Of a stretch of DNA of 64,000 nucleotides, positions 1-64,000 are shown piece after piece. The translations under genes were made by a program, and so were the position numbers. The stretch is from Plumapathes pennacea (lineage: Eukaryota > Cnidaria > Anthozoa > Antipatharia > Myriopathidae), in the NCBI GenBank assembly GCA_964036295.1, contig OZ038465.1:1699615-1763614 (forward strand). The letters are read 5' to 3'. The notes below the pieces were generated by a model, which was given only the letters and a program-made list of their open reading frames with translations, searched no databases and was not told where the DNA came from. Position 1 is the stretch's first letter, and each line of letters opens with the position of its first letter.

Positions 1-396
1 CCAGATGCTATAACACTGATATAGGTACTGATCTCCTGCATGTACATAAGAATAGTTTAAACAACACAAACCACAAACAGTATCACATTTACCTAACTCA
101 TCTTGTTCATCGGCTTCCCTCAGTCTGAGCCCCGCCTCTTGCACCAACTTCCCAAACACTGTCTGATCATGATGGGACTCAGGGTCGGCCTTAGCACGTT
201 TGGCTACAAATTAGAAGTGTAACAGAAATATAATACATCGGACATCTGCCCGTAGTTTGAACCTTTTTACGTTCTTCAACGACAGTTTCAGTTTTGTTCG
301 TTTCGGTTCGTTTTGTACCGCCATCCGTCGACGTCACTTACCGTTCGGGCCAGCATCGTCCGCCTTCTTTAGAGATTTGCGCTTAGCTCGCTTCAT
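1..396 (-). CDS. 5' end of an unrecognised lysine-rich, probably nuclear protein gene
   Basis: Partial gene running off the left edge. I read exon 1 at 342-396 (ATG at 396, first residues MKRAKRKSLKKADDAGPN, donor GTAAGT) and exon 2 at 93-203 (acceptor TTGTAG, donor GTAAAT). The 1/2 phases join cleanly. A possible third exon starts at 35 after a TGCAG acceptor and stays open to the window edge. The N-terminus has clusters of Lys/Arg (KRAKRKSLKK, AKRAK) that look like nuclear or nucleolar targeting signals. Exon 2 then encodes an amphipathic helix-like stretch (FGKLVQEAGLRLREADEQDE). I do not recognise the family. The gene is head to head with CCDC9, about 140-240 bp apart, which suggests a shared promoter. 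The exon 1-exon 2 join is well supported; the third exon is a guess. Confidence 0.5.
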
Positions 397-620
397 CCCT
401 GGTTTGACTCATCAGGCTCTCATCCTAGTCCAAACAGAGAAAGTTCCCAAAGAATAACAGAAAACCTTCACTGCTTTGAGATTCCCGCGAACACTTTGGA
501 ATCCAGTGCGCATGGGCAAAGTCCGCTGACAGGAAAAACTGGTGGCTCGCAATCAACAGAACATCGTTAGCGTTGTTGTCGTTTGAATGTTCGACCAAAG
601 GGAAAGATCCAGGCTTCTTT
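397..620. promoter_or_regulatory. Divergent promoter between the left-edge gene and CCDC9
   Basis: About 240 bp separates the ATG of the minus-strand gene (396) from the probable untranslated first exon of CCDC9, which ends at 632 with a GTAAGT donor. No TATA box is evident, as expected for housekeeping divergent promoters. The assignment rests on gene orientation and spacing only. Confidence 0.35.
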
Positions 621-1177
621 GAGCATCTTTGGGTAAGTCTATTGTAAATCAGCTGATTTCTGCATCACACCTTTGAAAGAAAATGCGATCGTGTTTAATG
701 ACGACTTGATATGAAGTCGCAAGAACAGCTGCTGACAAACAACACTGTAAACCCCTTCTCAATTCATCGGTTCTTCCGAAGCTATCCGAGTGTGCTTTGC
801 TTGGAAGACGTGGTAATAATTATTTCTCTGAAATCGGAAAAAGGGAATCCCGATACCGCTCAAAATACCTTAATTCTCGTCTCAGTTGATGTGATGATGC
901 ATGCACGCGGAAAATGCAATTATCCAGTTATTGTCTTCACGTGTAAACACGAGAAAAAGCGAAATTAGTCGTCTGTTTTGTTTCACAGTATTGTTTGCAC
1001 AGTCTTCTGATGTGTGATAAGTTTTCGTTTTTCCGCTCACTGGTTTCTCCTTTCTTGCCACTTTTTCATCACAAAACGTTCGAAACTGTAAAATTCATTT
1101 CCAAGGCTCCTCAAAGTAGAATTAAATTATGTCTTGCTTTTTTCATATGTGTGATTAGGTTTTTGCTTGGAATAAAG

Positions 1178-2764
1178 ATGGATGAGGATAGAGCAAAAAA
1201 GGAGGCAGCACTGGAGGAGAAAATGAAGCTCATCAGGAAGAAAAATGAAGAGCACTTAAAAAGACTGAAGGAAATTGAGGAAGACAAGGCTAATGCAGAC
1301 ACGTATAGTGATCAGGTGGCCCATAAGAGTCCCAGAAACAACATGACTGGGGTAAGGAAGGAAAGCCCATCTGTGACTAAGCAGTTCCAAAGAGGCAGAG
1401 GTCGGCTACTGTCAAAAATGAGCCAAGAAACTTTGAGGGCAAAAGATTTGGAAGAAAAGAGAAAACAGAACATCAAGAGACAAGAAGAAGAACTAAAGAG
1501 AAGCAGTGTGGGTCAAAGTCCAGCATCCAGCTTTTTGGCAGATGACAGAAGGGTCGACATGGGCAAGACAACAAGACGGTCACCTCATTCCTATGGAGGG
1601 ACTCACTTTGATGGTGCTGTCAACAGGATGAGCAGAGATCGAAGTCACTTCAAGCTCTGGGGAAATAATCCTGAAATGTGTATGACTGGAAAGGAACGGC
1701 TCGAATACAGGGAGTGGAAGGAAGAAAGGAAAGAAATAGATGCCAGTAGGAAAGCAAGGCAAAAGAAGGGGGAACAGTGGTCTCGGGAGTGGGATCAAAA
1801 GAAAGAGTGGGACAAAAAAAGAGGAATGTGGCTGGATTCAAACAGTAGTAGAGTGAGGAGAAATGAGTCACCAAGAATAAGTGCAGAGGATAGCTGGGGA
1901 GAGGACACTTCTGAGAAAGTATGGGATGGAAAGAATAGGAGATGGGTGGATCCTAAGGAGGCAGTATCGTTTGAACCAGAGGAAGACTGGGGAAAAGCTG
2001 AGCAACAGGAAAAGAACCCCAGCTCAAGTGCAAGGAAAGAAAGGTACTCAAGTTCCTCAGAAGGCTCTGGAGATGGAAGAAGTCTGAAAACCTCACAGCA
2101 CCATGCAGGCAGCAAAAGCTGTGAGAACCCCGAACAGTCTGAAAGTAGAAAGTGTGTCAATGATTTAAGACTCAAAATTAAAAGCCCAAGAGAAAATCAG
2201 CCTCCTGTGCCAGAAGACAACACACAAGATGTTTCTAATAAAGGCAAAACTGGCTTGGGTGACAGTTCAGCTGCCAAAGGGGAAGATGTGCCAGCCAGTG
2301 CCAAACCACAAGGGGTGAAAGTCAGAAGACAGAGAGGCTCATCTGGCAAGGAACCTGTACCTAAAACCAAAGAATCTCAGAATGTAGAAAAAGAGGGCAT
2401 AATTCAAAAGGGAGAAGAGGAAAGGAATGAGGACGAGTTGGGAAAAGAGGTTAACAGAACAGATTATGAAGCTGATGAAACGGTGTTCATCCAAGACCAA
2501 AGAGCTCAAGAATGCAAGGGAGGTGATGAAGTTAAGGAAGCACAGGAAGATGATAACAGTAATAATACTCAGCTTGGAGATGATGCAGCAAGGAGAGAAG
2601 AAAATAAACAAGAACAGTCAGAGAAAAGAAAACAAGAAAGCTTTGACTTTGTGCCCATTTCACCTTTAGACAAAGAGGGGGTTCCTTTAGAATGGGGAGA
2701 TGCAGAAATTGATGAAGAGCAATTAGTGCTGGACACTGCTGAAATAAGAATGGTAACTCATTAA
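1178..2764 (+). CDS. CCDC9: Coiled-coil domain-containing protein 9 (CCDC9/CCDC9B family)
   Basis: One uninterrupted coding exon of 528 residues starting at ATG 1178 (MDEDRAKKEAALEEKMKLI). The open frame continues upstream to about 995, but that part is intron: a pyrimidine-rich acceptor ending TGATTAG lies at 1158, and an untranslated exon with a GTAAGT donor ends at 632. Order of parts: an N-terminal coiled coil (residues about 2-40); a basic linker with QRGRGR; the family motif SMTG-type block here as MTGKERLEYREWKEERKEID (about 170-190) followed by GEQWSREWD; then acidic low-complexity sequence; and a C-terminal EWGDAEID motif resembling the vertebrate DWGEEVE end. In vertebrates CCDC9 associates with the exon junction complex and RNA; that is family knowledge. 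AATAAA lies at 3431. Confidence 0.85.
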   Translation: MDEDRAKKEAALEEKMKLIRKKNEEHLKRLKEIEEDKANADTYSDQVAHKSPRNNMTGVRKESPSVTKQFQRGRGRLLSKMSQETLRAKDLEEKRKQNIKRQEEELKRSSVGQSPASSFLADDRRVDMGKTTRRSPHSYGGTHFDGAVNRMSRDRSHFKLWGNNPEMCMTGKERLEYREWKEERKEIDASRKARQKKGEQWSREWDQKKEWDKKRGMWLDSNSSRVRRNESPRISAEDSWGEDTSEKVWDGKNRRWVDPKEAVSFEPEEDWGKAEQQEKNPSSSARKERYSSSSEGSGDGRSLKTSQHHAGSKSCENPEQSESRKCVNDLRLKIKSPRENQPPVPEDNTQDVSNKGKTGLGDSSAAKGEDVPASAKPQGVKVRRQRGSSGKEPVPKTKESQNVEKEGIIQKGEEERNEDELGKEVNRTDYEADETVFIQDQRAQECKGGDEVKEAQEDDNSNNTQLGDDAARREENKQEQSEKRKQESFDFVPISPLDKEGVPLEWGDAEIDEEQLVLDTAEIRMVTH

Positions 2765-2831
2765 GCTAAATTGTTTAACATTTTAATAGTATACATGTAA
2801 TTTAGATGCAGAAGCAAAATTAGCCAAGCAA

Positions 2832-3066
2832 CCTGGGCCCGGTTCTTCATAAGAATCCAGGATTAACTAAATTCTTTCTCTCGACCTCTCTGCCAATAGA
2901 CTGCAGGGTTTTGTTCGAAGATAGATTTAAAAGCTTTTTCCAGATTAAAACGTATCAAGGAAATCGTTGTGGACGAAACCTTCACATTTTCAGGCATATA
3001 AATGACAAGAAAGTTTAGACCTAATCCAGGATTAGACTAATCATGCTTTGAAAAACCAGGTCCTGG
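2832..3066. mobile_element. MITE with about 40-bp imperfect terminal inverted repeats
   Basis: The segment opens with CCTGGGCCCGGTTCTTCATA and the motif AATCCAGGATTAA. It closes with the inverted version, AATCCAGGATTAG followed by TTTGAAAAACCAGGTCCTGG. The two ends are reverse complements with scattered mismatches, and no open frame lies between them. It sits in the 3' untranslated or downstream region of CCDC9. I could not define a target duplication. Confidence 0.6.
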
Positions 3067-4306
3067 GTGAGAGCCTCTGTGCATAAATGAAGCACTTTCC
3101 CTTGACAACCAAGGCACAAAGCAGTAGTAATAACTTTTGTCATTGTTGTACACCTTTCAGTCATCACCCTTGCACTGAAGTGTTCGTACATTCAGTGAAA
3201 TAATTAATACCTGATAAACATGCCATAAGGACCACTGTAATTTTATGCATACAGTGTCATGTATTTTATAATGGTTTTATTTTTAAAGTAGGCATTGTAC
3301 ATAGGTGAGTACCAGTAAATTATGAAAGATGTGGTACAGCATATTCAACACCCTTGAAAGGAAGTTGATCTTATGGTGATTTGTATAAAAGCAGCTTACC
3401 TGTTCATACAGACCTGAACATAATTTAAATAATAAAGAACATCCATGTAACCGAGGCTGCTTTTGCTTGAACATTATTTTGTAGTTTACAACTGCTCAGT
3501 CAAACTATCTATCAGCTGTTTCAGAAAGCCAGATACATACTGTACCATACCAAGAATTCTTTGGTCAATATATTTCAGCAGGGCAGTTGATACCAGTGTT
3601 TCTATACTGGAGGGGTAGCCCTGTATAAATATTTTATGGTAATATAATAATCAAAGCAAAGTGAACACACAAAGTAGTGTCATGGCCTGAAAGAGTTCTT
3701 TAAAATATGGACTGCCAAAAGTCCAGACCAGCCCTATGAATTATTTGTTTAACTTCATATTCTAAAACTTAACATTTCCAACTTATTTTGACATGTTCCA
3801 TAGTATTATATTTAAACTATGCCCCAAGAAATATACATAGCAGGATTACACACATAAGTGTCTGGTAAGTTACAGTGTTTATTATCCAGCAGTGTGCAAT
3901 ATGGATATATTTTGCACATTACTAAGGGGTTATTTTATACTAGTTACCAGCAATGTTCATGTTACTAGGGCCAAGGTACTGTATAACAATAGGGAATGTT
4001 CAGTTCTGCTCTTATTGCCACTGTGACTGAAGGGATTGAGACTCAACACATCTGTACAAATCCATGTTGATCACAAGTTCACACGTTTATTCAATATTAG
4101 ATCAAAGATACAAAAGTTTTAATTTTCCATACTCAAATTATTGCACAAGCAGACATTTCCACTGAAGCTTTCAAAACTAAGAGTACAGTCTTTACAGTTG
4201 TATCAACCAGATCAACAAACAGTTACAAAATTCTAGATTACATCACAATATAACATTATTGTTCTGTGTGATCTACTACACTGTAGATGTGGAAGACTGT
4301 CCTTCT
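3067..4306. other. CCDC9 3' UTR and intergenic sequence
   Basis: AT-rich sequence with no coding signal. An AATAAA at 3431-3436 could end the CCDC9 transcript. From the other strand, TTTATT at 4086-4091 (AATAAA on minus) is a likely polyadenylation signal for the glutaredoxin gene, about 220 nt past its stop. Confidence 0.4.
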
Positions 4307-5068
4307 TCAGTTTTGTACCATTTTTGCCAGCTCTCCACTGTTCTTAAGTGCATTGGTTTCATCTCCACCTCCAATACATTTTCCACCAATAAACACCCGA
4401 GGAACCTGCACAAAAGAATCAAGGGTTTTGATTAAACTTGAAACCAAAATACTGTATGGAATGGTGGTAAAGTGATGGCAGTATTGACATCTTGTTCATT
4501 TAAAATTGAGGAAGGCTGTGCTTGCAAACATGATGGGGAAAGTGAGGCACATTTTGCCCCCTCCTAAACCAAGGCAAACTTTTTGTGCCCCCTATCCATT
4601 CATACAGTATCACTAGCAACAGTCAAAAATTGGTCGTTGTTAAGGTTCAAATGTAAAAGTCTGATGTTGTCACACTTCGATATAGCATAAGTCTTGTTGA
4701 CACAGCAAAAAGAAAACATGACGCAGCAAATTTCTGACACGTTTAAACTCTAAATCAGAACAATCAATAATTCACCGAATTGTATCGAGCTAGTTTCAAT
4801 AACATACCGTCCTGGCGCCAGTCATTTCACGCAGAACATCCATTATGGCGTTGCTATCAAGATCGCTTCTTTCATCAAGTTCGATGAGAACAAATTCGGC
4901 ATTAACCTCCTTAAGGGCTTTCTTTGCCTTCGTGCAAAACGGACAGTAGCTCTTAGAGAATACTACCACTTTGTTAGCACCGATCTGCTGCTCTATAAAA
5001 GCTTTAGCTTCACCTTTTCCCATGTTGATGTTCGAACTCGTCGCGCCCATGTAAAGAGAACTGAACAA
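4307..5068 (-). CDS. Dithiol glutaredoxin, CPFC active site (Grx1/Grx2-like)
   Basis: Two coding exons: 4808-5068 and 4307-4405, joined in phase 0 at ...GART/VPRVFIGG. The product is 119 residues from ATG 5068, or 113 from ATG 5050. The thioredoxin-fold features are complete: a KVVVFSKSYCPFC active site (about residues 33-45), the cis-proline TVPRVF, and the GG-x-D/E motif GGKCIGGGDET that binds glutathione. Family function is GSH-dependent reduction of protein disulfides and mixed disulfides. Starting at 5050 gives MGATSSN, a match to the N-myristoylation pattern (Gly2, Ser6), so that start may direct membrane attachment. A second, related first exon lies 900 bp upstream (5946-6152). AATAAA on this strand is at 4086-4091. 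Confidence 0.88.
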
Positions 5069-5945
5069 ACTTCTAATTAATTCAACTGGTGCTCAATCCA
5101 GGCCCTCCCGGTTAAGAGACTATGATAGACCTGGGGACAAGGGTAAAAATCGCGTGCTCAGTTGATGTACTGCGCGCTTTTGGCTGTAAATAAAAATTTT
5201 CCCTCGTGTAGCTGTCGACCTTTGAAGAAAACATCGTCTCTTTAGCTGTCGGTCTAGACGATACAAATTTGCAGTCATATAATCAGGCCCCAATGTGGAC
5301 ATCAGGCACCCCATGAATAATAATACCGTTTCGAGTTTCCCTGAGGCAGTTTATCACTGTTTCCGAAAACAAACGGACGTCTTAGGTTAGCAGATCATTC
5401 GCGGTGACACACTTTTCTGCTCTTTGTACCATGTCATGCTGAAGCATGCATCCGGGTTTAAATGCGACATCAGATCCGAGCCAATGAACTCCTAACTTCT
5501 CTTCCATGCCAGGCAAACGATTCTTACATTTCATAAACACTTGATATTCAGTTTCTTATTCAAAATAATGCCAATAAAGGCGCAAAAGTTAGCCGAGACG
5601 ATCCAGACAATCATCAAGGTGTGCCGCGAGTCAAACGATCGAAGCGAATGAAAACGTCGCCAGCAACCGGTTAACCGAAAACTGATGGAGAAGGCACCAG
5701 CGCTGTTACTCCAGGCAGACGATTCAGTTATGAACCAGCATGTCCCGGTTTGATGAAAACCCCACTGATGACTAGTCAGAGGGCTCAGGAGCCAATATCT
5801 GAGCCCCGCGTCGATATCCAGCTGCCAGACTGCACGCACCTCACAGCTGGTCAAGATTCGTCTTCCGTGTTATTTAAATTAAAAAAGGCAAACCCGTTTT
5901 AAATTTCCGGATCTTTAGTGCTGCACTGATAGATGCTGTACATAC

Positions 5946-6152
5946 CGTTTTTGCACCGGTCAACTCTGCCAGAGCGTCGAGGATGGCTTGTCCATCTTCA
6001 CGCTTGTCGAGCTCGAACACGACATAGTCGTAATTTTCGGCTCCTACTTCCACGAGCGCTGCTTTTGCCTTCTTACTAAAAGGGCAGAAGGTCTTAGAGA
6101 AGACAACAATCTTGTGAGAGCTGATCTGCTCCTGTACAAAGGCGCTGGCCAT
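5946..6152 (-). CDS. Glutaredoxin alternative or duplicated first exon, CPFS active site
   Basis: An open exon of 69 residues begins at ATG 6152 (MASAFVQEQISSHKIVVFSK). It ends at a GTATGT donor right after ...LTGAKT, exactly the phase and position of the donor in the downstream glutaredoxin exon. The active site reads CPFS, so the resolving cysteine is Ser, making it monothiol in form. I searched 5100-5870 by eye for a second exon (VPRVFIGG-type) and found none. It therefore either splices to the exon at 4307-4405, as an alternative first exon of the same gene, or is an orphaned duplicate. A MITE insertion ends 15 bp upstream of the ATG. Confidence 0.65.
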
Positions 6153-6159
6153 CTTTAAG

Positions 6160-6416
6160 TTATGCACCCGGGGGGGAGGGGGGGGGGGGGGGGGGGAGTT
6201 GGGGTACTCCTCAAAATTTTGGGCCCTATTTCAGACCAAAATTTTCGATTTTCGACCCTATTTCAGACCGAAACAGTGCAATTTTTGACCCTATTTCAGA
6301 CCAAATATCCAAATATCCGATATTTCAGACTAAAATGCTGAAAATGATACCCTTTGGGGCGGCACATACCTATATGGCTCATATATAGGTCGAGTACCCT
6401 CCTCGGGGTTATGCAC
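6160..6416. mobile_element. Non-autonomous DNA transposon (MITE) with 8-bp target duplication
   Basis: The element spans 6168-6408 and is flanked on both sides by identical TTATGCAC (6160-6167 and 6409-6416). Its ends are imperfect inverted repeats of the type CCCCGAGGAGGGTACTC, with one end expanded into a long G run (about 6169-6196). The interior repeats the phrase CCCTATTTCAGACC three times. The 8-bp duplication is typical of hAT-type elements. No coding capacity. It lies in the 5' UTR or core promoter of the CPFS glutaredoxin exon. Confidence 0.8.
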
Positions 6417-6589
6417 AACTGCCATAATAATTCATTCGCACTCACTTTGTAATGTTTACTTGATTATCGGGATCATGGTAGGTTATGGGCCCAGCGTCTT
6501 TCGTACTTGTTCAAGCTCAGAAAAAGCACTTATTGTTTTTCTAGTTCATAGAATGCACCGGTGTTCGTGTTGGGACAAGCATCGGTTTC

Positions 6590-6840
6590 CCTCTCAATAT
6601 AATAGATGTTTAAACACCTTTCAAGTTCAGAACCAACACCGCCTAACAAGTTCAGTTTAAACACCGCTGAAGTTTAGTTTAAACACCGTGCAAGTTCATA
6701 TCAAACACCGACCAAGTTCAAAACAAACACCGTTCAAGTTCAGTTCGAATACCGCGGAACAAGTTCAGATCAAACACCGACCAAGTTAAAAAAAAACACC
6801 GCTCAAATTTAGTAAATACACCGATCAATGGAATTGTGCT
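6590..6840. repeat. Degenerate minisatellite, unit about 24 bp
   Basis: About nine tandem degenerate units built on CAAGTTCAGNTCAAACACCG. From about 6845 to 6930 the same motif appears in reverse (TGAACTT with GGTG), so the array has an inverted partner. Noncoding. Confidence 0.6.
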
Positions 6841-7131
6841 TGTTTTGAACTTGATACGTGATTGTACTGAACTTCATAGGTGATTGTTATGAATCTGAAC
6901 GGTGCTCTAACTGAAATAAACTTGGTCACGCGATCACTGATAAACGCTGTGCACAATGATCGCTGGCTCTTTTTGTCCCACATTCCTTGATTTTATACAT
7001 CGATCGAATCGATCTTCCAGAATACTGTAGTCGCCTGTTCAGCAACCTTCTGGTTCAACATTCAGGACACGATTGAGGTAATTTAGCGAACTTGAAATTT
7101 ACATCAGCTTGAGAATGCACCTGAATATAAG

Positions 7132-7492
7132 AGGGCCTGGATGGGATTCACTGTTAAGTGTTATGAATTTTTTACTGTAAGTGTTATGAAGCCAAATAAA
7201 TTAATGTTAAGTGTTATGTAAATAAATACAGTTAAGTGTTACAAGACTAGATATTAAATAAAACATGACAAGATGGCCTAGATGGGGTTTACTGCTAAGT
7301 GTTATGGGCCTGGATTTTTTACTGTTAAGTGTCAAGTGTTATGTAAATAAGTACAGTTAAGTGTTACAAGACTAGCTAGATATTAAATAAAACAAGGCAA
7401 GATGGCCTAGATGGGGTTTACTGCTAAGTGTTATGGGCCTGAATTTTTTACTGTTAAGTGTAATGCAACCCCCCCCCCCCCCCCCCAGCCCT
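7132..7492. mobile_element. MITE with poly-C end and an internal tandem duplication
   Basis: Starts AGGGCCTGGATGGG and ends in a run of about 17 C followed by AGCCCT, giving short inverted ends AGGGC(C/T). The flanks AATATAAG and CATATAAA may be a decayed 8-bp target duplication. The interior holds two copies of a roughly 150-bp unit with many TTACTGTTAAGTGTTATG motifs. It belongs to the same family as the shorter copy at 8328. Confidence 0.6.
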
Positions 7493-8319
7493 CATATAAA
7501 GCACCATGTTGCAACCATTTCACTGTTTTTCACAGTTGATTTGGCATATGACTCTGGCAAAATATGTTTGTGCAAAAACATTTCACTCTTCCTTGTAACC
7601 AACAAAACTTCTCTTCAGGGTTGCTTCACCCTGTACATACAGTTCAAAAGTTAAGTATAGACTTGACAGATCAAAAATATTGAACAGTTGCCATTTTTCT
7701 TGTTTAATCAGTCATTTCAATATCTCCTTCTGTTAACAAGAATACATCAGTATCTGTAAATATAAATAATTATGTCTACATCAACCTCTTCCCTGACTGC
7801 ATCTATAGTAGTCTATCCAGTTTTAATCTGTACATTTTCTTGCTTCTGATCCTGTTCTACCTGGTCATGTTGTCCATGCTATTTCTGCACCTGAACTAAA
7901 AGCTTCTGTAGAGAAACAAACAGAACCTTAGACCAACTGTATCTACAATATTCAGCACTCCCCACTACACATGTCGGCAGCCACAGAAATATTACACATG
8001 TCTAACATGTAACCTGGCAATCCTATTTGAGGGCATTTTAATTTTACATATCAAGAACCTGAGCATGAGATCTATAGAGTAAATCAAGATAGTCAATGAC
8101 TTTTGAGGCAGCTCTCACAAGTACACGACTATCGATCGATCATTGTTGACCACTATGTCAGCCAATATACAACACCCAGCCTGTAACTGATTGAAATCAA
8201 TATTGATTTCCTGGTCAGTTCCTATATATTTGATTGTACACATCAGGTCAGGCAATATATTTTGCAACAAAACTGAATCTTTCTCATTTAAGATTACTTT
8301 GATTCCCAATTCATTAGAA
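7493..8319. other. No recognisable gene
   Basis: AT-rich sequence. One minus-strand frame at 8115-8330 is open and looks protein-like (ILNEKDSVLLQNILPDLM) but has no Met start, clear splice sites or family match. Confidence 0.3.
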
Positions 8320-8446
8320 CCTAAAGGAGGGCCAAGATGGGGTTTACTGTTAAGTGTTATGGGCCTGAATTTTTTACTGTTAAGTGTCATGCAGACCCCC
8401 TACACCCCCCCCCCCCCCCCCCCCCTCATCTAGGCCCTCCTAAAGG
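8320..8446. mobile_element. Short poly-C MITE with exact 8-bp target duplication
   Basis: The element is 8328-8438 (111 bp). It is flanked by identical CCTAAAGG at 8320-8327 and 8439-8446. The ends are inverted repeats AGGGCCAAGATG and AGGGCCTAGATG. The internal GGTTTACTGTTAAGTGTTAT block and long C run match the copy at 7132-7492. Confidence 0.8.
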
Positions 8447-9211
8447 TGTGACCACAATATATTTACACATAATTTGCAAAAGCAAGTATTCATGCATGCA
8501 GCATTTAGTTGCAAATGAAAAGATTTCATGTTTAGTTTACAGTTGGGCAGAGAAAAATGGCAACACTTTCAGTATCACTATTATCTTAAAATCACTAAAT
8601 ATTTTTTATGCTGACATTCATTATTCTTTTTAAATATGCGGTTTTGTATTTATTTCACGATGTCTTGCGTTGTAAAATGGGCTATGTGCCACATCGGAAA
8701 ACGAAAAATTCCTAGACATCTCTGATTCTGGGTAGGAAAATAAATATTTTAAAGAGTTTCCTTGGAATATAAACTGTGAAAATTCGTCGACAGCGAACTG
8801 GCAGCTGAGGTCGACTTTATAATTTAAAAAATGATTAAGACATTATTGATGAACCTCGAAATAAAACCGCTTTTACAGTTCGTAAAAGAGCATACTTGAA
8901 TAAATCTGATAAATGTATATAGCATAAAACTATAATGCCGGCTCGTTGACCTTTGTTTCGTACGTATGAAAACGTCACGATCCGCAACATTTTTATCACC
9001 ACAAGGCGGTGTTATTGTTACAAACCCGTAATCGTTGAAATCAGCATGGTGGTTTGGATGCAAGCAAAACGCGGAAAACTTTAACTGTACGGAACCACGC
9101 GATATTTATGTATCAATTTTCAATTGATACTTCAATTTAACCCTCGAGCTTTGCGGCTCGTCATTCAACCGCATCTGAGTTTTCCATGCGAAGATATCCG
9201 TTAAAAATGAT
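8447..9211. other. Intergenic sequence and RD3 3' flank
   Basis: No coding signal or repeat structure that I can name. It contains the region downstream of the RD3 stop codon at 9212. Confidence 0.3.
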
Positions 9212-9790
9212 TTACACAGGCAACTCCGCAAGGGGAACGAAATCAGACATACTTTTAACACGTCTTGTATCACCGACCGTCGTTTCGTGTGATGTCGAAG
9301 GAGCTGGATAGACTTTGCTGGACGACTGGCTCTTCAAGTTCCTCAAGTTTGACATGCTCCTTGTGATCCAGTTCATCATGGTATCTCCCTCATTGTCGGG
9401 TTTTTCTGTCAAATATTTTTCAATAATAGTTCTCATTATTCGCGGCAGTTCGTCCGGCCGGCGCGCTATCCCATCGACTAACGCCCGAAACTGCGTGATT
9501 ATTTCACTGCAGTCTTTCGCTTCGACCCGGGATGCCAGACTCTCCAATGCTAGCCGCTCTATCTGGGGAATCTCGTAAGATTTTACAGGAGCCGTTGCAA
9601 GCCAGCTATAGTCGGCCAAGTTGCGTCTTTTCTTCGCTTCTTTATCCTGGTTACGAGAGAGACGTTCTACATCTTTGATTTGAGTTTCTAACTCCATCAT
9701 GAGCGCTTCACACACAAGAACTGAGTCCGATTTTGCAGGGGGGCCTTCATTTTTGTGAAAATTTAGGCCTAGTACAGATAAGGACACCAT
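9212..9790 (-). CDS. RD3-domain protein (retinal degeneration 3 family)
   Basis: Single-exon frame of 192 residues from ATG 9790 (MVSLSVLGLNFHKNEG). The open frame extends four codons further without an ATG. The RD3 family signature covers about residues 25-120: LVCEALMMELETQIKDVERL, a short basic linker, DYSWLATAPVKSYEIPQIERLALE, then a four-helix pattern with ITQFRALVD and RIMRTIIEKYL. Human RD3 has the matching ETLMMELTGQMREAERQQ and DYSWLAS blocks at the same spacing and is about 195 residues long. RD3 binds and inhibits retinal membrane guanylyl cyclases and aids their trafficking. In a cnidarian the likely role is control of a membrane guanylyl cyclase, which is inference. The tail is Ser-rich and ends LAELPV. 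Confidence 0.85.
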   Translation of the reverse strand: MVSLSVLGLNFHKNEGPPAKSDSVLVCEALMMELETQIKDVERLSRNQDKEAKKRRNLADYSWLATAPVKSYEIPQIERLALESLASRVEAKDCSEIITQFRALVDGIARRPDELPRIMRTIIEKYLTEKPDNEGDTMMNWITRSMSNLRNLKSQSSSKVYPAPSTSHETTVGDTRRVKSMSDFVPLAELPV

Positions 9791-9989
9791 CAAGAAAATC
9801 AAGACTTCTTCAGACAGCGACTAAAATACATCCGAAGGCCATAAATATCGAACATTTGTTGTCATGAAACAAAGGTTTCACGTCACGCACTCGGCACGCG
9901 CTAACCAATCAGCTGGAAGAACTCCCAGGCCTCTCTCTTTTTGCCCACTGATATTTAAAATACAATAATTTAGCACCTTTGTTGTATTA

Positions 9990-10243
9990 TTGCTCGCGGT
10001 GCGCAGCTGCGGCGAGCTTAAAAATGGAGTTTTTTTTTTTTTGTTTTTCTTTCTTTCTGGGTCGAGAATCAGCACACGGTGATTGGTTCATATTGTCACG
10101 TGATATGCAATGACGTAAATTGACTCGCAAACAACTTGACAGTTGGGCTATCGAATTGCTCCGTTACTTGTGCGACAGAGTTATTTGCAATCCCGTAGCG
10201 GTTTCCATCAAATGATCGAATCCATCAAATTTCCACGGTGAAC
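9990..10243. repeat. Inverted duplicate of GPCR upstream sequence, left copy
   Basis: 10055-10165 matches the start-codon region of the GPCR locus (18435-18545) in the same orientation. 10170-10243 matches 18643-18712 in reverse complement. 9990-10165 also pairs as an inverted copy with 12080-12245, including the GCGAGCTTAAA block and T/A runs. Confidence 0.6.
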
Positions 10244-10451
10244 TTATGCCGCGGTCACACGGGTGCTAGAACCGTGCTTCTTTGATTTGAGAGCTCCGAA
10301 TGCAGTAGTGAACTCTTGTCGCAAAGGTCGCAGTTGCTCTCCCCGCTTTTAGGTGTCGTAGCTCTACTTTTATTTTCGATTCTTCTATAACAAATTCTAA
10401 AATGTCTGGAAAAGCACCGCAAGAGCCTTCTCGCCCACCACGGTCGTCTTC

Positions 10452-11250
10452 TAAGGGCCTGTTTACATCCTAGCACTAGGATCACCCTATCAGGCGAGCC
10501 GGTTTTACATTTGGTTTACATGCATCACCACCGGGGAGGTTTGATAAAGCGAGCAGTTATGCACCAGTCAATTGTAACCCCCACCCCAACCCCCCCAAAC
10601 CCCCCCCCCCCCCCACCTCGGGGAATGGTGGGGCAATGTGGGGCATTTTTTCGTTACAATTGACTGGTGCATTACCACAAGTAGACAATCAAAATGGCGA
10701 ACAAACGTCATTACGCAGTTTGGGTGCTCTTGCTGGCTGTATTAGTACAGATTGTTTACTTTCAACAGCAACTTGTGCTCCTTTTTAATTTAATGCTAAG
10801 ACTCCAGCAGCATCACGATCGCTCGTATCGTTCTCTTGATTCGCAAGCTCTGCCCTGCTACTGGTTTCATTAGAGCCAAATATGATTGGTGTGGCAGTGG
10901 AACATCGTACATAATCATCAACATCTAAGTCGCTTTTGTTCGGCAATGAGAATGGAAATTGTTGGCCTCTTGATTTCCCGCGCCCCGTCGCCATCTTGCT
11001 TTTGAAAACCCTGGCAACCGAGTTGTCCCCAGTTCGACCGTTTACATGACAAAATGCGTGCAAAACATATTACCAGATCATCCTAGCTCTCAGGGAGGTT
11101 GACCCTTGTGCTAGGGTCATCCTATCACACGAGACAAATCTAACCCTAGACACGTAAACAGAATGCGGAATACAATAGCCGCAGGTTGATCCTAGCAAGA
11201 GAGTGATCCTAGTGCTAGGATGACCCTCCCATCATGTAAACAGGCCCTAA
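10452..11250. mobile_element. PIF/Harbinger-type MITE inserted in the larger element
   Basis: 10455-11247 has perfect 14-bp inverted ends GGGCCTGTTTACAT and is flanked by TAA on both sides (10452-10454, 11248-11250), the TWA duplication typical of PIF/Harbinger. The interior has inverted sequence around CCTAGCACTAGGATCACC. It carries a further nested MITE at 10560-10671. Confidence 0.75.
10557..10674. mobile_element. Small nested MITE with TTA duplication
   Basis: 112-bp element 10560-10671 with perfect 19-bp inverted ends (TGCACCAGTCAATTGTAAC) and a TTA target duplication on each side. The middle is C-rich. It lies inside the 10455-11247 element and is therefore the youngest layer here. Confidence 0.8.
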
Positions 11251-11573
11251 GGCCCTGTTTACATGGAAGGAGGGTAACCCTCCCAGTAGGGACACCCTCC
11301 TAGAAGGGTCACCCTTCTCTATTGAAATTCCTTGTTCCGTTTACATGGTCGGTAGGGTCACCCCAGGAGGAGGGCTACCCTATCTTCTTGCTAGGGTTAC
11401 CCTCCCAGTAGGGATAACTTTTGGCCATGTAAACACTCGAGGGAGGGTTACCTTCCCAGGGGGGCTAAGTTTAGCGGTGCCAGGTTACTATCTCAAATTT
11501 CGCGACTGCGCGATTCCTTTCAGACTCTTGGCGAGATAACCCTAGGGATAACGCTTGGCATGTAAAGGGGGGC
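11251..11573. mobile_element. Second Harbinger-type MITE in tandem
   Basis: Begins GGCCCTGTTTACATGG directly after the TAA of the preceding element and ends near GGCATGTAAAGGGGGGC. The interior is a string of GGGTNACCCTCC motifs in both orientations. The right end is less well defined than the left. It interrupts the minus-strand ORF of the host element. Confidence 0.5.
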
Positions 11574-11952
11574 TATCTTCTGACCCTTCTTGGAGGGTGT
11601 CAGCGACTAGCCGTTGTCGTTGGAGGGCCATTAGCCATCTTCTCCTCCTGCGATTGACAATCCTGCATCTCCTCGCATATCGTATTCGGCAGAATATATA
11701 CATCAAGAGGACGCGGAGACTGTTCGGATCCATCGTCAATTGTATACCGTAATCAGAGCTTAATCGGAATTTAATCGAAAACATATTTAATCGGAACACA
11801 CTTGAACACATATGTCAACACCACCGCCCAAGCAAGCCGGCAAATGTCATGTGTGACCGAGGAGTGCTAATGACAAATTCTAGCATGCGCTTGAGTGACG
11901 TCACAAGCAAACACGCTTGAGCACACCTTCTAGGGCGCGTGTGACCGCGGCA

Positions 11953-12245
11953 TAGGAACGCAAGCCAAAATCATTCCCTAAAACCCAGTTTATCCGTGCA
12001 TGTTCCACAGAGCCAAACGGTGTTGAGTTTGGATGGGATGCAGATAACTTCTACATACAAGTAACAAACAATTCAATAGCCCACACTCAAGTTGTTCGCG
12101 AAATCAATTTACGTCTTCGCATGTCATGTGACAATGTGAACCAATCACCGTGTGCCGATTCTCGATCCAGAAAAAATCAAACGAAAAAAAAAAAATTGCA
12201 AATTTAAGCTCGCCACAGCGAGAGCAACAAGAAACGTAAAAACGA
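11953..12245. repeat. Inverted duplicate of GPCR 5' region, right copy
   Basis: 11955-12170 is the reverse complement of 18460-18640, the GPCR upstream sequence. It includes the start codon and the first residues (MSCDNV) of a GPCR paralogue, after which the frame runs into an A-rich tract. Together with 10055-10243 this forms an A-C'-B'-A' arrangement relative to the GPCR locus. Confidence 0.6.
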
Positions 12246-12339
12246 AAAATTTAAAGATAATCAAACGACTTCAAATAATGACTTCTATAATTAGCTTCAT
12301 TACTGTACTGTATTTTGCCTACGGCTGAAAACAGGTTTT

Positions 12340-13890
12340 TAAATAAACCCCCCTCTCTATTAAGGCCCCCTTCTCATGTTACTAAAACGCGAAACAGCGA
12401 AACAACGAAACAGCTAGTTATTAACTAAAATTAACGGTAATAATACCGAGATTATTACAGGGAAACAACTAAAATTTACTGCAATAGCTAATACCTATAT
12501 ATGAAGGATGATTATTGAACCTATTGCTCAGATAAACAAGCCCGTTGTCATGTTGCGTCAAGTTGGCATCAATCTGTCTTTGAGCACCGGTATTTCCGGA
12601 GTGTTTTTTTAACACTCACTATTTTTTTTTTAAAGTAACGGCATCAAAGAACAGATTTCCAATCACACACACTGAATACTCTAATGGTAAAATAGCTTAA
12701 ACTTTTGACGAACACTAGAATGAAGGGACTATATTTAATTGAGTCATTTCCAAGTGGGATCATACCATCACGCCCCACAGTGCCACTATCTGAAAACAGA
12801 GTTTAAGGCTATGTTTAAAACCTGGAATCGGGAACCCGGGAACAGGGAACGGGGAACCGGGAACCCGGGAACCGGGAACCGGGCTCCGATAAAGAAAAAA
12901 ATTGCATCTAAAGGTCCAAGAAGCACGCTTGTTTAGCAAATAATAAAATTATAGGCTGCTTTGTTTCTCGCGCACGGAGTTTGAATCATACATAAAAAGC
13001 TGATCTCCTCACCTTGAAGATGTCGTCCCCCTTTCGTGATCTACTTCATTGTCTCTAAGGATTAAAAATATCTTCAGTGAGTAAAAGTATACTGTGGACG
13101 ACTCAAAAGGATGAATATTTCTTAGCTTACCCTTCACTTTGCTCCGACATCGTGCACCATGCGATGATGAAACGAAAGACAGGCGTAATGAGCGGTCACT
13201 GGCTTCGCGATTCCCGGTTCCCGGTTCCCAGGTTCCCGGTTCCCAGGTTCCCGGTTCCCAGGTTCCCGGTTCCCCGTTCCCGGTTCCCGGGTTCCCGGGT
13301 TCCCGGGTTCCCGGGTTCCCGGGTTCCCGGGTTCCCGGTTCCCCGTTCCCGGGTTCCGGTTCCAGGTTTTAAACATAGCCCAGAGTTTAATTATCACCAA
13401 CGGTTGCGGTTCCGTGGGCTAGGGGTTTCCGTACGCCGTGAAGAATGTTCAAATCCCTTAGTTTCACGACAAGATCCCAGATGGATTTGACTCGTCATAC
13501 AACAATACCTGGGGCTGGATTGAGTTTCTCTGGAGCCATTTTATCATTAGAGTATTCTGTTCTTTGATGCTGTTTTAACTAAAAAGAATGAATGAGTTAC
13601 AACACTCCGGAAATACCGGAAATACCAGAGCTCAAAGACAGATGACAACGGGCTTGTTTATTTGTATAGGTATTAGTTATTGCAGTAAATTTTAGTTAAG
13701 AATTCGTTGTTCCCCGTAATAATCTCGGTATTAGTTATTACCGTTAATTTCAGTTAATAATTAGCTGTTTCGCTGTTTCGTTGTTTCGCTGTTTCGCGTT
13801 TTAGTAGCACCCCTTCTCAAGGGCAAAAGAAGAAATAAGCCCCCTCCCCCCCCCCCCCTCCCCAGGGGGGAGGGGCTTAATAGAGCTTTT
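12340..13890. repeat. Large palindromic (foldback) repeat with GGTTCCC minisatellite arms
   Basis: Left arm about 12345-12885 and right arm about 13205-13885 are inverted copies with indels. Matching landmarks are CTCTATTAAG at both outer ends, GCGAAACAGCGAAAC, GTAATAATCTCGG, AACACTCCGGAAATACCGG, and TTTAAAACCTGGAA next to the centre. The inner end of each arm is a GGGAACCCGGGAACCGG minisatellite: short on the left at about 12825-12885, longer on the right at 13208-13370. A roughly 320-bp unique spacer separates the arms. No transposase. The outer right end has a C/G-rich hairpin at about 13842-13876. Confidence 0.65.
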
Positions 13891-14261
13891 ATACGGTAAT
13901 CCTTTACTGCGCACTCAATTGCCGCAAAATATGTGTTTCAGTTCAGTCTTTATATCGCTTTTCAAAACAGAGTAGGCTATCGGGTTCAGAGCAGAGTTCA
14001 GAATGTACAGGACTGCGGAAACAATCAACAGATAGCGTGGCGGATTACACAATTCAACCATGACACAGAAACCCAGATAAGATCCAACCGAATAGCACAC
14101 TACAAACGAACCCACAACGGCGCCTGCAATCACCGCGGAAGAAGTTGTCTTGGCTGTGCTGTTGTTCACTGTGGTGACTGCTCCTGATTCCTGAGGCTGA
14201 TTAAAGTTTAACTGAGCCGCGATGGCAGTCCTCTCTCTTGAAAGTTTTCGAGCTATGTAGA

Positions 14262-17200
14262 TCATGTGACCGGTTGTTACGAAAACTAAGACCCATGAAA
14301 ACGAAGACCTAAGACCTAAGACCTAAGACCCAAAAACGAAGACCCCCCTAAAACTCTCGTAAGACGGCTCATAGGAGCCCGCGCTGTGTTCTGTTACTTT
14401 GTGCGAGTGTCTGTTTGATTCCACGTGCGTTTCAACGGGGGGTCTTAGTTTTCGTAATAACCCCTTCGTTTTACGAAAACTAAGACCCTATCACAAATTA
14501 GCCGTAACAAGCATAACTGCTTCCGTGCTGCGACCAGAGCGAACAGTCAAACGAATAAAGTCAAGCGGAGTTGTCTGTTTGATTCTACGTGCGTTTTAAG
14601 AGGGGGTCTTAGTTTTCGTAATAACCCCTTCGTTTTACGAAAACTAAGACCCTATCACAAATTAGCCGTAACAAGCACATCTGCCTCCGTGTTGCGACCA
14701 GGGTGAACAGTGAAACGAATAAAGTCAAACGGAGGTGTCTGTTTGATTCCACGTGCGTTTTAAGAGGGGGTCTTAGCTTTCGTAATAACCCCTTCGTTTT
14801 ACGAAAACTAAGACCCTATCACAAATTAGCCGTAACAAGCACATCTGCCTCCGTGTTGCGACCAGGGTGAACAGTGAAACGAATAAAGTCAAACAGAGGT
14901 GTCTGTTTGATTCCACGTGCGTTTTAAGAGGGGGTCTTAGTTTTCGTAATAACCCCTTCGTTTTACGAAAACTAAGACCCTATCACAAATTAGTCGTAAC
15001 AAGCATATCTGCTTCTTTGCTGCGACCGAGGCGAACAGTGAAACGAATAAAGCCAAACGGAGGTGTCTGTTTGGTTCAAAGTGCGTTTCAAGAGGGGGTC
15101 TTAGTTTTCGTAATAACCCCTTCGTTTTACGAAAACTAAGACCCTATCACAAATTAGCCGTAACAAGCACATCTGCCTCCGTGTTGCGACCGAGGCGAAC
15201 AGTGAAACGAATAAAGTCAAACGGAGGTGTCTGTTTGGTTCTACGTGCGTTTTAAGAGGGGGTCTTAGTTTTCGTAATAGCCCCTTCGTTTTACGAAAAC
15301 TAAGACCCTATCACAACTTTGCCATAACAAGCACATCTAGACAAGACCCCAATAGGTTGGTACGAATAACAAGCATATTTGCGGTCAGAAGTGCGAGGAA
15401 GTATAATTGCATGCATTATCAATTTAATTAAACGAAGAAATGTCGCACATTCCTGCGACATTCGCACCTTTGACAGATGCAAAAGAGTAAAGAAGTCAGG
15501 AGTAATAAAAATTAGCGTGTGGTCATTCTGATTTCGTAAATGACTTTTGATATTTTAGCTTACTATTTCATTTGCTTAATGATAAAAAATAAATAAAAAC
15601 AGTAAAGGTATTTCGATAACTGTCAGTTGTCCAAATCGAGAAGCCTTTTAAACCGGAAGTTGACATCATCAATCGGACAAAAAGAAAATCTCACGCTCCT
15701 GGGGTTCGCGTCGCACATACAAAATTTGCATGTTTAGTTCCACACTATACTCTTCGCAATGTGACCTGATAGAGCAAATATGTCTTCCAAGTTTCCAACT
15801 TTGAAGCCATCTACGGCACCAGACGCGCTAGGATCCCTGTTGGGCGCAAATGTTCCCTTATTCAACTGGACGGAGCTGTTCGAAAAAGAAGATCGTAGTA
15901 TAAATAGAAAAAGAAGATCCCATTGGTCAAGGCACGTTCGGCTCTGTGTTTGTTGCGAAAAGAGGAAGCTGTGAGGGAGAGAAGGTTGTCATTAAGAAAA
16001 TTTTGAGCAAGGAGACGTACGAGCAATGCCTTTTTCTCAGGGATTTTTAAAAGTTTCTCTTTTTTTGGTTTTCAAATTTGAAATATATGAACTCTAAACA
16101 TTATGCAGAGAACTTTTTAAATTGCTGTCTTATGAAGCGGTGCCCCAAGGAAACAATACTTTGTAAGCTTTTATTCACCATTGACAAGTGTTAATTGCTA
16201 TAAGATTGAGGTATTCTCTACAATGTCACAATTTATGTTCTTTCGATTCTTTCGAGCCTGTAACCTGTTTTTCGCCATAATGTATAAATCGTAAATCAAA
16301 ATATTGTATCACATTCCATAACAATGCCAATTATGCTGTTATTGATGAATATACGTGATTTTACAATGAATGAGGCTTCCTGTCTGGTTACGTATTTACG
16401 AACTCCCAGTACTTCGGACGTCACCGTAGACTAAAACATCCGCTAAACTGTTCTGTTGAAACGCACTTAGAGGAAGAAATACAGCACAGCCTCCCATCAA
16501 TATTACATATGTTTATTATGGCTAAATTGTGGTAGGGTCTTAGTTTTCGTAAAAGGAAGGGGATATTACGAAAACTAAGACCCCCTCTTGAAACGCACGT
16601 GGAATCAAACAGACACCTCCGTTTGACTTTATTCGTTTCACTGTTCGCCTCGGTCGCAACAAAGAAGCAGATATGCTTGTTACGACTAATTTGTGATAGG
16701 GTCTTAGTTTTCGTAAAACGAAGGGGTTATTACGAAAACTAAGACCCCCCGTTAAAACGCACGTGGAATCAAACAGACACCTCTGTTTGACTTTATTCGT
16801 TTCACTGTTCACCCTGGTCGCAACACGGAGGCAGATGTGCTTGTTACGGCTAATTTGTGATAGGGTCTTAGTTTTCGTAAAACGAAGGGGTTATTACGAA
16901 AACTAAGACCCCCCGTTAAAACGCACGTGGAATCAAACAGACACCTCTGTTTGACTTTATTTGTTTCACTGTTCACCCTGGTCGCAACACGGAGGCAGAT
17001 GTGCTTGTTACGGCTAATTTGTGATAGGGTCTTAGTTTTCGTAAAACGAAGGGGTTATTACGAAAACTAAGACCCCCCGTTAAAACGCACGTGGAATCAA
17101 ACAGACACCTCTGTTTGACTTTATTTGTTTCACTGTTCACCCTGGTCGCAACACGGAGGCAGATGTGCTTGTTACGGCTAATTTGTGATAGGGTCTTAGT

Positions 17201-17909
17201 TTTCGTAAAACGAAGGGGTTATTACGAAAACTAAGACCCCCCGTTAAAACGCACGTGGAATCAAACAGACACCTCTGTTTGACTTTATTTGTTTCACTGT
17301 TCACCCTGGTCGCAACACGGAGGCAGATGTGCTTGTTACGGCTAATTTGTGATAGGGTCTTAGTTTTCGTAAAACGAAGGGGTTATCACGAAAACTAAGA
17401 CCCCCTCTTAAAACGCACGTGGAATCAAACAGACACCTCCGTTTGACTTTATTCGTTTCACTGTTCACCCTGGTCGCAACACGGAGGCAGATGTGCTTGT
17501 TACGGCTAATTTGTGATAGGGTCTTAGTTTTCGTAAAACGAAGGGGTTATTACGAAAACTAAGACCCCCTCTTAAAACGCACGTAGAATCAAACAGACAA
17601 CTCCGCTTGACTTTATTCGTTTGACTGTTCGCTCTGGTCGCAGCACGGAAGCAGTTATGCTTGTTACGGCTAATTTGTGATAGGGTCTTAGTTTTCGTAA
17701 AACGAAGGGGCTATTACGAAAACTAAGACCCCCCGTTAAAACGCACGTGGAATCAAACAGACACTCGCACAAAGTAACAGAACACAGCGCGGGCTCCTAT
17801 GAGCCGTCTTACGAGAGTTTTAGGGGGGTCTTCGTTTTTGGGTCTTAGGTCTTAGGTCTTAGGTCTTCGTTTTCATGGGTCTTAGTTTTCGTAACAACCT
17901 CATGTGACC
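14262..17909. mobile_element. Foldback (Mutator-like) element with 164-bp arm repeats
   Basis: 3,628-bp element (14272-17899) with inverted ends beginning GGTTGTTACGAAAACTAAG. It is flanked by an exact 10-bp target duplication TCATGTGACC (14262-14271, 17900-17909). The left arm (to about 15330) has six and the right arm (from about 16520) eight tandem units of exactly 164 bp, in opposite orientation. Each unit contains a 17-bp palindrome matching the element terminus. The centre (15330-16520) is AT-rich and carries a kinase gene fragment. No transposase is present. A 9-11 bp duplication plus long repetitive arms fits Mutator-like foldback elements. Confidence 0.85.
15780..16050 (+). pseudogene. 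Captured protein-kinase N-lobe fragment inside the foldback element
   Basis: From ATG 15780 the frame reads MSSKFPTLKPSTAPD and continues to FNWTELFEKED. A 25-bp insertion (a repeat of GAAAAAGAAGATC plus 12 bp, about 15894-15919) then shifts the frame. After it the next frame reads DPIGQGTFGSVFVAKRG and VVIKKIL, a glycine-rich loop and a beta-3 Lys strand, stopping at TAA 16050. This is the 5' end of a kinase gene, perhaps with some upstream sequence, now broken and truncated. Confidence 0.7.
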
Positions 17910-18476
17910 AGTGGCGAGAGAGAGGAAGACAGAGGGAAAGACGATAAATATGACCGCAAAAACCACAGAAAGCACCTTCCATGTCTTCCTGAAAGATGTA
18001 TAGCCGCCTAACAGTTCTATGGGCAGTGAAATAAAGAACCAAACGAGTGCACAAAACCACGCTGATGAGATCACGAGGAGAACTCGCTTCGTGCTCATGA
18101 GTTCGTTGTATCTCAAGGACCACACGACGGAGATGTAGCGGTCTGCTACCAAACAACACAAGTTAGTTATCGATGCAGAGACGCACACAAAGTAAACGTA
18201 CGCAACTGCTCTGTACTGAGGACAAGTTATATCACCAGGTTCACAAAGGACCGAATGCGGAATGGAACTCAGCCCAACACTAAAATCGGCCACGGCAAGC
18301 GACAGGATAAACCAGTTGGCGGTGTTGTGAAGTTGTGGTCGTCCGATGATAACGTAGCACACGATACCATTTGTGACCACTGCAAAGACAGCCACAACAC
18401 AAGAGACGATCCTAAAGCTGAGAAACTCCATTATTGCTGTTCTGGGTCGAGGATTGGTTACATTGTCACATGACAT

Positions 18477-20449
18477 GCGAAGACGTAACTTGACTTCGCG
18501 AACAACTTGAGTGTGAGCTATTGAATTGTTCGTTACGTGTATGTAGAAGTTATCTGCATCCCATCCAAACTCAACACCGTTTGGCTCTGTGGAACTTGCA
18601 CGGATAAACTGGATTTTAGGGAATGATTTTGGCTTGCGTTCCCAAGTTCATCGCGGAAATTTGGTGGATTCGATATTTGATGGATACCGCTAGGGAATTG
18701 CAAATAACTCTGTCGCCGCTAATTATTTAGTCCGGACGAAACTTTCTGTGGCGGCACGAAATACTTCTGGGAAGATAACAGGCCGAAAACGGAAACCAAA
18801 GCTACGATGAGCTTTAGCCGTAAAACAATGGCGATTTATTTTTCGCAGTGGTCACTGTATTCTTGGTTTGCATGTGACGTCATAAGAAGGCCATCACAGA
18901 AGTAACGCACCCTACAAGTCCGATACACTAATATGTTCAAGACTGTTATGCCTTAATACTTACTGCAAAATTCTGGGTCGACACAAAATATCTATCGGGA
19001 GCTATGGACGTTTGAATACCGTGACAACAAAACCGTGTGACACGCTCGTGGCCGACTAAAATCGTTGCTTGTGTCTGAATTATAAAGTTTTCCTTCACGA
19101 AACATTTTAAAATTGGCACTGCGAAGGATGTGAAGTAACATAGAATCAAACTGAGTCGTACATCAGCTTCATTTCGTGTTCCGAGTTATTGGCCGCCATG
19201 TTGGTGTACAACTTTGGTCCACCAACATGGCGCCGCATACAAACTCTTATCAAATCTCCAAAAAACAAATTGCCGCTGCTTCGCCAAAATTAAGCCTGGA
19301 CAATCCAAAATTGGCATCTGGACTAATTCAGGTGTGCTCTTTTCAGTTCTGGAGTCAGAAAGGTACAATCTGTTATTTTGGAGGGTGCTGCGGTCACGTG
19401 ACCCGTGAAAACCACGTGAGTGCAAACCAAGAATACTAGAAATGAAAAATAAACCAAAATAGTCCTGAGCATTGAGTTTGCAGTCACAAATGGACAGAAC
19501 ACGTTGTGAACAAAACCGCAATAACATTGTAAACAACTATCGAGTTACATATTCCTCGCTTTCAATTTTATATTTGCTACAAAGCACGAATACTCGAAAG
19601 CTTGATAGAAGAAACGCATTCAGTTAATAAAAGAAACAGATAAGTATTGAAGCGAAGGCTGGATTCATCGTGGCCCCTGATTAGAAATAAGTGTTCGATG
19701 TCAAACTGCCAAAATCGATTGTGCATAAAAAGATATGTCACGCATTACTCAGCTTTTCTTGCCGGCTGACCCCTTCGCTCCTAAGCTCAAAATGAAGAGT
19801 CACTCAACCTTTAAGGGGCGAGTGTATGAGTGTTGTAATGATAATTTATAGTTTAACCAGGCTTCATTTAAGCAAGGTGTCAAAAGCCAAGTTCTCTAGT
19901 GCTTTTTCTGGTGAGAAACTGGAAGTCTCTCTTGGGAGTTCCGCTCTTGTCCCAACTTTCCATTTTAGTATATTCTGGTCTCGACGCAACTAACGCCGCG
20001 AGCTCACTGGCAACGCCAGTCTAGTTGCCGTTTATTGTTAATATTAATTTACATAGTTGAAGTCTAAGAATAATCAGAGTAAACTTACTAAATCTTCAAA
20101 TTGTATTAAAACAATGGCGGGTAATCTGAAGACTCAGCCTTCACTGATCGAAACTGTTTAAGCTGGTCATGTGGTTCTCGTTCGTTTAAACATCTTTTTC
20201 TGCTGTGCATGTCTTCTGATACGTTCTGTTATCTGTTGGATGTCCACGTCATCATCTGTTACTGTACAAAAAGAATCGAGTATTAAAACATCTCAAAATA
20301 TACGGCTGCGCATTACATACACAGCACTGCGTTACTACATCCAGCAACTAACAGGCAAAATAGATACAACATCTGAAAAAGTTCCGACCAGAGGTACAAA
20401 TAGTTCCACAAATCCGCGTGACACTGAATGGCAAAATCATGAAAAGTCT
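18477..20449. other. GPCR upstream sequence and a TE-like inverted repeat; no gene seen
   Basis: 18477-18720 is the GPCR 5' flank, duplicated at 10-12 kb. 18855-19437 may be a transposon remnant, since TATTCTTGGTTTGCA at its left end returns inverted at the right. Inside it 19191-19238 has an inverted GGCCGCCATGTTGGTG pair. The rest has no clear coding signal; one 108-codon frame at 20171-20497 starts with GTG and overlaps, antisense, the last exon of the next gene. Confidence 0.4.
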
Positions 20450-23400
20450 TTACTCACAATCAAAGACGGACGGGTTAAATGCGAGGGTCCTCTTTAACAT
20501 TACATTTCTGCTAAAACTGCGCTCTCCCTGAAAAAAAGAAAGATACAATACAGTCATGTGAGCATATGAAGCAACATTTGAATTTAAAGTGACAGGTGGG
20601 ATCTAAACATCTGCAACCTTGTGGCTACTTTTCAGGGATCAAGAAATTCATTGTGTTTATCTCAAACTACGATTGTAAGCACTATATCTAAGCAAAAAGC
20701 CTACTTTATTTCAACTGATATTGGATGAATAGTAAGTAACTGCCACATGGTCACAGTGAGGAGGCATCCATGCGCGCGTATTTTTGTTGTCAACCTCTAG
20801 TAAACTTCCTCTCGTGCCCTGGCACCATACCGGCTTGCGCGCACGGTTATCATCCGCTATACTGATCAGCTCTCGTGGAGGTAACCTAAAGGCTGATTCA
20901 CACGAGTAGAGCAAGCAACCAGTGCCCACTATAAAATTTGCGAAGCAAGCCGGAATGGAAACTTTTTCATTTCTTGCGCTTGCTTTACCGGCTGTGTCCT
21001 ACATCTTGTTTCAAAGGGTCATTACGCAAGATAAGACAGTGTAGAAGTCTGTGTTGAAGGTAATTTGCAAGACACTGACCTTGTTTGTAACATAGTTGTC
21101 CTGTGCTGTATTAGTGTTCTTATCTTTATATGTTGTTGTTGAACTTGTACCACCGGGCTTAGAAATGGTGCTCCCACACAGAGATACTTCGTCGTCACTA
21201 TCTGTTCCACTTCCTCCAAAAGGAGAAGTGCGTAGTTTTAGGGCCTGGCTGGACTTTACTTTGTAAACCTTGCGTGCCACGCTGCTGACCGTGTTATCTG
21301 CTCCACTTGACTGAGGCGATGACGTCTCTCTGTCTTTAGATAGCGGCCGTGACCTTTTCTTTGATCTGGTACGGTAGCCCTGAGAGGAAACACGTGACTT
21401 ACTCTCTCCCAAGTTGCAGTTTACCAAGCTGTTGGGTTCTTTTTCTTTCTCGAGCTTCTGCCTTTCATTGGTATACACGGTGCCAGGTGAGTCGTTCGTC
21501 AGATCAAACATGAAAATGTTCAGTGGATCGTCTTTGGATTTTTTCTTTGCACACGGAACGGCTGTTGAGATGAAATGAGAGAAATCAACTCAGTATCGCC
21601 GACTAACAGTTTTACAGGAAGAGCACTTTACAAACTTAGCGTACAAGACGGTGATCTTTCGGTTTGTGTCTCAGAAGACGTTATGTGCCATAGCGTTTGC
21701 TCACACATGTTTCGAGATACTTTTGTGCCATAAAAGCTACTGATGAAACACTATGATGGGCGAAGAGGCAAAGATTCCTGTTGAAAGTCCCTCGCACACT
21801 ACAGCTGCAGATAAAGTATACCTTTCTTGACGTCCTCTGAGTATTCTTCTTTGACTTTTACTTGAGGTAAAACAGTAGCCACAGGAGACTTCTTCTTTCG
21901 GCCGTTTCTCACCAAAAAGCTTACATCCAGCCGACCATTGGGGGACTTGAATGTCGCGTTAGGGATCTCGTGATTTGACGTAGAAGCTTCGAGTTCTATA
22001 AGAATATAAATTGAAAGTCGCTAAGAACCATTAAAAATTATTGAAACTTACTCTTCAAATAGTCAATTTGACAACACTAAAAACAAAATACAGTTAGAAT
22101 ACGTTTTTACTCCATCAGCTACAACCTATAACGGCTGCATGCATCAGTTGCCTTACGAAGCGGGCAACACTATTGATCTCCACAGTTATCATATGTTGTT
22201 ACATTTAATCAAGTCACTTCCTTCAAAACAGTATAGCTGATGAACACTGTACCTAAAACAGTGGAACTAAGACAAATACCATGTATCACGTTGTAAGCCG
22301 TTTTGCCCCGTTAACAGATTTTGACGTACCTTTGTGTGAATTCACCGCAGGTAGAGACGGCTGGATTGATTGCACTGGTGCCACGGTTGCTTGAAGAGGA
22401 ATTGTTTGAACAGTCAGTCTCTCTGACATATCCAGAATAGGTCTTTCAGAAACTCTTTGTGCAAATCCAGAGGGATGAATTGGATGTGGGTTATACTCCA
22501 ACTCCTGCAAACGTTCATGTGAGTAGTGTGCAAGCTGCTGCATGATTTCACGCGGTGCACTCGCTGGCTCTGTCAGCTGTGAAGGATGATGAAGCCTCGG
22601 AGGAGGAGGAGGTGCAGGAGGCTCTGTGTGGCTTAAACTGATCTGACGATGATGCACTGGAAAGTCGTCTGACTGCCTTAACATTCTACAGTCACTGTAA
22701 TATGGGACGCTGTGCGGTGTAGGAGGCAGTTTGTTTGGCTCATTAGCTAGCATGCGGGCGTTGTTGATTTGGCTGCTCATTTGGGCACCGTCCTGAGGAG
22801 GTTTTCCTGGCTTCTCCATCAATAAGTTAGAGCAGGTGCTACCCGCTCCATTTAAATGGAGGTTTTTGTCACTGCAGCCCCTATTAAGGAGAGCTTGTTG
22901 CTGCATGCTTATTTCCCGTAGCTTTTCTAGTAGCTGGGCTTCATGCTTAAGCAAGCTCGCCTCCTTCTCCAAGCCTTTCCTTTCACGCGCCTTGTAGTCT
23001 TCCAACTGATCACGAAGTATCTTGACCTCCGTGCTTTGTTCCACTAACTTCTCGTTTTGCTGTCGAGCGACAAAATAAAGCGTTAGCGATCAAATGCAAC
23101 TGGCTGGCGAAATTTAAGGAGAACAACAAATTGCACCCTAAAATTACCCGTTAAAATTATCCATGCATGTACACTGGAGTGTGCTCTTCTGCATGTTTCG
23201 CTACAAAACACCAGCAAATTGTCCATATATACATAGATAGCGTTACAAGTCACTCCAGATGCAAGGCCCACAGACGAAACGTCCAGGACTTACCTTTGCA
23301 ACTTCTTCCTTTATTATTTGATTTTCCTTTATTTCATTCCGCAATTCACTAAAGTTGTCCAGTAGGTCTTCCTTCACTGCAAAGTCAGATGTGACGGATG

Positions 23401-25405
23401 ACTAGGTATCGACCCATGTGACGAAATGTAAACTATAATGTGTTAACGAAATTAACAACAACATTTTTGAACGAAGTAACCGGCATAAAACTATTTTCGA
23501 GAGTAACTCACACTACGTGGTTAATACGTTATGACTAGCAAAAAATGTACGTATAACAACATACTTACACTTTGATATCAGAGTTGTCGACTGATCTGCT
23601 GCGCATGCCATCTGCTCTGCTTTTGCTGTTAAAGTTAGGTCCATGTTGATCTTGAATGAATCAAGGGCCGACTTAACCTGTCCCGAGCAAGAAAATTGGA
23701 GGACAAGCAGTCCAACTATTGAACACCTGTAAATGTATGACACCTTTAATATCGAAAAAATACCCGTCAAAAGGGAGTTTATGTCCCTTATTTTATGGTG
23801 TTTTTTATATCCACGGTTTACAAAATTAAGGTAAAATCAGTTATAATTCTTATTCTGATCAGCAAGATCCGACCGCGTTTGCCACGTGAGAAAAACTAAC
23901 CTTAGCTCTGTTGAGTCATATATACTAGTTTACGCTGTCGATCAAACCCTATACACGATTGCACACGTGTTACCTCTTTTGTGTAATCTTTGAGTAGGTT
24001 TATGAAGTTGTCAAGCACGTCTCTGAAACAGAACAGGAGGGCATGCATGTTATGGCTGATAACTATAATGCACAATTTTGGCAATATGGAAAGCAGAAGA
24101 GGCAGCGAGTGGTGTCTTGGAAAAGGGCATTTTAGCCTGCAGTGCAGGTGCTCCGTGACAAAATTGGACGAAGGGGACGGGGGTGGGTTCCTACCCACCC
24201 CCGTCCCCTTCGTCACATTTTTGTCACATCCAACTTATGTAGGCCATCCCCTCAGCTAACAGAGTTCTGCTGATAAACTGTGTAAAAACAGAACTTTGAT
24301 ACTAGAACTGAACTTTGAGCCCCGTTGTAGACCGATATTGCGATTAAATGTACAGTCCATAAAGGTGTGTGCTATTTAATATAAGAAGACTTACTTTTCA
24401 TCTCTCTCAGCGGTTCGTCTCTTCTGTCCCTCGATGAATTCCTTGTAATTTACTGCGAAGTTCTTTTGCTGAGGCGGTTTGTCGAAGTCAGGGAAGAGTG
24501 GTGGTTTGCTCATGTACTTCATGTAATATTTTTTAGGTTCATCCTAATGAGTGTAAAAAGTTTGTGTTTAAATATTAGCCATCAGTTTAAAATCTCGAAG
24601 CTTTCTCAATCACACTAGTTCGCACTGCTTTGTTTCTCACTGTGTTTAAAATCGTTGTCGGGTATTACAATTAATTACAATGAGTGAGCTACAGTAGTAA
24701 ACAAGCCAATTGTTTCGCTACAGGAAAGTTTAAAAGTTGGCTAAACAAACCCACCTCATTCATTTGTTGCGAGTTTGTATGCACATTCCACCCATCAAAC
24801 AAACTGTTCCCCTTCTGCTGTGAATACTTGGTTTGTGAAAATAGCTCCATGGAACTGTGCTGAGACCCTTGAGAGCACGAAGCTGCTTGGCTGTATTGCT
24901 GGCTTTCCCACATGTCTCGGCTGTCACGGAATAAACATTTACATTTTGACATTAATTATCAAGCAATTAGACCGTCAGGCATACCTTTAATTTTGATTTT
25001 ACCCAGGCGGTCTAAAAATCTTGAGTTTCCGTCCTCTTCCAACCCCCATCATTTTTTATCGAACTATACTAATTTCCAAAATAATGGTTTACTCGAGCAA
25101 AGCTTCAGTGCTCAGGACTTGTTTTGAACATCAGTAATTGTGACGGAAGAAAAAGTAGCAATTGAACGATTGGTTTTGCAATATTTCACGAACTAAAATT
25201 TGATGAAACCTCGTTTCAGAAATTAATTGAATAAACTTACCAAGGATTTGGGTTGAACAGCTCTCGAGCAGAAACAACATTCTGAATTTGAGGCAACATC
25301 TTGAAAGGCGAGTTTCTCTCAACTCCAAGCAAACAAGAAGAGAGAATATCCCGAATATTGAATGAAAAAAAGCACAGACCAAACCGTTGTAAAATAAATT
25401 TCAAA
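20450..25405 (-). CDS. IHO1: IHO1-like meiotic coiled-coil protein (CCDC36)
   Basis: Ten exons, all with GT/AG ends and consistent phases: 25241-25405, 24755-24920, 24395-24543, 23974-24022, 23569-23677, 23294-23376, 22330-23059, 21822-21995, 21080-21561, 20450-20527. About 690 residues from MLPQIQ (ATG 25299). The frame is open further upstream, with SFNIRDILS resembling the vertebrate IHO1 N-terminus, so a start or small exon before 25405 is probable. Order: Ser/Gln-rich head with SMELFSQTKYSQQ; PLFPDFDKPP block and basic helix; coiled coil (exons 4-7, about residues 125-270); long disordered, Pro-rich then basic tail; acidic GTDSDDE; end PSVFDCE. In mammals IHO1 binds HORMAD1 and organises REC114/MEI4 for meiotic double-strand breaks. 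The last exon is the least certain. Confidence 0.68.
24155..24227. repeat. Long near-perfect hairpin in an IHO1 intron
   Basis: Arms 24168-24187 and 24194-24213 are perfect 20-bp inverted repeats (ACGAAGGGGACGGGGGTGGG) with a 6-nt TTCCTA loop. The pairing continues outward with mismatches through GTGACAAAAT. The G-rich arm could also form a quadruplex. Confidence 0.85.
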
Positions 25406-25822
25406 CTGAACTAATCCAGGCTGCGGCGCGCCGAAAGGCGGGAAAGTTTCCCGCCGTGAGGCCGTCCATGGTCACAATGGTCACATAATACTCAGGAGGG
25501 GAGGGAGGGGACAAAACTGGACCGAGTGCGGAGTAAGGATAATAAAATGCAAGAAGAACAGTCAACGATGAGTTTCGACGTGGAGACACGAGAGGGTTCA
25601 AAAGAGTCAATAACTGGGCCATCGTCAAATAATTAAAAATCCTGTTGATTATTAATTCTATAATCCGCTAATGAACGTCGCCTTTGTTTAGGTTTACAGC
25701 GCGACGCTTCCTGATTGGTCACCTTCCATCTGTCACAACTCGACTCCGTGGTTACTAACACAAACAGTGGACAGGAATGGAACGAATTGTGTGAAAAACA
25801 GCTCAGTTTTAAGGATCAAAAC
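25406..25822. promoter_or_regulatory. Divergent promoter of IHO1-like and CIMIP7 genes with palindromic E2F-type site
   Basis: About 400 bp between the two divergent coding regions. GGCGGGAAAGTTTCCCGCC at 25437-25455 is a perfect palindrome around a G, with each half matching the E2F consensus TTTCCCGCC. An inverted CCAAT (ATTGG) lies at about 25714. It overlaps a short minus-strand ORF (ATG 25622) that ends at a stop before the IHO1 frame and is probably untranslated leader. Confidence 0.5.
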
Positions 25823-28800
25823 ATGACTGGAGTGTACAACAGGGAAATTGCTGGTAGCTGGGTAAGTGGTACTGCGATCCGTTCACGATTTTTAATCAGA
25901 AGCCGTGAATTTTGTTACGACAACTGACACCGAAGGCGAATTTTACAAGTTTCCAACAGGTTTCCACGGCCATTTTCGGAGTCAAACTCGCTTGGAATAC
26001 ACTGTTCCTTATCGCCAAAGAGCCAAGCCTCCTCCTCCACAAAAATTCCTTGATAAGGCGAAGGTAAATAGCGTAGAACTAGAAACCTTAAGTTATGAGT
26101 ACTCCTAACAGCTGCTCGTGATTGCCTACAGGAGTTCGAAATCTTAATATGATATGAATCTAGCAGATGTTTGGTCCGTTTCTGTTCATTTGCCATGGAT
26201 ATAGATTTTAAATACATAGAAGCTTGCAGAGAAACGAAAATCGGCTAATGTGATATACTTTATAACGATGAATTTGTAATCGAATTTAAAGTAGTTTGTA
26301 CAATATATAATTAGTCTCTCGGGATATTTAGAAGTGTCGACCGACATCAACGCGCGGATCAAGATAACTAATAGAACTATGATAGACAGGACTATGATAT
26401 GTATAAACAAGCCAAAAAACGTCAATCCCGGAAAGCGGGAGCACATGCATCATATTCGATCTGAAAAATCAATAGTTATATACTATCAACCCCCCCTCCC
26501 CCTCCAGACCTGTGTAAAGGGAAAAAGTGGCACTTCAGTTTGTCTTAGTAAGTGTGCAAAGCAAACAATATTTACAGACAAATACATGCCAAGGGACAGC
26601 CAGATTGACTTCCACCTTTAAATAACTAGCAAGAGTTTTGGGATTTAAGTCCCAGACCAGGAAGTGGCAGGAATGAAAATTTAATAGTCAAATCTCAAGA
26701 TTTTTTCTGGGGGTAGCATGTCCCCTCCCCCTTCTAGAAGCATGCAAATTTAAAATCTGGTCAAATTCTCTCCTGGGATCTGCTCATGACCATACATAAT
26801 TTGTCAAGAACATCACAAAGAAAAATTTACAGTCGAACTCCGCTACTTTGAAGTCCTACAGGACATGAAAAAATGCTTGAAATAGTGGGGTTTTGAAATA
26901 ACCAAATTTGTCAGGCAAGTCAAGCTAATCCAGGGGGATTTGGCTTGACTTTGAAATAACAGGGACTTAATTTGAATGAACCCAGTTCAAAATAGCGGGT
27001 TCGACTGCAGTGGCTGATTTGGGGGGCAGGGGCCCCTGTTTCGTCTGGGTCTGGGATTTTTTTAGACAACGTAGACCTGTACAATGGTATACAGGTCAGT
27101 TCTTTTCTTTTCTTTTTTTTGTTGCTGTTTCTATCAATCAATTCAGAACTTTTGTTCAGTTTCATTACCAGTAATATTATTGTAAAGAAAATTGAGAATT
27201 TGAGAAATATAGGCAGCAATGTGGAATGACTGCTTTGTGAGAGCAGCACTCTGAAGCCCATCCGGCCCGGGATCCCCGGCCCAGGCATAATTGTGTAACT
27301 GTGTTGCAAAATCTGTCTGAAAAGAACCTTAGAGCCAGTGAGAGAAATTGGGTTTGTTGCTCAACGTAAACTGTATATCTAAACTTTTTAAGTGTTCTGT
27401 TCAATGCGGTGCCGAACTTACCGGCAGTACCTGAAAGATAAATTTCCTTTCAAAACCTCAATATTTGTGACCTATTCAATCTGCTTGTTGCACCTGCTTA
27501 ATGGTCTAAAAATGCAGGAAATCGCTGTTTTAGGAGGTCTATATTTCAAAATTTTCCAGACCCCCCTAGCGGCTCATGCCTATAGTGGCACTCGGCCCCC
27601 CCTTTCTCAATTTCCTGGATCCGCCGCTGGACTGTATTGCTTTGTAAAATAACTATGATAATATGTAAGATGAGAGTATGTTACACACTGACATGGTATG
27701 TGATGCATTTTATTGACTAATTATTTTATAAGAGAATTATATAATGCGTTCCCGTGTAAAAATGTAGCCTCATCTTGGGAGAACATGAATAGTGTAGGGA
27801 AACCATGCGGCCTCTTAAATAAAACATGGTTTCCCCATTTTGTGACTGTTACGTTCTGAAATGCAGCTGGCATAGCTGTGCACAGGAGATACCTAACAGG
27901 TCTTTTTTGTCATCAGGAGCGATCAAACAAGCACTTGTTTTCTAGACATGACAACCGGAACATCCACAGTGACATGGGAGATTTGGAGACATATTTTGGC
28001 TTAGTAAGTTGCAGAACTTGTTCCAAACATTTTGCAATAGTATTCAATTCTATGTACGTAGACTCTGAATATTGATTTGTCTACCCACCCAGTTGGGTTT
28101 GGCATTACTTTTTGTTGGCATTACTTTTTCTTTTCTTTATTCCCTTTTGCACTTTCCAAATTTTCAGTAACACCTGAGGGGGGGGGGGGGGGGCTACTTG
28201 ACTAAAGTTTAGATAGGGAGGTGTCGCTGATGCCCTCAAACTAATACCTATAGGCAGTACTACCCAAACTTCAGTCAAGTACCCCTAAAACATAGAACCC
28301 TGAAAACCATACCATTTCAAGTGGAATATCCCTACAAAGGGGGAAGGGGCGGGAGGGCAATTATGCCAGCTGTGTTATGATGGCAGGCCAGTTGGGTGTA
28401 TTTAGTATATGCTCATCTAAACTACAAAATCCTGATTTATATAGTTCCAGTGTAGTCAGGACAGACTGGGCGATTTATGATCTCAGGGTCAAAATTTAAT
28501 AATTCAGATAATATTGCTTACTTTGTGTTATTTTCATCCTTCCTCGCAGGGTCTTGGCAAACGGAAATACGGGAGCTCCAACTCCAGCGTCACCACACAA
28601 CACACCAAAAGCACCCAAAACCTAACGACTTGGAGAGGAAACGAATCTAAAGAAATGCTCTCAACCTATCGCTCACATTTCGAAACTACGTCTTCCATTC
28701 CCGCTCGTCCAAACGAAAGCGAGCCGGTCCATGTTCGGGGCAATACGACGTTACGACGAAGACACTTTCGGGCATGTTCGGCTCCTCCGTCGCAGCGTCG

Positions 28801-29002
28801 GACAGCTCCGTTATTGGCCTGGAACGAACCCGACGAGTCTTATTATTCCAAGCCAGGAGTGGGGTTACGGCAACAAGGCTCGTTACACAGGCTGAGTCAC
28901 TCGACGAGTTCACCTTTTGCACAGACTGCACCGGCCATAGCGCCTTCAACGCAGAACTACACAGTATCAGAAACAGTTACTCCACTGAACTGTACCGCAT
29001 AA
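25823..29002 (+). CDS. CIMIP7: Ciliary microtubule inner protein 7 (C3orf84 orthologue)
   Basis: Four exons: 25823-25868, 25900-26063, 27917-28003, 28550-29002, about 249 residues. Exon 1 encodes MTGVYNREIAGSW. A strong GTAAGT donor at 25862 would throw exon 2 out of frame (Lys-Pro-stop), so the in-frame donor must be the weaker GTACTG at 25869. Conserved blocks: GFHGHFRSQTRLEY, AKPPPPQKFLDKAK, then KHLFSRHDN-R and FGLGLGKRK. Human C3orf84 has GFYGHYRSQ, AKPQPP.VFLQ, FFSKHDNR and GIGRRK in the same order, as I recall it. The family lies inside axonemal doublet microtubules. The C-terminal 150 residues are disordered and not conserved. It is head to head with the IHO1-like gene. Confidence 0.78.
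26828..27007. mobile_element. Mariner-like MITE in CIMIP7 intron 2
   Basis: Inverted ends CAGTCGAACTCCGCTACTTT (from 26830) and the complement of AAAATAGCGGGTTCGACTG (to 27007). A TA precedes the left end; the right-hand TA is lost. No coding capacity. Confidence 0.6.
27003..27634. mobile_element. DNA-transposon remnant, CAGTGGC... ends
   Basis: 27008-27629 starts CAGTGGCTGATTTGG and ends CCTGGATCCGCCGCTG, which read as degenerate inverted ends of the common CAGNGGCGGATCCAGG type. GACTG flanks both sides (27003-27007, 27630-27634). The left copy is also the terminus of the neighbouring mariner-like MITE, so the duplication may be fortuitous. Confidence 0.4.
28177..28345. mobile_element. Probable MITE with G run and internal inverted repeat
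   Basis: A run of about 17 G is followed by TACTTGACTAAAGTTT, and about 60 bp on by AAACTTCAGTCAAGTA, an inverted pair. It resembles in style the G-run MITE at 6168. Boundaries unclear. It sits in CIMIP7 intron 3. Confidence 0.4.
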
Positions 29003-29911
29003 ATGAAAAAGATAGATATATGTAAATTCGATGACTGAAGAGGAATAATGCAATAAGAATAACGAAGTTTTTGTAGTGAAATAATGGCCTTGGTTTTTCA
29101 GGAGTAACGGAATTGCGGCGTTTCCTTTGGAAATTTACCTTAGAATACAATGTAATTTTGTGAAACGGATAACAATGAGATTTTCTGGGCTGAAACATTT
29201 AATAATGTAATAAGGGAAAAGTTAAAGCTGAAATTATGGAATAATTTACACTTCATTATTCGTCCTCTTCAGTATTCGAATGTAAATGTCTCAAAGCCTC
29301 TGGGAACAACGGTTGAAAATCTCACTTCCCTGTCTTGACCTCATTGGCTACTCGGCGAGTAAAATATTTTGGCAGCCCTTCATTATATAACAGTGTCGGC
29401 CATGATTAGTACAGTGTAGCGGGGGTATAGCTGCTTTCCGGCTTTTTGTAACTTTCGATTTGTCCCGCGTGGTGGATCTTAATAGTCACAATTTTTCCCG
29501 AGATAATTAGGTGACAGTTTGACAGACGAATTATGTCGAGATGGTTAGCAATTGATGCTATTACAAAGAGAAAAATATTGGACACGCTGTTTTTAAATAT
29601 TATCTAACCCTACAAATAAAAGATACTTAAATCAGGTCACTGTGTCGATCGGTTCTGTTTGGTGGCGCGGAAGCTTGGGTACGAGGCCACCTGCCAGCCC
29701 GGTTCACAAAGCCTTGTGGTTAATCCAAGGCGGAAGTTCATGAGAGTGTGCCAAATATTGATAGATGAATCTGTACAGGACATAATTTCCTACTACACAA
29801 GCAAGCGGGAATGAATGAACTGCTAAGACCATCGATAACCTGGTTTCTACAGTATTCGTTCTACACAAGGGGTTATATTAATTTTAGGACTCTAATAGAC
29901 TCTTAACGAAT
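29003..29911. other. CIMIP7 3' flank and kinase gene promoter region
   Basis: No gene seen. An inverted CCAAT (ATTGG) near 29343 and a TATATAA at about 29385 could belong to the promoter of the kinase gene starting at 29912. Confidence 0.3.
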
Positions 29912-32826
29912 ATGAGTAAGCTTAACACTGCCGAGCCTGAAGAAGACCGTATCAGAAGTTTGCGGGAACAACTTGAGGCGTTGCAGCCAGGCAGGTCAGA
30001 TGAATGGCAATCGAATGAGACGACCGAGCCGCTTTCTGCTGCACTTGTTCCACCACTCGACCTTGGATGCAGTCCAAATGAGCAGGTCGACCAAAGTCAA
30101 GCTTCCAAGCTACCATCCACGCCTTCAAAATCTCCCGGGAGCTCTCCTTCAGCTGTGAGTAATGAGCAGGATTTCAGGGATGCAAATCCGAGTGCTGGTC
30201 GTGACTATAGACGTAGTAAAGCAGATAGTTGCCCCGTTCGTCAGGGACAAGAGCAATCCTCAGACTTAAGCAATGAAGCCTGGGGCCCAAGAAGTCTTCC
30301 CCTTTCCAGTGCATCGAGCCAAGACAGCTACATTTGGAGCCGTTCTGCTAGTTATTCCGAGATTCCAAGTTCTTTGGCAATTCTTGAAGGACAACACATC
30401 ATCCCTCCACTCAAGGTAAGTGGACTGCAGGAACTAGTGAGACTGCATAGGGCGGGATGAGGCCGACCACGAAAGCCATATGAAATGTGTTGAAACTCTG
30501 CTGTAAAACACTGTGGGTTAGACTGGCTTTGTAGTGGTTATTAGGCTCGTTATTTATTCTGCTTTCCGTCTCCCATTCAACCGAACGAACAACATAAACA
30601 AGCGACAGTGTATTATTAAAATACACACTGCATGTCTGTATTATATGCTAATAAATAATCTTGAGGGTAAATCTGGGTTGTCTAAACTCTTGCATTCTCG
30701 AGTAAGACTCAATTTCATTTTATTCGCACTGCAGATACGTCAAAAAGACTATCGATGGAAATGGCAGATTCCTTCTAAGACATAAAATTACACGTTAGAT
30801 TGAACTCAGCAAAGTTGGTGCATACATATAAAATTACAGTTCTTGTGTCCGTTTGATTGACAGGCAGGCGGCGTTTCACGCTGTCTATATACTGTCCCAG
30901 AATCAATCAGTTAAATTATTAACTTCTTCAAACTAGTGAATAATCTCACTGCAAGTTGTTTTTAACACTGCAGAAAACGTTTGACATTTTTGATGACCGT
31001 TTCGACGAGGATATCCATTGGTACAAATGGACTTCACTCGGTGAAGGAGCATTTGGTCAGTGCTATTTAGCAAGCGAGAAAAAAGAAGACAGCAAAAGAC
31101 CTCTATTCTGTGTAAAGACATGCAAGTACCGTGATGATGAAGTCCTTGCTTTAAAATTAGCAAGAGAGAACAACATAGCGGAGATTGTGGAGTTCTACGG
31201 GGCAACAATTACACCGAAAGAGAGCGGAAACGAAGTGTGTATATTCATGGAATTCATGAAAGGTGGGTTAGCTTGAGATGCGGAGTTACGAGTGATGGAA
31301 TATAGTTCAAGAAGTTCAAGAATATAGTTCAAGAGGCCAGAGAGGCAAACAGATAGAAACGGAACAGATGTGGGGGGGGGGCTAGTTGTACAGCGCAAAC
31401 ATTTGCTTATCTTCACATTTTTATACTTTCAGGTGGCAGCATAGCAGATATAGTGAATTGTAACCGTGAGAAGTTCCCCAATCAGCGACCAATGATACCA
31501 GTGCAGTATGCATTAGATTATCAAAAGGACGTTCTTGCAGCTCTGACATTCACGCACGAGAAGGGACTGGTACATAATGACGTTAAAGGTGCGGTACTGT
31601 TTTTAGTTCATTATTTTTATCTTTAAGCTTGCGGCACAAGCACAAAAGCAAGTATAAGTGCAAGCACAAGAGATGCAAGTTCACGTGAAAACGGGCGACG
31701 CAAGCACAAAGACACACTGCCCTGGAAGGAAATATTTTAATCCTTGTAGGGTGCATGCTTAGGTCTCAGCTCACTAACATAATTAGTTAGTTTCCTGGAA
31801 GTTAACAAACTTACGTTCCAAATGCAATCCCACAGTAGAAAAAGCGCTATATTTAAGACATTTTTTAATTAGTATTAAAATGCAATGTTTCAATGTATCT
31901 GAATTAACTGGTCTTTTGACATTCTTCACGCAGGAGCAAACGTCCTGCTGGATGAATATACCTTACACGCGAAATTAGCGGACTTTGGTTCTGCAACGAG
32001 TCACCACGTAAGCCTCGTTGTAATTTGTATTCTTTCCATTGAGTTCTTAATACATTAACTTGACTCAGCTATCGAATCCGTTAGTAACAACTCTTATTAC
32101 GCCCCTTTCTCACTAGCATTCCAGTTACAGCTTTGACATCTGGGCCGCTGGATGTTTTCTGATAGAAATGCTTGAAGGAAACAGACCAACTCAGCTTCTA
32201 GCTCAGGTATGAACTTCTGCTGCTTCTGCTGACTGGCGTGGGTGGGTGGGGGCATTTTCGCCATCCTTCAATTCTCAATAGGGTATGAATGAACAGCCAA
32301 AAAGCTGACCGGTGAAAACCTTTTTATAGATCTGCCCCTGTGGTGGTTCGATGCCGCTGTAAACGAAGGGAGCATCTGAGAAAAGAAAATTGTTGAAAAA
32401 GGTATCCAATTTTGAAGGAATAATAAGGGTTTTGCTCGTTCTACACATGACAGTGTCTGAACTCCACCTGAAAGTCAGCCTTTCACTGTACACCTGTGGA
32501 TCTAAAGTTCCACGCAAAACTGGACATGCCAATAGAGATAGAAATGGTGTACTATCACCACTCTATTCTCTCATACGTCATATTTCATTTCATGCTATTA
32601 TTGTTGTCTTTACTGCCTGACCACCAGCTCTTCTTGTGTGTCAAAAAGTTATTTGTTTGTTCAACTTGGCTCTGATTGGGTATTCTGTTCGTGACAGACC
32701 AAAAGAAGGACTCCCTACTCTGGGCCGTTTCCTGTGTGCGCTGGAGAAAAGGAGCGGCATGTCTTATCGATGTGTTTCTCCAGGAAACATACAGCCAAAG
32801 AAATTCTTCGATATCTTCGAGCCTGA
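29912..32826 (+). CDS. MAP3K-like (STE11 group) kinase gene lacking the activation segment
   Basis: Six exons: 29912-30415, 30974-31262, 31433-31588, 31934-32007, 32117-32206, 32698-32826; all phases fit, 413 residues. Residues 1-168 are Ser/Pro-rich and disordered. The kinase domain begins WTSLGEGAFGQCYLA (Gly loop), then FCVKTCK (beta-3 Lys), MEFMKGGSIADIV (hinge), GLVHNDVKGANVLL (catalytic loop with Asp, Lys and Asn, but HND in place of HRD) and LADFGSAT. It jumps directly from DFGSATSHH to SSYSFDIWAAGCFLIEML, so the P+1 loop and APE motif (about 25-30 residues) are absent. The intron there is only 109 bp and holds no exon. The final exon supplies the C-lobe end (HVLSMCFSRKHTAKEILRYL). It may be a pseudokinase or a decaying gene. 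AATAAA lies near 33142. Confidence 0.65.
31625..31735. repeat. GCAAGCACAA-type dispersed repeat in kinase intron
   Basis: Several copies of CAAGCACAA-like words, then GTTCACGTGAAAACGGGCGACGC. This looks like a fragment of a dispersed element; no ends or target duplication are visible. Confidence 0.35.
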
Positions 32827-33300
32827 CTCTGGATTTCAAATATAATAATGCATATCCAACTTATCATCATAATGTAAACTAAATCCAGCAGCTGAAGTGA
32901 GGTTAATGTTAAAAACTTAAGTAAAACCACTGAAAGGCGAGATATGACAGCTTTAGAGCAGCAAAAGTGGGACTAGAGGACCTTACCAACAAGGTGATCT
33001 AAGCGTGGCTTCTGATTGGAAGAGGTCGAGCACGTGACTGTTGTGAATTCTATTATGGTTTATCTTGCTTTCAGCTTTAAGAGATCACGTGACTGCGAGT
33101 AAACATTAATCACTGTATCCCTGTCATTAGGTTCATTTAAAAAATAAACATTTCACCTCAAGAGTACGACCGTCGTTTATTCAAAAAGGAAAAGTGCGAG
33201 AAAACTCAGCTGAGCAAACACGTAAAATTACATATTTAACATTTAGCAATTCGTAAAGTCGTAAAGCACTTTTTATCTCAGCCCATTTGCCTCATCCGTG

Positions 33301-36300
33301 ATGACGAGACAGCTCACCTTCAACATGAGATTCCTGTTATTTTTGGTGGCGCTTTTCGCGTCCATTTTTTGTGCGTCTTCGGTGCCCGAAATCGAAGAGG
33401 AGGACGGTTCGTTGGAGAACATCGCCGAGGATGGAGGTGTTTCCCGATCACAACGATTTACGGTAAGGAAAAACAAACAAAAATTATGTGGTTGCAAAAG
33501 TAACAAGAAAGCTGAAATCAAGAACAAGCTGCTGCAAGCCGTAAAAACCTTTAGAAACAAAAAAACAAAAAGTTGCCATCCAGCTGAGTCGTTGTTCAAA
33601 GCAAGATTTAAGCTAATCTTTTAGATCTAAACTATCTTTGTCACTTGTTTAACTTGAGCCTGAAATGAGAAGCTTTCGCTATAAACAAAACGACTTCCTC
33701 GTTATGTTTTAAGTCAGAACAAACGTTTTCAGTAGTTAGCTGATCAGAACTCTGCAGTTTTTTGGCGAGAAAAAACACTTGGTCAACTCCAGGTAAACTG
33801 AGTCGACGGCTTCGAACAACCGGGCCAGGACTTAATTGCTAAAAATTACGTATGTCGCACCGCGATAATGCATAGAAGATATCAAGACAGAAGTGCGTGT
33901 CTCGAAGTGACGAGTGGCTACGTGACCCTTGAAAACATTTATAATCCTAAAAAATGACACAGAATAGCTTCTTTTTCCTTTCTAAAGTGACTGAATATTT
34001 GAGAATATGCATGTAACAAGCGGTATCCCCCGGGAAGTCCGGGCACAGATTTCGGTTAGTGAAACGATACAAATGGTAGGTTTCTTAACGATGTTTCCCC
34101 AGTCTTACTTCATCGTGTTTGAGTCACAATATTACAAAACGTTCGGACCAGAGACTTACACCAAAAAACGAAGTTAGTACATTTATCATAGGTAGCCACA
34201 CCAACTAAAAAAATGTTATTCCAGTATTTGTAATGTATGTCACTTAGTTTCAGAAGTGTAAAACGTCATCAAAAGAATCTCTAATCTCTTTTCTGTCGTT
34301 AGAGTTTAAAGGTAAAATTAATTCGGCAAAAGTGCACCACGTAGTAACAGCTAAGTCAACAAGCGTTCAGTTATCTTGTGCAACAACTTTCGGCTCAAGG
34401 ACCATTAATTTTTAATGTCGGAATATCAACCTTCAAAAGTCGAAACATCCTATTTATTCTAAGCCATTTTACTTCTTGAAGACCGATTTAGACGGTGCAA
34501 TTTTAGCTTACGACTGTCGCATGCGATGACACGAATCGCAGTATGTAAATCATCTCAACCCTCTGTTGCATTAGACACGAAAAGAGCCGTTCTCTTGTCG
34601 TAAGGTCTTAAAATATGTCTTTATAAGTTTTCGTGTATTAGGGTTAATTTACACGATGCACCCTATTTCGATCAGCCTGGCGAACTAAACTTTCATTGCA
34701 TCGGGACTAATATTACTTTCGGCTCAGAAGGGGAACGTTTTCTGTTTCTTTTTTTTTTTTTTTCTTTTTTTTTCGCAAAAATGTCTTAAACAAAATGGTA
34801 TTTATGGTTTGCTTTGAGCAGAAAACCTCTACAGCTTTCTCAAGGCAGGTGGCTTTTCAGAATATGTACTGTCGACGTCCAAGCAGAGCGGTATCTAAAT
34901 GACGCGCACTTTTTTAATGTCTGTCAGTCATTCAGACTAGCAACCAACTGAGCAAATATCTGCATATGAGCCCGGTTTTGTACACTCGTAGTGTATAGAA
35001 TAGAAGTTTGGGCAAGAGTGAAAAACTGAGTAAGTTTGCTAAAAGTGTCATTTCCTCACTCGTTATTGATTCAACACTAAAAGGAAATGCTAATGGTCTT
35101 TGCCTGAAAGGAATTCAGCTGTTTATTGTTTGTACAGACAAGACTTGTGAAACAAACAGCACTAACTTTTAATGCTTGACAAAATAAAGCAAGGGGATTT
35201 TAAGGTATAACGCCGGTATCCTAACATATGAATTAAGCACGAGTGTCATCGCGGCTAAATGATACGTGTTCGACTCCTGTGTACTCCGACCCTCACTCCC
35301 TGTCTATTTGTCTGTCTGTCTGTCTGTCTGCCAAAAACTGGATTGAAGGCCTGTTTGTCGTCGTTCACTATAACTGTCGTTTATATTCAGCCCTTCCTGA
35401 TTCACATTTATTGCTTCTTAATTGTGCCTTATCCAGAGCATTTATTGTAACTGATAAAACTCCGAGTTTATCAAAAAAAGTTTCTGATTCTGTCGTCGAT
35501 CTAGACCCTAATTTTGCCGACTGGATCGGATTTCTTCTCCATATTTTTCTCTTTCTTGTTTCCCTGTGTTTCCAGGCCTCTGTGTTCAGGGCGACACAAA
35601 TCAATCCCAGAAAATGCCTTAGACTAAACTGAGATCGCGGCTTCTTATGCTGTTTTTTTTGTTTTTTTGTTTTTGTTTTTAACCGAAGAAGAGTGAAGAG
35701 CGCTAGTTAGAGTGGGAAAAAGGAAACTCAAGAAATGATAGACTCAGTGAAACAAAAACACCATTTTTATGTATCCATGCACTATTCAGTTTCTGAACCA
35801 TGACGGTTCACATATAGATGGTCCTCAACTCAATTTCATATAGTTAATGATTTGCTATATTTCAGTGGCGTCGTTGCGACAGTAATTACAAGTGCCCCGA
35901 AGGCTATTACTGCAAAAGATACTGGTTCAAGTACTGGTGCTACCCAACACAATTATGCAGTTCCCATATCAACTGTCGTAAGGGCCAGTACTGTGATTTC
36001 AAAGAGGGCGTTTGCAAGCGAGGCGAGCGACGGTGTTCTTCGCATTACCACTGTTCTCACGGGCAGGTATGCCTCAACGGCAAGTGCCAGAACCGACAAT
36101 GCTCGTACGATGCCCACTGCTCCGGGGACAAGATTTGTGTGCATCCGGGACTTTGCCAGGACTATAAACAAAAGTGCTACAACCAATATTACTGCCGCAG
36201 TGGTTTCGTTTGCATTTCAGGTTAGTAAGAGTTAGATGGTCGAATTAACAGTGCAGTTGAGGATGTAAGACGTTTTAGATTTCAATAAGTTTTAGAATGA

Positions 36301-37488
36301 CATTTTTCATGTGTCGTTAGTGTAGTAATTGTTAATTTTAAGTTACTTGATTTCTTAGAAGCCTTTGATGTGCCTGTTATATCCTTTATGTCTCATCACC
36401 ATTATATTACTGCACAAATCTTACGGGCGCATTTGTTTAATTGGGCCTATTCCGGAATAACAACAGCGTTCAGGTGATCTGTAAAATCTTTCGGTTTGGA
36501 GTTTGGAGATTTATAGGCAACTGTTTACAGTCAGAATGAAGGTCTTCAAAACAGATGTGCAATAAAACGCCGTCCCCCCAAACCAGAAAAGTGTTTGAGC
36601 TGTTATAGCTATTGCTATTCCGGAGTTGACTCAAACAAACGAGCCGCAGATACGTATATATAAGTGAAACATCTAATTTACCACGATATGATTAAATTGC
36701 AGAATTCAGTTTCAAACTCAGCACATGTTCACTAATACACCAATTATCTTGTGTATCACATACAGGATGGTGTAAGAAGCCCCAATGTTCTTACAATAAA
36801 CCTTGCCAGCAAGGTCAGCAGTGTCATCGCCCCGGAATTTGCAAACCCATCCCAGGATACTGTTCCAGTAGCGCTGACTGCTCACAAGACAAGTGTTGCC
36901 TCGGCAACCGCTGCAAGCCCAAGGTCACTCCTGGGGGCTGGTGCCTACTAAATGTGAGTAACCTGGCCTTAATTTCCTTGCTGGTGTCCCGTATGTGATT
37001 ACTCTCTCAAAATGCTTTTCAAGGCAACAAAAAAATCAGAATTTCGTCAGTCATTCGGTCAAACTTGATATTGCTTTTGGTGTAATTGCTTTTGTTTTGG
37101 CATATTTTTTTTTTTTTTTCTTTTTACTTATGTTGTGCGTGCGGATAAGCCTTGCTCTTTTCGATAAATATCACTCTTTTTGGCCATGTGAAACTAATCT
37201 TCTCCTCGAGTCATATAGAAATGGATTGCCAAATAGCTTTCAGTTTTCGGGGGCCCGGTTAAGAATTAGGCGCGTCAAGATATAATTCTCTCTAAATTCG
37301 ATGTTAACGACATTCAATTTCAGCCAAACGGAAGAAGCTGCCCTTGCATGCCTGGCCACTTTTGCAAGAGGTACAATTACTACTGGGGAACGTGTGCAAG
37401 GGAACCTACTCGTCCACCCCCACCTCCCACAACAGCTGCTCCTCCGACCACCGAGGAGCCTGGGTCCGGTTCAGGAGATTTCTTTTAG
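33301..37488 (+). CDS. Secreted cysteine-rich protein with colipase-type (Dickkopf/prokineticin-like) C-terminal domain, paralogue 1
   Basis: Four exons: 33301-33462, 35866-36220, 36766-36953, 37324-37488, giving 289 residues. ATG 33325 (MRFLLFLVALFASIFCASS) gives the best signal peptide; 33301 adds eight residues. An acidic propeptide (EIEEEDGSLENIAEDGG) precedes a Tyr/Cys-rich module in exon 2 (WRRCDSNYKCPEGYYCKRYW onward, with repeated C-x4-6-C-x2-G and YYC). Exons 3-4 hold the 10-Cys pattern YCSSSADCSQDKCC, C-x-P, GGWC, SCPCMPGHFCKRY, the Dickkopf C-terminal/prokineticin/colipase spacing. The tail is Pro/Thr-rich and ends GSGSGDFF. A secreted ligand or mucus/venom component are both possible. 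It is a tandem paralogue of the gene at 38724. Confidence 0.8.
35303..35332. repeat. (TCTG)n microsatellite in intron 1
   Basis: Seven or so TCTG/TTTG units within the 2.4-kb first intron of the cysteine-rich paralogue 1 gene. Confidence 0.8.
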
Positions 37489-38069
37489 TTGGCCGGTACG
37501 GCGCCCTGAGGCCTGATCATGCGCAGTACACAATGCATATCCAAACGGATTCGAGGGATTTATGAACGTTGCAAAAACAGGGGATAGATATTAAAGGGAT
37601 GATGACAAGAAAGGGCTCAAAGAGTTTTCTGTTCTGTTCTCTTTCTCTATCTGTATGTTATCGGCATTTCTATCTATTTCTCCGTTTCTTCGTGAAGGTT
37701 ACTATAAATAGCTAAGTCACTGTTCTTTCGATATGCTAATGCTCTTAGTAGGAATCTCAGGTACCGGTGAGTTTATAAATCCTGGCAATGCAAGACATTC
37801 AACAGAACATCAACTAAACTGGTCATGTGATGTTTCTGTTGCGTTCAATTCAGAGAAACAAAGTTGTGTTTAGTACACTCTGATACGTACCAAACAAATA
37901 TGCCTAATCTTGTGTAATCTCTCCTTTGAATTACGTGTCATATCAAGCGTTCAGAAATGTCGGACTTTTTAGCTGCACAAAATTGTATAATTTACCGCAG
38001 CAAACGTAAATATTTCAAAGAGATTTCAGTGTTCAGTTGAGTAACTAAATATACAAAGCCCATCAACTT

Positions 38070-38167
38070 CAGTGGAGCCCCGGGACTAGGAAGATGTGTT
38101 CGTTATATCGGGGTTCTGGCTCGGGTATCTTTCGTTATAAAGGGTTTATTTATATTGGGTTCCACTG
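38070..38167. mobile_element. Short mariner-like MITE
   Basis: 98 bp with inverted ends CAGTGGAGCCCC and CAGTGGAACCC, between the two tandem cysteine-rich genes. TA follows the right end. Confidence 0.5.
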
Positions 38168-38723
38168 TAACTCGTTTTCCATTTTTTGCGCACGTGTTCT
38201 CGAACTTTTATCTTGCGTCTTATGTGTGTACATAAACCAAAGAATTGAAGTCCGGACTTGAACAAAGTTTTTGATAATTTTTCTCTGATGTATTATAAAG
38301 AGGACCCGCAGTGCTAACCATTTTTCCGAAAATCTCATGAATCTCTGATTCCAGGTTTCGGCCGAACACGTGGCCAGAGAGCCTTACATTATCACATCTC
38401 AGTTCAACAACTAACACCCACACTTCTGGCTACAAACCCACCTTTAGTCGCCTTGAAACAGTGGAACCGTGGTGATGTGGCATAGGCGGCTATAAACAGC
38501 AGGCAAAATTGGTGTCGCCATCTGGAACTAAAGTGCAAAAATGTGCTCTCAATAAAGTGACCGCGTTTACTTTCAAGATTAAACTTTAGAGTGCTCTTCA
38601 AGCTGCACAAATGCAGGCAGAGGGTACAAGTGCTATTTAAGTGTCGTCCGAATAATGTCAAGTCACACACAGTTTGCGAAGTTCCCGGCAACGCAGCGCA
38701 TGTTCCAGAGGAGCGAGGGCAAG

Positions 38724-40630
38724 ATGGGATTCATCTTCATTTGTACGATCTTGTTATTTTCTGCTGTTAACTTTGCCGCAGGAAAAAGTAACCTGAAGCC
38801 CGAGGAGCACACCATCGCTAAGAGAGCGGTAAGAGTCTAGATTATTATCCAAAGTTATAGTCTTTGAGGGAGCACACTTCTAGTGCAATGTTTTCCCTCG
38901 AGATTTGAAAAACGTAACAAGCTTTCGCAAAAAAGAGACAGCTCTTTAGTTCTGTATGTGTGTTATTGTGCCTTGTCTTTTTCTCTGCCGACTTTGTGTT
39001 TTTCTGTTTGTCGTTTCCCATCATGTTTCTGTTTGTTTCATCTCTTTTTATCTCCCGTTCTTGCACTGTTTTTGTCTTAATTGTTTCCTGTCTTCCTCTG
39101 TTCTCATGTTAGTTTTCTATAAAGGATTCATCTCATTCTTTGTCCGTGTCTCTTTGTTACTGACCCTTAGACTTTGTATTAGGTCCTGGCCTCATCGCCC
39201 TCTTTCTTTTTGTTGCAGTATCAGAGATGTTATCCCCCTGAATACAAGTGCCCGGAGGCGTACTACTGTTCTGGCCACTATTGTCAACCCCAGTGGCGCT
39301 GTTCCTATCACGGACACTGTCCGTACAATTACTACTGCGCACGCTCTGAAGGAGCCTGTAAGAAAGGAGAGCGATTCTGTCGCAGTCATCACGAGTGCTC
39401 AACGGGTAAAATCTGTCTGCGCGGAAAATGCGCGCGAAAGGAGTGTGGAGCCGACAGAGAATGCAAAGGAGACGACAAAGAGTGCGTGTGGCCAGGAATC
39501 TGCAAAGCGTACCACCAAAGGTGCCACGGCCAATACGACTGCAAGAGTGGAGAGTGGATTTGTGTGAATGGTAAAAAATGTCCTCGCGGCTTTAAACAGG
39601 CTTCATTTTTACTACTTATTGCTATTTTTCAGCCAGTCAACAAAAATTTTGTTTCACTTTTCTTGACGTATTTACACAATTCTTTGGTTGTTGTTCGTAG
39701 TTACAGAATTAAGAATCACAGCACCAATTCAGTTAAAGTACTGCTGTATCATATATTACACGCAGCAATGGTTCATGACATGCAAAAAAAGGTTTTTGAT
39801 TGTGCTTTCCTCTTCGACATGAGCCGTGCGTGAACGCTCAAAGAAAAGAGATGGAAAGGAATCGAGATAACGCTGTGACACCAGACATATCTGATTTAGC
39901 CGAGTTATCTTCTTAGTAAGAGGCCAATCATTAGGACCAGTCTAGCAGCCTAGAAAACTAAAATACTGTTTGTAACTTTTAATTATAGGCTCGTGTACGA
40001 AAAAACAGTGCAGGGCTGACAACTACTGCAAGCCAAGCGAGAAGTGTGAATATCCAGGGCTTTGTAAACCAAGGCCAGATTACTGCAACGCCACCAGTAC
40101 GGCTTTGTGTGGCGCAGGACAGTGCTGCGTGAGGCCTGGGAACTATCCTCACGGCAGATGCCGGGACATCAGACAGGAAGGAGACTGGTGCTCAGCGGTA
40201 AGGCCGGCATTCAATAGCCTCGTTTTCAGGCAACTCATCCACAGCATCCCTTTCCCTTCGAAGTCTAATGGTCTGGCCCTTTGTTTCCGATTGACTAATC
40301 ATAGAGAAGTTACAATTTTTTTAGAAGTGATGCATGTGAGGAATGTCCAAACATCGTCGCGGCGGGACGCGATGAAGCTGTTGGAACGCTTGTGAAGCTT
40401 TTCGCGTTCAAAAGCTCGAACGACAGCTAAATTCTCTCTCGTTTACTTTTCCCTCTTATTTCTGTCACCACGGTTTTCAACTGCTTCGTTCTTTTCAACA
40501 GGGTACTTGTCCATGCGCAGAAGGTTCGTTTTGCAAGAGGAAAACCGAAAACACCCACTGGGGCAAGTGCACGGCCGAGGAGCCTGGATCCGGATCTGGC
40601 GGTTCTGGAGATTTCTACATAAATTATTAA
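38724..40630 (+). CDS. Secreted cysteine-rich protein with colipase-type C-terminal domain, paralogue 2
   Basis: Four exons with the same phases as paralogue 1: 38724-38828, 39219-39570, 39989-40197, 40502-40630, 264 residues. Signal peptide MGFIFICTILLFSAVNFAAG, then a propeptide ending KR before the Tyr/Cys-rich module (YQRCYPPEYKCPEAYYCSGH onward). The C-terminal domain reads YCNATSTALCGAGQCC, CRDI, GDWC, GTCPCAEGSFCKRK, with an NAT glycosylation sequon. The tail EEPGSGSGGSGDFYINY parallels paralogue 1. An in-frame ATG at 38655 would add 23 residues ahead of the signal peptide and is less likely. AATAAA at 40645-40650 follows the stop by only 15 nt. Confidence 0.82.
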
Positions 40631-40867
40631 TTGAAAACCCAAAAAATAAAGAATTTTTGCTTAGCAGAGTTCACCGCCTTATTGATTTGCCCGTGTTACT
40701 AATTGTTGTCTACGTACGCCTGGTGACGTGTACTAAAATCCATAGTAGCTTCTCTCACCGCTGAATAGCAAAACCTCTTCGACCATTTAAATGAATGCAG
40801 TGAACTCTCTCGAAACGGACACCTCTACAAGCCCAACCTCCGTAGCAAGCGTTTTCGTTTACAAAGA

Positions 40868-40985
40868 CTTTTTCGATTTTTGACCGCGCGAAAATTGGGG
40901 CGGAAACCTTCTCCTCCTCCCTCCTTCCCCCTCGCCCCAGTTTTTGCACTCGCCTCAATTTTCGCGCGGCCAAACTCGAAAACTT
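40868..40985. mobile_element. Inverted-repeat MITE
   Basis: TTTTTGACCGCGCGAAAATTG at about 40878-40898 pairs with its complement at about 40952-40974, around a C-rich centre. There is no clear target duplication. Nearby 40810-40830 (CTCGAAACGGACACCTCTAC) resembles another dispersed element. Confidence 0.5.
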
Positions 40986-41718
40986 CGTATCGAGGGAAAA
41001 CCCTTGCTGAGCAGGCTACTATAAGCCAGGCAGGGTTTTGTTAGTCCCGGCCGGCCAAACTTCACTAGATTTATCTATAAGTCGGTTACCGCTGTAGGAC
41101 GGACATTTAGAGGCAGGTCCGGAGGGTGCCGTGTTAGACATGGCAACGGATAGCAGCTGGCCACTCACATACAATCAGTTAAAGTACGTCTGGATGTTTT
41201 ATTTATTTTTAACTTTTTATGAGACTATGTAGATCTTTCTCTCTCACATCCGGGACTTATCGCTTCCGACTGCTATTGGTGAATCGGTCAATATTGTGTC
41301 GGCTGCAATCGATTCTGAGTTTCCTTTCGCACATTTTCCTTGAGCTTCAGACCTCTCCGACGATCTATTAAAAAAGACAAGCAGTGTTTTATAGCAAAGC
41401 AAGGTTGCTCTCGGGACGCATAATATACATGAACTTCGTTCAGCAGGACTCATTTCAATGATCACACCTTTCCCAATTGTTTGACGTTACCTAGGTTGAG
41501 TCGAAATACACCTATTAAAGTTGCGATTGAAAATTGTTACGAGAAAGAAACCATGCGAAAACTTGCTTTTTAGTCTAATTGTATATATAACTCGAAATTG
41601 TTCTTACTGGCTCCCACGTGATATCGGTGGGGAGAATTTTGGGAGATATCTGACAAAACCATGTTGACGGCGATTAGCTTGGTACTACTTTATTAGTGTT
41701 CATCACTGAGCTACTCAC

Positions 41719-42041
41719 TGGGACACACAAGAAGTACTCCTTGTCACACACTTCGTGGTAGGCACATTGATAATCATTTGAACAAGAAGCCGGAAAAAAA
41801 CCGCCATTGACTCCAGCACTTCGCTTGTCAGGCACCACTAAGGTATAATAAGACATAACAGAATACGAGACAAGTGCATTGATCAGCTATAGATCGTAAG
41901 ATGACCAAGGTACGATAGAAAAACAAGTCGTGTGCTGTTGAAATTTAACCTACCATCTCTGTTCGTTTCATCGATGGATCTCGCAGAAATAACCAGAAAG
42001 AGAAAACATAAGCAATAGACGAGCAAAGTTGTTCTAACCAT
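41719..42041 (-). CDS. Small secreted cysteine-containing protein, partial model
   Basis: Exon 1 (41954-42041) encodes a signal peptide, MVRTTLLVYCLCFLFLVISA. Exon 2 (41719-41837) joins in phase and gives VVPDKRSAGVNGGFFPASC then NDYQCAYHEVCDKEYFLCVP, with a GTGAGT donor. The KR before the cysteine block and the C-x5-C-x5-C-x6-C spacing recall the N-terminal modules of the two plus-strand paralogues next door, so it is probably a diverged member of the same family. A possible last exon near 41367, after a TTAATAG acceptor, would stop after five codons. The 3' end is unresolved. Confidence 0.5.
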
Positions 42042-45000
42042 CCTGCTTTGGATTTCAGTTGTGAGTCGTTACTTTGTGGAAGCGTGGACAATTGTGGACT
42101 GAAACGCTTGTGTTTGGGCTTTTTATCCTTCCAATTACGCAAGATGGCTAACAGGAAGCAAAGAAAGGAAAAAATATATCACCCTTTATGCTTTTAATTA
42201 ATGAATTGATTCACGAAGCGGGAGTTGTGATCGGTGATAATGCGCGCGCGGACTGCCATGTGTTTTTAAAGATAATCAGGACAGAAGCGAAATTTCCTTT
42301 GCGGCTTTAAACCAAGCGCGTCTATTTGCTTTTTGTTTCTGAATTAAAAATTATCTTCAGAAGAATTTAGACCACTTTGAAAGCTATATACAGATACAGA
42401 TTTCAGTTTTGTGGAAACCTAACAACACTACCAGGTCAAATCTACGTTTCTCTTAATTACAGAAATAATGATTTAAATCCAAAGTGTTATAGACAGTTTG
42501 AACAATGGAAAACCGCAAAAGCTAAAAGCTTTTTTAAAAAAATGCTATGCGCATTCTGACCAGTATCAGTGTGCCCTTTTGATGAACCAAAGTCTTTGTT
42601 AGTTTCACCTAAAAATTGTCTCTGGTTTCGAAAATCAAGATTGTCAGTGTAAATTGCATTACGGCCATCTAATCAAAAAGATTAAATCCTTCACAATTCG
42701 AGTGGGTGTTTCCGACGTTAGAACTTGCTGGCAAGTTCTTTTCCGCATATGCCTTTTAATTACGGAGCGCGCACGATTGTGGTCACAACATCATGAACCG
42801 ATTATCACAACCGCATCCTGCCTTCAATTATTGAACGATATAACTATCTATAGTTTTGCGGTCAACGAGTTAAATTAGTTGGCCAGCCACGGCTAGAAAC
42901 GCTATAAGCAACGCTTTCTAATTTAATCGTCGTTCATTTTTCGTAAGACTGTTTTCTCGTACTTTTGCGTTTTCTGATTTCAAGAGATGAGCAACCTTTT
43001 GTTTTGGTACACTAATTTGTGGATTTTAATGAAACGCATCACCTCCTCGCACCAAGTAATGTTTCAAAATCAGGAGAAAGCTAAATTACTTCCTTTAATT
43101 TAACCACAAACTATCGGCCAAATTAAACTAAAAAATGCTAAAATTAAGAGTTTCCTCGACGTCCAAGTTAGTTAAAAGTCACAATAAAACGGCTGGACAT
43201 GATAACTTTCAAGCGTTTCAACGGATTCATCCATTTTCTGTGCCGTGATGCTTCTTTAAACCTCTTTTTTATATGAGATCTTGATGTTTCATATTGCAAG
43301 CAAAGTCCTAAAAATATTACGAACATGCAACTGGTCCACTGACACTGTCCTAGTAATTATGCACTTGGACAATAACTTTTACTGGCAGTGGCTACAACGT
43401 CAATCTAGCCGGTATTAATAAGTTCACTCAGTCTTACATGGAGGAATACACAACTGTAATTCCAATTGGTTATTTCCAGCCATTGTAGAGGCGTTCTTTC
43501 TGATGTACAGTGTTGCTTGACTGCCATCTCGCATCCTTGGTATTATTCGTAATAACTGAATTGAAAAATTAGCATTTGCCAGTAAAGAATCAGTCTAAAA
43601 TGGCGCTTCTTCGAAGCCCACTTTCTTCAAAGAAAGATGTGACAGAGCGATATACAGCATTTAATATAGAAAAAGAAACATAAAAAAAATGACAACGACC
43701 AAAAAAAAGCCCTTTTCTCGATGAAGCTCGGATCCCTCAAGTGTGAAAAAACTTTACAAAGAAAATGAGATCAGTGCAGCGACTGTACAAAATTGGCAGC
43801 TGATAACTAAAGAAACTTTGATTGGCATCGCAAAAAAACTTTAATCTCAGGGTCTACCGGAAATTCTACTAAAAGCTCCCAGCTCATTAGAAATCCAGTC
43901 AGGATAACACTGAAGAGGATGTACGCAAAGTGCAAAATGCTTTTAGCGAGGTTGTATCTCCCATTTTTATAAGGCGACGACTATGTGTTATCGTTCATAA
44001 GTACACCTGTATGTTAAAAGCTTCCATTACACTTAAAATAAGGGCAATATAACAACTAATTATGATAAACGTATCTATACACCCACTTATTATAAAGAGC
44101 AGTTCAGGTTAACCGCCTCAGGGATATAAATCTTTTCCTTTTATCGAAACTGTTTCTGCTCAAATTCTATGGGAGATTTTATTAACCGGGGTGAGTGCAT
44201 TTCACGGGTTTTCTTTATCACACTGCCGGATCAATTCTGCTCAAAAACAATGAGCTAAAAGCAAGGGGATTTTTTTTGCAGAAATTCTCAGATAAAAAAT
44301 ATACTTTTTTTGTTTCTCAGAGAGCTAGTTCTGCGAAGTTCACTTTTGGGTGTAATTAATAATATCAGACGCAGTCAGTTAAGATTATTTGTTCGCTTTC
44401 TGCCAGAAAGTAGTGAGAAAATTTCCAAATGCTGCGGAGTTCAGTAGACGAACTTGTTTGGCATAATCATCTCAATTTTTTTGTAATAAAACTTAAACTT
44501 TAGATATACATGAATGAATTTTTTTTAGTGAAAATGGCTTTTGACTTTATTTTTCAATCAGGAAATATTTTAAAGAACAAACAATATTCTGCCGTACCTC
44601 AAAAACAAATGAGTCACACAGTTTTCTTCTCTAAAATATTATGTAGAGCCGGTGAAAGCCTTTTAATAGATGCATGCAATTGCTATATATGTGGTTTATC
44701 TGGAGGACAACACATTCCTAATACCGTAGTGATCTTATTTCATTGTCGTTCTTGAAGTGACACTGAAAATATTCATTCCAGATTCTATTTTAGGTCTGGT
44801 GATATATAAATGACTTGCCAATATCTCAAGATTACCATGACACCACTATATTGGTTGATGGGTCGTAGAAATAGCCGCGGTGACATACTCAGCATCACCA
44901 GGACGTAGATGGACCTCACCACTCATTGTACTGTAGTAATATTAACAATACAATATTATAGAACCCGGAGAAGGCTTTGACTCACAATAACGTGATTCAT

Positions 45001-47536
45001 TACAAGTTCTGGCAATGACAAAAATTGGGCGGAGACCGTAATTCGAGAATCACTACAATTTTGCAGCGAAAAGCGTTCTCGACAACAGTATGACTTTTTT
45101 TTACAACTACTGTAAGCTTTATTAGCATTGCTAAATTTACTCACTCACATTTTTGTCAGTAGAGCTGGTACTTTGGCTGATACTTGCAGGCAGACGGTAC
45201 CAGTATTTTAATTACAGCAACATAGGCTTGTGGTCTAACATAGCTAGCAGTTTGTTGCAAGGGTCATATAACCACAAGCGTCTTTGTTCGATAATTTCAA
45301 AGATTTTCGACTGACTTAAAATACGTAAAATTAATACCGAAGAGAATAGCAATCGGCAATCAGAGAAGCCGTGCATAAAAAGAAACATTTTCATTCTGCC
45401 AGAAGCCACAGTGTGCTCAAATCTCGGCATGGATTTAACGGCCATGTTTACGGCTATAGAAGAAGGTCGACAGAAACACAACAGATGGTGCAAAGGGATC
45501 ACGGAGAAAGAGACAGCAAAACAGTCTGAGACTTACACAATACGAGGCGGACCAAAAAGAGCGATGGACAAAAGGCCAGGAGTAACAAGCGGAACAGACA
45601 GGTACTCCGAACAGATATTCTAGACAGAAACGTGCAAGAAGACAGACACGAAAGGACAGAACAGAATAAAGGAGACAGACCCGGAGACAGCGAGAAAACC
45701 AATAGACAAATAGGGAGACACACAGAAACAGGCAGGCAGAGAGGAACAGGCAGAAAGATAGTCAGATAAAGGTATAGGGCAAACGGAAGTACAGAGACGG
45801 AAAAGCAGTCAGATCAGGGAGACGCCAGGAAACTGGCCAAATAAGTAGTTATTTGAGCCACAGACTTAGTTAATAGTCTAGTAAATGGTCTGATTATTCT
45901 TAATATTAGTCCGTAGTCCACTTTTAGATTGCTCAATCTTGTAGTTTTACTCATGCAGTATCGATCGCTCCGATATTTCAAATTAAACAATATCAAAGAA
46001 TGTAGGGATGGAGAGGGGCCTTAGGAATCCTCGAGAAATCGGACTTTAGTTTGGGATAAGTTACAGAACGTTAAGAAGCCCTCTTTGTTTAGACTTCCTG
46101 AGAAGCAAAACGTTTAAACCATCGCTTTTCTGAATCAGTGAGTGACCTTCACACAGCGGTTTTCTACATATGATGGAAGCCGCATGCGCAAGAAGGGTAA
46201 CAGATATATCGCCATCCGGCCGTCAAGAAAGAGAATAAAGATATTCCTTAATATTAATAAAAGTGAGCTGCTGTAACAGTTATAGTAGCTTACCTTCTAC
46301 CCGTGTATCTGTAGTTATCGTGCACAGCTGCTTGTAAATCTTGCGGTTTTCAGACTTGAAAATTCTACGCACTTAGTCTCTACAGCAGCCATTGCTATGT
46401 TCCTTCGTTTGTTGTGTACCTTCGTTTGTTGTGTACCTTCGTTTGTTGTGTACCTTTGGGGAGTTCGGTGGCTGGTCCTCGATCGTAAGTCGGTTTATCG
46501 TTGCAAAGATATTCGATTTTTCAAGAAACATGTCTAGAGATCAACACTGGTCACTCACACTGCACAACTCAAAGAACTCGATCACTCCGACCGTTCAACC
46601 ATTTTGAATCATTACACGTTTCCATCCCCCAGGATCGCGGGCGCCGAAACACCGGCCGACGGCTAGGGACTGAGCCTAGGGGATGACTTTCAATTATTGT
46701 TCCGACGAAGAGTAACAACGTTGGTTAAAACCTAAAGGCGTTTAGCTATTCCCATGTCGGCAGTCGGTTTATGATATTTATGATAAAGATAACATAATAA
46801 AATTGATGCATGTGAGACTATTATGGACAGTTCTTTCGCTCCTTATAATTTAGAAACCCCCTAACCCCCTCCTCCCCTCCCAACGTCTTCCAACAGAATA
46901 TAAGTAGATGCATACGAGAGAACCGTGAAGATACTCTGAAACTACAATACAAACTAGAGTAAAATGTTTTCTTTTAACTGAATCGTCTTGGAATGAGCTG
47001 ATACTGCAAGCATCCTTCCAATTGCATATCAGTCCTAGCCGGCGTAAGCAAACCGAACGGCACTGTTCATTTCAAGTACACAGCATTTTGTCAGAATTAG
47101 CAAAGTCCTTTTAGAGTCAGTATTGATTAGGGATGATTTTAAGAAGAAAAAAGCCAGGAGATTGTTACCAGGGAATTATCGAGTCCATATTGTCGGCCTA
47201 CTTTTGATCGTATCTGTTGGGTACTACATGGCTATTTTTACACTAGTCAAAGTCAGCACGCTACTCTGTAATCTATTTTCAGTACAAGCCGCAGTAAAGA
47301 ACCAAACACGAAGAAACTCAAACTTTGGTAGTGGTATTAATTTTAATGCCTTCTTTTGGACCACTTTAAACATTCAACTTAAATTAGTTTTCGATAGGTT
47401 TACTTAAATTCTCTCTTGGCCCCAGTGTCCGCTGGCTCTCGTTCTAAAGTGGTACATAATGCAGAAAAACAAAACATGAGAACTCGAAGTTAACACGGTA
47501 GACTTTATTCTTCTTGTTCTTCATGTTTTCTTCCAT
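42042..47536. other. Intergenic, no gene recognised
   Basis: 5.5 kb of AT-rich sequence without convincing exons. It contains a purine-rich GACAGA-like degenerate tract at about 45460-45830 and a three-copy tandem repeat of CCTTCGTTTGTTGTGTA at about 46399-46453. Confidence 0.4.
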
Positions 47537-48823
47537 TTATATCTCCTCTTCTTCATCTGGACTTAAAGTAGGGAGTGCGATGCATTTATAGTATTTCTTG
47601 ACATTCATGTCAAGTCTCCTGATGACAGCAATCTTGCGAGAATACACTATTTGGCAAGTTGTTCCAACAAGGCATGGACAGATTTTAGCACCAGGCTGCG
47701 AAGACAAAAACAAAATGGCCAAAGATTAGTCAACAGTCGGCGTCAGACATGATGATGACGCTGTAGTTAAAGCTTGGTTTCTATATGATCGTCTGGATCG
47801 CTTTAGTCGTCCGCAAAACTAGTGGGACGATGGGACGATCGAAGCGATTATATGGAAACACAGTCACCGGCGATTCCGGTTCTATCTCAAACGATCGGGG
47901 CGATAGAAATTTTTGTAATCGAAACCACCTCAGACGATGGAGACGATCATATGGAAACCTATGGACGGTCGCGGCGATTCCGGCGATTCGAGCGATCGAA
48001 GCGATCATATGGAAACCAGGCTTTAGGCACGATATTTTCATTCAGAGAGCTTGTGGGGTCGTGGGAATTTTAAAGTGTGTTAAGCAGATTCAACGTGTTG
48101 TTCATTACTCAGCTTGCAATCAAGAGTCAGCCAGTGAATCAAATAAAATCTGACAGTGTTGTTTTTTTACAAGGTTAATGGTACGCGCATTGTGATTGGT
48201 TTACGACTGCCCTCAGTGTGACGTCAGCCCGGCATAAAGTGAAATCCCTCGTCAACGTGATAAGTTGAGTACTAGAAGCCCCGTGGAAATTTGTAAGAAC
48301 ACGGCAGAAGTGTGGAGAAGATGACTAACTAGATTTAGTTTAGCCCATTTTTTCTCAAGCACACCTACAGAAACACTCGACATGCATTCACAAAACGCAT
48401 GCCGTTTAAAAACAAACGAAGAATTATTAACTTCTCCAGAAAACTAGGAACTTTTAAGTTAGTTGCAAATAAAGTCGAAGCTCTCTAGACGGACACTCTC
48501 GTAAGTGGACAGCTCTACTTACGGACGCCTTTACGAAACCCCGCTCTAGCTCAGTCAACCGTTCCAGTTACGGACATTTTATCTGCTTCCCAAGGGTGTA
48601 CGCTTATGGAAGCTTCAGCTGTACAACTTAAACTTAAATTAACTGAACTATTGAAATTCCTTGTTGTTTATAGGTCTTGCACATTACTCACATTGATTTG
48701 AGGGCTGCATTTTTCGCCGAGTTGAGGTTGATGTTGGCACACACCGAGCGTCTTAGGAGACACACCAGCACAACATTCATCCGGGTCACAATGCATCGTC
48801 GCGTTTTTGCATTTATCTCCTTC
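47537..48823 (-). CDS. Prokineticin/Dickkopf-like secreted protein, first exon not found
   Basis: Two exons in phase: 48692-48823 and 47537-47695, joined as ...KCSPQIN/PGAKICPCL. Together they give EGDKCKNATMHCDPDECCAG, then C-x-H-Q-P, GEKC, ICPCLVGTTCQIV and YYKCIALP, and an acidic C-terminus PDEEEEI. This is the colipase-fold 10-Cys pattern shared by prokineticins and the Dickkopf C-terminal domain, without the N-terminal module of the plus-strand paralogues. The exon at 48823 begins in phase 0 after an acceptor, so a signal-peptide exon must lie upstream (above 48830). I did not find a convincing one. A MITE sits in the intron. Confidence 0.7.
47768..48025. mobile_element. MITE with internal CGATCATATGGAAAC repeats
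   Basis: Inverted ends TAAAGCTTGGTTTCTATATG and TAAAGCCTGGTTTCCATATG, with many CGATCG/GGCGATTCCGG words between them. It lies in the intron of the prokineticin-like gene. Confidence 0.65.
48472..48632. repeat. Dispersed element fragment (TCTCGTAAGTGGACA type)
   Basis: AAGCTCTCTAGACGGACACT near the left and an inverted CTTATGGAAGCTTCAGCTG near the right suggest weak inverted ends. GGACA/TTACGGAC words recur inside. Confidence 0.35.
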
Positions 48824-51800
48824 CTAACAGAGAAAAGAGAAACAAAATCAAATACAGGGTAATCATGACCTGCGTCGTATCTCGCATGTTTTTGGTGAAC
48901 CACTGTATGGCGGACGTCGTCGGGTCGGGCCGCGCGGTATCATGGGATATGTATCAAAACACAAAATTACGGAAATGACTTGTAAAATACACTTTATACA
49001 TCGATTTAATTGACATATCGAGTAAGGTTTTGAATGGTATTGATCACTAAAAGTTGACGTTTGTGTCCTGAGCGCCCCTCACTATAACTTAGCTGAAGGC
49101 TTAGGAACACAAGTCGATGAGTTTGAATGACTTTATACGGGAGCCTTGTGAGCTAAGACTTTGACTTTAGAATAGCTAGGAGTGGCGATGAAGCTGCAGT
49201 CTTCGTAACAACCCTTTCGTGCGCCACCAGCCCGAATTCCATTTTTTATTTTTTCAGTTTGTGCGTCATATATGTTGCGGTCACATTGCGTTGGAAAAAT
49301 GCGACCAGCCATTTCAAGCATATGTCCGCCATTGTGGTAGCCGGCGTAAGTGTCTGTCTGCGGTCACGCATAATTAAGCTAAAGACACGGGACTCAAACT
49401 GAAAACTCAAACTCAAGCATATGCTCACAGTCATGTGAAACAAGTGATGCAAAATGATGAGTAAAAGTACGATACGTTTAGCTAAAATTATTTTTTGTAT
49501 ATAACTTCCTCGTTCTAAAAAAGGGTCAAATATTCAGTACTTCATGAAACTGAACTACACTATAAAGCATATTTCCTAACCATCGTAAGCGTGCGAAGGT
49601 TCGCCAAAGAAAGCGTAGAAGAACTTCAAAATCTTCAAAAACTAAACACATGCCGATCAAGGACAACAATAAAGAACTGGGCAATTACAAGAAAGTTTGT
49701 CGATAGGACAAAATGTATGTGACACCTCTACCAGATGGGTACACGAATTCGAAGAAGCAAAATTTTATGCTGGAAACACTAAATACATTTGTCCGGATGA
49801 GCTGACGCTTATAAATTTAGTTAATCAGTATTGCTGTGTGGTTTATCTGTGTACTCAGACGTATCCCGACCGAGACATTCATCTAATGGACCCTCTCTGA
49901 GTCACTTCTTGTCCGGAAGCCGTGTTGTTTCGCCGTTTAAAAGAAACTCGAACAAAACGCACTGAATTTTTGTTTGCCCAAAACTCTTCCTGTTTCTTGC
50001 ATTAGTCAAATTTAGCCAGGAATCATCGCTGTGGCTGAAAAGAGCCGCGAGGAAACGACAATGAATTAGTGCGGATCTCTCAATGACGACAGGTGGGAGC
50101 ACGTTTCAGTTCTTTGACCTTAAACTTCTTTAATTTGTTCGGCAGTGATCAATTTTGCGGCCTTTGCGCTAATGAAGAAGGCATGTGTTCAATAATGAGA
50201 TGTAATCAAGGCTAAGCGGTCAAATGTCAGCGTGGCTTAAGCGCTCGTAGAGTGATCGCTGCCATAGTTTTGTTTTCTCCTAATTCGGTGCAGTAACAGT
50301 TTCAGGAAACTGAAACAACATATTTGCACATCCTGAAACCTTTTTCAAACAGCTAGACGTTTTTGAAGGATTGCAGTTTGAATCTTGCCAAGACCTCGGC
50401 TCGCCCAATAGCAGCAGAGACTGAAGTTCGATCTCTTCTCTGTAGTCGCTCAGTTTGAATACTGACTGAGCCTCAGTCACCACACATTGCTGTAAGTCAT
50501 TTACCAGTGCGCGGGATTTATTTGCTTGGCGGAAAAGCTCTTCAAGTGAAGACTATGCTAGTGAAAATATCAGGTTAGCGTTTGATCCTGGTTTTAGATA
50601 GACGCAAACCTAGCGAAGTTCGACACCAAACACTGATGGACACGAATCAGTTTTAAAGTCTCTCAGAAGTTTCCGATCGAAACTTAGTGAAACTTAATAA
50701 CAAAAGTATCTTTCCCTTAAGTTTCATGGCCATTATTAAGTAAAACCCACCACTGTGAACAAAATAAATGAAGCCAGCTGGACTGTAGTATTAACTGATT
50801 TGAGCATATATCGAACCAAGAGAGTCGATGAGGGGTACAATTTATAATATAGCACTTAGTTATCTTTGAGCTGACGCTTCATGTATATAGTTTGTGTAAT
50901 ATAATATATAGACCGGCTTGACTGAGCAAAAACTTTTACTGTTTCCTTGTAGTTACATTAAGAAAAACTGAATTAGTACGCTAATAGCGCTGTATCCGAT
51001 CATCGGTAAAATATGTACAATGGCCAGTAACTGATCAATATGCGCTTAAAAGGAACTGCCTGAAGAAATAATATTCTTTCTCACAAAAATAGAAAAAAAA
51101 AATCAGTGTGGCTATATTCACTGCGTACAAAATCAGACTAATAATCAATTTAGCATTTCCTAGAATAATGATGGAGTTTACAACGCAACACAAACTGACA
51201 ACTCCTGCTGTTGATGAGCAGAAAGTTCAAGTTTTTCGCGCGTGTGACTTAAGATATTATATACATTGTACGCCAACGAACAGGAATCTTTTTTGTTTCC
51301 GAAACTGAGCGGAAGACCCAGATTCTAAATACAGTATATGTGGTTATTTTATCACGTAGTGATTCAACACCAGCATCAATCTAGCTTGTCGAATAGCAAA
51401 TTGATCAGTGTTTATAACGCAGTACAAGCTTGTATTTTATTCATACGGCCCAGTGATATGTTGTCAAACCGCATTTTGGCAAATGTACAAAGGGATAGAG
51501 ATGAAGAGCAATAATCTAAAACTACCCAATACGGAAACTCAAAAGGGCATGCGTCACGGACTCAGAAGATATTTCTCATGTGAAACACAACTTCCTCGCT
51601 CGCCAATGTATAATTGCGTCTCGCAACGAACCACAAATAGAAATAGTAACAATTACGTGATTAATCTAAACAAGCAGTGTGGTTCGTCGTTCATATTACT
51701 CAAACAGTATTTTCGTTGTGTTCTTTTGAGCGCTGTAGTTTTCCATTTTGTTGTTGTTCTCTTCCATTTTCTCGTGTATATCATAAACAAGGATCGAATC

Positions 51801-54800
51801 ACAAAGAAACAATGGCGAATCGTTTGTAACATGAAGATCTTCTTTCTTTGTTGAGAAAATCTTGGCACTGATACACTTCTTTTGCCAGCGCGTGGCAGAC
51901 TGAGCTTCGTGATACTTCGCTTTCAGTAATTCAAATAAGCTCGGTTCAACCTTAAACCATTATTTTAAGCTAACTGTAAGCGGTCGAGGCTTACATATGA
52001 ACGAAATCGCCCGGTCACAGTTCAGAATTTAATGAACTTCGCCTGATGTTTTCTGTGCACAAGAATCAATATATTTATTTCAAAGTAACACTTCTAAGAT
52101 CTGTAAATCTTCGCGCCATCTATTTTGAATCTAACTAGGCTGCTCTTTCTCATAAGACGTATGCTTGCTTCATAGAATTCTTTAGGCTTCTTGTGACGGA
52201 AACTGCTAATAATTTCGTGGCAAGTAGTTCAACGCAAATAGAAATTTCTCGTTGAATTTGATCAGAATCTTTTTAACAGGCGTTTCCTTTTGAATACAAT
52301 ATCTCCTTTATATTCAGTACGTTCGAGAGGAAAATATTCGAGCTCTATTTTCAATTAATGTAGCAATTTGAAAAGGCTCTTTATTAATAAAAAATACTTT
52401 TTTGTCGTGTTGAATTGCTTCAATTCGCTTCGCATCTTTCTGATCTCGCCGCACTACTAAATCGACAAAACCTCTTGCACCAAATTAGATTTTCGCTTAA
52501 ATTTCTTTCGCAATAATCACATCACATCAGAGTGCCCGCGCGGCGATTGATTCTGTTTGCTTTGTTTGAAACGGAATAGGACCAATTGCGAATCAAATGT
52601 TTTATATATTTACTCACTATGGTGTCGCCGCCTTGTCATAGAAAAAAGGAAGGAATCATCAGTTTCAAATTGAATTCAGACCTAAGTGCTAAAGCGAAAA
52701 TTTCACGGCAGTATCTTTAATCTTCGGTTACAAGCGTGCCCTCGATGTAGACTCAGCGTGATGCGGCAGGAAATGAAACACCTGTGCAGCTGTTTGTTCA
52801 TGCTTCAGCTTCCGTTGTCGAACTGACCCAAAGTTACTTTTCGAGAATGAAATAAAAAGTTAGTGCATTATTTGTAGCATTCAACTGAACGCTTGATTTA
52901 TACAGCGTTTGACCACCAGGAAAAGAAAAGGACTTTCTCGATCGTGTTCAGGCAATATTTTCTTAAAACTTTGTTCTGGGTAAAAGGATTTGGAGATATT
53001 AAACTAACATGCACGTAAACTGAGAGTCGAATGGTAGCAGAAAGAGAGAGAGAGAGAGCAAGGAAGAGGAAGAGGAAGAGTCGCGAGATACAGGAAGTAT
53101 TGAGCTTGAAGCAGCAAGCAAGCAGAATTAGCAATAAAATCATAGCAATAGCAGAAGCTTACATTAAAATTAAGTGAATGAACGAGGTAAGCGGAAACTG
53201 ATCACCATCTGTTAGAATTTTCGCGGTAAATTTTGCGATCGCCATTATCCCACGCAATTCACACGCCGTGCCGCACTCGGATCAAAACGGTTACTGATTT
53301 TCAGTGCAAAAATGAGAACTTGGTTATAGAACATTTAAACCTTAGCAGATGATAGTATGTATAAACACATCCAACACGAAAGGTTTGTTTCATTAAATAC
53401 GTCTCCTAGTCTCAGTACAAGATGAAGTAACATTAGGCTTATGTCAGGCGTATTACTGTGAAAACAGGATGAAATGAGGTGATGAAAAATGCGGCGTATA
53501 AAAGAATAAAGTTTTGCTCAAATTCATCTGTAGCATAGTTTACCGACAAAGAGAGCGAGTTTACCTTTTTTTCCCACGTTTTCTCTTCTGTTGGGGGTGG
53601 TAATCAGCCACCGCAGAATTTCTTAAGTGCCCACTGTCTTCTAAGTAATTTATTTTTCATCAAAAAGATTGACTATATGCTCTTTGACACACTACGCCTG
53701 GTTTATTCTTAATCTATTTCAATGTAATTTCGCACCCAAAGCAGGAATTCCTCTTAAGGTAACAAACTGCTCAAAAGTCCTTTCACACGGGGAAAGAATA
53801 GAAACCGGGTGAGTGCCAAGGGCATGCACAGCTGCTAAACATAGCGCACCACAAACGAAATATACCAGTTTTAGGACGTCATGCATTGACTTGGAAACGA
53901 ATTATGTATCTTTCGAAGTTGCCAAGATAAGGTCTTTTGTTGATGATTAAATCGATTTTTGTATTTGTGGTTAGGGTGATTTTTGCTATAACCTTTGTAA
54001 ACCCATCTTACATGACGTGGTTAGAAAGGCCCCAATTCCCAGTAAGTATACGAATTCCATTTATAAATGCATTTTATAAGGTGCCTAAGATATCCAAAAA
54101 TATGCCAGCAATGGCTTAAAACTGCCTGGGAGACTAGATAGTTGAAACAACAATTATAGCACAAGTGTTTTTTGTGTCAAACACGAGAAACTCAATCTTC
54201 AAACGAGAACTTCAGACTCCGCTGAACGACGTGAAAGCATTGCTAACTACACGACCTGAGTTTTTGCATGGCTAATCAGAGTATGTTTTGGGTTTTTACA
54301 AGAATTCCCAGAAATACTGAAAATAACAGAAGACATTAATGCGGTTGCATGAAAAATGTGGGACTAAATGTTGGCTCCATATTGCGGTGTGGTATTACAA
54401 TTGGCATGACCTGATAACTATCGAATTTTCAGGAAGTGTCAAAAAGATAGGGGCTTGTTATCGGGCTCTTGGCCTACCTTTGCCAAAGCGACTTCCATTC
54501 CTAGGGATATGACCAGGAGGAGAGACAAAAAGAGGTGTGAGTTCGACATCTTGTCCTTGTTGTCCTTGTCCTTATGCCCGCGGCTTGTGTTCCTTCTCCC
54601 TCCTCAGCCAGAAAAGTGTGGTGCAAATGGCGCTAGTGCAGCGGGTTTTATTCACTGAAACTGCCCACGCGCCCACGCAGGCTTCTACAGTCCGAACAAG
54701 CACTCAGGGCAACCCGACAGTCTTATGCAAACAAGTCTGCACACAACAGGACAACTTAGCCGCTGAAATCACGTCATAAGGGTTGCAAATTTAAACCAGG

Positions 54801-57344
54801 GCTCCAAAGGCTTTATTGTTATCAGTTCCTCCTTGCAAGCAAAGTGTCGCCGCAGTCTAGAGCTGATATCGGACTGATCTGTCTGAAATGCATAGTTCCC
54901 TGGCGGTGCTCTTTGGCGTCAATATTCTCACATAAGAACCCTGCAAGCGCAAATGCAACTAATCTAGCTCTTTCCTGCGTTCGTGGCGTAGGCAATGAAA
55001 CCAAGCGGGATGTCGTATATAGATCCGCGTGGGCTACCAGACAGGAATAGTTCTTATTTTCCTTTTATTCGCACTTGAGTATAATATCAAGGAATTGAAT
55101 ATAAGAGGCGCAATTCCCTTGAGAAGTTATGAAATAAAGAGCTGTTCATAATGATTTTGGGCTGTTGTACCCACGCGCAACAGTCAATTGCCGTGAGCAT
55201 CAGCTTGGTTTCATGTCTGTAGATCCGCCCCGCCTTAATGGATTGACTCTTTTCGATGAAGTTTATTTGTTCTGTAAAGAGGTGACCCTAATAAATTTGA
55301 TAAAGAGCCAAAGAAGATTGGGCCAATAAACGCGGGAAATCATACGTCAAAAAGATATTGATTCCTGTCCAGAATCAGTTTAGTCCTGCTCAAGATAAGT
55401 CTGGTTAGTTATCTTCATACGTCAAAGCCTCCAAGTACTTGCAAAATGTAAAACACAGTTAAGTGAAAAGTTGGGACAATTTAGTAAAAGGAAATTCCTT
55501 CTTAACAGACTCTATTTATAAGGTTTAAGAGCGTTTCACTAAAAACCGGTCGTCTATGTGGCAATATTGCTGCAACTACGATGCGTATCGAACTTGAAAA
55601 GTGTCGGGACTGTCTTGTTGACGTTTGTCATTAGATAACAACTCCGTGGGCATCTTTTTTTCGGCAAGATAATTCATACAAACGTGATTGAATTACCGAG
55701 TTTTAATTAAGAGGAAGAATTTAACTGCGATTAACAACGACAAGGATATTGACGTTTAATGATAGAAATCAATTACTACCCAAAAAGAATATTTAGGCAA
55801 AGCTGTTAAATTAATCATTTCAAGAAAAGAAGAAATGTCTCTATTTTCAAATTTTCCTGAAGCTCAGCAGTATTTTGTTCAATTTTTTCTAAGCGGGTGA
55901 ACTGAGCTGTTATAATATTGAATACAATCTTGATTGACCTTTGTTGTTTCAATATCTGTTTGTTTTAACTGGCCCTGGCCACATTTTTCACCTTAATATG
56001 TTGTCGATGGTTTCATGTTTTGACATCCCGTGTATACTCTTACTAAGCTTTGAACTGAAGTTTCTCAACATGCAAGTGGAGGTCTTTCCAAAAAAAGAAG
56101 CTTCTCAAATATACTGCAAGAGAAAAGGAAAGCTTCCTCAATGAAAGAACCTCAGCTGCCGTTGAACAGATATTTTAGTATAAACGCTTAATTGACTGGG
56201 CTGGACTGCAAAACACGGCCGAGTATATTAGTAAGCGCGCGCAGTCCGCGACCGCGCCACCAGCATTTTTAGCAGCACAGCGGGTTCCCTAATTAACTGT
56301 TAACTTCTTAGAACTGCTGCCATTTCGGAGATCCAATGGCAGGCAAGAAAAGTCAGTGGCTTGCAGAGTAAGTTATTTCAACACGCCAGGTTGCACTGCT
56401 GACATTCCATATGCAATACTCGAAGTCTAGATTATTCCTAACTCTAAAGGGTTTTCCGGTCAACAGCGACTACAATAAAATGCTGTTTGATTCCAGTGTG
56501 GGTACTGTCACGAGTATCGATCATACATGCGGCTAACTGGTGTGTGTCTCATTTGCGCCAATTTTAGTGTTAACTATTTCTTCACTTTTAATTAACACCT
56601 GCCCCCTTAAAGGCAATTACCAGTATCCCTCCTTGCCCGGTACATAAATAGTAGTTGATTATAAGTTTCATAAGAGAAACTATTTTAAATTTGACGACTT
56701 AGACTAAACAGTCCATTTCGTGGGATATACCCTATTTGTTCGACTCAGCGCTGCTTGCGTATTCAAGCCAACGCATTTTTCTCTTACTAATTGCGTAAAA
56801 CAACTAACAGTGTATATTGCCGCCTCCAATTGCCTCCACGCACTCATGTGCCTCATGCCGAGATATCTGAATGTGCTGATTTTAAAAAAGTGATATTGGT
56901 GACGTGTTTTGTTTGCATCACAGCAATCCTGGAGTACTTGACCGAAGAAAGAATTAAATATAACTCGTGATAGGCCCTTGAGAAGGTAAAAAACAAGTTG
57001 GCGAGACAAATACACCGTGGCATAACAAGTCGAAGGCCAATCTTCTTTTTGTTATTTCAGACTTGGCCGCGAGCAGAGGGAAAAGAAAGCAAGATGATGC
57101 CCATAATTAAATGTTTGTCATATTGTCGAATAAATTTTCAGGCAAACCTGACTGAGGGGAAGTCAGATATATTTTTCAAGCACACCTAACGCATATCAGA
57201 AAACTACAGTTATTTCTTGAAATGGTCATTGGAAATGTTTTTGCTGTTGTTTTTGTTGTTGTTGTTGCTGTTGTTGTTATTTTTGTTTTTTTGTGGGGAT
57301 TAAAAACTGTTAAAAAAACTTAAATTTCGTTTGCGGCTGCGGAC
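48824..57344. other. Gene-poor region
   Basis: 8.5 kb in which I see no convincing exon. A (GA)n tract lies at 53041-53059. Longer open frames (for example 51408-51854) start at non-ATG codons and match nothing I know. The missing first exon of the prokineticin-like gene should be in the left part. Confidence 0.35.
57241..57290. repeat. (TTG)n microsatellite
   Basis: Interrupted run of GTT units about 50 bp long, about 55 bp before the possible exon at 57345. Confidence 0.8.
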
Positions 57345-57438
57345 ATGTTGAAGTCACAGGTTCTTCTCGGTTCGAAAAATGCGATGTTGAAGAGGCCGCG
57401 ATCAAATGACAGACATTATATGGAGCACTTTGTGGACG
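57345..57438 (+). CDS. Possible first coding exon of an unidentified gene
   Basis: ATG at 57345 opens a 31-codon exon (MLKSQVLLGSKNAMLKRP then RSNDRHYMEHFVD) ending at a consensus GTAAGT donor in phase 1. The composition is protein-like and basic, unlike the surrounding AT-rich sequence. No second exon could be recognised downstream, so this is a candidate only. Confidence 0.3.
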
Positions 57439-60400
57439 GTAAGTAATAAAGTCAATTAGGATATCTGCATTAAGTCATTCAGTGTTTTTATTTTGTGTTG
57501 TTTCTCAATCTGTTGCCCAGCTTGTTTTTCAGTAATAACTTGTGACATAGCTTTGACTTTACTGGTTCAGGAGTCTAACTGAGAAACCATATTTTTAAGA
57601 AATTTCAGCTCGACAATAGTTGTCCGTTTCAAATGTACTTTTATGTAGTGCATGTAAGATTTCCGTTTCAACTCCAGAAAGCGTCAATATGTGGTTGCTC
57701 CATCGCTGTGTTTCCCCCGTCTACTTTCAGCTGTCGCATTTGTTTCCGACCCGTATGAGTCTTGATCTTATCTCGCTTTTGCTAGCCGAGGCCTCCCTTC
57801 AACTGGTCTAAAACAAGATTTATTTTAAACAGAGCAGTGTAAAAACAGTAACTTTTAAAAGTATTATAGCTGTTGGACCAGTGGGAATAGTTGACAACAT
57901 GTGTACTGATTGTCCGCTATTGATGCCCGAACTTGTAATTGTTATAACTTAAAGCTAAAAATACCATACAACAAAAAAAATGACGTTAATACATAGACTT
58001 GTCGTGCAAACACAAGAATACCTCCCGGAAACAGTAGCGGAAACAGTGAATTACTAACCATCGGGCAGAAATTTGATGTACATTTACGCGATAGAAGATT
58101 GAGAGCAACATATTTGCAACTGAAATGAGGACTGATTTAACAGCATCGGTTGAAGAGAAAACCTTCTTCAATTATTATTACTGTGCAGGGGTGGTGTTGG
58201 TGCTGCTTCTTGTTGTCAGTCGTGGTCTTTGTAGTCTCTATTTCCTTTGCCTGTATCAGACATACATAAACACACACATATACTTTGGTTGAGCTATCGA
58301 ACCAGCAAATAATATGGATCCATGCACATGGCACTGGGCACGTGTTGTCCAGTACGATGTTTTTATATATATTGTTGTTGCTTTCTCTTTTTTTTTTTTT
58401 TTTTTTTTTTTGTAAAATGTTTGTGTTGTCAGAGGTCTGAAATATTCCATAGTCTTTAAACAGATGACGATCTGAAGGCAATACTACTATGTAATCATAA
58501 TAAAGAATATAACTGACATTTTATTGAGACAGCTCAATCCCTACCTACAGTGTTTGCAGCTTGAGTTCATCAGATATCAGAGAGAATTCCGTCAAAAACA
58601 CTGTTAGTTTTATACTCCTATCCGGCCTGCCACGTAATTATCCAAAATCAGCGCTAATAAATACATCCTCGTACGCTTATTTATCTTATGCAAAAGAGCA
58701 AATGGTCCCATTTGTTTTTCTTGGTTGTCATTGTTAGTTCTCAGTTGTTTTTGTTCACCTATCCTACTTTACCTCGGCGGCGCCAGCACTAAGATTACTG
58801 TCGATCATTAAAAAAGCCTCTCCCAAAATAAAGTACACCCATTTACAATATTGTATACCATAACACAAGAACCTTTTAACTCATAGCGGCATTTGAGTCA
58901 TCTTTTCAGCCGTCACTGCTACTCACTCCAGATTGAGCAGGAATCTTCATAGTTAACGGACTTACGTGACTCTTTGATGCATTTTAGTATCGTTTGCAGA
59001 AATCAAATAGATATCCATAAATATATACTGGCTTACCCAAAATTTCACCTGGTTTATCTTTTGGCAGACCTCCAATGCCTTATGCTTGCCGACTTTAATC
59101 TCGAATAGCTATTTTTTACGCCCACGACCGTATGAAGTGGAGTGTTTTAGTCAAGGTTCGCTTGCAAGCTATGGCAGGATTAGAAGTTAGTTTCACTTAG
59201 TCCAATACTTTGTACTGACCAAAACTTAAATTGATATCATTCTGGAACGGATTTTGTCATAGAAATTGTGTTAAAATTTGTTGTTACTCAAGTGTTTTCA
59301 CAGTTTGGTCTACAAAAAGGCGTAAACTCAATATTTTTGTTGACGTTCCTCTGACACATTCCAATGACCACATGGCAATTTCTGTGTTGATTTATTATAT
59401 AAATATTTGCCCATGAGAGGTTTAATGGCTTACTGACTGAGACCTTGCTGTATCCAGAATGTTTGTCCATTTTGTGACTGGGTGCCCCTTTTAAATATTG
59501 TTATAAATTTTGTTACCTTTCGACTTGATTTGATAAAAACTCGCTTTGTATGGATGTCTTAGCTCTTATCACTCTGCAAATGTGTGGATGTGATTTTAGC
59601 ATAACTGCCTGTCAGATAGTGGCAAAATGTGAAATCGGGATGCTGTACCTAAAACTTAAAGTAAAAAAAAATAAGTATTTTAAAAATGCATTGTCTTTAA
59701 ATGTAAGATTAAGATACTCTGGCCTGACTGATGCATATCCAATGGTAATTAGTGTGAAAATTATATCAGTCCTAAACCTGGGATTCTATATGGCGATTTG
59801 CTTTTCCGTTTAACGATTGATTTCAAGTGTAAGACAAAGTGAGCGTGACTGTTCTTATACAGAATAAGTACATTTCGCTGTACTGAGTTGATTATGTACA
59901 ATCCCTCGCTCTGCACTAGTCGCTGAAATATCGTGATCTAGTCGCGCCGTACAGTATTCTGGGATATGCTCAAGATGGCGGGCATCGCCGACGTTAGAAA
60001 ATCTTAGGGCGAGATGTCGAGTTTGGGAGAATTTTTTCAAAACCTGCTCCCTATTGGTTCTGCATTAGTTAGAACTCAACCAAATCATTATTAGTCAGAA
60101 AAGGAAATGACTACTTTTACCGGTATGATACTATCAAATATGAAAGCACGCATGCATCACCTGACACGACACGCCATTTATCACATGACCAATGTCATCT
60201 TTATTTTATTATTTATTTTGAACAGTGGGTGATGTTTAAGCACAGCCTGATTGATGCGATAAAAAAATATCCAATATGATACATTGACGTATGATATTTT
60301 CATTTTGAAATGGTGTGTAGAAGTACAGTCAGTTCATTTACCAAGTGTTTTATCACTGTGATGGTGAAATAAACAATTAGCACAAAATTGCTTGATGGAA

Positions 60401-63400
60401 TTCATCATTTTCCAACCTTCTCAACCCGTCATTTGTTCATAAGCCTTTCAGTCTGATATTGATGTTCGTACACCGTACAATATTAAATTGCACGGATGAC
60501 AATCTCCGCTCATCATCTGCTGTCAGTTTGCATCGAGACTTCGCTTTCCAGTTTCAAACATTTCAGGGACCAGAAAAGTATTTTGGGCTTCCTTTCAAGT
60601 AGCCTTTAACCCTTCTTTGAAAACAAAGTGGACTCTTGGACTGCCAGGCAGATGTCAGGGTACTGTACTCACCGTCAGACGGAATATTCAGTCCACGTGG
60701 GCTGTTTTGTTTTGTTTCTTTTTTTATTTTTGCGTCGGCATAAGCGGTAGGACGTAATGTAACAACGTAATGGAAAGCTTTAGTACTTCGGAAAACTACT
60801 TTTCTTTTACTGCGTGGGCTACGGGTCGATGGAGAGAGCAAGTGGTAACAACGTATTTAAGTTTGAGATGGATGATGTGCAGAATATGCCAAGTCATTAA
60901 CGTGTGTCGATGATATTACTATTGGAAAACACTATAACCTGTGTTATATACGTGAGAGGGTTGTGTGTGGGTTGATAAAGTGGACCGGCTGAGGTTTCTG
61001 CTTTGCTGGGTTATGCATGCAAGCTGGATTTGTTTGCTTTGAGCGTTTTATGCCATTTTTCTTTTGATTTGAAAAGTTTCTACGATGAAAAGAAGTCCCC
61101 GATTAGTAGGAATACGAAGTGGTGGTTTGAGAACTGACACTGCGTGGATTCTTCCCTCATAAAACTGCCAAAACAGAAGACGTGGGGAGCGACACTTGTA
61201 CAGTATAAACAACCGAGAGGATCTACACCTGGCCGATTTTTCTAAAGTGTCCAAATATATTCTTTATTGGATCATAACATCTGCGAATCAGGTCAGTCAA
61301 GTAGCTGTGTCCTGAACAAGCCGATTTCAATCCGGCCTGTTTTCATGGTATACGGCACTCGTCTCCTGTTCTGCTAGTTTTATTCCGGAGTAACCATTCA
61401 TAACTGCTAACCACTACATATACAGTAACTCTCACTGGAACTCTCAGACATGGTCACCAAACAAAGAGTATCAAAAAGTCCAAACCCACCAGGGAACAGC
61501 ACTGCACCTAAAGAGATGTTCTCTGAGAGTGAAAATTGGACGTGGTAAAAATCATACTGAAAAAAAAAAACAAAAGAAAAAACAACAACAACAACAACAA
61601 AAAAACAGGAAGCCGTTTGCTCACTTCTGAGAAGTTATAATTGCCAGCATCATTATTATTATGGAATACCATCAGCACATTTGTCAGAACTGTTATCAGG
61701 TTGTGGTGAAGCGATCGGAGTTACCAATCTATCCAGAGAATCCCCATTTGTTTATTCGTCCGTCATGCGTAAGAACCAAGAATTAAGGATTTGCGCACTT
61801 AACCTACTACACTATATTGACTAATAGATTGTCAAATGAGCTAAACAAGACTAACCAGATGTATTTTGTCCCAAGCAAAAAGAACACATCACCCACATAC
61901 AGCAAACACGGACAGAGCAGCTTGACGCATTACACTACGCACCAACAGAGAGCAGCACGCGTACATTTCTTTTTGTTATAAACCCACGCTTGTGTAAAAA
62001 GTATATTGACTTCATTTAAGACTGGTTCACACAGTAAAACAGGCGCATTCTCTTGCGCTTTGCATTTGAGCTTTTGCTTCGTGAATTTTACCGCGTGTGA
62101 ACCGATCGCTCGCGCTGCACGTGCTTTACTTGCCTTTAGTTAGGGCTACTTCATGCTTCATCTATAAAGTAAGTCATTGTAACGATTATTTACCTAGTAG
62201 TCTTCTTTGAAAATTAGAGCTAGTCTTTCTAGAAAACAAGTAAAAGAGTTGTTCAGCTAATTAACCTGGAGTCACTTTTTATTATGCGTTTACAGCTATA
62301 TACTGCTTTGGCAACACTGACAAACGATCTATATACCAACGCCTTTTAGTACGGAAAAATCCTGCTGACCATTATACATGCCCATCACAGAAATACCAAA
62401 GGAACCGAATCTCGGTCTTCTTACGATAGATTTGTTATTCAGTTAACTTGGCATGTTGTTTTCTTACCGGCACCAAATACAATATGAGCACTTAGATGAA
62501 GGAAGACTGGAACTACTTATAGCTAAGTCACTAGAGCTGATCTACAATCTATCTGCATAGTATACCCCGGCACATGAACTAAAGCTGAAGACAGGCAGCT
62601 GACACGAGAATCATGCGGCCGTGCATGATCTGCTTGGGGACTCATGTTTTAGACTTAGAGAAGTTGTTTACACTCCAAATGGACTATTCCAATAATTTGT
62701 CAACACTTGTTCAAGTTCTTAACAAATGCCAAGCCGGCCCACATAATTTCTCTGACACATTTGTGGCCAAAGTCACGCTCTGCAGCATTCCATACCCTTC
62801 TCTAGTTTGACACTTAGACACTTCTACAGTAATACAGTCAATATCTCGCCCTATATGAAGGGCCGTAAAATTTCAAATTCGTCTCGACACAAAATCCATC
62901 CTAATCAGTGATCACTTGATACCAAACGTGCATCCGCCCCTTTTTCACTAAATGAATGATTGCTATGAAAACGCGTAGGCTTCTTTTTATATTGGACTCG
63001 AGCGCTGTGTGTAATATTTAAAACGTCTCATGGATCAGATCACTCCGCCGTGTCCAAGTGTACAAATTCCTCTTTGTCCAGGCCGCAAAGAGGTTGAAAC
63101 TAGCCGACTAGGAGCTTAAGGCTTTTAGTTCACGGAGTAACAGTGTTATAATCTAAAAATTTATAAAAACTTCAAATAAGATCACTCAAATGAAAATCTG
63201 AATTGTTCTAGTAGTTGTTTTTGGCTCATAAAAGGTTGACGTTTGACCTGGGCCTAAAGGGCGCTTTGTTTGTGGCGTGCCAAGACTGAACGGTACACGT
63301 GTACACGACTGTTGTGACCAACTTTGACTTTCTCCATTATTTTCCCTCGCGCGCGGTAAATATGCATTTTTAAACATTTCCATGAGTGTTCTTTGTTGTT

Positions 63401-64000
63401 GTGGCTCCCCAAAGAAAATGGCTACGGGATCATGAAATTCGACCGCCAAAAACAAGGTTCTCGAAATATTGCTGCAAGGTATGCAGACTACCACTGTGCA
63501 ACCAAAACGTTTCTTGGTCGGATTTTGAATTCGAAATTGATGGTTTTTGTACGAGTATATCCGTGATAAAGAGGAGTTACAGCCTTTTAAAACAAATCTC
63601 AAGTAAAATTTGGAAATGGCTTGCGCGTTACTTTTGCCACGGCACTGAAACAAACCGTTGTTGCGCCTCACAAACTTCTACAGAATAATCCAGAAAACTG
63701 AAGGAAGCACTATAAATATAACACTGTCAGTATAAACCGCGAGGTTTGAGTTACACCGACAACTATACTTGGATGTGTTACTCTGTGTTTCATCAATGCA
63801 CCGACGACGGTCTATCTCATGAAGTAAGCCAATCATCTTTAAACTGTATGTAATCTCTGATTGACTTCAACACAAGTAACTGCTGCCAATTGCTGGCCCA
63901 AAACTATGTGCCGTGTTCAACGATAATTATATAACGAGTTGATAAAAAGATAGACTTCCCCGCCGAAGCCAATTCTCGGTGCACGCGAAGGCGAAGGGTT
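57439..64000. other. Gene-poor region with simple repeats
   Basis: Contains a T run at 58388-58411, a (CAA)n tract at about 61583-61602, and a MITE-like pair of GGTTCACAC ends at about 62018-62105. A minus-strand 161-codon frame at 63186-63671 lacks an ATG at its 5' end and has no family match. Confidence 0.3.

Follow-up and report, generated by a model that had tools for sequence, protein, structure and literature searches.

A recent, internally deleted foldback element splits a class A GPCR gene of Plumapathes pennacea and very probably carries the stump of its own kinase gene

A class A GPCR gene was found in two halves, on either side of a foldback element, on the minus strand of the 64,000-nucleotide stretch of DNA analysed here (the window; contig C4, positions 1699615-1763614, in a genome of 290 Mb and 24 contigs). 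The features are listed in window coordinates; C1, C2 and C9 denote copies of the element on the contigs of those names, the C9 copy being a longer one.

13915..14271, minus strand: C-terminal GPCR half (class A), which holds the third intracellular loop, TM6-7, the NPIAY motif and the stop
14262..14271: left copy of the target site duplication (TSD), 10 bp, TCATGTGACC
14272..17899, plus strand (orientation from the kinase remnant): MULE-family foldback element, non-autonomous, 3,628 bp
14272..14406, plus strand: left outer terminal inverted repeat
14407..15338, plus strand: left subterminal array, 164-bp unit, 5.7 copies
15780..16043, plus strand: 5' remnant of a kinase gene, frameshifted, corresponding to the C9 kinase ORF from its first Met to residue ~85
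15895..15919, plus strand: insertion of 25 bp, including a partial duplication, within the kinase remnant; also in the C1 and C2 copies, not in C9
16042..16043: internal-deletion junction, equal to C9 element positions 1911 and 8505
16044..16506, plus strand: internal remnant on the right, which matches C9 element 8505-8992, past the transposase stop of C9
16516..17764, minus strand: right subterminal array, 164-bp unit, 7.6 copies
17765..17899, minus strand: right outer terminal inverted repeat
17900..17909: right copy of the TSD, 10 bp, TCATGTGACC
17900..18431, minus strand: N-terminal GPCR half (class A, TM1-5), with the start Met at 18431 set by paralog match

A TTCCCGG-type tandem array (period 7 bp, about 21 copies) occupies window positions 13211-13368, downstream of the GPCR 3' end. 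The Pfam 7tm_1 profile matched the N-terminal half over profile positions 2-122 of 260 (E 2.1e-19) and the C-terminal half over positions 166-260 (E 4.3e-5, below the curated cut-off); TM1-5 and TM6-7 lie on opposite sides of the element. When the flanks were rejoined with one TSD copy, an open frame of 292 amino acids from MEFLS was obtained, containing DRY and NPIAY, which we take to be the GPCR motifs of those names; stop codons and frameshifts were looked for in this frame and none was found. The breakpoint lies just after TM5, at the boundary with the third intracellular loop, and the minus-strand GPCR frame continues for about 13 codons into the element before reaching a stop. The receptor would be truncated by the insertion, and its function has presumably been lost.

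Ten paralogous matches (83-94% DNA identity) were located in three stretches (L022, L023 and L024) of contig C3 between 2.283 and 2.318 Mb. They form a cluster of a single orientation, in which two members have 99.7% protein identity; the window GPCR is an outlying member, located on another contig. The insertion point was crossed without the element in 10 of 10 matches, one of which ends 32 bases past it, and open frames of at least 293 amino acids were found in six of them. The dN/dS ratio was 0.45-0.68 between the window GPCR and eight of the paralogs (two matches with short or deleted frames were dropped) and 0.25-0.82 among those eight, one near-identical pair of which gave no value. In its sequence, the window GPCR shows no sign of a long time spent as a pseudogene.

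The element is flanked on both sides by identical copies of TCATGTGACC, for which the probability of a chance match at one site is about 1e-6 (4^-10), and its two ends have 2 differences in their first 300 bases. Its two arms, 1,067-bp inverted repeats, are 96% complementary and made of the 164-bp units, that is, the long inverted repeats of tandem units by which foldback elements are recognised. A search with the outer 129 bases gave at least 41 matches in the genome, a lower bound as 40 of 252 candidates were scored. An exact 10-bp TSD was present in 8 of 11 family copies, the window copy included, in a tally that covered the window, loci L009-L032, L085 and L086 and required both ends within one stretch (single-end copies were not counted, and an inner mispairing in L025 was dropped). 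The L085 copy had a 10-bp TSD with one mismatch, and the L015 and L016 copies had no TSD and shared identical flanks. These last two lie in a region (G000, C3:14110891-15946160) that appears to have been amplified, since it also holds 19 kinase-like matches with open frames of 273-282 amino acids and 29-35% identity to the element kinase.

The copies on C1 (L009) and C2 (L010) have the internal deletion and the 25-bp insertion of the window element. The window and C1 copies have 6 differences in the first 3,115 positions and 20 further ones beyond, where the repeat number differs by one unit, and the window and C2 copies have 4 differences over 2,099 positions; these sister copies are thus about 0.2% different from the window element. 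Both match the window copy exactly over its last 800 bases, and three differences in the first 2,099 positions are private to the window copy. The C2 copy has a secondary insertion of about 3.0 kb at element position ~2100, with a longest open frame of about 125 amino acids. An earlier note on this DNA had described a GPCR gene split by a foldback insertion of about 3.6 kb with a kinase fragment, the two halves being in the same frame with no other lesion, TM1-5 on one side and TM6-7 on the other, and an exact 10-bp target duplication; all observed parts of this description hold, and its coordinates were right. The 25-bp insertion in the kinase remnant is an addition to it. Its proposal that the gene-breaking insertion is recent is likewise borne out by the exact TSD, the element-free paralogs, the open halves and the sister copies, and we judge from these sequences that the insertion is indeed recent. 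The analysis covered one assembly; the insertion may plausibly be polymorphic, and the near-identical sister copies suggest recent activity of the family.

The C9 copy (9,892 bp) has the same ends, minus the outermost four bases on one side, and 6.6 kb of extra sequence mid-element; a 9-bp match at its flanks, with one damaged end, was seen by eye. Three ORFs, counted stop to stop and all in one direction, encode a kinase of 423 amino acids whose kinase domain is complete (element positions 1658-2929), a VTD-like protein of 285 amino acids (3975-4832) and a transposase of 945 amino acids (5557-8394). The window element corresponds to C9 5-1911 joined to 8505-9892 at about 95-97% DNA identity (95.8-96.6%); it lacks one repeat unit of the left array, has three extra units in the right one and also contains the 25-bp insertion. 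Its kinase piece is therefore the 5' stump of a native gene, spanning the glycine loop and the catalytic Lys region. The kinase fragment of the earlier note is there, but its reading as something that the element carries needs revision: in the longer C9 copy, whose ends match, the complete kinase is one of the element's own genes. The internal deletion took most of the kinase and the entire VTD and transposase ORFs; the deletion breakpoints of other copies are 2270 to 8694 (C7), 1590 to 6999 (C12), and 1576 to 8005 and more (C4, 6.83 Mb). The kinase fold and the catalytic Lys, HRD and DFG are present in the element kinase; full-domain kinases elsewhere in this genome, outside the family, match it at 27-36% identity. 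In NCBIfam, L029 matched nothing but generic kinases. In the kinase-VTD copy at L029:1271-3034, NFG replaces DFG, so that this kinase may be inactive.

The second C9 ORF is predicted to encode a VTD-type deubiquitinase domain, the predicted structure of which has the papain-like VTD fold. In the kinase-VTD alignment, made with 25 of 37 close kinase-VTD proteins, the catalytic residues of both enzymes were nearly invariant across 26 sequences (32-53% identical to the first), the VTD active site having Cys in 26/26, Asp in 22/23 and His in 24/24 non-gap rows; both the Cys and the Asp-x-His motifs are present in the C9 sequence. AvrPphB, which is not a VTD, came second in a Foldseek search with the domain (2.1e-4). 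Pfam Herpes_teg_N matched 2 of 25 sequences (best E 0.09), no significant Pfam match was obtained for the domain, and a PDB profile search with a three-sequence VTD alignment returned no VTD chain and nothing meaningful among the listed matches. An ovarian-tumour (OTU) identity, as found in a cnidarian MULE (MuDR-6_HM, where HM presumably stands for Hydra), was set aside in favour of VTD because of the Asp-x-His motif and the fold search.

For the transposase of C9, 49 relatives at E <= 0.001 were retrieved from a database of 5.8 billion proteins, and 46 of these were aligned with three sequences from this genome (n = 49). Pfam MULE matched 26 of the 49 aligned sequences at E <= 0.01 (best 2.3e-6) and Pfam SWIM 15 of the 49; the C9 protein itself gave a weak match to MULE (E 0.002, below the curated cut-off) and, in NCBIfam, a weak match to IS256 only (E 0.0074). 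The acidic triad was conserved at D 49/49, D 49/49 and E 47/47 non-gap rows, and we take these Asp, Asp and Glu to be the catalytic residues of MULE transposases; the SWIM Cys/His positions were conserved at 41/44, 43/43, 41/42 and 41/42. By sequence, the C9-type protein is a MULE-type transposase with a SWIM-like zinc finger, for which transposition itself is predicted. The element ends have terminal inverted repeats, and the exact 10-bp TSD of most copies fits the roughly 8-11 bp expected of MULEs, groups of which have TSDs of 8, 9 and 10 bp in table rows of PMC6446971.

Linkage was counted among the matches listed, for best candidates only (76 of 100 kinase matches, at >=41 bits, and all 52 transposase and 16 VTD matches). 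A same-strand kinase match lay within 10 kb of 11 of 12 VTD loci and a transposase match within 10 kb of 5 of the 12, while a random locus has a chance of about 0.0013 of a nearby transposase match. Kinase matches accompanied 7 of 39 transposase loci, and transposase or VTD matches 13 of 66 kinase loci (11 of 25 at >=100 bits), within the same distance. The remaining 32 transposase and 53 kinase loci were without a partner of the tested kind, many of them probably being fragments or ordinary kinases. All three ORFs were found at three diverged long loci (C9, C1:10.26M and C3:7.57M), the transposases of which are 46-53% identical, and in relatives at 40-65% amino acid identity the kinase and VTD are linked, with the transposase in part. 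Kinase and VTD form a single ORF in L029 and L031 and separate ORFs in C9, L030 and L032. In the ~3.6-4.5 kb upstream of the transposase loci C2:22.008M, C10:11.176M and C1:31.716M, no kinase or VTD was found.

Beyond this genome, a protein of 1,321 amino acids (P0049), with 28% identity to the C9 transposase, contains in a single chain the C-terminal half of a kinase, a VTD-like stretch, and MULE and SWIM matches below the Pfam cut-offs; a search for further fused proteins with P0049 as query returned only P0049 itself. Two homologues bear cnidarian names, from Porites evermanni and Actinostola. In the predicted protein P0069 (Actinostola sp.), PF13843, presumably the piggyBac-type transposase domain, is joined to the kinase-VTD part, perhaps as a result of a nested insertion or a gene-model chimera. 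Between the C9 and C11 kinases, 35% of 328 residues are different and dN/dS is 0.127 (dS saturated), and the C11 and C4 kinases, the closest compared, have a dN/dS of 0.63 (dS 0.05), so that some copies decay; together with the linkage, these values indicate an enzyme pair long kept in some lineages and decaying in some copies. A viral origin was rejected, as two scans of viral contigs gave 49 kinase loci of 21-48% identity (in the kinase comparison alone) and no relative of the transposase in the contigs scanned.

We consider it very likely that the window contains an internally deleted MULE foldback element that entered the GPCR gene recently, its kinase piece being the stump of a native kinase-VTD-transposase set. 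On a long element, three ORFs of one orientation would encode a kinase, a deubiquitinase domain of VTD type and a SWIM-fingered MULE-type transposase, and the three of C9 may act as one gene or a polyprotein. Internal deletion of such an element would leave a short non-autonomous foldback element with a kinase stump, and transposase made by long copies would probably move short copies with intact ends in trans. Insertion at the TM5/third-intracellular-loop boundary would then generate the 10-bp duplication and truncate the receptor. The kinase and deubiquitinase may have been retained because they help the element: they might phosphorylate or stabilise its transposase, or disarm control by the host. 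Speaking against this reading are the weak MULE match of the C9 transposase, the lack of a significant sequence match for the VTD and the second place of AvrPphB in Foldseek, the many kinase and transposase loci that have no partner nearby, the three transposase loci with neither enzyme in the upstream stretch, the decay seen between the C11 and C4 kinases, the NFG of L029, the damaged end of C9, and the division of kinase and VTD into separate ORFs in some copies. On balance, we favour an old association, in cnidarian MULEs, of a kinase fused to a VTD, beside or in one chain with the transposase; with these enzymes of phosphorylation and ubiquitin editing the element would protect or control its transposase, or disarm the host.

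Plant Pack-MULEs capture pieces of genes, and the window copy, which alone shows just a kinase fragment, might likewise have captured part of a host kinase gene. Sequence capture is known for MULEs (accessible part of PMC8277862), but the long copy keeps the whole kinase in place at ~95-97% DNA identity over the shared region, the linkage with VTD and partly with transposase persists in relatives at 40-65% amino acid identity, and full-domain kinases outside the family reach just 27-36%; capture was therefore rejected on reading the C9 copy, in which the kinase belongs to the element rather than being host-derived, and we regard it as very improbable. Less easily dismissed, though still unlikely, is that an ancestral MULE acquired the kinase and VTD as passengers without a role in transposition, as could be expected from the three transposase loci with neither enzyme in the stretch read, the change of DFG to NFG in one copy and the dN/dS of 0.63 between C11 and C4; the near invariance of the catalytic residues in 26 sequences, the low dN/dS between C9 and C11 and the single chain of the distant homologue P0049 speak against it.

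Two further alternatives concern the insertion itself. If it were spliced out or read through, the receptor could still be expressed, and both GPCR halves are open with dN/dS values within the range among paralogs; open halves are, however, expected even without function because the insertion is so young, and the minus-strand frame stops ~13 codons inside the element, which makes continued expression improbable. Near-identical sister copies can confuse assemblers, and a repeat might have been placed inside the GPCR by mistake, but such an artefact is scarcely credible given the exact TSD, 10 bp long as in 8 of 11 family copies, and the three private differences and own repeat number of the window copy.

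An insertion of this type is an ordinary kind of event, and the transposon with a kinase-VTD-transposase set is the more interesting part. Eukaryotic DNA transposons that encode a kinase of their own are, to our knowledge, unusual, and full-text searches of one open library brought up no report of one, or of a MULE with the three-gene set. The pairing of a kinase with a herpesvirus-tegument-related deubiquitinase domain makes it possible to test whether a transposon edits the signalling of its host, and the locus cautions against taking every kinase fragment within a transposon for a captured piece of a host gene; the broken GPCR is a natural marker. The range of VTDs, so far including Helitrons, would widen to MULEs, a point of relevance to the proposal of PMC9741609 that VTDs spread through transposons.

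The element resembles the MULE / Mutator superfamily, including foldback types such as Tm1 of root-knot nematodes (excerpts of PMC3169594), in its long inverted repeats, which are composite and contain tandem units, its TSDs of ~9-10 bp, SWIM-fingered MULE-type transposase and many internally deleted copies, and differs from it in that a kinase and a VTD-like domain accompany the transposase. The MULE group table of PMC6446971, as far as available, lists OTU, SET, FAR1, PMD, FLYWCH and other features, and the word 'kinase' is absent from the main text of that paper and of PMC3169594. MuDR-6_HM, in the same table, is likewise a cnidarian MULE with a deubiquitinase-type accessory domain, but this is an OTU domain rather than a VTD, and its row has no kinase. 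With Pack-MULEs the window element shares the piece of a coding gene within a MULE, a piece that here comes from the element's own gene set. In the accessible portion of PMC9741609, VTD domains fused to transposon-associated domains are described from several corals and sea anemones, and the words 'kinase', 'MULE' and 'Mutator' are absent from its main text. The Helitron-encoded VTD deubiquitinases of that paper are alike in predicted fold, Cys and Asp-x-His signature and transposon location, whereas the predicted VTD described here lies in a MULE-type element, C-terminal to a kinase.
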